Made by a program: the position numbers and the translations under genes. Below are positions 1-36,305 of a DNA stretch of 36,305 nucleotides, one piece after another (positions within the stretch are counted from its first letter, which is position 1; each line of letters begins with the position of its first letter). This DNA is from a virus: positions 1-36,305 of the IMG/VR virus record IMGVR_UViG_3300035698_008418; one strand, given 5' to 3'. Under the pieces are notes generated by a model. It had not been told where the DNA came from. It did no database searches and saw nothing but the letters and a program-made list of their open reading frames with translations.

Positions 1-57
1 ATGGGCGAAAAATTAGAGGGTGTAATTAAGCGCATGGAGAATAATTATTATGACTAA
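1..57 (+). CDS. 3' end of a truncated gene, or an 18-residue ORF
   Basis: The frame is open from base 1 to a TAA at 55-57 and ends in residues VIKRMENNYYD. Its stop overlaps the ATG of the next gene by eight bases, the tight coupling seen between real genes elsewhere in the window, so this is probably the tail of a gene cut by the window edge. Base 1 happens to be an ATG, so an 18-residue peptide is also possible. There is too little sequence to assign a function. Confidence 0.35.
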   Translation: MGEKLEGVIKRMENNYYD

Positions 58-499
58 AACAACAGAAGAAATGAAAGCGAGTGTTGAGGGTGCGCCAGAG
101 GGAAACATAACACTTGGCAGTTACAACATGGATTTTCATGTTTATGCCTACACCCTTAAAGAAGGCTCATTAATATCATCAATAGAAGTTCAATCTGCAT
201 TTAATGCGATAAGTGCTGATATTGAGAGTGATTTGATTAAGTTGCGCAAAGAGGTTGAAGCTAAAGATAAGCGTATTGCAGAGCTTGAGAAAGAAAACAA
301 AGTACTCAAGATAACCATAGACCACTGTATTAAAGATTGGCAAGTTGAGCAAATGATGCTTGAACAGCAAGCTAAAGGAATTGAAGAATCTTTAAATTAC
401 GTAATGGAATCAAAAAGCAAAATAGTAACGGTCAGTAGTTTGCTTTTATACGCAGAGGATTTACGCAAACAAGCAAGCGAGTTAGATAAAGCCAAATGA
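50..499 (+). CDS. hypothetical coiled-coil protein
   Basis: 149 residues. The ATG at 50 has a GGAG about ten bases upstream. Residues about 48-85 are a charged heptad-like stretch rich in K, E and L (for example RKEVEAKDKRIAELEKENK), a strong coiled-coil signature. The C-terminal third is also helical and charged. No transmembrane segment or catalytic motif is visible. It is the first complete gene of a left-end cluster of small proteins, and its TGA overlaps the next ATG (ATGA), so translation is coupled. Similar coiled-coil proteins are common among phage accessory genes, but I do not recognise this one. Confidence 0.75.
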   Translation: MTKTTEEMKASVEGAPEGNITLGSYNMDFHVYAYTLKEGSLISSIEVQSAFNAISADIESDLIKLRKEVEAKDKRIAELEKENKVLKITIDHCIKDWQVEQMMLEQQAKGIEESLNYVMESKSKIVTVSSLLLYAEDLRKQASELDKAK

Positions 500-657
500 A
501 AAATAAATATTCAACGCTAGAGTTGAGTAAACTTTTAAGCGTTAAGGTTAGAACTATAAGACAAGGGCATTACGAAAACGGCCATTATAAAGGCTTTAAA
601 CCTTGCGGATACTCACCTTTAGATCGTAAAATGTATGTATGGCATAAGCCAGATTAA
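496..657 (+). CDS. small HTH-like protein, NGHY family copy A
   Basis: 53 residues, starting at the ATG that overlaps the previous stop by four bases. The N-terminus (residues 5-25) reads like a short helix-turn-helix: STLELSKLLSVKVRTIRQ. It is followed by an NGHY motif, a proline, a tyrosine and a final YVW segment. The protein encoded at 1184-1342 has the same order (ELxK, V, T, NGHY, P, Y, YIW), so the two are paralogues. The size and arrangement recall small excisionase/AlpA-type or MerR-like DNA-binding proteins; this is inference from pattern only. The stop codon runs directly into an AACCAACC motif (657-664). Confidence 0.65.
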   Translation: MKNKYSTLELSKLLSVKVRTIRQGHYENGHYKGFKPCGYSPLDRKMYVWHKPD

Positions 658-681
658 ACCAACCAAAAACAAGGGTAGACC

Positions 682-936
682 ATGAAATTATTACCAAAGT
701 TAAAAGCAATTTTTAAGCGTAAAAAAGTAGCATATCTAATTTGTTACACCGCAACATGTAAGATCAATAACAAATTAATCCTATCTCACAGGATAATAAA
801 TTTTTCATTAAAAATAAAAGACCGAGACTTTGAAGGTTTAATTGATTATATAGCCGACGAAAATAACGTTGAAAACATTGTTTTTACGAGTATTTTTTAT
901 TTAGGTAAAGAAACAAGGGTTAGCAATGAATATTAA
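682..936 (+). CDS. hypothetical protein
   Basis: 84 residues, ATG preceded by AACCAACC (657-664) and an AAGGGTA Shine-Dalgarno-like sequence, the leader type repeated at many early genes. The protein starts with a basic segment (KLLPKLKAIFKRKK), then a hydrophobic strand with two cysteines (YLICYTATC), and ends acidic. There is no clear transmembrane helix and no recognisable family. It overlaps the next gene by 11 bases. Confidence 0.6.
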   Translation: MKLLPKLKAIFKRKKVAYLICYTATCKINNKLILSHRIINFSLKIKDRDFEGLIDYIADENNVENIVFTSIFYLGKETRVSNEY

Positions 937-1177
937 CGAGATACAAATAATATCAAGCAAATTACTGCAGTTACAAAGCGCTAAATATGCTTTTACGAGA
1001 AAGTTAGCTTTAGGTATAGATCTGGTTTATGAGGTAGCACCGGATTGTACCGAAAAAATGAGTATTTATAATAGTAATTTAAACGCAATAATTGCTGATT
1101 TTTTAGACTCTGAAATACAAGATCTAAAGCAAGAACTAAAAATCGCATTTAACGAAAAACCAACCAATAAGGAATAG
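926..1177 (+). CDS. hypothetical helical protein
   Basis: 83 residues. The ATG at 926 lies inside the end of the preceding gene and has AAGGGT eight bases upstream. The protein is mostly helical and charged, with leucine-rich stretches at residues 8-30 and 55-75. The last codons (PTNKE) are written over an AACCAACC motif at 1158-1165, so the leader of the next gene overlaps this coding end. Function unknown. Confidence 0.6.
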   Translation: MNINEIQIISSKLLQLQSAKYAFTRKLALGIDLVYEVAPDCTEKMSIYNSNLNAIIADFLDSEIQDLKQELKIAFNEKPTNKE

Positions 1178-1183
1178 CAAAAA

Positions 1184-1342
1184 ATGACAACCAAAGAGCT
1201 AGCAAAAAAATTCAACGTTAGAACCGATACAGTTACAGCGGCATTTCAAAAGAACGGCCATTACCGAAATTATGTTCCTAGCAGTTACGAAGAAACAGGG
1301 CGTAAAGGCGCTAAACAGTACATATGGGAGCTTATAAAATGA
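1184..1342 (+). CDS. small HTH-like protein, NGHY family copy B
   Basis: 52 residues, paralogous in layout to the protein at 496-657. An HTH-like start (TTKELAKKFNVRTDTVTAAF) leads to an NGHY motif, P, Y and a terminal YIW. The ATG follows AACCAACC and AAGGAAT. The stop forms ATGA with the next gene. Such small proteins usually bind DNA as winged or simple HTH domains; the assignment rests on pattern, not on a family match. Confidence 0.65.
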   Translation: MTTKELAKKFNVRTDTVTAAFQKNGHYRNYVPSSYEETGRKGAKQYIWELIK

Positions 1343-1581
1343 TACACTATCCATTAACCCAAGGCTTCGAAACAATAGAAAAAATAGAGTTGGTTTTAAA
1401 GTTTGGTCGCTTTAATGAGCCAATGCAAAAAGCGCTAATAAATCATTTTGTTTATGGTTGGTCTAAAAACACGATCGCGTTTACTTTTGATATTCTATTA
1501 CCGAACATTGAAAAGGCAGTAAAACGAACAAATGAAATACACAATACAGCGTGTTTAATTGCTTTCAACTGTAAGACATAG
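1339..1581 (+). CDS. putative HTH protein, possibly KorA/PapB-like
   Basis: 80 residues when started at the ATG that overlaps the previous TGA (ATGA). An in-frame ATG at 1324 lies deeper in the upstream gene and is less likely. Residues about 36-65 (ALINHFVYGWSKNTIAF, then IEKAVKRTNEIH) have the spacing of a helix-turn-helix seen in KorA/TrfB or PapB-type regulators: a helix, a G-containing turn, then a recognition helix ending in a basic stretch. This is weak evidence. The context of several small DNA-binding-like proteins is compatible. Confidence 0.5.
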   Translation: MIHYPLTQGFETIEKIELVLKFGRFNEPMQKALINHFVYGWSKNTIAFTFDILLPNIEKAVKRTNEIHNTACLIAFNCKT

Positions 1582-1597
1582 GCAGTGGTTATCACTT

Positions 1598-1750
1598 ATG
1601 AATCAATACATAGAAATAGTATTAGCCAGTATAGCCGCCTTATTGATTATTTTTCCTATAGCAATACATTTAGGCCGCCTAATTATGCTTTACAGGCCCA
1701 AGCAACCAAAGGGGGTTAACAGTGAAAGTAAAAAAGATCCCAAAGAATAA
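1598..1750 (+). CDS. small single-pass membrane protein
   Basis: 50 residues from the ATG at 1598; a longer TTG start at 1559 lies inside the previous gene. Residues 4-30 (IEIVLASIAALLIIFPIAI and on) form one transmembrane helix. A basic, proline-containing cytoplasmic tail (YRPKQPKG, KKDPKE) follows, so N-out/C-in is likely by the positive-inside rule. The role is unknown. It overlaps the next gene by 29 bases. Confidence 0.5.
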   Translation: MNQYIEIVLASIAALLIIFPIAIHLGRLIMLYRPKQPKGVNSESKKDPKE

Positions 1751-1910
1751 AAACGTTTGGACTAGAGCCAACGAAGAAAGACTCTATAAAATATGGAAAG
1801 CCGGCGCAACAATGGAAGAAATATATTTAGCATTTCCCGAGAGAGAAAAAAACGGGATTCATTCTAAAATGTTACGGCATGGACTAAAGCGCAGAGTAGA
1901 AAAAAGATGA
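1722..1910 (+). CDS. GcrA/SANT-like HTH protein
   Basis: 62 residues from a GTG preceded by a strong GGGGG Shine-Dalgarno sequence. The core has a tryptophan-led first helix (VWTRANEERLYKIWKAGAT), a second helix (EEIYLAF) and a third (IHSKMLRHGLKRR). This is the order of GcrA-like or SANT/Myb-type DNA-binding domains found in many phages (WTxExxxxLxxLWxxG ... N/H-x-K-x-x-RLGL). It probably binds DNA; the target is unknown. Confidence 0.6.
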   Translation: MKVKKIPKNKNVWTRANEERLYKIWKAGATMEEIYLAFPEREKNGIHSKMLRHGLKRRVEKR

Positions 1911-2356
1911 GAAACTACCGATTAACCTTAAGCACTAAAAAAGACTTTTTAGAACAAATAAACGAGATATTAACCGAGAACCCGCAAGACGCCGTTTATG
2001 TTAATGTGGACAAGAAAAAGAAAAAGCGATCATTATCGGCAAATGCTCAATATCAAGTATGGTTAAAACAAATATCAGAGTTTACGACAACGGACTTAAA
2101 AACCGCAACCGCTGAAACAAAAATAGATTTTGGTTTGCCGATACTTTTAGATGATCCGCAAGTTGGTCCCGTATTGGGCCATGCTTTAGATTCTGCAGGT
2201 TGGGACAGAATGACAAGAGAGCAACAGGTTAAATTTATATCTATTATTCAAATGTCTAGTATTATGGACACTAAGCAACACAACCAGTATAGAGAAAACA
2301 TTATTCATTATTGGAATATTAATGGACTAAGTCTAGGCTACATTGATAATGGCTAA
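1907..2356 (+). CDS. NinB/YbcN-like recombination protein
   Basis: 149 residues, ATGA overlap with the previous gene. A basic KKKKKRSLSANAQYQVWLKQI segment at about residues 37-57 matches the 'R-S/T-L-S-x-N-A-x-x-x-x-W' signature of the NinB/YbcN family of phage ssDNA-binding recombination proteins. It is followed by the family's second half (LTREQ-like 'MTREQQVKFIS' and 'HNQYRENIIHYW'). In lambdoid phages these proteins assist Red-type recombination. Here the gene sits next to packaging, far from the annealase at 27311, SSB and NinG. Confidence 0.55.
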   Translation: MRNYRLTLSTKKDFLEQINEILTENPQDAVYVNVDKKKKKRSLSANAQYQVWLKQISEFTTTDLKTATAETKIDFGLPILLDDPQVGPVLGHALDSAGWDRMTREQQVKFISIIQMSSIMDTKQHNQYRENIIHYWNINGLSLGYIDNG

Positions 2357-2439
2357 TCTATAAAAGCGATTAAACTATGAGTTTCTAATTGGTTCAGTGA
2401 ATTAATTATTTACCCTATAAAAAATGGATCGGTGATCTT

Positions 2440-2850
2440 ATGGCAGTAAATCAAACAACCGCAAAACCAACAACTAAGCGCAATCAAACAGGCAAGAAAC
2501 GCGGCCCTAAACCACACAAGCCAACGGCATTAAGCAGAAATACTGTTACGCTACATGCTCAAGTAGGAACGCCGCAACCGCTAATAGCTAGAGCTTTAGG
2601 TATTAGCAAGCCGACACTATTAAAAAACTACCGCGAAGAATTAGATTTAGCAACTGCAGAGCTAAACGCCGAAGTAATGGGGCATTTAATAAAAAAGATC
2701 CGGGACGGTGACACAAGATCTATTTTCTTTTGGTTAAAGACTAAAGGCGGGTTTAGAGAGCGCGAGCGAGAGAAGGACGAGAAAGCAGACAACAACGAAG
2801 TATTAGCGCAAGCCTTAGCCGCTTTAGTAAGTCGGTTAGAGGGCGCTTAG
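2440..2850 (+). CDS. terminase small subunit (putative)
   Basis: 136 residues immediately upstream of the large terminase, with a one-base stop/start overlap. The N-terminus is basic and disordered (TTKRNQTGKKRGPKPHKPT). A helix-turn-helix follows at about residues 46-70 (GTPQPLIARALGISKPTLLKNY), then a helical region with NAEVMGHLIKKIRDGD and FWLKTKGGFRERE. This is the usual plan of a small terminase: DNA recognition, then oligomerisation. It would bind the packaging site and load the TerL motor. Position and HTH support the call. Confidence 0.85.
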   Translation: MAVNQTTAKPTTKRNQTGKKRGPKPHKPTALSRNTVTLHAQVGTPQPLIARALGISKPTLLKNYREELDLATAELNAEVMGHLIKKIRDGDTRSIFFWLKTKGGFREREREKDEKADNNEVLAQALAALVSRLEGA

Positions 2851-4184
2851 TGGACGCTAAAACGGGCTTAATACAATTAGATAAGCAATTGAGCCGTTGG
2901 TATAAATTAATTGATATACCAGAACAGCTTTTAATGGTTTCAGCTATCCCGAAAGGGGCTAGGTTTTTGGTTGTTCCGGCAGGGCGAAGATCAGGGAAAA
3001 CAGAGAGGGCGAAAAGGTTTTTAGGAAAACAAGCCTTAAAGCATAGTAATGAAAAATATTTTGCGGCGGCCCCAACCCGAGATCAAGCGAAAAAAATATT
3101 TTGGGATGATCTTAAAGATCTAACGCTTAGTTATACTCACTCCAAAGCCCCGAGCGAAAGTGAATTGAAAATATTCCTTGATAATGGCACAGAGGTTCAC
3201 GTTATAGGCTTAGACAAGCCGCAAAGGATCGAAGGTATAAACTGGACGGGCGGCGTTATAGATGAAATAGCAGACGTTAAAGAGCAGGCTATGGAAGCTA
3301 ACATAATGCCGGCACTAAACACCGTTGATCCTAGACGGCCAGATTATAGAGCATGGTGTATTTTTTGCGGAGTACCGGACGGATTAAATCATTTTTATCG
3401 ATTGGCTGAATATGCAAAGACAAGCAACGATCCCGATTATGTTTATATTCATTGGACTAGCGATCGAATATTACCGCCGGACGTTATAGAAAACGCAAAA
3501 AGAACAATGAGCGCCAAGCAGTATAAGCAAGAATATCAAGCGAGCTTTGAAACCGCGACGGGTAGAATTTACGAAGATTACACTAACGCTAACTTAACAG
3601 ACGAAACAATAAAAGATCATGAGCAGTTGCACTGGATGCACGATCAGAATTATACGCCACTATCAAGCGCGATCGGAGTCATTAGAAATAATGGAAAAGA
3701 TTTATATTTATTGGATGAAATAGTTTTATTAAGCGCAGTTAGTAAAGAAAGCGCGTTAGAGTTTATAGAGAAGTACAAAGATCATAAAAATAAACATGTT
3801 AAAATATACGGGGATCCCGCAGGTAGGGCGGGAGAAAAACACGGCCACAATTCAGATTATAATGATATAGAGGATGTATTAAGCGCTAACGGTTGGAAGT
3901 ATACCCGCTTAGTGGCAAAAGCTCATCCCGCAATTAAAGACCGACAGAACGCCGTAAGGGCCAAGATATTAACCGCGAGTAACGAGATCTCTTTATTTGT
4001 GAACAAAAAAACTGCAAAATGGTGCCACGAAGGTTTAGCAACTGTTCAGCTTCAAAGCGGTTCAACTTTCCAAGAGGATCAGCGGAACGATTATCAACAT
4101 ATTACAACCGCAATAGGTTATATGGTTGCTAAGGTATGGCCGACAAATAGAAAAAAAGCGATTACAGCGCCAAAGGCGGGTTAA
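2850..4184 (+). CDS. terL: terminase large subunit
   Basis: 444 residues, GTG start overlapping the small-terminase stop. The N-terminal ATPase has a Walker A at residues 43-51 (PAGRRSGKT) and a Walker B at about 134-139 (GGVIDE). The C-terminal half has RNase H-like nuclease features: an aspartate around 265 before the first strand (SSAIGVI), a following strand with LLDEIV, and a second acidic site around 322 (YGDPAGRAGEKHGHNSD). It powers DNA translocation into the prohead and cuts concatemers. The length is normal. The headful or cohesive-end strategy cannot be told from the sequence. Confidence 0.96.
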   Translation: MDAKTGLIQLDKQLSRWYKLIDIPEQLLMVSAIPKGARFLVVPAGRRSGKTERAKRFLGKQALKHSNEKYFAAAPTRDQAKKIFWDDLKDLTLSYTHSKAPSESELKIFLDNGTEVHVIGLDKPQRIEGINWTGGVIDEIADVKEQAMEANIMPALNTVDPRRPDYRAWCIFCGVPDGLNHFYRLAEYAKTSNDPDYVYIHWTSDRILPPDVIENAKRTMSAKQYKQEYQASFETATGRIYEDYTNANLTDETIKDHEQLHWMHDQNYTPLSSAIGVIRNNGKDLYLLDEIVLLSAVSKESALEFIEKYKDHKNKHVKIYGDPAGRAGEKHGHNSDYNDIEDVLSANGWKYTRLVAKAHPAIKDRQNAVRAKILTASNEISLFVNKKTAKWCHEGLATVQLQSGSTFQEDQRNDYQHITTAIGYMVAKVWPTNRKKAITAPKAG

Positions 4185-4189
4185 ATAAA

Positions 4190-4348
4190 ATGTTTGCTAC
4201 TTTGATGGAGATGTATTTTTTTTGGGTTGGCTTGTCAGTTGGCTTTTTAGTTGGGGCTTACTTTTGCTTTCGTTTGGTTGAAAATAATTTGCAAAAGTTA
4301 GAAAACGAAGTTAATGAAATAAGAAAGTTGGTGATTGATAATGGCTGA
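4190..4348 (+). CDS. small membrane protein between terminase and minor head gene
   Basis: 52 residues, five bases after terL. It starts with an aromatic-rich transmembrane helix at about residues 8-28 (MYFFWVGLSVGFLVGAYF), followed by a short heptad-like cytoplasmic helix (ENNLQKLENEVNEIRKLV). The stop overlaps the next gene by eight bases. Its base usage is T-rich, unlike the neighbouring terL. The TM plus coiled-coil layout recalls small holin or spanin-type proteins, but the location in the packaging module is unusual. Function unknown. Confidence 0.6.
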   Translation: MFATLMEMYFFWVGLSVGFLVGAYFCFRLVENNLQKLENEVNEIRKLVIDNG

Positions 4349-5465
4349 TTATGATTTAGATTTATTTTTAAGACATCAACTTTATTTAGAAAGGTTGGCA
4401 ACAGGCGGCCAGAATAAATTACTCGATAATATGCAAGAGGTTTATTTAGATATACGCCGGTTATTAAATGAGTATGAAACGATACCCAACCGCAGAGCGC
4501 TAAATAAAATAGTTAAAGAGATCCAAGAGCTTGTTTTAGAATCTAAAGGATGGGATTTGTTAACTCAGGAAAACTTGAAAGACTTGGCAATTTACGAGGC
4601 CACTTGGCAAGCAAGCTATCAAACAGAAATGACAGGATTAAGCGCGGCGGTTCCAAGTGAGGCTCAAGTATTAAATTTCATTAATAGCTCACTAATGAGC
4701 CTTACAACGGGCCAGTTAAATCAAACTGGTGTATGGTCGCAATTTACCGAGCAGAATTTAAACGGCATGGCCGAGGTTGTTAATAACATCGTAAAGCGGG
4801 GATTTGTTCGCGGTGAAACAATCGGAGAAATACAAAAGCAGATCAGGCAAGCCAATAACGGCATAATTAGAAGAAATGCCGTTGCACTAGCTAGAACTGG
4901 TTATATACATTATGCGGCCCAAGCTAACGAGGCAATGATCCAAGCTAACAGCGATATATTAGATAATTACTTTTACGTTGTTACATTCGACAACAGAACA
5001 AGTGACATTTGTATTGGTATTACTAAATTCAATGAGGAAGGTAATCGCTTTAAAGTTGGAGATCCTGCCGCACCTATTCCGCCTTTGCATTATCAATGCA
5101 GAACAAGACGAATGGCGGTACCAAAAAACTATCAAATATTCGGCACTAAAGCGGCCGTAGGTGGCAACGATGGAGAGGACGCGGCAGAGGCTTTTAAAGG
5201 TAAAAAAGATCGCTTACGTACAGCCTCACAAGTTAGATACAAGGGCAGAAAAAGCAACGATATATTTAACGCCGGCCCAATTGATGCGAGGTTAAGTTAC
5301 GAGAAATGGTTGAAGCAACAGCCCCGTTGGTTTATTGATGATACATTAGGCCCAAAGAGAGCTAGTTTATTAATAGATCGAAAAATACCATTGAATAATT
5401 TTAGTGATATGACCGGAAAACCGTTAACAATTGACGAAATAATACAGCGCGAAAGCAAAGGATAA
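4341..5465 (+). CDS. minor head / head morphogenesis protein (Mu F-like, SPP1 gp7-like)
   Basis: 374 residues from the ATG at 4341; an in-frame TTG two codons upstream is less likely. The C-terminal half carries the Mu F-like signature: DNRTSDICIG at about residues 220-229, then PIPPLHYQCRTRRMAVP about 25 residues later, with the conserved cysteines. The N-terminal half is helical. The family sits inside the head and assists capsid assembly or DNA ejection. Here it comes before the portal gene, the reverse of the common portal-then-minor-head order. Confidence 0.85.
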   Translation: MADYDLDLFLRHQLYLERLATGGQNKLLDNMQEVYLDIRRLLNEYETIPNRRALNKIVKEIQELVLESKGWDLLTQENLKDLAIYEATWQASYQTEMTGLSAAVPSEAQVLNFINSSLMSLTTGQLNQTGVWSQFTEQNLNGMAEVVNNIVKRGFVRGETIGEIQKQIRQANNGIIRRNAVALARTGYIHYAAQANEAMIQANSDILDNYFYVVTFDNRTSDICIGITKFNEEGNRFKVGDPAAPIPPLHYQCRTRRMAVPKNYQIFGTKAAVGGNDGEDAAEAFKGKKDRLRTASQVRYKGRKSNDIFNAGPIDARLSYEKWLKQQPRWFIDDTLGPKRASLLIDRKIPLNNFSDMTGKPLTIDEIIQRESKG

Positions 5466-5468
5466 AAA

Positions 5469-6971
5469 ATGGCAACTTCAAGCACTAACGCAAATGATAT
5501 TAACAATATAGCGGTTCAGGTATCGGTTCATCCAAATTATGACGATGCAAAATACGAAATTAAAAAGATCCGTGATTGCGTCGCGGGTTCGCCAAAAATC
5601 AAAAAGGAAAATTACCTTTATTTACCTCATCCAAGCCAAGTCGATACAGAGAGCGAAGAACAAAGAGCGCGTTACTCTGAGTTTATTAACGGCGCAGAAT
5701 ATGACGATCAGCCAAAAGATACTTTGCAAACTATGGTTGGTAAAATGCGAGTTAATGAATCAACAATTAAGTTACCGCCGAAAATTGATTACATGATCCA
5801 GAATAGCGACGGAGACGGGCAATCATTGCAGGCGGCTATTGAATTTAGCATATCCAACGTATTACAAACGAAGTGGCATTTATTGGTCGCTGATTACTCA
5901 GGGTTAAGTGATGTTGATTTAAAAGAGGTTTCTTTAGCTGATGCTAAGGAGATAAACCCAAGGGCCAATATTAAGCAATACAAACGTGAAAACGTCGTAA
6001 ATTGGCACTTTGATCGCATTGACGGAAAAATGCAGATCAGATGGATCATGTTGTTAGAAACAGGGACGGAATTTAACGAGGAAACTTACACACATACTGC
6101 AGTGCAAAGTTATTTAATTTTAGGGCTAGATGAAAATAACGATTACTACCAAAAGAAAATAGTGTACAGCCAAAGCGGTAAAAATGAAGGACAAAAAAGC
6201 TATATTACTGTTAATAGTAAGCCGGTTAAATTTTTGCCGATTCAAATAATATCAGATCAGGAATTGGACTCCGGAGAGTTACCGACAGCGGTAGGCACTT
6301 TGCATAAAATATGTGAGGCTTCACTTCATAAGTATAGAGTTAGCGCAGTATATAAAGAGGTTCAAAGAAACCTAGCGCCGACGACATTTACAAAAGGTTG
6401 GCAGAGTGGCGATCTTGATTTGTTCACAGAAATTAACAGCGGCCGCAATTACATATCGACAGGGGCCGGATCTGTAAATAACTTGCCAAATGAGATCGAA
6501 TACAGCGTAGTTTCTGCAAGCATGGAAATGGACGACTTTCATTGGTATTTTGCCTATGCAGATAAAAAGATCCTTTCTATGGGTGGCGTAGCTAAACAAG
6601 AGACCGGCAACATGACGGCAACAGAGGCGGATATAAACGCGGCCGAGCAAAACAGCAAGCTAACCTCAATAGCTGATAATGCAGAAAACGCATATTCTAA
6701 CGCCCTTTCTTATTGCCTTATGTTTGAGGGTGTAATCGATCAAGAAAATGTAAATGATTACGGCGATCTAATTAATGTTGATTTACCGCGAGATTTTGCA
6801 ACGCCTAAGCTTTCAGTAGACGAGGTAAGGGTAGTTATTGAAACGGTTCAGATGGGCCTTAAAACAAGGCAACAAGCCGTTATTTTATTAAATCAGGGCG
6901 GTTGGGACTATCAGGACGCAGTAGTTACACTGGCAGAGCTAGAGAGCGAGCCGCCGGCCGTGTTGACTTAA
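5469..6971 (+). CDS. portal protein, DUF4055-like
   Basis: 500 residues, AAGGATA ribosome-binding site. The N-terminal region with a paired-tyrosine segment (ENYLYLPHPSQ), then the segment ending TIKLPPKI, matches the DUF4055 portal type, in which a '(V/M)G.(V)...PPK' segment precedes the clip and stem. The middle has β-rich wing sequences and 'KFLPIQII'. A long C-terminal helix region (NMTATEADINAAEQNSKL) is typical of the portal crown and stem. It would form the dodecameric channel at the capsid vertex to which the terminase docks. Position after terL and before scaffold and capsid agrees. Confidence 0.85.
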   Translation: MATSSTNANDINNIAVQVSVHPNYDDAKYEIKKIRDCVAGSPKIKKENYLYLPHPSQVDTESEEQRARYSEFINGAEYDDQPKDTLQTMVGKMRVNESTIKLPPKIDYMIQNSDGDGQSLQAAIEFSISNVLQTKWHLLVADYSGLSDVDLKEVSLADAKEINPRANIKQYKRENVVNWHFDRIDGKMQIRWIMLLETGTEFNEETYTHTAVQSYLILGLDENNDYYQKKIVYSQSGKNEGQKSYITVNSKPVKFLPIQIISDQELDSGELPTAVGTLHKICEASLHKYRVSAVYKEVQRNLAPTTFTKGWQSGDLDLFTEINSGRNYISTGAGSVNNLPNEIEYSVVSASMEMDDFHWYFAYADKKILSMGGVAKQETGNMTATEADINAAEQNSKLTSIADNAENAYSNALSYCLMFEGVIDQENVNDYGDLINVDLPRDFATPKLSVDEVRVVIETVQMGLKTRQQAVILLNQGGWDYQDAVVTLAELESEPPAVLT

Positions 6972-6991
6972 TTAAAAAACAAGACCATAAT
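6963..6991 (+). promoter_or_regulatory. sigma70-like promoter for scaffold and capsid genes
   Basis: TTGACT (6963-6968) and CATAAT (6986-6991) are separated by exactly 17 bases, a 5/6 match to each consensus box. The -35 box lies in the last codons of the portal gene. The downstream gap of about 60 bases is AT-rich and has no other gene. This would give extra transcription of the most abundant head proteins. It lacks the CTTTAC/GTAAAG palindrome of the early promoters. Confidence 0.6.
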
Positions 6992-7053
6992 TAAATCTAT
7001 TAAACCGATTAGCAGTGCTGATCCTAATCAATTAACTTATACGGTGTATAAAA

Positions 7054-7812
7054 ATGTTTGTTAAAAAACTGGATGAATTACCCGAGAACTTGAGAGCGCA
7101 GTTTGTAGAAAGCGAGTTTAACGGGGAAAAAGGGTTTCAACACAAAGAAACAGTTGCTTTGTTAAATAGCATGAAAAACGCTAAGGCAGAGCGAGACGAA
7201 ATAAAAGGGAAATACGGCGATTTAGAGACGCGGTTAAACGCTTTTGAAGAAACCAAGAAAACGGAAATTGAAGCGGCCCGGGCCGAGGCTTTAGAAAAAG
7301 CCAGAACCAATGGAGACGTTGCAGTAATAGAGCAACGATACCAACAGCAATTAGATGATCTCAAAGAGAGATCAAGCCAAGAAACAGAAACTTGGAAAAA
7401 TAAATATGCTGAATTGAAAACAAACAATATTAAAGCAACAAAAAATAGTTTGGTTTCAGATCTAGCGGTAGATATGGCAAATGAGAAAGCAAATAAGGCT
7501 TTCAAAGTGTTGCTATCTAGTAGGGTTGATATTGATCCGGAAACTGGAAAAGTAATTTATCTTGATGAAAATGGCGGTGCTACTTCACTAGATGCGGAAG
7601 GATTCAAAGCGGAAATTAAAAAGGACGATATGTTTGCGCCGTTATTAAAAAGCGGCATAGTTACAAACGGCGGCGGAAACGCTAACGGTGGCGGTGGCGG
7701 TGCTAATACCACAAAGAAATTTAACGAGTATAGCGGGGCAGAATTGAAGGATATAAGATCAAGGGATCCTCAGCTTTACGACCGTTTAAAAAACGAATAT
7801 AAAAACACCTAA
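7054..7812 (+). CDS. capsid scaffolding protein
   Basis: 252 residues directly before the major capsid gene. It is almost wholly charged helix: a long coiled coil covers about residues 40-135 (AKAERDEIKGKYGDLETRL, DDLKERSSQETETWKNKY). A glycine/asparagine linker (NGGGNANGGGGGAN) at about 208-222 separates a short basic C-terminal helix (AELKDIRSRDPQLYDRLKN) that probably contacts the coat. The start motif 'F.....LPE.L...F' is common in phage scaffolds. It guides procapsid assembly and is lost on maturation. No protease gene is visible nearby. Confidence 0.85.
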   Translation: MFVKKLDELPENLRAQFVESEFNGEKGFQHKETVALLNSMKNAKAERDEIKGKYGDLETRLNAFEETKKTEIEAARAEALEKARTNGDVAVIEQRYQQQLDDLKERSSQETETWKNKYAELKTNNIKATKNSLVSDLAVDMANEKANKAFKVLLSSRVDIDPETGKVIYLDENGGATSLDAEGFKAEIKKDDMFAPLLKSGIVTNGGGNANGGGGGANTTKKFNEYSGAELKDIRSRDPQLYDRLKNEYKNT

Positions 7813-7825
7813 AGGATAACCAAAA

Positions 7826-8836
7826 ATGGCTACCACACGATTGAGCGACATTATCGACGTAACAGTATTTCGAGATCTAGCGCCAGTAAACAGCCCCGAA
7901 AAGACCGCGTTTTTTCAAGCGGGCATCATTACCGCTAACCCACTATTAAACGAACTAGCAAGCGCGGCGGGTAAGACTGCAGAGCTACCATTTTGGAAAG
8001 ACCTAGATGGTTCACAAGAAGTTAACTATTCTAGTGATAATCCGGCAAATTCTGCAACACCTCAAAAAATAGAACAAGGCGAACAGATCGCCCGTAAAGC
8101 ATTAGTTAACCAAGGTTGGCAGGTTGCAGATCTCGCTAGCGAATTGGCAATGGGCGCTAAAGCTATGGACGCTATACGCGCCCGTACAGACAGCTATTTT
8201 ATGAAGCAATGGCAACGCCGCCTAGTTGCTACAACTAATGGCGTATTAGCTGATAATATCGCTAATGACTCAGGCGATATGGTTGTTGATGTTGCATCGG
8301 AAACGATTGCAGGTCAAAGCGCTACAACTAAATTTAACCGTGATTCTTTCACCGATGCAGTTTTCACGCTAGGCGATAGCGCGGAAGATCTAGAGGCGAT
8401 CGCTGTTCACAGTACAGTTAAAGCGCAAATGATCAAAAACGACGACATAATCTATATGCCGGATTCACAAGGCAACTTGACTATCCCAACCTATATGGGC
8501 TTGCGTGTTATTGTTGACGATGGTTTAACTGTTAAGGCGGGTACTACCGACGGCTTCAAATACACCTCTGTATTGTTTGGTCAAGGCGCGTTTGGATATG
8601 GCGAAGGATCTCCAACCGTACCAGTAGAGATCGAACGCGAAGCCTCACAAGGTGACGGCGGCGGTATTGAAACGCTATGGGTTAGAAATACCTGGATCTT
8701 GCATCCTTTCGGTTTTCAAAACACAGGAACACCGGCGGCCACAAGTTTCACACAAGCCGAGCTTTCAACAGCCGCAGTATGGGATCGCGTTGTAGAGCGT
8801 AAAAATGTCCCGTTGGCTTACTTAGTAACTAACTAA
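7826..8836 (+). CDS. major capsid protein
   Basis: 336 residues with AAAGGA 8 bases before the ATG. Family signatures from the coat-protein group seen in many proteobacterial siphophages are clear: RLSDIIDVTVF at the start, ELPFWKDLDGSQEVNYSSD, GEQIARKALVNQGW, and NGVLADNIANDSGDM. It forms the HK97-fold shell. Position between scaffold and connector genes and the terminator just downstream agree with its high expression. Codon use here is the most GC-balanced of the head genes, as expected for a highly expressed protein. Confidence 0.95.
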   Translation: MATTRLSDIIDVTVFRDLAPVNSPEKTAFFQAGIITANPLLNELASAAGKTAELPFWKDLDGSQEVNYSSDNPANSATPQKIEQGEQIARKALVNQGWQVADLASELAMGAKAMDAIRARTDSYFMKQWQRRLVATTNGVLADNIANDSGDMVVDVASETIAGQSATTKFNRDSFTDAVFTLGDSAEDLEAIAVHSTVKAQMIKNDDIIYMPDSQGNLTIPTYMGLRVIVDDGLTVKAGTTDGFKYTSVLFGQGAFGYGEGSPTVPVEIEREASQGDGGGIETLWVRNTWILHPFGFQNTGTPAATSFTQAELSTAAVWDRVVERKNVPLAYLVTN

Positions 8837-8867
8837 GACGGGCTTAAGCAATTTAAAGTAAAATTTA

Positions 8868-8893
8868 AAAGGGGCCAAAACGGCCCTTTTTTT
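8868..8893 (+). terminator. rho-independent terminator after the capsid gene
   Basis: GGGCC (8872-8876), loop AAAAC, GGCCC (8882-8886), then seven T. Upstream A residues can extend the stem with the T-tract. It lies 32 bases after the capsid stop and probably trims capsid transcription before the connector genes, which still need readthrough. Confidence 0.85.
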
Positions 8894-8920
8894 CTTTCAA
8901 TAAAACAAAAGGCGAGTATC

Positions 8921-9073
8921 ATGGCTTTAAATAAAGACGGATTAGAGGCCGGTCAAACGGTAGATTTTAAAACACTAATGAAGGTTGAATTGGGGCGTAA
9001 AAATGCAAAGCAAAAATCAGAGCCAAAGCCAGAGCCAGACAAGCCAAAGCGCGGAAGAAAGAAATCAGAATAG
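8921..9073 (+). CDS. small lysine/proline-tailed protein downstream of capsid
   Basis: 50 residues, with GGCGAG before the ATG. A short folded part (ALNKDGLEAGQTVDFKTLMKVELG) is followed by a basic tail with PEPxKPKRGRKK, which resembles histone-like or DNA-contacting tails. Small genes of this kind often follow capsid genes in phages and may be minor head components; this is inference. After it, 9074-9160 holds no convincing gene apart from an overlapping low-complexity frame discussed in the findings. Confidence 0.55.
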   Translation: MALNKDGLEAGQTVDFKTLMKVELGRKNAKQKSEPKPEPDKPKRGRKKSE

Positions 9074-9160
9074 TTTTAGCGACTCAAAAAGCGCGGCAAC
9101 AAAGGCGTATGTTTTACAACTTCAAAATAGAAGAAATAGGCAAAGGAAAGGCGGTTAATT

Positions 9161-9628
9161 ATGGCCCTGATTTTAGGTACTAACGCATATATTGAACTAG
9201 CTAGTTTTAAAAGTTGGGCGGCCTTAAGAAACTTTGATTTAGCTAGCTATAGCGATCCAGTTATTGAGGCCGCGATTGTGATCGCTACACTCGATTTTAT
9301 AGAACCAAATTATAAGTTTTTAGGGGAGCCGCTAGAATCAAATCAGCCGCTTAAGTTACCAACTGATAACGTAACAATATCAGATATAGAAAACCCAACG
9401 GCTTACACTGTTTTACAATATTTAGAAGGCAATTTATTTGTTGATCTAACGGGCGTTACTAACGCGGAATTGTTGGAGCAGACCGACAAACTAGGCGAAT
9501 TATCAACAACAACTAAGTTTAGAGAAGGCTCGACAAGATCATATAAAAAGTCTACCGAGAAAATAGACAGGCTTTTTAATAAGTTTACTTCACTTAGTGG
9601 TTTTGGTTTGGTGATCAAACGTGGCTAA
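9161..9628 (+). CDS. head-tail adaptor, DnaT-like family
   Basis: 155 residues. The N-terminal half (TNAYIELASFKSWAALRNFD, then EAAIVIATLDFIEPNYKFLGE) and the C-terminal REGSTRSYKKSTEKIDRLFNK stretch match the phage family annotated 'DnaT-like ssDNA-binding', now regarded as the Ad1-type head-tail connector that docks under the portal. Residues with Y/W and the following L-P-T (QPLKLPTDN) are typical. Position after capsid and before the stopper gene fits. It overlaps the next gene by eight bases. Confidence 0.8.
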   Translation: MALILGTNAYIELASFKSWAALRNFDLASYSDPVIEAAIVIATLDFIEPNYKFLGEPLESNQPLKLPTDNVTISDIENPTAYTVLQYLEGNLFVDLTGVTNAELLEQTDKLGELSTTTKFREGSTRSYKKSTEKIDRLFNKFTSLSGFGLVIKRG

Positions 9629-9989
9629 ATTCGACTACTTAAAAGCAAAAAAGACGGCAACGGGCCTTATTGATAAGTTCGGACAGGACGGAACTTTTAC
9701 AACTCCAAGCCTAAACGGCGGTATTGATCCCGCAACGGGCGATCCGGTTGCCTCAAGTGTTATAACAAAAAATGGATTAGTTACGCCGGTATTGTCTTAC
9801 AAGGAACAGGAGATAAACGGTTCAAACATTAAAGGCGGTGACGGGTTCGTGTATTTTGCGGGCGATACTTTGCCGGTAATTGGTGACAACATAACTATAA
9901 ACGCTGAAACTTGGCGGGTGATTTTGGTAACAAATATTACTAGCGTAAACAATATAATTGTTTTTACTAAGGTACAGTTAAGAAAATGA
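9621..9989 (+). CDS. head closure / stopper protein (putative)
   Basis: 122 residues from a GTG that overlaps the previous gene by eight bases. It is β-rich, with an N-terminal helix (KAKKTATGLIDKFGQDGTF) followed by strands and the turn GDTLPVIGDNITI, then WRVILVTNI. This is the usual look of the head-tail stopper that gates the connector. Assignment is by fold-like pattern and by gene order between Ad1 and the HK97 gp10-like gene. Confidence 0.65.
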   Translation: MAKFDYLKAKKTATGLIDKFGQDGTFTTPSLNGGIDPATGDPVASSVITKNGLVTPVLSYKEQEINGSNIKGGDGFVYFAGDTLPVIGDNITINAETWRVILVTNITSVNNIIVFTKVQLRK

Positions 9990-10378
9990 GTTTTGGAAAG
10001 CGCAATTTTAAAAAGGAAGTTACCGCCGCCGTTGATTCATTTAACGAGGAAAATAACATTCCAATTAGAAAAGCGTTAAACGAGGCGTTTATAAAAGTAA
10101 TCGAGAAAACGCCAGTTGATACCGGCGCGGCTAAAGCTAGCTTTTTTTGTTCCTATTTTGGCAACGGTGGAGAAAGCCAAGCCGAAGGAACAGCGCAAGA
10201 CTCAATAAGACGGATCCAAGAAAGAACGAAAGAGTTTAAGTTAGGCGTTAATTTGTTACTTTATAGTAATTTACCTTACATTGAATTATTGGAAAACGGA
10301 TCAAGCGAACAGGCACCTAGCGGAATGGTTAAAACGACGGTTGTTGCATGGCCTAGCATTGTGAGCAAATATTTATGA
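9986..10378 (+). CDS. neck protein, HK97 gp10-like
   Basis: 130 residues, ATGA overlap on both sides. The family signature is present: an N-terminal helix, 'TPVDTGAAKASF' at about residues 43-54, then 'LYSNLPYIELLENGSS' at about 90-105, which in HK97 gp10-like proteins reads 'Y...LE.GTS'. It acts at the head-tail joint or tail completion. Good motif match and correct order. Confidence 0.85.
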   Translation: MSFGKRNFKKEVTAAVDSFNEENNIPIRKALNEAFIKVIEKTPVDTGAAKASFFCSYFGNGGESQAEGTAQDSIRRIQERTKEFKLGVNLLLYSNLPYIELLENGSSEQAPSGMVKTTVVAWPSIVSKYL

Positions 10379-10833
10379 GTAAGTTCGAGAACATAAGAAA
10401 AGCGTTAACCGGCCAGTTTTCTGTTATGGGTTTAGGCATAGATATTGTTTACCCTAACGCCGCTTATGAACCGCAAAGCGGAGAGCCGTGGGTTAGGTTG
10501 GATATATTGCCAAATCAACCCACAATAGTCACTTTGGGACGCTCAGGATATGATCAACATACCGGCGTGATGCAAATAACGCTATTTTATCCAAAAGGAG
10601 AAACGGACTTTCCAATTTTAAGAATGGCCGATACAATAGAGAGCGCATTACAACCGTTTATAAGAGGTTCTTTTTTAACGTCCGGCAATGTAATAGTAAA
10701 GCTATTAAGTATTGGCATAGGGCCGGTTATAACTGATAGAGTAAGCGTGTCCACTATCTCACAAAGTCAAAGCTGGTTCACCGTCCCAATTAACGTCGAA
10801 TATCGAGCGCAAATTCAAGGCAATTCAATTTAA
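10375..10833 (+). CDS. tail terminator protein
   Basis: 152 residues, ATGA overlap. It has an N-terminal helix, 'WVRLDILPNQP', 'HTGVMQITLFYPKG', and a C-terminal 'WFTVPINVEYRA', the arrangement of DUF4128 / gpU-like tail terminators that cap the tail tube and set its final length. Position between the neck protein and the tail tube gene is canonical. Confidence 0.8.
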   Translation: MSKFENIRKALTGQFSVMGLGIDIVYPNAAYEPQSGEPWVRLDILPNQPTIVTLGRSGYDQHTGVMQITLFYPKGETDFPILRMADTIESALQPFIRGSFLTSGNVIVKLLSIGIGPVITDRVSVSTISQSQSWFTVPINVEYRAQIQGNSI

Positions 10834-10834
10834 G

Positions 10835-10848
10835 GTTGCAGTAGCAAC
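10835..10848 (+). other. short hairpin before the tail tube gene
   Basis: GTTGC-AGTA-GCAAC lies between the tail terminator stop and the tail tube Shine-Dalgarno (CGAGG). The five-base stem has no U-tract, so it is not a terminator. It may protect the 5' end of a processed tail tube mRNA; this is speculative. Confidence 0.3.
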
Positions 10849-10869
10849 AAAATAACGAGGAAAAACACT

Positions 10870-11799
10870 ATGTCAGCAAGCGGATCAAATCATTCAATGG
10901 GTTTTATCGAAGAAGTGAACTATGGAGAAACACCCGCAACGCCGGCGTTTTCCCCACTTAGACACACAGGCACGACTTTAGCATTATCAAAAGATTCTAT
11001 TCAAAGCGAGGAAGTAAGGGCAGATCGCCAGATCGCATGTTTTAGGCATGGAAACAAACAAGTTGGCGGCGGCATTGACTTTGAATTGGTTTATACCGAT
11101 TTTGATGCGTTGCTAGAGGCTGTATTATGCGGAAGTTGGGATCCAGATACGCCCGCAGTTGGAACTGACAGACTATTGGCAGGGGTTGAGCGTAGATCAT
11201 TTACCGTTGAACGCCTTTTTAGTGATATATCTACATACATTCGTTATTCAGGGGTAGAGTTAAACGAGATCAGCTTAAGTATTGCCCCTAATGCGAATGT
11301 AACCGGATCTTTTACCGCAATTGGTAAAACTCAAGATCCGACTAACACAGTATTGGCGGGCGCTACTTATGGCGATCCCGTTGGCGGTTGCCCTTTCGAT
11401 AGTTTCAGCGGAACCATTTTGGAAGGTGGATCGCCTATTGCAATTGTAACTCAGGTTGATTTTACATTAACAAACGGAATCGAGCCGCAGTTCGTTATTG
11501 GGTCCGATAGCGTTTCTTTTTCAAGTATTGGCAAATCAAACTGCAGTGGAACAATTACGGCTTATTTTGAAAATGTAGCGCTTTTAAATAAGTTTGTTAA
11601 TGAAACTAGCTCAGAAATTGAATTTACACTGGTAAATGAAAACGGGGATTCTTATAAATTTTTATTCCCTAATGTTAAATATAACGGGGGCCAACCAGAT
11701 GTAAGCGGAGACGGCCCGATCACGATAGCGCTAGATTTTATAGCCCTATTTGATGCAACTGCAGGGAGCCAGATTGTTATAGATAGAACGCCAGTATAG
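10870..11799 (+). CDS. major tail tube protein
   Basis: 309 residues. The start 'NHSMGFIEEVNYGETPATP' and 'FSPLRHTGTTLALSKD' are hallmarks of the phage tail tube family. The rest is β-rich with alternating strands, and the C-terminal part (VALLNKFVNETSSEIEFTL onward) fits an Ig-like or second tube domain. It polymerises into the long flexible tail tube. Gene order between tail terminator and chaperones is canonical for siphophages. Confidence 0.9.
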   Translation: MSASGSNHSMGFIEEVNYGETPATPAFSPLRHTGTTLALSKDSIQSEEVRADRQIACFRHGNKQVGGGIDFELVYTDFDALLEAVLCGSWDPDTPAVGTDRLLAGVERRSFTVERLFSDISTYIRYSGVELNEISLSIAPNANVTGSFTAIGKTQDPTNTVLAGATYGDPVGGCPFDSFSGTILEGGSPIAIVTQVDFTLTNGIEPQFVIGSDSVSFSSIGKSNCSGTITAYFENVALLNKFVNETSSEIEFTLVNENGDSYKFLFPNVKYNGGQPDVSGDGPITIALDFIALFDATAGSQIVIDRTPV

Positions 11800-11814
11800 A
11801 GTTTAGCGGCCTTT

Positions 11815-11865
11815 GGGGGTTCTTTCATCCGGCCCCCTTTGGTTGCTAATTTATTTAACGGATGA
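11815..11865 (+). promoter_or_regulatory. hairpin region between tail tube and chaperone genes
   Basis: Two alternative structures occur in this gap: GGGGG (11815-11819) with CCCCC (11833-11837), followed by TTT, and TCATCCG (11825-11831) with CGGATGA (11859-11865). The two share bases, so they exclude one another. The first could be a weak terminator that lowers expression from the abundant tube protein to the scarce chaperones. The U-tract is short. Confidence 0.35.
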
Positions 11866-11883
11866 AAACAGGATGATTAACAA

Positions 11884-12252
11884 ATGAAATTTACAGATTT
11901 AGATACAACCGAGACTAGAAACGAATCAATATTAATTGATCTTGACGGCTTCACTTTAAACAATGGCTCAAAAAAAGTTAGCTTAAAAGGCCAATGGATA
12001 AAAGTATACCCAACTGACAGCGATACTTTCACTAAAGCAAAATTAGAACTTCAAAGAAAAGCCGTCAACGGTTCCGAGTTCGACAGTAACGAGCTTATCG
12101 CTTCACTAATTGAAAGTTGGTCATTCGATGAAAAATGCACAATTGAGAATAAAATTGTTGCGGTTAAGATCTGGCCTAGTAAATTAATCGACTTGATTGA
12201 TACAACCGCAAGTAAACGAATAAATTTTACCGTAAGCAAGCAAAACAGCTAG
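11884..12252 (+). CDS. tail assembly chaperone, short form (G-like)
   Basis: 122 residues between tail tube and tape measure genes, the canonical location of the lambda G/GT pair. The protein is small and mixed α/β (WIKVYPTDSDTFTKAKLELQ in the middle). Its end overlaps a second open frame in the -1 register that has no usable start. The slippery heptamer AAATTTT at 12222-12228 lies 21 bases before the stop. The short form is made by ribosomes that do not shift. Both forms keep the tape measure protein soluble and recruit tube subunits. Confidence 0.85.
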   Translation: MKFTDLDTTETRNESILIDLDGFTLNNGSKKVSLKGQWIKVYPTDSDTFTKAKLELQRKAVNGSEFDSNELIASLIESWSFDEKCTIENKIVAVKIWPSKLIDLIDTTASKRINFTVSKQNS

Positions 12253-12554
12253 TTGAGTTTGCAAAAAAACAAAAATGGTTAAATTCGCCGATTGATCCAA
12301 AAGCCAAAAAACCTATTTTACGAAAGGATCATTTTAACCAACTTGCAAAAAGCAACGTAAAAGTTAAAGATTCAGAACTACCAGAATTTCCGGAAAATAT
12401 GTATTATGTTTGGTCATGGTATTGTGAATTATCGGCTTTTGAACTAACGCCTAGTAATGTTTTAGCGTTCTTTAAACTTAGGGATATAAAACCCAAACGT
12501 TTCGAGCTAGAGTTAATAAATGATTTAAACAATGAGTTACGAAATAACTCATAG
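11884..12554 (+). CDS. tail assembly chaperone, frameshifted long form (GT-like)
   Basis: The long product is 115 residues of the short form joined, through a -1 slip at 12222-12228, to 108 residues read from 12228 to the TAG at 12552-12554. The T-like part has a basic start (KQAKQLVEFAKKQKWL) and then PENMYYVWSWYCELS with three aromatic residues, as in the C-terminal domains of lambda-type GT proteins. The frame has no ATG near its start; the first is about 165 bases in, so frameshifting is the only plausible route to it. In lambda the T domain binds the tail tube protein while G coats the tape measure. Confidence 0.8.
12222..12228 (+). promoter_or_regulatory. slippery heptamer for -1 frameshift
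   Basis: A-AAT-TTT is an X-XXY-YYZ heptamer in the reading frame of the short chaperone (codons AAT 12223-12225, TTT 12226-12228). The -1 frame is closed by a TAA a few codons upstream and the 0 frame ends at 12252, so both frames are open together only over about 40 bases, and the heptamer is inside that window. After slipping, the first new codon is TAC at 12228. Confidence 0.8.
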
Positions 12555-12569
12555 AGAAAAGGGCTATAT

Positions 12570-14978
12570 ATGGCTAGGGCAACGTTAGAGTTATTAGCAG
12601 ACAGTTCACAAGTAAGGCGGGCAAATAAAGACCTAGAAAGAACAAAGACAGCGGCCGGCGGCGCGGGTAATGCAACCCGCCTTTTGGGCCGCGCCTTTGT
12701 TGCCTTAAGCGCGGCGATCTCAGTAAGACAGATCGCACAAACAGCCGACCAGTACAAAAGCCTACAAAATCAACTAAGGGTTGTAACCAACAACACCGGC
12801 AATTTATTAGCCGTTACGGAAGGGTTAAACGCCGTAGCAGAGAGATCACGCGGTAACGTTGGCGCTACAGTTGATTTATATTCAAAGCTAGCTAGATCAA
12901 CCAGTGAGCTAGGATTAAGCCAACAAAACCTTTTAAGACTCACCGAGACTATTAATAAATCTTTTGCCGTCAGCGGAGCAAGCGCCGAGGAGGCAGGGAA
13001 CGCGATCCGCCAGTTGGGCCAAGGCTTATCGAGTGGAGCGCTACGCGGTGATGAATTTAACGCAGTAGCAGAGCAAGCCCCAAGCATATTAAGAGCAGTT
13101 AGCGCCGAGACAGGGCTAGCAGTTGGAGAATTAAGAAAGTTTGCCGGCGAAGGTAAGATCACGACAGAGCTTTTAATTAGCGCTTTGAATAATTACGCTG
13201 AAACAGCGGATAGAGAATTTTCGACGGCTAACGTTACGATCTCGCAAGCAACGCAAGAGCTAGGCAATGACTTTTTAAACCTAGTTGGTCGGATAGATGA
13301 AACGACCGGATCAAGTAATATTTTAAGTGAGGGCATTTTAGGCTTAAGCAAAGTTATTGAAGATATAGACGCCCTAATTGCTGTTAATGGTTTCGGTGAC
13401 ATATTAAGCGCTCAGTTTACCGGTGTACTAGATGATGTTGATAGTTTTTCAACTTTCCTAAATGGTACTTTTGGCGATACTTTCGACGGGTTAGGGGCGG
13501 CCGCAGATACAACAGGAAAACAGATCGGCGCGGCATTAACTACGGATCTTGTTCCTAATATCCGAACTTTTGTAAAAGTATTGGCCGTTGAAGCGGCTTC
13601 AATTATTGATAGTTTAGGAGAGCTTGGAAAGGGGGCTTTAGATACTTTTAATCCTTTCGACGACATAGACAGAGACGACGCGGCCGCGAATTATGGACAA
13701 GCGGCCTTGCAAATAGCAAAAATACGTGAGGAGGCTTTACAGGATATTTTTGACGAAGCCGAGGCCGAAAAGGTCAGAACCAAGATCACACTAGAAAATG
13801 TTGATTCACGGGTTGCGGCATATAAAGCTGAAAGGCAAGCGCGGATCGACGCTTTAGCAGATGAAACCAACACCGGCGGCGGGCCAACTGCAGACGAAAA
13901 AGCGTATGCAATATTTTTAGAGACATTAAACGGAGTAACAAAAGAGGCTGAATTAACAGCCGACGAGATCGAAAAAGTAGATAAAGAATATGAAAAGTTT
14001 TTAGGCCGACTACAGGGAGCAAGAGACGCAGATCAAGCCTCATTTGAATCACTAAAACAAAACATAGTTCTAGAAGGTTTGTCGTTACAGCTTGCCAATG
14101 ATGAATTTGAAATACGCCGTAACATTTTAGCGCTAGGCGAAAACGCCGGACAGGATCGAGTTGACGCAATAACTCAACTAACAACCCAACTTCAAAACCT
14201 TAGAAGTGAGGCCGAGTTATTAGGGCCAACTTTACAGGAAACTTTTGGAGATATAGCCAATAGTTCAATAAGCCAATTTAGCGACGGGTTAGCGGGTGCG
14301 ATAACGTCAGGGGAAAACCTAAATGATGCGTTAAAAGGCGTTGCCAATACAATAATAACTAGCTTGATCAGTGCAACGATTGAATATGGGATCCGGCAAG
14401 TAGCGGCGGCGGCCCTTGGAACTAGCGCCGTAGTAACCGGAGAGGCCACAAAAGCGGCGGCGGTCAGTAGTGGCATTGCAACACAAACAGGCGCGGCACT
14501 GATAGCCCAAGGAACGTTAACAACGGCGGCGGTTGGTTCAATGGGAGCCATAACGGCGGCCTCAGCACCGGCGGCGGCGGGTGTATCAATAGCGACAGCG
14601 GGCGGCGCACCGGCGGCGGCCGCACCAATAGCACTAAGCACGATCGCGGCAATCATAGCGGGGATCGTTGGCGTTGTTGCACTTGCTAGGGCGCAAGGCG
14701 GGCAAGTTCAGGGCGGCGGATCTTACTTAGTAGGTGAAAGGGGGCCGGAGCTAATTAATATGGGCGGATCTGGAACCGGTAGAGTTACACCGTTTAACCA
14801 ACTAATGAACGCGGCCCAAGGTTCAAGCACGAATAACACTAGCAATAATAACGCTAATATTACCTTTGCTTTGCCGTCAGATATTAAAGGCGAATTTAGA
14901 GAGCAGGTACTTCAAAACCGAGATCTAATATACAATGTTGTTAGTAAAGCATTAAGCGACAGAGGGCGGAGATTCTAA
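12570..14978 (+). CDS. tape measure protein
   Basis: 802 residues. The N-terminal conserved domain of phage tape measures is clear: DQYKSLQNQLRVVTNN, LYSKLARST, INKSFAVSGAS and 'QLGQGLSSGALRGDEFNAVAEQAP'. Residues about 590-710 are an Ala/Gly/Thr-rich hydrophobic zone likely to insert in or cross the host membrane during DNA entry. The end has the common 'QGGQVQGGGSYLVGERGPELI' type sequence. By the lambda rule of about 0.15 nm per residue the tail would be near 120 nm; that is an estimate. The GGGCTATAT leader precedes the ATG. Confidence 0.93.
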   Translation: MARATLELLADSSQVRRANKDLERTKTAAGGAGNATRLLGRAFVALSAAISVRQIAQTADQYKSLQNQLRVVTNNTGNLLAVTEGLNAVAERSRGNVGATVDLYSKLARSTSELGLSQQNLLRLTETINKSFAVSGASAEEAGNAIRQLGQGLSSGALRGDEFNAVAEQAPSILRAVSAETGLAVGELRKFAGEGKITTELLISALNNYAETADREFSTANVTISQATQELGNDFLNLVGRIDETTGSSNILSEGILGLSKVIEDIDALIAVNGFGDILSAQFTGVLDDVDSFSTFLNGTFGDTFDGLGAAADTTGKQIGAALTTDLVPNIRTFVKVLAVEAASIIDSLGELGKGALDTFNPFDDIDRDDAAANYGQAALQIAKIREEALQDIFDEAEAEKVRTKITLENVDSRVAAYKAERQARIDALADETNTGGGPTADEKAYAIFLETLNGVTKEAELTADEIEKVDKEYEKFLGRLQGARDADQASFESLKQNIVLEGLSLQLANDEFEIRRNILALGENAGQDRVDAITQLTTQLQNLRSEAELLGPTLQETFGDIANSSISQFSDGLAGAITSGENLNDALKGVANTIITSLISATIEYGIRQVAAAALGTSAVVTGEATKAAAVSSGIATQTGAALIAQGTLTTAAVGSMGAITAASAPAAAGVSIATAGGAPAAAAPIALSTIAAIIAGIVGVVALARAQGGQVQGGGSYLVGERGPELINMGGSGTGRVTPFNQLMNAAQGSSTNNTSNNNANITFALPSDIKGEFREQVLQNRDLIYNVVSKALSDRGRRF

Positions 14979-15535
14979 TGGCAGTTTTACCAGATACTTT
15001 CAAATTCGCTAACGTTGAAACACTCAACAACAGCAACGAGACAACAAGCGAATCAAGATCACTTAGAACGATCCCGCGCAAAGTGGCAGGTCAGCGTTGG
15101 GAATTTGCGATCGATTCAGTGGAGTACAATCCAAAAGAAATAAAAAAATTATGGGGTTTTTTCTCAGGTCTAAAAGAAAGCTTAGACACTTTAACGCTTA
15201 CCTTGCCTGTTTTTAGTGAAGCGGATATAGAAACAAAAAGCATGGCTTTTGGCGTTAACAAGGGTCAAAAAACGGTAATACTAGACAGCGCCGCAGGGGT
15301 TGAAATTGGCTTATATTTTAATTTTGGGAACCATGAAAAGGCCTATATCGCTTCAAGTGTATCGGGCAATGTTGTTACTTTTGCGCCCGCCGCTTTAGTT
15401 GACGTTCCAGAAACTAATATTTTGACTTTTAATGGTTGTACTTTTACGTGTAGAGTTGTTAGAGGCCCGCTAAAGTTTAACGCTAGCAACGATCTAAAAT
15501 CTAGCATTACAATCGACATAAGAGAGGCTTTATAA
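14978..15535 (+). CDS. minor tail protein, distal tail (gpM-like position)
   Basis: 185 residues, TAATG overlap with the tape measure gene. It is β-rich, with RTIPRKVAGQRWEFAIDS near the start and 'GCTFTCRVVRGPLKFNASND' at the end. It sits directly between the tape measure gene and the gpL-like gene, the place of lambda gpM or other distal tail adaptors. Family membership is inferred from order and from the 'WEF...' β-sandwich look. Confidence 0.65.
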   Translation: MAVLPDTFKFANVETLNNSNETTSESRSLRTIPRKVAGQRWEFAIDSVEYNPKEIKKLWGFFSGLKESLDTLTLTLPVFSEADIETKSMAFGVNKGQKTVILDSAAGVEIGLYFNFGNHEKAYIASSVSGNVVTFAPAALVDVPETNILTFNGCTFTCRVVRGPLKFNASNDLKSSITIDIREAL

Positions 15536-16093
15536 ATGCTTACTTTAGATCCTCAAGTTGAATCACTGCTAGAAAATGGCGGATATGTTCGCGCTCACTT
15601 GGTAACAATGATTTTAAACGGTGTAACTCTTTATTACACGGAAAACGCTTTTGATCTTGATTATGAAACAAATACCTTTTTAGCTAATGGTTTACTAATT
15701 GATATGGGGGAGCCAGTTTATACAACCGATTTAAGAGTAAACCAGACCGAATTAGTATTAAGCGCGGCGGAACAATCAAGCGTTGCAATATTTTTAAATA
15801 ACCCACAATTTAATAGCCGAATAATAGTTGATAGGGTTTATATTGATAATGACGGTTTAATTATTGGGGATCCAATTCGTTTAAGTAATTGGCGGGTTAT
15901 TGGTTTTAGTGTTAAGGATGATCATCAAGGCGAAAGTGTTTTAGTTGTAAAAATGGGATCAGAGTTTGCGGATTGGCAAAAGCCAAGCGGAAGAAGAACA
16001 ACCCAAGCAAGCCAACAACGATTTTTTTCCGGAGATCTTGGTTTTGAGTTTACCGAGTCAGTAGATGAACAGATAAAATGGGGATCTGAATAG
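15536..16093 (+). CDS. minor tail / baseplate protein, DUF2163-like (gpL-like)
   Basis: 185 residues starting right after the previous stop. The N-terminus has LENGGYVRAHLVTMILNGVTLYYT, and the C-terminus has the family tail RRTTQASQQRFFSGDLGFEF, in which 'D.S.QRFFPGD.GFE' recurs in DUF2163-type proteins. In lambda-like tails gpL bridges the distal tail ring to the J fibre and binds an Fe-S cluster; the matching cysteines are not evident here. It overlaps the J-like gene by one base. Confidence 0.7.
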   Translation: MLTLDPQVESLLENGGYVRAHLVTMILNGVTLYYTENAFDLDYETNTFLANGLLIDMGEPVYTTDLRVNQTELVLSAAEQSSVAIFLNNPQFNSRIIVDRVYIDNDGLIIGDPIRLSNWRVIGFSVKDDHQGESVLVVKMGSEFADWQKPSGRRTTQASQQRFFSGDLGFEFTESVDEQIKWGSE

Positions 16094-19000
16094 TGGGATT
16101 ATTTGAGGCAGTAACGGGATTTTTCGGAGCCGTAGCAGGTTTTTTATTGGATTGGATTATACCAGATCAGCCAGAAACGGATCGAAGTGTAACAATTGAA
16201 AGACAGGGATCGGACGTACCGATCCCCGTTGTATATGGCACACAAAAAGTTGGTGCGATCAAAGTTCATAAATATGTTACAGATAGATCCGGCGGTTTAG
16301 AGAATGAATTATTGCACTTAATTTGTGTTTTTTCAGAGGGTGAAGTTGAAGAATTAGGGGAGCTATTTTTTAACGGATTGCCTCAAGACGATAAACAATT
16401 TATAAAAGACGTTACATTGTTAAATATAACGTTAAATTTAGGATTGTATTACAAGGTTTATAAATACAAAGGGGCCGCAGATCAGCCGGCTAGCCCGCAA
16501 GCAGTAAGCGGGATCCCTAATTGGACTATAAACCACTCTTTAAAAGGATTATGTTACGCTTACATTGTTTTAGAAATGGATAAAGATTTTTCAGTATGGA
16601 AAGGAGAACCAAAGATCCAAGCCGTAATAAAAGGCCGTAAGTTGTATGATCCTAGAACAACTTTAACGGCTTACAGTGAAAATCCGGCGCTAGCGCTTAG
16701 AGATTATATTACCAACCCCATATATGGGAAAGGCTTACCAGATAGTCGGATCGATGATGCTAGTTTTTCAGAAGTGGCTGATAATTGCGATCAAATAATT
16801 AGTAATACAGTTACATCGACTAGATACGAGCGAATTTATGAGCCGGAACTTGGATCAGTAATTCAATTCCCAATAACTACAACGACAACGACAACAAAAA
16901 ATAAATTTACTTGTAATGTTGCCTTAGATACAGGTAAAAACATTTTCGACAATGTGAAAGTTTTACTTGGTAGTTTTCGCGGGATCTTGCCTTTAGCCGC
17001 CGGACAAATAAAACTCACGCTAGAGGATGCAGGGGATCCTGTTTTCACTTTTGATAATGATAACATTACAGGTCAAATTGAATTTGACGGCGGAGAGATA
17101 AACGACAGAAAAAACCGCGTTGAGGTTAGATTTACCAATAAAGCAAAGGGGTTTAAAAAGGATAGTGTTTTTTATCCAGAAACAGGATCAGCGCTTGATC
17201 TGCAGTGGCTAGAGGAAGATAACGGGGTAAGGCTAGAATCATCAAATGAATTTACAACTATAACTAGCACTGATGAAGCGTTGCAAATGGCTCAAGTTAT
17301 AGCTAACAGATCGCGCTTTACTGGGGCAATTGAATTTTCATCCTTGCCAATTGGGATCAAAGTTGATGCCGGCGATATAGTTGGGATAACTAGCGATTCT
17401 TTTGGGTGGATAAATAAACCATTTAGGATAAACAAAAAAGAATTAACAGAAACCGATGATCTAAACTTTTCAGCAGTAGAACATGAAAATAGTGTTTATC
17501 CGTGGGCGGGTGCGGTTTATGATGAAACGATCGGCGGTTCCTTTTTGGGCGATCCGGCCTTTACTGTTACCCCATCAAATTTACAATTCACACCAGATCC
17601 AAGCCTTTCAAGTACCGGCCTTTTATCGTGGGATCATCCAAACAATACTTTTGTTAATCGTTATGAAGTGGTTACAAGCAAAATAAAAGACGCTAACAAT
17701 GCGGACATTGATCCCGCGTTGGTTTTGTTTGATATTCAAAGTACTGGAAAAAATTGGACTATTCCACTTTTAGATATTGGCACATATCGCTTTGAAGTTT
17801 TAGCGGTCAGTAATACAGGGCCAAGATCAACGCCGGCGGTTTTTGATTTATCGGTAATAATTCCGTCGGTTCCAACTTCTATTAATACCGACGTTTCAGA
17901 CTGGCAAATAATAATAACGCCTATTTTAAACGGGATCGGCGTAGGCACTTTTTTTGAGTTCGATATTATTGAAGGTGACGGATCAGGATATACGCCGACA
18001 GCTAAAGCAAGCGGGGGTTCTTATGCGGTAGGCGGTTTGCTTACTAATCAGCTTTACACCGTTTATGCTCGAACTGTTAACGCTTACGGGGTTTCTGAAT
18101 TTGTAAGCGCTCAAGCAACAACAACCGAAACAGGCGATCAGGTTGTCGCATTTCTTGATCCTATTCAATCGGCGCTTGATCAGGTGGTTGTTTTAGCTGA
18201 TAACTTAGATACTAGCGTTAACTTAAACACTAGCGATATAGACGCTATTGAATCTAACGCGAAAAACTTAGAATTTAGACTGCAGACAGAGCAGATCGAC
18301 AGAACCGAAACCGAAACGCAAATATTAAGCTCGATTAGTAATACAGCGGCGGCGAGAGAAGATCTAAGACTAAGGATCGAAAGCGACGAATCATTAATTG
18401 ATGCAGTAGTAAGCATTGATCCTAATACTGGATTAATTATCAATAGGGCTTTTGCTTATAGTGATGATCGATTCAATCAGGCTGAAATACTTATAGATGG
18501 AGCTAACGCAAGTATTGCTTTAAATGTTGAATCAATTGGATTGTTAGAGGGGCAAACGGACAGCTTAAGCTCTAGCCTCGCTTTAATTCCGGCGCAAATT
18601 ACAGCAACAGCGACAGCAATAACCGCCGACGCGGTAGCCGCGTTGCAACCCGTAGCCGCGTTTAACTTTTTTGATTCGGACCAAGGTTGGCTTTCTGTAA
18701 ATGGAACATTAACAGCGGGTTTAGGAAAAATAGATCTTACACTTGGAGATATTGAAAATGTAAGTTTTGATTTTTCAGCAGATGAAAATAAATCAATTCG
18801 GATCACAATAGAGAGAACCGCCGGATCTGGTTGGGTTGGCGATCTAATGATTGTAAGAGACAACGCAACAACTGAAACGTTTGCAGGGGTTATATTAGAG
18901 CCGCCGGCAAGCGGTGAAATAGTCAGGAATATTGATTTATCAGGATCGGCAAGTTGGACGGGTACCATATCCGAGATCCGGTTAATACTTGGCGCTAGCG

Positions 19001-21060
19001 TTTCGGATGAATTTATAATTAGTTCGATCAGCATAGGAAAGCCGGACGCGGCATTATTGGAACTTGAGAATTTAACGGCTAGAGTAACAACGGCCGAGCT
19101 AGATATTGACGCAAACGACGCCGCAATAAATCAGCGCGTAACTGTTACAGATTACGATAACAATACCGTTACTTTTTCAAACGTTGAAACAACTATAGAC
19201 GGTTTGAATAGTATTATATCGCTAGAGGCAACAAGGCAAAGCCTAATAGACAATAATACTATAGCCAAGAGCAATACAGCCGCAATAGATATAAACGCCT
19301 TAGATGGGACTATAGACGCCTTAACGACAACAGTTAATAACAATGAGACAGCAAACGAAAGTCAGTTTAACGCTGTAGGTTTAGAACTTGATAGCACAAA
19401 CGGCCGGATCACTAATCAAGCGTTTTCAATATTCACTAATTCAAACGATGTTGATAATGCGTTAATAGAGCAGTTACGTTCCGACGTTTCAGCCGGATTA
19501 ACTCAGTTTGGAAACTTAGAGAAGGATATTAATTTTGCTAACGCAATATCCCAGCTAAATATTGATGTTGGCCCTAGTGGCTCGCTTGCTGAATCAATAA
19601 CAGAATTAGACGCTTTCACTATTACACAAGGTCAACTGATAAGCGCTAACGCGTCGGAAATAATACGGGTTCAAACTGATGTTGACGGAAACGCTAACGC
19701 TATCTCTGAATTAGACTTAGAAGTTAATAACCCTATCACTGGTTTAAATTCTTTAGTTAACAGGATCGATGAAGCCGACGCGGGGATCGACGGAAACGCT
19801 TCTAGTATCTCAATATTACAGAATAGTGTTAATAATCCGACAACAGGCTTAAGCGCAACAGTAACAAGGGTAAACCAAGCTGAAATAGACATAGATAACA
19901 ACGCAAATTCAACATCTCAGATAGACGCCCGAGTTACTAACAACGAAGATTTTGCAACAGCTCAACTTCAACTAAATAGCGGTTATAATTCCGAGTTAGA
20001 TTTATTAACCGCTAGGGCCGCCTTAGTAACAGACGTTAACAACCGGATCACGGGCGTTATTATTGACGACGACGGAACCAATAGAACAATTGAATTTATA
20101 TCGGATTCGGTTCAATTTGTAGACGGGGCCGGAACGCCTAGAATATTTTTTGATCTAACAGAGCAACGCTATATTTTCAGCGGAGATTTAAACGCTAGTA
20201 ACGGTACTTTTGGTAATGTCTCAGTGATACCAAACGGATATATAAGAACAGGATTGCCCACAGATACAGGAACAAGAACGGTATTAAACGGCGCGGGCAG
20301 TGCATCCGACTATTCGATCTTTGTTGGGGAGGGCTCGCAGTTAGAAGAAAATATAAAATTTGCAGTAACTAAGACCGGAGACGCAATTTTTAAAGGCTCA
20401 ATTAAAGGATCGGTTATTAGCGGATCAATATATCAAAGTATTGGACCTAACTTTATGATCATAAGATCGGGGACGCCTTTTGGCCCTAATGACTTGATCG
20501 AGTGGTACGGTTCCATAGTGAATAATATTGGCGCCGATGGTTTAGCTATTTTGCCTAACTTAAACAAAGTCAATGCGAAGTCATGGAAAGACGACGCCGG
20601 CAACGAGTTTACAACCGGCGTTATAATTGCGGGGACTTTAGTGGTAAGTAGACAAGATCCGAGTTTTACAAATACACCAACAATTGCAACCGGAACTTTT
20701 TCAAGTAATGGCGGGCAAATAGCGATTAACTGCAGTGTTAACGCTAATTTTGGAACCGGCATAATAAACCAAGTTTGCCCGACGTCGCCGCCGGATCCGG
20801 TTGTTACTTTAACGCTAACAAATAATAATACTGGTTTAATTGTTCAGCAACAAACATTTAACGGATCATACACTTGTGAAAATGAAGGTAACGGGCAGTC
20901 TATTTCATTTGAAACAGTATCAGGATCATTTACTTACTTTGATAATGAGTTAAACACAAGCTCAAGATCTTACACTTTAAGCGCTGTTATAAGTAATGTT
21001 AGGTTGTTCCCAACAGGAAACGCGGTTAGAAACTTGAGCATATTAACGCAAGAGGCTTAA
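16093..21060 (+). CDS. J-like central tail fibre / host specificity protein
   Basis: 1655 residues from a GTG overlapping the previous stop. An N-terminal hydrophobic segment (residues about 5-25) precedes 'VPIPVVYGTQKVGA' at about 41-54, the start of the J-type hub. Hub domains extend to about 480 (the FTGAIEF and IKVDAGDIVGI motifs of tail-tip domains), and FN3-like domains follow at about 490-690. From about 690 to 1300 there are repeated coiled-coil-like segments of the 'LTARVTTAELDID' and 'ISELDLEV' kind. A DUF1983-like part (FISDSVQFVDGAGTPRIFFD) follows. The last 270 residues are β-rich with four cysteines (at least two in NQVC and YTC). It mediates host contact. Confidence 0.9.
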   Translation: MGLFEAVTGFFGAVAGFLLDWIIPDQPETDRSVTIERQGSDVPIPVVYGTQKVGAIKVHKYVTDRSGGLENELLHLICVFSEGEVEELGELFFNGLPQDDKQFIKDVTLLNITLNLGLYYKVYKYKGAADQPASPQAVSGIPNWTINHSLKGLCYAYIVLEMDKDFSVWKGEPKIQAVIKGRKLYDPRTTLTAYSENPALALRDYITNPIYGKGLPDSRIDDASFSEVADNCDQIISNTVTSTRYERIYEPELGSVIQFPITTTTTTTKNKFTCNVALDTGKNIFDNVKVLLGSFRGILPLAAGQIKLTLEDAGDPVFTFDNDNITGQIEFDGGEINDRKNRVEVRFTNKAKGFKKDSVFYPETGSALDLQWLEEDNGVRLESSNEFTTITSTDEALQMAQVIANRSRFTGAIEFSSLPIGIKVDAGDIVGITSDSFGWINKPFRINKKELTETDDLNFSAVEHENSVYPWAGAVYDETIGGSFLGDPAFTVTPSNLQFTPDPSLSSTGLLSWDHPNNTFVNRYEVVTSKIKDANNADIDPALVLFDIQSTGKNWTIPLLDIGTYRFEVLAVSNTGPRSTPAVFDLSVIIPSVPTSINTDVSDWQIIITPILNGIGVGTFFEFDIIEGDGSGYTPTAKASGGSYAVGGLLTNQLYTVYARTVNAYGVSEFVSAQATTTETGDQVVAFLDPIQSALDQVVVLADNLDTSVNLNTSDIDAIESNAKNLEFRLQTEQIDRTETETQILSSISNTAAAREDLRLRIESDESLIDAVVSIDPNTGLIINRAFAYSDDRFNQAEILIDGANASIALNVESIGLLEGQTDSLSSSLALIPAQITATATAITADAVAALQPVAAFNFFDSDQGWLSVNGTLTAGLGKIDLTLGDIENVSFDFSADENKSIRITIERTAGSGWVGDLMIVRDNATTETFAGVILEPPASGEIVRNIDLSGSASWTGTISEIRLILGASVSDEFIISSISIGKPDAALLELENLTARVTTAELDIDANDAAINQRVTVTDYDNNTVTFSNVETTIDGLNSIISLEATRQSLIDNNTIAKSNTAAIDINALDGTIDALTTTVNNNETANESQFNAVGLELDSTNGRITNQAFSIFTNSNDVDNALIEQLRSDVSAGLTQFGNLEKDINFANAISQLNIDVGPSGSLAESITELDAFTITQGQLISANASEIIRVQTDVDGNANAISELDLEVNNPITGLNSLVNRIDEADAGIDGNASSISILQNSVNNPTTGLSATVTRVNQAEIDIDNNANSTSQIDARVTNNEDFATAQLQLNSGYNSELDLLTARAALVTDVNNRITGVIIDDDGTNRTIEFISDSVQFVDGAGTPRIFFDLTEQRYIFSGDLNASNGTFGNVSVIPNGYIRTGLPTDTGTRTVLNGAGSASDYSIFVGEGSQLEENIKFAVTKTGDAIFKGSIKGSVISGSIYQSIGPNFMIIRSGTPFGPNDLIEWYGSIVNNIGADGLAILPNLNKVNAKSWKDDAGNEFTTGVIIAGTLVVSRQDPSFTNTPTIATGTFSSNGGQIAINCSVNANFGTGIINQVCPTSPPDPVVTLTLTNNNTGLIVQQQTFNGSYTCENEGNGQSISFETVSGSFTYFDNELNTSSRSYTLSAVISNVRLFPTGNAVRNLSILTQEA

Positions 21061-21123
21061 AACGATTTTATAAACAGATAAAAAACGCGTAATATATTAA
21101 AAAACAAATAGGATTAATTAAAA

Positions 21124-22272
21124 ATGGCTCAATTCTTTAAAGCGACCAGTGTAAGCGTTACAAACGGCGGAACTATTGTGACTGTAAACGCGGGTGATGA
21201 TGTGGCGCTGATCCGCACAAATTCACTATTGCAGATAAATACAAATCAGGTTGTAGAGGTGAAAACGGTTAATACCGGAGCGCAAACAATCGAACTATTT
21301 TTACCTTGGGATAATGGAACCGTTACAGCGGGCTCTGCAGTTGCGGCCCCAACAGCGGCAGATCTTAAGGCGGCAATCGACGACGTAAGGACATTGACAG
21401 CCGCCTATCAGGGCTTGGTCGATGATGTAAGTGTTGCGGCTACCGCAGGTAGCATCGTTAGGAGAAACCAAAACGGAAAGGTTTTAACAGCCAACGCTAG
21501 CGCGGTTAATGAGGCTATAGCTTACGGCCAACCTGCTTTTTCATTAGGTGGGGGGGGTTTTACAGGCAACATAGATATAGGCAATGATTCTTCTCCAGCA
21601 ATATTAAAAGTAAATTCAGGAGATTCTAGTTTTAATACATTATTAAAATCAGATGTAAATAGTTGCTATTTATACTTAAATGATACAAACACCACTTTAA
21701 ACTCAACAGTTGGCATAGGTTCACAGTTTAATGATTTAGCCATTAGAAGCGGCAATTCTGAAACGGCTAGATTTACCAATGGAGGCGGTTTTTTAGTTTC
21801 AAAATCTATAGCAACATCTTCAGTTACAGGATTCCAAGTTGACAACACAGGGCAGACTTTTGTTACAACTGCAGAATTGCTACCTCTTACTTTGAATAGA
21901 ACTGTAACGGATGGAACTTTAATTAGAATGAAAAGGGCTGACTCAATAGTTGGCTCAATAATAGTTACAAATGAAGTAACGAGCTATAGCACCACTTCTG
22001 ATTATCGTCTAAAGCAAGATATAAGACCGATACTAAACGCCAGTGAAAGCGTATTACAACTAAATCCTTGTAATTTTCAATGGAAGTCAGATAAAACAAG
22101 AACCAACGGCTTTATTGCTCACGAAGTGCAAGAAATAGAACCAACGGCGGCAACAGGTGAAAAAGACGGCGAAGATATGCAAGTTATGGACGCTAGCAAA
22201 TTGGTCCCTTTGTTAACAGCGGCGCTTCAAGATGCGCTAAAACGTATAGAAATTTTAGAGGATAAGATCTAA
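21124..22272 (+). CDS. tail fibre with S74 intramolecular chaperone
   Basis: 382 residues. Residues 1-80 look like a tail-attachment domain (TSVSVTNGGTIVTVNAGDDVA), and a glycine run (GGGGF) sits at about 142-146. A β-rich stretch follows to about 288. The C-terminus is a peptidase S74 chaperone: TSDYRLKQDI at 291-300, NGFIAHEVQEI at 328-338 and a terminal helix (KLVPLLTAALQDALKRIE). In this family the serine of the SD pair (S292) is the self-cleavage site once the trimer folds. The C-terminal 300 residues lack GATC sites, unlike all neighbours, which suggests exchange. Confidence 0.88.
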   Translation: MAQFFKATSVSVTNGGTIVTVNAGDDVALIRTNSLLQINTNQVVEVKTVNTGAQTIELFLPWDNGTVTAGSAVAAPTAADLKAAIDDVRTLTAAYQGLVDDVSVAATAGSIVRRNQNGKVLTANASAVNEAIAYGQPAFSLGGGGFTGNIDIGNDSSPAILKVNSGDSSFNTLLKSDVNSCYLYLNDTNTTLNSTVGIGSQFNDLAIRSGNSETARFTNGGGFLVSKSIATSSVTGFQVDNTGQTFVTTAELLPLTLNRTVTDGTLIRMKRADSIVGSIIVTNEVTSYSTTSDYRLKQDIRPILNASESVLQLNPCNFQWKSDKTRTNGFIAHEVQEIEPTAATGEKDGEDMQVMDASKLVPLLTAALQDALKRIEILEDKI

Positions 22273-22592
22273 TGCTAGATATTCAAATTGTACAAGCTGA
22301 AAGCGATTCAAAAACGGGGTTTATTCAAACTTTGCACTATGTGATCACTAAGGGGAAAGCTAGAACTTATGGAACCGTTAGTTTTACCGACAAAGATCCC
22401 GGCGGCAAGAAAAAAACAAAAAAACTTAAACCGTTTAAAAACCTAATTAAAAAAGATCTTGAAAATTGGATCGGCGAAAAGCTAGATCTAAAGCAGATCG
22501 AAAAGGATCTTGATAATCAATCCGAGCTAATCGAAAACCCGACAGTGTTAAACGGCTTACCGCCTAGCATGTTAAGCGCGGATAGCGAGTAA
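22272..22592 (+). CDS. small conserved phage protein, DUF7936-like (tail-fibre associated)
   Basis: 106 residues, TAATG overlap with the tail fibre. Features are 'FIQTLHYVITKGKARTYGTVSFTDKDP' at about 17-43, a very basic segment (GGKKKTKKLKPFKNLIKK), then DLENWIGEKLDLKQIEKDL and a 'PTVLNGLPP' close. From memory this resembles the DUF7936-type phage protein with an amphipathic 'W..E.L....I...L' helix. Translational coupling to the fibre suggests a tail-fibre assembly or cap role, but none is proven. GATC sites are very dense here (8 in about 330 bases). Confidence 0.55.
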   Translation: MLDIQIVQAESDSKTGFIQTLHYVITKGKARTYGTVSFTDKDPGGKKKTKKLKPFKNLIKKDLENWIGEKLDLKQIEKDLDNQSELIENPTVLNGLPPSMLSADSE

Positions 22593-22596
22593 TAAT

Positions 22597-22971
22597 ATGA
22601 AAACCAGATCGCAAGATGCAACAATAAGTCATGTAAAAGAAAGGAGATTAGACGGTTTGGATTTTGTTAAAACTTTCGTTATGCCCGCAGTATTGGCGGC
22701 AATTGGCGTTTATGTTGGGATCCAAGTTGCTGTTGCTGAATTAGTGATCGAAGTGGGGTATATAAAAAGAGACCTAGCTTTAGAATCTGACAGCACTAAA
22801 CTGGCCGTGAAAAGCCAAAACGCGCTATTAGAGAAAATAGTTGATAATCAAATAAAACTAACTCAGCTAGCTAGTTTAAACGAAAATAACGCGCAATTGC
22901 ACGAATCCCAAAAAGCCGAACTTTTGCGAATTAAAGACAGGTTAAGAATTTTAGAAGGGATCAGATTATGA
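22597..22971 (+). CDS. membrane protein with coiled coil, possible spanin-like lysis protein
   Basis: 124 residues. A single transmembrane helix at about 24-47 (VKTFVMPAVLAAIGVYVGIQ) is followed by an acidic/hydrophobic turn and then a long coiled coil (about 60-120, NALLEKIVDNQIKLTQLA, LHESQKAELLRIKDRLRIL). An N-terminal TM helix plus a coiled coil is the layout of inner-membrane spanins, and it lies two genes before the endolysin, so that role is reasonable. No outer-membrane lipoprotein partner with a lipobox is seen. It overlaps the next gene by four bases. Confidence 0.55.
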   Translation: MKTRSQDATISHVKERRLDGLDFVKTFVMPAVLAAIGVYVGIQVAVAELVIEVGYIKRDLALESDSTKLAVKSQNALLEKIVDNQIKLTQLASLNENNAQLHESQKAELLRIKDRLRILEGIRL

Positions 22972-23615
22972 GGTTTTTAATTAGAGTTTTATTGGCCTTA
23001 ATAATGATCCCGTTATTAATACCTGTAACAATTTACGCAAGATATAAAAACCTTGATCGCTTGCCTTTTGGTTTTGAAAAGATAAGCGGCAATAAAGAGG
23101 ATAATTGGGACGGTAACGGGGGCGCTTTAGTTGGTCGCAAGCATTGGAACTTGAACGGGACTGTAAGCCTCAATAACGGCGTTAATGGATGGTATCAAGA
23201 CTATTTAAGGCAACGCGGTATTATATGGCAACAACTAGGTTTTTGGGGCCAATGGTGGCACTCTTACAAATGGTGTGCCTTGCGTAATCCGGTATGGAAC
23301 GTTCGATACTTGCCTTACTTAAGCGCGTCATGTAATAAAGCTGATGTTTTAGAGTTTCAAAACTCCGGCAATTGTGAGGAAGTTATCAAAAATTCAAACA
23401 TTAATTTATCTTATAGCTTTTGGTGGAAAAACAAAAACGGGAAAAAATACAAATCTAACTACCGGCATATAAAAATAAAAGGTAAATATTTTTTACATTT
23501 ACGTTGGGGTTGGAAAGCATATCCGAAGCTATTTAAAATTAATAAAACGCCACTATTTAAACAAAGAACTGTACCGATCTTTAACTTTGAAATAGTGAAC
23601 ATTAAAAAACAATAG
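22968..23615 (+). CDS. membrane-anchored Trp-rich protein, DUF7338-like
   Basis: 215 residues, ATGA overlap. A strong N-terminal hydrophobic helix (FLIRVLLALIMIPLLIPVTIY) is a signal anchor. The body is rich in Trp (about 15), with GFWGQWWHSYKWCALRNPVWN at its centre, the signature of a phage family I recall as DUF7338. The basic, aromatic body may sit at the membrane surface. Its location between a spanin-like gene and the endolysin suggests a lysis or envelope role. Function not established. Confidence 0.6.
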   Translation: MRFLIRVLLALIMIPLLIPVTIYARYKNLDRLPFGFEKISGNKEDNWDGNGGALVGRKHWNLNGTVSLNNGVNGWYQDYLRQRGIIWQQLGFWGQWWHSYKWCALRNPVWNVRYLPYLSASCNKADVLEFQNSGNCEEVIKNSNINLSYSFWWKNKNGKKYKSNYRHIKIKGKYFLHLRWGWKAYPKLFKINKTPLFKQRTVPIFNFEIVNIKKQ

Positions 23616-23625
23616 GCCGTAAATT

Positions 23626-24015
23626 ATGAGCTTTAAACTTGGTAAGAGTAGCAAAATAAACTTAAAAGGCGTAAATGCTCAATTATACGCGATCATTGAA
23701 CTAGCGTTGACTATTTCAAAGGTTGATTTTGGGATCCCCTCAAACGGTGGTTTACGAACTGCAGACGAGCAACACAAACTTTTTATTGAGGGCCAAAGCC
23801 AGTTGGACGGCTACAATAAAAAATCTAACCATCAAAGCGGCAACGCCTTTGATGTTTTTGCTTATGTTGACGGCGCGGCCAGTTATGACGAAAAGGATTT
23901 ATTAGAGGTTGCAACGGCAATATTGGCGGCGGCTAGTCAATTAAAAATACGGCTACGATGGGGCGGCCATTGGGTTAATTTTGTCGATATTCCTCATTTT
24001 GAGCTAGTAATTTAA
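23626..24015 (+). CDS. endolysin, M15 family peptidase
   Basis: 129 residues, a single catalytic domain with no signal peptide. The zinc site is complete: H69 and D76 in SNHQSGNAFDV and H124 in DIPHFE, with D121 and E126 flanking, as in the VanY / L-alanyl-D-glutamate peptidase group used by many phages. GLRTADEQHKLFIEG at about 42-56 is another conserved block. It would cut peptidoglycan cross-bridge peptides once a holin releases it. A GxxRT motif and the usual length support the call. Confidence 0.92.
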   Translation: MSFKLGKSSKINLKGVNAQLYAIIELALTISKVDFGIPSNGGLRTADEQHKLFIEGQSQLDGYNKKSNHQSGNAFDVFAYVDGAASYDEKDLLEVATAILAAASQLKIRLRWGGHWVNFVDIPHFELVI

Positions 24016-24033
24016 TTAATAAGGTATATACAA

Positions 24034-24528
24034 ATGAATTGGGACGATCTAAAAGGTGTAATAGGTAAAGCGGCCCCGTTTATCGGTACAGCTTTAGGCG
24101 GCCCCGCCGGAACCGCGATCGGTGGAATGGTGGCGAATGTATTAGGGGTAGAGGCAACGCCGGACGCAATCAGCGAGGCAATAAAAGCCGATCCCGACGC
24201 GCTAGTAAAACTAAAACAATTCGAGCTAGAGAACCAACAGCAGATCCGCGAAATGGCGTTTAAAACCTTGGACGCTGAATTAAAGGACACCCAAAACGCA
24301 AGAAAGACTCACGATAAAAACCCAATGCCTATGATCATATGTATTGTTCTAACTGCTATGGTTGCGGGTGGCGCTTACATGCTTTTTACAATGGACATAC
24401 CGCCAGAAAATAAAAACATAGCCAATTTGTTGTTTGGTACATTGCTTGCTAAATGGGGGGATTCAATCGCCTATTGGGTTGGAACAACAAGATCAAGCGC
24501 GGCAAAAACTGAAATGTTGAGGCGTTGA
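24034..24528 (+). CDS. holin, three-TM GTA type (putative)
   Basis: 164 residues. Hydrophobic segments lie at about 8-38 (Gly/Ala-rich IGKAAPFIGTALGGPAGTAIG), 98-120 (MPMIICIVLTAMVAGGAYMLF) and 128-150. The middle helix is charged and ends in LKDTQNARKTHDKNP. This matches the 'holin of 3 TMs' family (PF11351) first named in gene transfer agents. It lies 18 bases after the endolysin. It would open the cytoplasmic membrane to release the endolysin. Confidence 0.75.
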   Translation: MNWDDLKGVIGKAAPFIGTALGGPAGTAIGGMVANVLGVEATPDAISEAIKADPDALVKLKQFELENQQQIREMAFKTLDAELKDTQNARKTHDKNPMPMIICIVLTAMVAGGAYMLFTMDIPPENKNIANLLFGTLLAKWGDSIAYWVGTTRSSAAKTEMLRR

Positions 24529-24570
24529 ACTCACAATAAAATAATAATAAATCCAAAGCTATAAGCCTTT

Positions 24571-24599
24571 GCCGTTGATAATACCAACGGCTTTTTTTT
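24571..24599 (+). terminator. strong rho-independent terminator ending the late operon
   Basis: GCCGTTG (24571-24577), seven-base loop, CAACGGC (24585-24591), then eight T. The perfect seven-pair stem and clean U-tract make it the strongest terminator in the window. It lies 42 bases after the holin stop and separates late genes from the early promoter at 24640. Confidence 0.93.
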
Positions 24600-24639
24600 G
24601 CCTAAAATAAATTAAATGAAAATAAAGTAAATTAAATGA

Positions 24640-24668
24640 TTTACAAGAGGTAAAGTAATCCGTATACT
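24640..24668 (+). promoter_or_regulatory. early promoter 1 with TTTAC/GTAAA palindrome
   Basis: TTTACA (24640-24645), 17-base spacer, TATACT (24663-24668). The -35 box overlaps the inverted repeat TTTAC-AAGAG-GTAAA (24640-24654). Promoters at 25926 and 32791 have the same boxes, spacer and palindrome. A dimeric regulator bound to the palindrome would block polymerase. Confidence 0.85.
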
Positions 24669-24699
24669 AGATTTATCAACTAAGGGAAGGGCCGAAACA

Positions 24700-24882
24700 A
24701 TGAAAATCACAAAATCACAACAAGCAACAATTGATAGCACTTTTAAAGACGATACAATTAAAGTAAGCAGACCTGAATATTCAGATAGATTAAAAGTAAC
24801 TATATTAAGCGACAGCTTTATATACAGCTTATACATTGGCGCAAGGGGTAGAGTTTATGAGGATCCGTATGGAGACAATTAA
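24700..24882 (+). CDS. small early protein, unknown
   Basis: 60 residues, the first gene after promoter 1, with GGGAAGG before the ATG. A charged helical start (KITKSQQATIDSTFK) is followed by β-like segments (LKVTILSDSFIYSLYIG, RGRVYEDPYG). It has no transmembrane segment and no family I can name. Being promoter-proximal suggests very early expression, possibly a host-takeover protein; that is inference from position. Confidence 0.6.
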   Translation: MKITKSQQATIDSTFKDDTIKVSRPEYSDRLKVTILSDSFIYSLYIGARGRVYEDPYGDN

Positions 24883-24912
24883 TCAATAAAAGCGCGTAAG
24901 TATTGTTATGTT

Positions 24913-24944
24913 AACCAACCGTCCCGAAAGGGACACAACCAACC
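24913..24944 (+). ncRNA. GNRA hairpin 1 flanked by AACCAACC repeats
   Basis: AACCAACC (24913-24920), stem GTCCC (24921-24925), loop GAAA, stem GGGAC (24930-24934), two bases, AACCAACC (24937-24944). There is no U-tract, so it is not a terminator. It fills the gap between two early genes and ends shortly before the Shine-Dalgarno of the gene at 24960. It would be part of the mRNA leader. Confidence 0.75.
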
Positions 24945-24959
24945 AAAGAGAGAACAAAA

Positions 24960-25406
24960 ATGATTACTCAAGAAACTAACCTTTACGCCCTAATCACTGA
25001 AAAGCTAGCAACAAAAACAGCGGCACTGCATGAACTTGTAAAAGCTAGCGGGTTAAGCATTGCAGAGGCGGCCAGAATAAGCCATAGAGCAAGCCAATTG
25101 CGAAGCCCTAACGAATGGGCCGAGTTTTACAAAGATCAGCGCAAGGACGACGGCACAAGCATTAATATGTTATTTGATGAAATAACAGGATTAACCGAGA
25201 CGTTAAAAAGCGATCTTATGTATTGCCCGAAAAAATACGTAGTAATTAGCGAAGGGGAGAGCTTACAAAGCCCGTCCGGTTTTAACTTAAGCGATCGAGT
25301 TTTTATTCAAACTAAAATCGCAATACATACCGATACTTTAAAAAATAAATTTCCCGACGTTGGCGGCCGTTTGGCGGCTTGTGATTTAGATAAAACTTGT
25401 AATTAA
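24960..25406 (+). CDS. hypothetical early protein
   Basis: 148 residues. A helical N-terminus includes 'ELVKASGLSIAEAARISHRASQLRSP' (about 24-49), which has the spacing of an HTH but is not a clear match. It is followed by NEWAEFYKDQRKDDG and a β-rich second half. There are cysteines at about 77, 140 and 147. The stop is joined to an AACCAACC motif. Family unknown; cytoplasmic by composition. Confidence 0.65.
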   Translation: MITQETNLYALITEKLATKTAALHELVKASGLSIAEAARISHRASQLRSPNEWAEFYKDQRKDDGTSINMLFDEITGLTETLKSDLMYCPKKYVVISEGESLQSPSGFNLSDRVFIQTKIAIHTDTLKNKFPDVGGRLAACDLDKTCN

Positions 25407-25437
25407 ACCAACCGGCCCGGGAGGGCCAAAACCAACC
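25406..25437 (+). ncRNA. GNRA hairpin 2 flanked by AACCAACC repeats
   Basis: AACCAACC (25406-25413), GGCCC (25414-25418), loop GGGA, GGGCC (25423-25427), two A, AACCAACC (25430-25437). The stem and the bases around it are identical to hairpin 6 at 33104. It starts inside the last codon/stop of the previous gene and precedes an AAGG ribosome-binding site. Confidence 0.75.
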
Positions 25438-25453
25438 AAAAAAAGGCTATAAA

Positions 25454-25621
25454 ATGAAAATAACAAAAGAACAACTAGATAAGTTAATTATTTTATCGGT
25501 TTGCATGGCTGACGAATTGCCGGTAAACGAAAAAAACGAAATGATAAAAACTAGCTTTATGTTGCTAATGGACGATATAAAGCACGACAACGGACTTATT
25601 AAACCAAGAATAGAGAGCTAA
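25454..25621 (+). CDS. small early protein, unknown
   Basis: 55 residues; ATG eight bases after AAAAGG. It is a helical, leucine/methionine-rich protein (EQLDKLIILSVCMADELP) with an acidic patch near ENKNE-like residues 28-31 and a second helix (KTSFMLLMDDIKHD). It is not long or hydrophobic enough to be an obvious membrane protein. The stop is fused to the next leader motif (TAACCAACA). Confidence 0.55.
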   Translation: MKITKEQLDKLIILSVCMADELPVNEKNEMIKTSFMLLMDDIKHDNGLIKPRIES

Positions 25622-25684
25622 CCAACAGGCCCGAGAGGGTCGCAACAAAGCAATTTTAAAAGGGGGTTGAAAGCGCAACCAACC
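25620..25684 (+). ncRNA. GNRA hairpin 3 with downstream AACCAACC
   Basis: AACCAACA (25620-25627, one mismatch to the motif), GGCCC (25628-25632), loop GAGA, GGGTC (25637-25641; one G-U pair), then 35 bases that include a run of five G, and AACCAACC (25677-25684). The GGGGG at 25662-25666 is not used as a start signal, because the next ATG is at 25698. Confidence 0.65.
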
Positions 25685-25697
25685 CAAAGGATCTAAA

Positions 25698-25916
25698 ATG
25701 AATCACGCAATAAAAATATTAAAAGAGCAGATCGATAAAAGAGAGCAAACGATTAGAAAACACGTTAGCAACTATTGGCATATACAAACAAAAGTTTGTT
25801 TTAATGAAGATGAAGCAAAGCAAAAAAAAGTAGATTTGAACTTTCAAAAACAGCAAATAGATTTTTTGCAAAAAGAGATCGCAGAATTTGAATCAGCAAT
25901 ACTTCAAATAAAGTAA
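25698..25916 (+). CDS. small coiled-coil early protein
   Basis: 72 residues. Almost the whole chain is a charged amphipathic helix (KILKEQIDKREQTIRKHV, FQKQQIDFLQKEIAEFES) with a short break containing one cysteine. This is a typical coiled coil. No enzymatic motif is seen. It probably acts by binding a partner. AAAGGA precedes the ATG. The stop is next to promoter 2. Confidence 0.6.
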   Translation: MNHAIKILKEQIDKREQTIRKHVSNYWHIQTKVCFNEDEAKQKKVDLNFQKQQIDFLQKEIAEFESAILQIK

Positions 25917-25924
25917 ATTTAATC

Positions 25925-25954
25925 CTTTACAAGTGGTAAAGTAATATATATACT
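25925..25954 (+). promoter_or_regulatory. early promoter 2 with CTTTAC/GTAAAG palindrome
   Basis: TTTACA (25926-25931), 17-base spacer, TATACT (25949-25954). A perfect six-base inverted repeat CTTTAC-AAGTG-GTAAAG covers 25925-25941. Downstream, the untranslated leader can form a weak four-pair hairpin (25966-25978) and contains AACCAACC at 25979-25986. Confidence 0.85.
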
Positions 25955-26003
25955 ACTTCCATCAAGTCGAGAAACGGCAACCAACCAAAGCAAGGAAAAA
26001 ACA

Positions 26004-26168
26004 ATGAAAAACGAATTTAGACAAGTGGGCCAGTTAATCACTTTTGATTTAAACGGAGCTACAGAAAAAGCTGTAATAATTAGTTATTCAAATAATTTTA
26101 ACGGAACTATGAATTTTAAAACATCGAAAGGATCGATTAATTCAATAAACGTTATTAAGTTTTATTAG
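26004..26168 (+). CDS. small early protein, unknown
   Basis: 54 residues, ATG after CAAGGAAAAAACA, the first gene from promoter 2. The sequence is β-like: QVGQLITFDLNGATEKAVII, then SYSNNFNGTMNFKTSKGS, suggesting a small barrel or sheet. Acidic residues are few. No family recognised. The stop TAG is followed immediately by the GGCCAACC leader. Confidence 0.55.
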   Translation: MKNEFRQVGQLITFDLNGATEKAVIISYSNNFNGTMNFKTSKGSINSINVIKFY

Positions 26169-26189
26169 GCCAACCGGCCCGCAAGGGCC
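26168..26189 (+). ncRNA. GNRA hairpin 4
   Basis: GGCCAACC (26168-26175, a variant of AACCAACC), GGCCC (26176-26180), loop GCAA, GGGCC (26185-26189). Downstream comes AAACCAACAAAC and an AAGGGTATATT leader before the ATG at 26222. The loop differs from the other copies but still fits GNRA. Confidence 0.72.
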
Positions 26190-26221
26190 AAAATAAACCA
26201 ACAAACAAATAAGGGTATATT

Positions 26222-26434
26222 ATGAGAATTTTAACACTAGATAGAAATAACGACGATGCACCGTTAAAGGTTATTGATCAATCGTCAGATAAAGATTTTA
26301 ATTGCGGTATAGGCACAGACCATGAAAATATTAACTTTAATTTTAGCGGAGACAATCAAACTGTATTTATAGACGTAAGTAAGCATGATGCAAAGTTTTT
26401 GCGTGATCGCTTAAATGAAATGAAATTAGACTAG
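26222..26434 (+). CDS. small acidic early protein
   Basis: 70 residues with the AAGGGTA leader. The chain is acidic (about 17 D/E), with a mixed β start (MRILTLDRNNDDAPLKVIDQ), 'CGIGTDHENINFNFSGD' in the middle and a C-terminal helix (AKFLRDRLNEMKLD). The acidic composition would suit a DNA-mimic or an anti-host-factor protein, but nothing specific supports this. Confidence 0.55.
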   Translation: MRILTLDRNNDDAPLKVIDQSSDKDFNCGIGTDHENINFNFSGDNQTVFIDVSKHDAKFLRDRLNEMKLD

Positions 26435-26460
26435 AACCAACCGGCCGGAATTGTCCGGCC
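26435..26460 (+). ncRNA. hairpin 5 with ATTG loop
   Basis: AACCAACC (26435-26442), GGCCGGA (26443-26449), loop ATTG, TCCGGCC (26454-26460). This copy has a longer seven-pair stem and a loop that is not GNRA, but the same flanking motif and the same place between stop codon and next leader. No U-tract follows. Confidence 0.65.
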
Positions 26461-26493
26461 AAATAAAAACCAAAAAACACAAAAAGGCAAATT

Positions 26494-26958
26494 ATGAAAA
26501 CTTTTAAAATACTAACACTATTAGTAACAATATTAATTTCAACTACAGCGGCGGCAAAATGGGAACTACTGCAGACCGTAGACGCGTTTAACGATACAAC
26601 GGTAACAATGGCAACGGTTAGAAGTAACGACGGCAAAGGCTTTATTGTGGCCCGCTGTAGTGAGACTAAAAAACTCGATGTAATGGTATCAACCGGTAAG
26701 TATTTGGGATCAGACAGTATCAAGGTAAAAATACGATTTGATAAGTTAAGCCCGAGCGAAAGTTATTGGGGGATCAGCACAAAGGGAACAACAGTATTTA
26801 GCCCTTATGATGAAACCGATTTAATTATTAAACTGATAACCAAGCATAATGACTTAGCGCTACAGACAACCGATTTTAGAGGAACAGAGGACGTTGTTAT
26901 GTTTAGCTTGAAAAATAGCAGTGAATCAGTAAATGAAGTTTTAAAAGCCTGTAATTAA
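26494..26958 (+). CDS. exported VasI-like protein
   Basis: 154 residues with a clear signal peptide (MKTFKILTLLVTILISTTAAA, cleavage probably after residue 21). The mature part starts with KWELLQTVD and has the layout of the VasI family (PF11319, found beside type VI secretion genes): 'TVTMATVRSNDG', 'GFIVARC' with C55, 'VKIRFDK', 'YWGISTKGTTVFS', and a C-terminal cysteine C153 likely to pair with C55. It would lie in the periplasm. In a phage, a superinfection or envelope role is plausible but unproven. It is distant enough from VasI that I call it by pattern. Confidence 0.55.
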   Translation: MKTFKILTLLVTILISTTAAAKWELLQTVDAFNDTTVTMATVRSNDGKGFIVARCSETKKLDVMVSTGKYLGSDSIKVKIRFDKLSPSESYWGISTKGTTVFSPYDETDLIIKLITKHNDLALQTTDFRGTEDVVMFSLKNSSESVNEVLKACN

Positions 26959-26989
26959 AAACTAACCAAAAACCAAAAAGGATAAGCAA

Positions 26990-27196
26990 TTGAAAAACTT
27001 TAAAAACAATATCATAGCTATCATAACACTAATGATCACTTTGTTAATTTCATCGGTAACTTATGCCGGCACTGCATTTTATACCGGAGAGCGCACAACC
27101 GGAATGACCAAGCAATGTTATTACGATTATCTAGGCAATCAGTACACTATAACACTAGATAGCTATAAGCTATGCCCGCTTAATATTACCGTTTAA
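26990..27196 (+). CDS. small exported protein, TTG start
   Basis: 68 residues. TTG at 26990 follows AAAAAGGATAAGC and gives a basic N-terminus (KNFKNN) before a 17-residue hydrophobic core (IIAIITLMITLLISSVT), with a likely signal cleavage after TYA (residue 26). An internal ATG would remove the basic start. The mature part of about 42 residues has cysteines at 43 and 62, suited to a disulphide in the periplasm. It directly follows the VasI-like gene, so the two exported proteins may act together. The terminator at 27204 closes this unit. Confidence 0.6.
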   Translation: MKNFKNNIIAIITLMITLLISSVTYAGTAFYTGERTTGMTKQCYYDYLGNQYTITLDSYKLCPLNITV

Positions 27197-27203
27197 AAAA
27201 TAT

Positions 27204-27228
27204 AGCCTCTTAAAAATGAGGCTTTTTT
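27204..27228 (+). terminator. rho-independent terminator after exported proteins
   Basis: AGCCTC (27204-27209), eight-base loop, GAGGCT (27218-27223), T-tract 27223-27228. It lies eight bases after the stop of the small exported protein and ends the early operon that began at promoter 2. Confidence 0.85.
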
Positions 27229-27299
27229 ATTTCAATTAACTATATACTTTATATATACAATCAATATATAATAACTTCTCTTTAGTAAAACAACCAAAC
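27229..27299 (+). promoter_or_regulatory. AT-rich region likely to hold the recombination operon promoter
   Basis: This 80-base gap between a terminator and the annealase gene must carry a start for the next operon. It is almost all A/T, with TATAAT at 27269-27274 (TATAATAAC), but no convincing -35 box at 16-18 bases; ATACTT or TATACT are the nearest. TTTAGTAAA near 27282 resembles the operator half-sites, with a one-base centre. No CTTTAC-N5-GTAAAG copy is present. Confidence 0.35.
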
Positions 27300-27310
27300 A
27301 AGGGTAAATT

Positions 27311-28237
27311 ATGAATCTTTTGAAACTGGCTGATAAATTTGAAGCTCGCGACATTGAGTGGAGAGTACAGCAAAGCGGAAAAACCCGGGACAACCTTTGG
27401 GCCTTAGTGATTCCATATATAACCAATAGGGCAATAATGCAAAGACTCGACGACGTTTGCGGCCCTAACGCATGGAAGAATGAATTTATTGCTAGCCCTT
27501 GCGGTAAGGGCTACCAATGCGGGATCAGTATAAAGATCGGGGATGAATGGATCACGCGTTGGGATGGGGCAGAAACAACCGGCAACGGCGGCATTGATCC
27601 GGTTAAATCAACTATGTCTAATTCAATGAAGCGGGCCGGCGTACAGTGGGGTATTGGTCGCTACCTTTACCGGTTGGAAACAACGTTTACAAAGGCGGCT
27701 TATTGCGACGCTCGCAAAGATTGCGCCGAGGGTTGGGTTTATCAATACGTAAATAAGAAAGGCGATCAAGCGGCTTACGGTATGCAATGGATGATCCCCG
27801 AGTTGCCAACCTGGTCCGTCCCAACAACACAGGCAGATATAAACAATTATCTAGCTGAAATAAACAAAGCTGAAACAATCGAACAACTTAAAAAAGCGTT
27901 TAAATACGCTTACAACTTAGCAGAGAGCGAGCAGGATCCTAAACTTATGGATAAATTCACCGAGGCAAAAGACAAGGTAAAACAAAGCATATTAAAAGGT
28001 GAATCTGAAAAGCTAGAGCTAGAAAGCAATCAAGCGGTAAAATTTGTTCAAGATCAAATAAAGCTATTTAAGACTTTGACCAATGAAAGCGTTTTAAACG
28101 GCCAATTCAAATTATCACTTGCTAGCGCCGGCAAGATACAAGATCCAGAAGTGCAAAACAAAGCAATAGTCGCTTTAAACAAAGCTAAGGCGGAAACGTT
28201 GAAAGCATTACAAAACCAACCAAAAAACGAAGGATAA
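27311..28237 (+). CDS. Rad52/22-like single-strand annealing protein
   Basis: 308 residues. The N-terminal annealase domain is clear: RDIEWRVQQSGKTRDN (about 14-29), IPYITNRAIMQRLDDVCGP, 'CGISIKIGDEWITRWDGAETT' and 'STMSNSMKRAGVQWGIGRYLYRLE', all hallmarks of the phage Rad52/DdrA-type family (PF04098). The C-terminal half (about 195-308) is charged helix. It would pair complementary strands during phage recombination and concatemer formation. SSB, the coiled-coil gene and NinG nearby form the recombination module. The leader is AAGGGTAAATT. Confidence 0.88.
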   Translation: MNLLKLADKFEARDIEWRVQQSGKTRDNLWALVIPYITNRAIMQRLDDVCGPNAWKNEFIASPCGKGYQCGISIKIGDEWITRWDGAETTGNGGIDPVKSTMSNSMKRAGVQWGIGRYLYRLETTFTKAAYCDARKDCAEGWVYQYVNKKGDQAAYGMQWMIPELPTWSVPTTQADINNYLAEINKAETIEQLKKAFKYAYNLAESEQDPKLMDKFTEAKDKVKQSILKGESEKLELESNQAVKFVQDQIKLFKTLTNESVLNGQFKLSLASAGKIQDPEVQNKAIVALNKAKAETLKALQNQPKNEG

Positions 28238-28243
28238 TAAACC

Positions 28244-29254
28244 ATGAAATCAAACAACATAGTATTAGCAATGCAGACCGAGTTAAACTTAACTGAAAAA
28301 GATTTAATAGAGCTTGAGAAAGAAAAAGCCGGCTTAGTTTTTGACGTTAAAACGGACAGCGGTTTTAAAGCGGCAAAGAAAGAACGCCAAGAAAGAAATA
28401 AAATAAACGGCAATATTGATCGCCTTGCTATTGACGGCAAAAAAGCCATTGATGAAATACGGGTAACACTTAAGGATCGAGTAGAGGCGGCTTATACAAA
28501 CATTGTGCAACCGTTTGAAGTAGAGGACGCGGAAAGAAAAAGGATCGCCGCCGAGGCCAAGGAAAAAGAACAGGCCCGCGTTGATGCCATACAAGATAGA
28601 ATAAATCTAATGCGATCATTCGTTGATACTGCAAAAGGTTTAGATATTGACGGCATAAGCGGATTAATTGAAGCGGTTGATCTAATAGATTGCGCTGATA
28701 ATTTCGACGAGTTCGCCGGTGATGCTTTGACTGTTCAAAGGGATGTTTTAAGCGATCTTAACATCAAACTAAAACAAGCAATCGCCGAGGATGATTTAGC
28801 CAAGCAAAAAGCCGAAATGGACGCAAAACAAGCTGAAATGGAACAACGAGAAAAGGAATACAACGATAGAATCGCGGCTTTTGAAGCAAAAGAGCAAGAA
28901 CAGCGAGACAGAGAAAAAGCGGCGGAGCATGAAAAGCAGATAGCAGAGCAAAAAGAAAAAGATCGTTTACTTGCTCAACAGGAACGAGAAGATCAGATCG
29001 CAACGCATAACGAGAGCGCGACAAAGATCAACGCGGATCCAGAACTTACCAACGAGCAACCGCAAGAAGAAAAACAATTAGATTTTGTTGATCCTTTCGA
29101 TGATTTTAACTACCAAGACGATCACGAGGGAGAAGAAATTAAAATGTTAAGCGATTATGATCGCGGCTTTATTGATGGTATTAATTCTTTCGATAAATCG
29201 CTTACTGCAGAGCAAAATATAAATGCTTACTTGGACGGTAAAAATGAAACCTAA
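28244..29254 (+). CDS. coiled-coil protein of the recombination module (DUF1351-like)
   Basis: 336 residues. An N-terminal helical domain (ELNLTEKDLIELEKEKAGLV, then FKAAKKERQERNKINGNIDRL) leads to a linker with 'VEAAYTNIVQPFEVEDAERK'. A compact domain at about 120-180 (LDIDGISGLIEAVDLID) follows, then a very long coiled coil at about 185-262. The acidic C-terminus is NYQDDHEGEEIKM. The start resembles the DUF1351 proteins that sit between annealase and SSB genes in other phages. Likely a recombination-associated scaffold; no catalytic site visible. Confidence 0.65.
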   Translation: MKSNNIVLAMQTELNLTEKDLIELEKEKAGLVFDVKTDSGFKAAKKERQERNKINGNIDRLAIDGKKAIDEIRVTLKDRVEAAYTNIVQPFEVEDAERKRIAAEAKEKEQARVDAIQDRINLMRSFVDTAKGLDIDGISGLIEAVDLIDCADNFDEFAGDALTVQRDVLSDLNIKLKQAIAEDDLAKQKAEMDAKQAEMEQREKEYNDRIAAFEAKEQEQRDREKAAEHEKQIAEQKEKDRLLAQQEREDQIATHNESATKINADPELTNEQPQEEKQLDFVDPFDDFNYQDDHEGEEIKMLSDYDRGFIDGINSFDKSLTAEQNINAYLDGKNET

Positions 29255-29390
29255 GAAACAAATTCCTTTAGTGTTAACAGCCATCCAATACGAATGGTTA
29301 CAAAAGAACAAAGCGACAAAAGGCTTAAGCATGACAACACAGATCGCTTTGTTAATTGAAAAAGAAATTAAACAAGAGGTTAAGCGATAA
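29244..29390 (+). CDS. ribbon-helix-helix-like small protein
   Basis: 48 residues, eleven-base overlap with the previous gene. The start (KKQIPLVLTAIQYEWLQKNKATKG) and the helix SMTTQIALLIEKEIKQE match the β-α-α order of Arc/CopG ribbon-helix-helix regulators: a basic strand, helix A, a G/S turn, helix B. Such proteins bind palindromes as dimers. It is one candidate for the shared operator, though the fold call rests on pattern only. Confidence 0.6.
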   Translation: MKPKKQIPLVLTAIQYEWLQKNKATKGLSMTTQIALLIEKEIKQEVKR

Positions 29391-29391
29391 T

Positions 29392-29751
29392 ATGTATTTA
29401 GTAAAAATGAAAGTTGATCACAATTTTAATATCATTAATTCATCAAAGGTTCCTTTTGATGCGCTTGCTGAAAACGACCGTTGTATTGTTTTAAATAACG
29501 CAACTTTTACCACTCTTTCAAAATTTGAGGATGATTTTTACGATAAAATAAATAAAGTGTATGTTGATGATAATTCAAGTCTAGATATTTCCTTACAAGA
29601 AAATATCGGCGCTTATTCATTACGCTATTATTGTGAAGATTCAAAAGTTGATTTGGCTTTTGATGATTGCAAAAAGGCGTTAAAAATATACATAAACAAT
29701 AAATATAATATGGCTGATTTGGTCAGGGAAAAACTAGAGGACTTAATATGA
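29392..29751 (+). CDS. hypothetical protein
   Basis: 119 residues from the ATG at 29392; an in-frame TTG upstream lies inside the previous gene. It is T/A-rich in codons compared with its neighbours and has few GATC sites. The protein is mixed α/β: [20 protein letters not shown], '[21 protein letters not shown]', and an acidic end. The AGGT before the ATG and the four-base overlap with ssb place it in the operon. Family unknown. Confidence 0.6.
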
Positions 29752-30323
29752 GCAGTAGAGGAATAAACAAAGTTATCTTGATCGGTAACTTAGGAGAAGA
29801 TCCAGAAGTTAGATATTCTCAAGCGGGGGTAGCTATAGCCAACTTAAGCGTTGCAACGTCGGAGAGTTGGAAGGATCAACAGGGCCAAGTTCAACAGCGT
29901 ACAGAATGGCACAAAGTAAGTATGTACAGGCGGTTAGCTGAAATAGCCGGCGAGTATTTAAAAAAAGGATCTGAAGTTTATTTAGAGGGCAAATTACAAA
30001 CTCGAAAATGGCAAGATCAGCAAGGAAATGATCGCTATACGACAGGGATCATTGTGGACCAGTTGCAAATGCTCGGCGGAAAAGCTGAAAGCAACAACCA
30101 AGGACAACAGCGAAGTAATAATACACAAGGTAACCAAGGCGGCCAAAACGAACCACAGGGACAACGAAACAACCAACAAGGAACCAACGCACAGGGGGCC
30201 GGTTATAATCCCGCTAATCACAATCCAAGGGGCCAACAACCCAACCCAAGAGATCCAAATCAACAGCCGCAAAATAAAGCGCCAATGACCGAACCGGATT
30301 TTGATTCGGAAATTCCTTTTTGA
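29748..30323 (+). CDS. ssb: single-stranded DNA-binding protein
   Basis: 191 residues. The OB-fold spans about 1-112 with the SSB signatures [20 protein letters not shown], '[20 protein letters not shown]' and '[16 protein letters not shown]'. Residues 115-180 are a Gln/Asn/Gly-rich linker. The end (DFDSEIPF) is the acidic tip that binds partner proteins in bacterial SSB. It coats ssDNA during replication and recombination. It is full length for its family. A four-base overlap (ATGA) joins it to the previous gene. Confidence 0.95.
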
Positions 30324-30343
30324 ACAAAAATAAGACATAAAAA

Positions 30344-30361
30344 AGCCCCAATTAAGGGGCT
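30344..30361 (+). terminator. hairpin after ssb, U-tract on the minus strand
   Basis: AGCCCC (30344-30349), loop AATTAA, GGGGCT (30356-30361). On the + strand it is followed by ATTTCATG, a poor U-tract. On the - strand the stem is followed by a run of T from the A-tract at 30339-30344. It may end ssb transcription weakly and antisense transcription strongly. Confidence 0.6.
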
Positions 30362-30372
30362 ATTTCATGCCT

Positions 30373-30409
30373 AACCAACCAAAGAAAGGGCTTTAGCGTC
30401 GGGAGACGC
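30373..30409 (+). ncRNA. GNRA hairpin with GCGTC stem
   Basis: AACCAACC (30373-30380), 15 bases, then GCGTC (30396-30400), loop GGGA, GACGC (30405-30409). The stem differs entirely from the GGCCC copies but pairs fully and keeps a GNRA loop, so it supports covariation. An ACAAGGGT leader and the ATG at 30423 follow. Confidence 0.7.
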
Positions 30410-30422
30410 ACACAACAAGGGT

Positions 30423-30521
30423 ATGGAGTGTTTTTGTAGTATATCTAAAAAACTAAACTTTACAATACGCTTAAATAAAATTAACCTTTTCGGCCAACCA
30501 AAAAACAAGGGTAAACCATGA
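30423..30521 (+). CDS. 32-residue ORF or leader peptide
   Basis: The ATG has the window's typical ACAAGGGT leader, and the stop overlaps the ATG of the next gene (ATGA). The peptide (MECFCSISKK start) has two cysteines and a basic end (KNKGKP). Its last third is written over the next gene's own leader (GGCCAACC at 30492-30499 and AAGGGT), so it may be translated but have no product function, or couple translation of the downstream gene. A weak TTTACA at 30459 lies inside it. Confidence 0.35.
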   Translation: MECFCSISKKLNFTIRLNKINLFGQPKNKGKP

Positions 30522-30811
30522 TCACAACAGAACGACATAAATTTAATGATTTGCTACTCGCTTTATGTGAGACGTACAAAGCAGATATTAAGATAGGGAC
30601 GGCTAATCTTTATTGGGAAAGCCTAAAAGCGTTTAATTATTATTTTATTAATAAAGCGGCTACATATCACGTTAGCGATCACATTAACGGATCTTACTTT
30701 CCAACAATAAACCAATTGAAAAACATTATTCTAACGATGCCATTGAACGAATATGAGATCAGCGAGTATGGATCTTTTGTTTGGAACTCTGATCGGTTTG
30801 AAATCAGATAA
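30518..30811 (+). CDS. short DUF6475-like replication-associated protein
   Basis: 97 residues, AAGGGTAAACC leader. The layout (RHKFNDLLLALCETYKADI, 'LYWESLKAFNYYF', 'DHINGSYFPTINQLKNII') follows the N-terminal domain of the protein at 31629 (FRELLLTLGTIHEIKFS, 'SWWFVLEPYTIE', 'QYKPKPASIIAHI'). It is a compact single-domain relative. That family is common beside phage replication genes. It may be a decayed or specialised copy. Confidence 0.55.
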   Translation: MITTERHKFNDLLLALCETYKADIKIGTANLYWESLKAFNYYFINKAATYHVSDHINGSYFPTINQLKNIILTMPLNEYEISEYGSFVWNSDRFEIR

Positions 30812-30828
30812 ATTAGGAGCAAAGATCA

Positions 30829-31605
30829 ATGAGTTCAAATTTTAATAGCAAAAAATCGTTTATCTTGTACCTAGATCAAAGGGGTTTATTTGATAAATTG
30901 CCGGATCAAATGGCGGGGAAACTAATAAAGCATATTTTTAAATATGTGAATTTAGAGAAACCAACGGCGGAAGATTTAATAATAGACGTCGCTTTTGAGA
31001 GCATAAAACAGAGCTTAAAACGTGACTTGAATAAGTATGAAAAACGGGCCGAAAACAGCAGGGCCAACGGTTCCAAGGGTGGCAGACCAAGGAAGGAAGA
31101 AAAAATCAACCAAGTAAAAAAAGAAACCCAAGAAACCCAACGGGTTTTTTTGGAACCCAAAAAACCTGATAGTGTAAGTGTAAGTGATAGTGTAAGTGTA
31201 AGTGATAGTGTAAGTGTTATAAAAAACAAAAAACAATTACTCGATAAATCGAGCGATTTAGATTTGACCAAAGAAGTTTTTGTGTATTGGTTGAAAACTA
31301 TGGATAAGAATGGATCAGCAAAATTCACGGCACAACGAAAGCAAAAGATCATAGCTAGATTGAGATCCGGTTACACTGTAGACCAAATTAAAACCGCAAT
31401 TTTCAATTGTGCTAATAATTCGTTTAATATGGGCCAGAATGAAAGCGGTAAGGTTTACGACGATTTAACTTTGATTTGCCGAGACGACACAAAACTTGAA
31501 CAATACATAAACGATACGCCCGTTAAAAATCAAAGGTCTGCAGTTACGCAACAAAACATAAGCTCGCTTAGTAACTGGACACCGCCAACCAAAAGCAAAT
31601 TTTAA
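30829..31605 (+). CDS. replication initiation protein, O-like (DUF6291 plus DnaD-like)
   Basis: 258 residues, TAGGAG before the ATG. The N-terminal part (KKSFILYLDQRGLFDKLPDQ, 'MAGKLIKHIFKYVN', 'AFESIKQSLKRDL', then ENSRANGSKGGRPRKEEK) is the DUF6291-type domain with its basic 'GGRP' hinge. Residues about 112-132 are a VSVSDS repeat linker. The C-terminal part ('VFVYWLKTMDKNGSAKFTAQR', 'ANNSFNMGQNESGKVYDDL') is a known phage replication-protein domain ('F.MG.N..G..Y..L..I'). It would open the origin and load a helicase. I saw no helicase gene, so a host DnaB is likely used. Confidence 0.75.
   Translation: MSSNFNSKKSFILYLDQRGLFDKLPDQMAGKLIKHIFKYVNLEKPTAEDLIIDVAFESIKQSLKRDLNKYEKRAENSRANGSKGGRPRKEEKINQVKKETQETQRVFLEPKKPDSVSVSDSVSVSDSVSVIKNKKQLLDKSSDLDLTKEVFVYWLKTMDKNGSAKFTAQRKQKIIARLRSGYTVDQIKTAIFNCANNSFNMGQNESGKVYDDLTLICRDDTKLEQYINDTPVKNQRSAVTQQNISSLSNWTPPTKSKF
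31168..31218 (+). repeat. 18-base tandem repeat in the replication protein linker
   Basis: Unit GATAGTGTAAGTGTAAGT repeats at 31168-31185 and 31186-31203, then 15 more bases to 31218. It encodes DSVSVS repeats between two domains. It could expand or contract without a frameshift. It could also act as a set of iterons, since replication proteins often carry the origin inside their gene. Confidence 0.85.
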
Positions 31606-31628
31606 CAACCAAAAAATCAAGGGTATTT

Positions 31629-32204
31629 ATGGAACAGCAAGACGGAAACAGATTTAGAGAATTATTATTAACACTTGGCACTATTCACGAAATAAAGTTT
31701 AGCGACGACTTGATCGAATCATGGTGGTTTGTTTTAGAGCCATACACTATCGAGCAAGTTAGCAACGGCGTTAAAAGACATTTAAGCGATCCCAATGCCG
31801 GCCAGTACAAGCCAAAACCGGCGAGTATAATCGCTCATATTGTCGGAACCGATAAGGAAAAAATAGCTTTAGACGATGCAAACGCAAACTTGGCATGGCA
31901 AGAAGTGATCGACGCTATCCGCCGCGTTGGTAGTTACAATACGCCAACATTCAAAGATCCGCTTATCGGCGCTTGCGTTTCATCTTTGGGCGGTTGGATC
32001 AGCTTATGCGGTAGCACGACAGATCAGCTAACTTGGAAAGGTAAAGAATTTTGTAAAATGTACACAGATTATAAAGATCGCCCGCTTGATCGATTGCCTA
32101 GCAATATCGCCGGCCGTGAAGATATGCAACAACTAAAACACGAACAGGCGCAAAACATAACAGGCTTGCTAGAAAACATGCAGAAACATCTAGGCGGCGC
32201 ATAA
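31629..32204 (+). CDS. DUF6475-like replication-associated protein
   Basis: 191 residues, CAAGGGTATTT leader. The N-terminus matches the phage family 'F..L...L...........YW..L..Y...QV..A...H..D...G...PKPADI...I': FRELLLTLGTIHEIKFSDD, YTIEQVSNGVKRHLSDPNAG, QYKPKPASIIAHI. The C-terminal half (LAWQEVIDAIRRVGSYNTPT, 'FKDPLIGACVSSLGGW', 'WKGKEFCKMYTDYKDRP') completes the family's typical length. Proteins of this group sit next to O-like genes and are thought to take a P-like helicase-loading role; here that is inferred. Confidence 0.7.
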   Translation: MEQQDGNRFRELLLTLGTIHEIKFSDDLIESWWFVLEPYTIEQVSNGVKRHLSDPNAGQYKPKPASIIAHIVGTDKEKIALDDANANLAWQEVIDAIRRVGSYNTPTFKDPLIGACVSSLGGWISLCGSTTDQLTWKGKEFCKMYTDYKDRPLDRLPSNIAGREDMQQLKHEQAQNITGLLENMQKHLGGA

Positions 32205-32205
32205 A

Positions 32206-32781
32206 ATGGCAAATAAAAAAAGGCGTTGCAGGTTTTGCAAAGAATATTCCATAGCTAGCGAAGGTAAAATAATAAACGGCGGTTTCTATTGCTCCCTAGA
32301 TCACGCTGTAAGCTACGGAAAGAAGAAAGCCGGCCCAATGCTAGAAAAGATCGTTAAAAGCCAACACAGAGCCAGAAAGGCGGCAATAAAGCCACAAACG
32401 AAACGATTAAACGATTTGCAAACGATAGTTAATCAATATATCCTCTTAAGGGATACCGATCGAGATTGTATATCGTGCAATAGACCGAACGACGGATCGC
32501 ACCAAAGACATGCTAGCCATTACAAAAGCCGAGGCGCTAACAGCTTTTTAAGGTTTAACACTTTAAACATTCATGCTTCATGCGCCCAATGTAACAACCA
32601 CAAAAGCGGGAATATTGCAGAGTATCGAATTTTATTAGAGGGCAGGTACAATTTAGAATTTGTTGAAGGACTGGACTATGCGCCAACTATACGCAAGTTT
32701 TCGGACGAATGGATCTTAAGAGCTAAAGCCATATTTAGAAAAAAAATAAGGCTGTACGAAAAAAGATTTAGAAATAAGTAA
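32206..32781 (+). CDS. ninG: NinG/Rap recombination endonuclease
   Basis: 191 residues, AGGCGG before the ATG. An N-terminal zinc-binding pair (CRFC ... YCSLDH) precedes a basic helix region (KAAIKPQTKRLNDLQ). The NinG core follows: CISCNRP, 'QRHASHYKSRGAN' (HNH-like histidines), 'RFNTLNIHASCAQCNNHKSGN', and a basic tail (IFRKKIRLYEKRF). NinG/Rap resolves recombination intermediates in lambdoid phages. Full length; the best-conserved gene of this module. Confidence 0.93.
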   Translation: MANKKRRCRFCKEYSIASEGKIINGGFYCSLDHAVSYGKKKAGPMLEKIVKSQHRARKAAIKPQTKRLNDLQTIVNQYILLRDTDRDCISCNRPNDGSHQRHASHYKSRGANSFLRFNTLNIHASCAQCNNHKSGNIAEYRILLEGRYNLEFVEGLDYAPTIRKFSDEWILRAKAIFRKKIRLYEKRFRNK

Positions 32782-32789
32782 ATAAAACC

Positions 32790-32819
32790 CTTTACATTTG
32801 GTAAAGCAATCCGTATACT
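32790..32819 (+). promoter_or_regulatory. early promoter 3 with CTTTAC/GTAAAG palindrome
   Basis: TTTACA (32791-32796), 17-base spacer, TATACT (32814-32819). A perfect inverted repeat CTTTAC-ATTTG-GTAAAG covers 32790-32806. The centre differs from copies 1 and 2, while the arms are the same, as expected for a protein-bound operator. It starts nine bases after ninG. Confidence 0.87.
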
Positions 32820-32867
32820 AATTTCCAAGTTAAGAGATTAAGCCAACCAACCAAGGGTACTAAAATT

Positions 32868-33089
32868 ATGAAAACACTTACTACGCAAATCGGAAACGTT
32901 AACCCAAAAAATAAAATGTCAGTACAAAAGCGAGCTGTATTTAAAAAAGGTTTTGAGTTAAGCGAAAGCGTTTATATTTCAATCGAAAGCAACGGTAAAA
33001 CATTTGCAGAGATCGACGCTCACGCTAAGAAAGTGGCCAAGCAATACGCGCTAGAGAATAAAACAAAATTCGTAAAATTCATGTTTTAA
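32868..33089 (+). CDS. small early protein, basic
   Basis: 73 residues, first gene from promoter 3, with the leader CCAACCAACCAAGGGTAC. It is basic (about 14 K/R) and mixed α/β: SVQKRAVFKKGFELSESVYIS, then IDAHAKKVAKQYALENKT. A basic protein this early could bind nucleic acid or a host enzyme; nothing specific supports either. No family recognised. Confidence 0.6.
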   Translation: MKTLTTQIGNVNPKNKMSVQKRAVFKKGFELSESVYISIESNGKTFAEIDAHAKKVAKQYALENKTKFVKFMF

Positions 33090-33103
33090 GATTACAACTA
33101 ACC

Positions 33104-33127
33104 GGCCCGGGAGGGCCAAAACCAACC
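33104..33127 (+). ncRNA. GNRA hairpin 6 followed by AACCAACC
   Basis: GGCCC (33104-33108), loop GGGA, GGGCC (33113-33117), then AAAACCAACC (AACCAACC at 33120-33127). The upstream side reads CTAACC, a degenerate half of the motif. Stem, loop and right flank are the same as hairpin 2 at 25414, about 7.7 kb away, while the surrounding genes differ. Confidence 0.72.
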
Positions 33128-33146
33128 AACAAACCAAGGGTAAATT

Positions 33147-33374
33147 ATGAAAAATAGAAATTTAAAAGATCTAGCTGAAATGCAGTTTCAACATACACTT
33201 GCAATATGCAACAAATCTACAGCTCAAACAGTTTCAGAGGGTAGACAAAGCAGAACGGCACACAAGCTAAATGATGGTAAATATGGTTCATTGCGGTTTA
33301 GCCGTTGGGGTAGGAAATTAAATACTGCAGGTAGAGGCCAGAAAGTTTTTACTAAACTTTGGAATTTAAAGTAA
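33147..33374 (+). CDS. small basic early protein
   Basis: 75 residues, CCAAGGGTAAATT leader. A helical start (KNRNLKDLAEMQFQHTLAIC) is followed by a basic, glycine-rich half (EGRQSRTAHKLNDGKYG, SRWGRKLNTAGRGQKVF). This looks like a nucleic-acid-binding tail. No defined family. The stop is ten bases before the paired hairpins at 33380. Confidence 0.55.
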   Translation: MKNRNLKDLAEMQFQHTLAICNKSTAQTVSEGRQSRTAHKLNDGKYGSLRFSRWGRKLNTAGRGQKVFTKLWNLK

Positions 33375-33379
33375 TCCTA

Positions 33380-33411
33380 TTACAGCGCTAAGATCCTGTA
33401 AATTTAGCGCT
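33380..33411 (+). terminator. two overlapping, mutually exclusive hairpins
   Basis: TTACAG (33380-33385) pairs with CTGTAA (33396-33401), and AGCGCTAA (33384-33391) pairs with TTAGCGCT (33404-33411). They share bases, so only one can form. The second is eight pairs and is followed by TTTACTTTG, a broken U-tract. It could be a weak terminator or an attenuator upstream of the Cro-like gene. Confidence 0.5.
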
Positions 33412-33439
33412 TTACTTTGTAAATAAATAGTAATACCAT
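33410..33439 (+). promoter_or_regulatory. possible promoter with variant operator before the Cro-like gene
   Basis: CTTTAC-TTT-GTAAA (33410-33423) has the half-sites of the early operators with a three-base centre instead of five. TTTACT could serve as -35; with a 17-base spacer the -10 is TACCAT, or TAATAC at 15 bases, both poor. If real, it would suggest autoregulation of the gene at 33470. Confidence 0.35.
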
Positions 33440-33469
33440 TAATTTTTAAATAATCAATAAGGGCAACAA

Positions 33470-33628
33470 ATGAATTTAATAGATTTTATCGAAAAGAACT
33501 ACCCAACAAAAGTCGCTTTTGCTAAAGCTATGAACACTAGTCGCCAACAGGTTAATAACTGGATTAAGATGGGTTGCATTGTAAAGGGTAAGGTTCTTTA
33601 CAGACCAATAAAAAAGATCGGGGGTTAA
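33470..33628 (+). CDS. Cro-like helix-turn-helix protein
   Basis: 52 residues, AAGGGC before the ATG. The core reads FIEKNYPTKVAFAKAMNTSRQQVNNWIKMG at about residues 6-35: helix, turn (NTS), recognition helix with QQVNNW, as in Cro/C1-type and YdaS-like repressors ('...A..LGVS...V..W...G'). The basic tail is VKGKVLYRPIKK. A gene of this size would act as a dimer, and the CTTTAC/GTAAAG palindromes need a dimeric protein, so it is the leading candidate to bind them. There is no CI-like partner. Confidence 0.8.
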   Translation: MNLIDFIEKNYPTKVAFAKAMNTSRQQVNNWIKMGCIVKGKVLYRPIKKIGG

Positions 33629-33629
33629 T

Positions 33630-33827
33630 ATGCAATATTTAGAGGGTCTAAAGGGCGCTCAACACGCCATAGAGAGTCGATCAGATGTTTATAATGACTT
33701 AACAAGGATAGAGATCGAAACTATTGTTAGGGTTAAAGTAAAGCCATTTATTACAACTAAAACGGTTGAATATTGGAACGGGTTTATAGATGGATTGATA
33801 CATTTTATTTTTTACGGTAAAAAATGA
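33630..33827 (+). CDS. small hypothetical protein
   Basis: 65 residues, starting one base after the previous stop, with GGGGG upstream. The sequence is helical at first (LEGLKGAQHAIESRSDVYND), then β-like with basic residues (IVRVKVKPFITTKTVEYWNG) and an aromatic end (LIHFIFYGKK). No known family. The four-base overlap (ATGA) with the next gene suggests translational coupling. Confidence 0.55.
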   Translation: MQYLEGLKGAQHAIESRSDVYNDLTRIEIETIVRVKVKPFITTKTVEYWNGFIDGLIHFIFYGKK

Positions 33828-34027
33828 AAACCAAAAACCATGATCTAGATTTAAGTTTAGCAGTAATTGAGATTTTAACACCGCAGGGCTATGAGTGGAC
33901 TTTAAGAGACTTAGCCGAGGCTTGCGGAGTAAAAAAAGGAAAACTTGAGGCAATAGAACGCAAAGCAAAAAGAAACTTTTTAAAAAAAGCCAACCAAAAG
34001 CAATTAATAGATTTTATACAAGGGTAA
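33824..34027 (+). CDS. small protein resembling sigma70 region 4
   Basis: 67 residues. Residues about 24-50 (EWTLRDLAEACGVKKGKLEAI, then ERKAKRNFLKKA) follow the sigma70 region-4 pattern: 'TLxEIAxxxGVSxxxIxxIExxALRKLR'. It lacks regions 2 and 3, so it is not a full sigma factor. Stand-alone region-4-like proteins may bind the -35 element or RNA polymerase beta flap. It may help to switch between early and late promoters; this is inference from pattern. Confidence 0.65.
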   Translation: MKTKNHDLDLSLAVIEILTPQGYEWTLRDLAEACGVKKGKLEAIERKAKRNFLKKANQKQLIDFIQG

Positions 34028-34030
34028 AAC

Positions 34031-34231
34031 ATGCCAGAAATAACAGACGATAAAGCGCTTGAACTAATGGCAAAGATCGAGGATCCAGATTATTTATCAA
34101 TTTTTATAGATACATTGGGAATGGATCACGATCAACGGGTTCGAGTTGTTACCGCGCACCAGAAAAAAAACAAAACTGATTTATCACAATCAATGGCTAA
34201 GTTTTACGCCGATAAAAAATCAGACTTTTAA
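34031..34231 (+). CDS. small hypothetical protein
   Basis: 66 residues; the ATG follows ACAAGGGTAAAAC. It is a helical, charged chain: DDKALELMAKIEDPDYLSIF, 'LGMDHDQRVRVVTAHQKK', ending in DKKSDF. There is no membrane segment and no recognised motif. The stop lies just ahead of an AACCAACC motif (34231-34238). Confidence 0.55.
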   Translation: MPEITDDKALELMAKIEDPDYLSIFIDTLGMDHDQRVRVVTAHQKKNKTDLSQSMAKFYADKKSDF

Positions 34232-34268
34232 ACCAACCGAAAAGAAATTTAAAACAAGGGGATTAATA

Positions 34269-34838
34269 ATGGCAACGCCAAACACAAGAAGAAACAAGGA
34301 CGCGAGATCCGACGATCTTTACACAACGCCTTTTGATGCGGTTCACGACATTATGAGGCGCGAAAGTATTAATGGTTCAATAATAGACGCAGGTTGCGGA
34401 ACAGGCAACATTGCAGAGGTAGTTAAACAGTATTGTAACAATACTACTGCAGTAGATCTAAATGATCACGGCTACGGATCAACAGGCGTTAACTTTTTGC
34501 AGTATGAGAATAAGCACTCCAACGCGATCAGTAATCCGCCTTTTACACTGCTAGAGCAGTTTATAAACCAGTGTTTAAAAATAACATCCGATAAAGTATT
34601 GATATTTTGCCGAGTCACGGCCCTAGAGAGCGCCAAGAGATACGAAAGCATATACAAAGACAACCCGCCAAGCCGTATCTATTATTATGTTTCTAGGGTT
34701 TCATGCAGTAAAGGCGGCCTTGTAAAATCTGATTCAAGCGCTGTTTTTTATTGTTGGGTTGTTTGGGACAAGAAAAGCAAAAGAAAAGAAACAATTAGCT
34801 ACTGGATCGACAATAGAAAAGGGGCGAAAAATGTCTAA
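34269..34838 (+). CDS. adenine-type DNA methyltransferase (phage orphan)
   Basis: 189 residues from the ATG with AAGGGGATT upstream; an in-frame ATG at 34146 lies within the previous gene and is unlikely. The SAM-binding motif I is DAGCGTGNI at about 40-48. The catalytic motif IV is NPPF at 89-92, as in N6-adenine or glutamine methyltransferases. 'DDLYTTPFDAVHDIM' near the start recalls the phage group that opens with 'D.Y.TP..AV..L'. It could modify phage DNA to resist host restriction. It is not a Dam-type DPPY enzyme. No paired endonuclease is nearby. Confidence 0.75.
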   Translation: MATPNTRRNKDARSDDLYTTPFDAVHDIMRRESINGSIIDAGCGTGNIAEVVKQYCNNTTAVDLNDHGYGSTGVNFLQYENKHSNAISNPPFTLLEQFINQCLKITSDKVLIFCRVTALESAKRYESIYKDNPPSRIYYYVSRVSCSKGGLVKSDSSAVFYCWVVWDKKSKRKETISYWIDNRKGAKNV

Positions 34839-35514
34839 AAAAAATCAAACTAAAAAACTACCAAACAACACGGCTGTATTACGCAGTGAAGTAAAAACTC
34901 AAGCTGATTTCAATGCAATAGTTGAAGTTGCTAGGTATCAAGGCTTTGATATGAGCAAGCAGAGAAACTGTAAACTCAGAATATATATTTCAAACTATAT
35001 TCATGTTGATAAAACATGCAAATCCTTAATGCAAACAGATCATTTAAAAACAATGAACATAATCACACTAGCCGAATTCCTAAGCTATGGAGAACCTAAT
35101 TTATGGCATGAGCGCGGAGAGTTGCCGCCAGTTGGTGAGGTTGTTGATGTATTTACAGGTGAGGGTAGATGTGTATTTGGTAATTTTACTGTTACACATT
35201 TAGGTAAATACTTAGTATGTGGCGCAAACCCAAGCGGAGATGAAAGCGCGTTTTATTCACATTCCTACACATTCAAACCACTACCGCCAGAAAAAACCGA
35301 ACGCGAATTAGTAGTTGAAGAAATGCTCAAAAACAGTGAGCTAGGAACAACGTTAGAGCAGTATAGCAAGAATCTATACGACAAAGGCTATCACAACGGC
35401 AAGAAAGTAAAGCCAGTACCTGACGATTGGAAATTTGATTATGCGGATTCAAGCTATCAATGCGTAATGAGCTGGTTAATTGTAAATGGCTACTGCATAG
35501 CGGAGGGTGAGTGA
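34831..35514 (+). CDS. hypothetical accessory protein
   Basis: 227 residues; the ATG at 34831 has AAAGGGG upstream and overlaps the methyltransferase by eight bases. A basic start (SKKNQTKKLPNNTAVLRSE) is followed by α/β sequence (CKLRIYISNYIHVDKTC), then a β region ('GELPPVGEVVDVFTGEGRC', 'KYLVCGANPSGDESAF') of the kind seen in phage DUF551-like proteins, and a helical end. Its last residues, IAEGE, come from the repeated junction at 35497. GATC is almost absent here. Role unknown. Confidence 0.65.
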   Translation: MSKKNQTKKLPNNTAVLRSEVKTQADFNAIVEVARYQGFDMSKQRNCKLRIYISNYIHVDKTCKSLMQTDHLKTMNIITLAEFLSYGEPNLWHERGELPPVGEVVDVFTGEGRCVFGNFTVTHLGKYLVCGANPSGDESAFYSHSYTFKPLPPEKTERELVVEEMLKNSELGTTLEQYSKNLYDKGYHNGKKVKPVPDDWKFDYADSSYQCVMSWLIVNGYCIAEGE

Positions 35515-35516
35515 TG
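35497..35516 (+). repeat. junction repeat copy 1 (stop, ribosome-binding site, start)
   Basis: ATAGCGGAGGGTGAGTGATG. It encodes the last codons of the upstream gene (IAEGE), its stop, a GGAGG ribosome-binding site and the next ATG. It is identical to copy 2 at 35796-35815. Copy 3 at 36179-36192 keeps the first 14 bases. Confidence 0.9.
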
Positions 35517-35813
35517 GAAAGGCGAAAATTATCAAAAGAGACACAGCAGAAAATATTGCGATGCGCGGCTGAAATATTATCAATGCATGGAGAGGTTGCA
35601 GGTAATAGAGTTTGTCAAGACTGGAGTGGAGACGAAGAAACAAAGCCAAGCGTTATTTTTTCTAAATCGGAATTAGATGATATTGAATATAATTCCCAAA
35701 TAAGAAACAGTAACTTGGATGATTACGAATCGGGGCATAACTTCCCAGACGATGAAATGTCAATGAGCTTTAGTCTTTCAAATGTGCTTAATGATATAGC
35801 GGAGGGTGAGTGA
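35514..35813 (+). CDS. hypothetical accessory protein, acidic
   Basis: 99 residues from the ATG at 35514, which overlaps the previous stop by one base (TGATG) and uses the GGAGG in the repeat. A basic helical start (RRKLSKETQQKILRCAAEIL) is followed by a strongly acidic body (SGDEETKPSVIFSKSELDD, DDYESGHNFPDDEMSMSF). The end is IAEGE, the same as the gene before, because both are written over the junction repeat. No known family. Confidence 0.6.
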   Translation: MERRKLSKETQQKILRCAAEILSMHGEVAGNRVCQDWSGDEETKPSVIFSKSELDDIEYNSQIRNSNLDDYESGHNFPDDEMSMSFSLSNVLNDIAEGE

Positions 35814-35815
35814 TG
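35796..35815 (+). repeat. junction repeat copy 2
   Basis: The same 20 bases as 35497-35516. Again it contains the C-terminal IAEG codons, stop, GGAGG and the next ATG. Identity at the DNA level exceeds what coding and ribosome-binding constraints alone need. Confidence 0.9.
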
Positions 35816-36199
35816 AGAAAGATTAAATTTAGAGCTTGGCATAAACAAAACAAAGAAATGGTTTATTTTGACCATGATAAATTAGTAAATGATATTTTTG
35901 TAGCGCAACACTTTGTTTGTTTAATGCGCGGTGATTATGGTGATGTATTAATGCAATTCACTGGCTTAAAAGACGTTAACGGTGTCGATATTTACGAGGG
36001 AGACATAATTCAAGCGGGTAACGATAGATTCAAGTCTACCGTAATTTTTTTTAGAGACGGTTGGAGGTCTGATATTGATATAAAAAGAACTCTCACTGAA
36101 TTTAATCACGCAAGAGCGATCGCCATGAAAGTTGATGGTATTTCTGTAATCGGCAATATACACGAAAACCATGAATTAATAGCGGAGGGTGATTTATGA
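35813..36199 (+). CDS. YopX family protein
   Basis: 128 residues from the ATG at 35813. The family layout is clear: MRKIKFRAWHKQNKEMVYFD at the start, 'LMQFTGLKDVNGVDIYEGDII' at about 45-66, and 'ISVIGNIHENHELI' near the end, all conserved in YopX proteins (PF09643) found in many phages. Its function is not known. The C-terminus IAEGDL comes from the third copy of the junction repeat, and the stop overlaps the next ATG (ATGA). Confidence 0.88.
   Translation: MRKIKFRAWHKQNKEMVYFDHDKLVNDIFVAQHFVCLMRGDYGDVLMQFTGLKDVNGVDIYEGDIIQAGNDRFKSTVIFFRDGWRSDIDIKRTLTEFNHARAIAMKVDGISVIGNIHENHELIAEGDL
36179..36192 (+). repeat. junction repeat copy 3 (partial)
   Basis: ATAGCGGAGGGTGA is followed by TTTATG rather than GTGATG, so the next start moves by a few bases. 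It sits between the YopX-like gene and the truncated gene at the window end. Confidence 0.85.
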
Positions 36200-36305
36200 G
36201 TAAGCCAATGGCAACACTACAATACTCAATTGAGGTTTCATGTACAAAATGCCACCGTACTAGCGACTTAGCTAATCAGGATGATGATTGCACTATCTCA
36301 CAAGC
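36196..36305 (+). CDS. partial small CxxC protein, truncated by window end
   Basis: 36 residues remain. SIEVSCTKCHRTSDL has a CxxC pair (residues 16 and 19), and another cysteine follows at 32, suggesting a small zinc-ribbon protein. GGAGG precedes the ATG. If the window end were joined directly to base 1 the frame would stop after five more residues (41 in total), shorter than usual for such proteins, so direct circularity is neither shown nor excluded. Confidence 0.6.
   Translation, partial: MSKPMATLQYSIEVSCTKCHRTSDLANQDDDCTISQ

Follow-up and report, generated by a model that had tools for sequence, protein, structure and literature searches.

The viral DNA analysed here (the window, 36,305 nucleotides, positions 1-36,305 of IMG/VR virus record IMGVR_UViG_3300035698_008418) appears to carry, at the close of an early phage operon, two independent accessory genes, each coding for a small product that would be Sec-exported and fold, with a single disulfide, in the periplasm. 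What gene 1 retains of the VasI superfamily is the C-terminal (VasI-C/IalB/MotY-N-like) beta-sandwich alone, and its likeliest role would be that of an early-made periplasmic protein-binding domain acting to change the infected cell's envelope; the leading guess is superinfection exclusion, by blocking the tail or entry step of an incoming phage, as T4 Spackle does. This explanation as a whole is given a probability of roughly 0.4. Within it, the product of gene 1 is very probably an exported accessory protein and not a component of a type VI secretion system (T6SS), and exclusion as the role is a tentative proposal drawn from analogy.

The window is viral and not a T6SS locus, its ORFs and their family matches comprising only phage genes. 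The terminase is ~70% identical to counterparts in PaMx25 and Stenotrophomonas phages, among others, the nearest relatives of the window Erf are in Pseudoalteromonas and Vibrio phages, and the phage is non-lambdoid. No integrase was seen among the window ORFs and family matches examined, no close relative at the DNA level was found in the phage collection, and a search of viral contigs via Erf returned no relatives.

The two consecutive genes placed at 26494-27196 by a preliminary description of this DNA are both confirmed as ORFs. Gene 1 (26494..26958, plus strand, 154 aa) begins MKTFKILTLLVTILISTTAAA/KW, the slash marking a cleavage-site-like AAA/K; a predicted signal peptide of about residues 1-21 is followed by a VasI-C/IalB-type beta-sandwich domain. 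Gene 2 (26990..27196, plus strand, 68 aa, TTG start) begins MKNFKNNIIAIITLMITLLISSVTYA/GT, with a cleavage-site-like TYA/G, and has a predicted signal peptide of about residues 1-26 ahead of a beta-meander of ~42 aa. Signal peptides were judged by inspection and hydropathy rank: both proteins have a lysine-bearing N-region, a hydrophobic core and a small-residue cleavage site, and among 61 likely window genes they rank third (gene 1, 2.95) and fourth (gene 2, 2.79) in N-terminal hydropathy, with just a 63-aa ORF and one gene of the lysis region ahead of them, which supports the export signals described earlier. The cysteine pairs noted in that description are also borne out, since each protein has exactly two, C55 and C153 of gene 1 being invariant in 18/18 aligned family sequences and C43 and C62 of gene 2 across its family alignment; each pair would probably form a disulfide after export. 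No N-terminus in the window is more hydrophobic than that of a 215-aa lysis-region protein (22968-23615), which has no PHROG match.

Sequence comparison places gene 1, as a new and divergent member, in a phage family that is already known but functionally uncharacterised. PHROG 1848, whose function is not known, matches residues 16-154 of its 154 (E=9.3e-19), and a profile of phage homologues built without the window protein recovers gene 1 at E=7.8e-21, the best E among 500 shuffled controls being 0.025. Gene 1 on its own as a query retrieved no relatives from viral contigs; an alignment was required, and with it 75 related loci were found. A phage-borne VasI-like protein is thus not new in itself, PHROG 1848 already covering the family. 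Relatives in Klebsiella, P2-like and E. coli phages are 24-33% identical to gene 1, and the family recurs in phages that are otherwise unrelated. There are two forms, a short one with a signal peptide and one domain, as in the window, and a long one with 1-3 RLxCYD-type units ahead of the domain. The 'TagO'-annotated lambdoid (pro)phage proteins of PHROG 1848 resemble gene 1 in being of the short form, with a single C-terminal domain and two invariant cysteines, and in lying in an early/replication region, but identity is 23-30% and the window phage is not lambdoid.

The match to VasI is more remote. Pfam VasI (PF11319) aligns with gene 1 over profile positions 52-182 at 16.2 bits, below its curated cut-off of 26.5, and TIGR03360 gives no match. 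The family profile of gene 1, however, aligns with a VasI encoded inside a T6SS locus with an HHalign probability of 93.8 (E 1.7e-7). Taken together, the profile, shuffle-control and HHalign results show that gene 1 is a real but distant homologue of the VasI C-terminal domain. VasI, TagO and EvfG of T6SS loci have in common with gene 1 this domain, the cysteine pair and an R-x-D...W...F-x-L...AC pattern, but gene 1 lacks their N-terminal Cys...RLxCYD region (which the long phage relatives have, and which reads RLACFD in the T6SS VasI), falls under both curated cut-offs and lies outside a T6SS locus. Of the VasI layout previously claimed for gene 1, the C-terminal part therefore stands, as distant homology, and the N-terminal part does not.

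Homology to a VasI encoded within a T6SS locus raises the possibility that gene 1 interferes with type VI secretion, or shields the infected cell from it, the VasI-C domain acting as mimic or decoy. In V. cholerae, secretion of Hcp and VgrG-1 is intact without VCA0118 (VasI) and killing is weakened (PMC3166118), so that VasI itself has no clear role, and the sparing of Hcp secretion would be compatible with a domain acting on a periplasmic step. Nevertheless, gene 1 retains the C-terminal domain only, and no link to T6SS was found in the window ORFs or in the context of the lambdoid homologue. Among 143 sampled gammaproteobacterial genomes, the VasI profile matched in 7 and IcmF in 38, with both matches on one contig in 0 of 143 and no IcmF match anywhere in 5 of the 7; the one strong VasI of the sample (genome G146) is inside a T6SS locus, near a contig end. 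The lambdoid homologue, present in 82/5426 complete E. coli genomes, is named 'type VI secretion system-associated protein TagO' in RefSeq and, in the record examined, follows replication gene P and a broken ren and precedes ybcN/ninE, with phage genes around it. The failure of VasI and IcmF matches to share a contig in any genome, together with the phage context of the relatives, means that the label 'VasI-like' does not imply type VI secretion. The RefSeq name is likely a misleading annotation transfer, and on prophage genes it should not be taken as a secretion role. A type VI role for gene 1 is possible but unsupported, and is considered decidedly improbable. One such 'TagO'-named gene in a lambdoid prophage lies at 8001-8495 of the locus sampled from E. 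coli NZ_CP128581.1 (L092).

Gene 1 is predicted to adopt the IalB/MotY-N fold. Its AlphaFold2 model (pLDDT 86, confident outside the signal peptide) is a beta-sandwich with two helices, and the top PDB matches are Bartonella IalB (3dtd, Z 11.8), a flagellar LPHT-ring chain presumed here to be MotY (8z5n_B, Z 11.6) and the N-domain of MotY (2zf8, Z 10.3), the next row of the search reaching only Z 6.5. The predicted fold of gene 1 agrees with those of IalB and the MotY N-domain along almost the entire mature protein, but at just 10-16% identity and with no common function established. It also matches uncharacterised proteins of the large phages VH7D, RB16 and KP15. A search for a solved structure by sequence found none. 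The two MotY matches could suggest that gene 1 halts motility by binding a host machine that shares its fold, for example the MotX/MotY flagellar ring. This is very improbable, in that the resemblance is at fold level only (11-12% identity), IalB scores equally well, the sequence link goes to VasI and not to MotY, and there are homologues, too, in phages of E. coli and Klebsiella, hosts that are not known to have a MotX/MotY flagellar ring. A broader reading holds that a single periplasmic fold underlies the VasI C-terminal domain, IalB and the MotY N-domain, that phages took it repeatedly as a stand-alone module, and that this module blocks, within the envelope, incoming contractile or tail-tube machines (phage tails or T6SS); taken jointly, these propositions are a long shot. 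A narrow literature search, which is not proof of absence, found nothing linking these folds.

Gene 2 belongs by sequence to a family of very small exported proteins from phages that is separate from that of gene 1 and is found at 36 viral-contig loci, with the motif GTAF-x-GE-x2-TGMTKQC-Y-x-YLG ... CPL-x-I-x-V. Relatives in aquatic phages lie near primase/helicase genes; in the loci tested, the neighbours are primase/helicase, exonuclease or DnaB-like genes, with a terminase in one, and a weak relative in a Klebsiella phage lies beside recombination nucleases. A single-sequence search of isolated phages with gene 2 gave nothing and a query with the sequence of a relative gave weak matches, and in 274 gammaproteobacterial genomes there was no match in a search that had no positive control. 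PHROG 4641, likewise a small protein family without known function, matches residues 8-63 weakly (E=4.8e-5). The gene 2 model is a four-strand meander (pLDDT 85), and the fold search with it returned nothing above Z 4.2 and so no convincing match to a known fold. At one of the viral-contig loci (L111, 523-894) the domain occurs twice in tandem within a single ORF.

A conserved pairing of genes 1 and 2 was considered and rejected. In flanks of up to ~5 kb on each side of the loci, no other gene 2 locus has a VasI domain and no other gene 1 locus has gene 2. As the two families are never found together elsewhere, the genes are regarded as independent accessory genes.

The locations of the relatives vary between phages. 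In phage IdasGreatGrand the gene 1 relative is downstream of O, in a P2-like phage it adjoins the integrase, and in a Klebsiella phage it lies just ahead of the tape-measure gene; some relatives may be expressed in lysogeny or late. Such scattered positions, together with strong divergence between phages, would fit cargo that is neutral or matters only under certain conditions and plays no part in the usual test infections, but the invariance of the cysteines and core residues at 23-30% identity implies selection on the fold, and this account of the genes is held to be somewhat unlikely. In two loci from P2-like phages (L016, 6199-7429; L124, 1495-2722) the long VasI-like protein has three Cys...RLxCYD units and follows a small membrane protein that is zinc-ribbon-like, with which it may form a module of its own.

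Superinfection exclusion is put forward as the leading guess by analogy with T4 Spackle (gp61.3), a periplasmic disulfide protein, made early, that can exclude other phages by inhibiting the tail lysozyme of the incoming one (PMC7677548). Spackle resembles the predicted products of genes 1 and 2 as an early, small, exported, disulfide-bearing phage protein, but it is a helical bundle with no relation to them in sequence or fold, and is thus a precedent for the strategy only. A search for VasI and superinfection exclusion together found no paper in the library used. The function of VasI and its 'TagO' relatives is not agreed, and the phage version with the C-domain only is a small, easily expressed test case; if it is true that the phage protein excludes other phages, this would be the first clear activity for the domain.

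The early timing proposed for the genes is suggested by gene content, the unit being flanked by lysis-region genes on one side and by Erf/SSB/replication genes on the other. For the unit 26004-27196, the closest good promoter-like site on its upstream side is a sigma-70-like TTTACA-17-TATACT at 25926..25954 on the plus strand, a consensus match only, and between it and gene 1 are two small ORFs of 54 and 70 aa (26004..26434, plus strand) with no convincing family. An intrinsic-terminator-like hairpin with a T tract (27204..27223, plus strand, fold z -3.5) begins 7 bp past the gene 2 stop. The preliminary description had these genes closing a defined early unit; the hairpin agrees with this, but there is no clear promoter between it and the next gene, Erf at 27311, so that an end of the unit at this point is only probable.

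The lysis-region genes just upstream (22597-24528), with the predicted periplasmic location, are relevant to a further explanation, namely that gene 1 or 2 affects lysis timing or peptidoglycan, for instance by inhibiting, in the periplasm, a lytic enzyme or lysis from without. Mutants of spackle also have lysis phenotypes (PMC7677548). The explanation is nonetheless judged unlikely, as a terminator-like hairpin (24571-24591) and a different promoter set the unit of gene 1 apart from the lysis region, and family profile searches gave no match to a lysozyme-inhibitor family.

The operator shared by the promoter of the unit, as described earlier, is upheld. A palindromic operator, CTTTACAAGTGGTAAAG (25925..25941, no strand assigned), overlaps the -35 of the promoter that lies ahead of gene 1, and a pattern search located further copies at 24639-24655 and 32790-32806. 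The pattern CTTTAC-N5-GTAAAG thus has 3 sites with <=1 mismatch in the window (24639, 25925 and 32790), with 0.15 expected by chance and 0/100 shuffles reaching 3, and all 3 overlap a TTTACA-17-TATACT promoter-like site. Candidates for the operator-binding protein are the small HTH-like ORFs at 33470 and 33824. The viral contigs contain no exact occurrence of the operator pattern, and no relatives were obtained by this route. On alignment, the promoter/operator regions are near-identical 73-nt copies (24620-24692, 25906-25978 and 32771-32843), with CTTTAC-N5-GTAAAG over the -35 in all. A separate 38-nt element, AACCAACCGGCCCGNNAGGGCC-AAAACCAACCAA, has six intergenic copies between short early genes (24913-24950, 25406-25443, 25620-25657, 26168-26205, 26439-26476 and 33096-33133), each with a GC-rich hairpin of 5-7 bp, and is possibly an RNA-processing or translation element; in the copy ahead of gene 1 the stem differs and the shape is the same.
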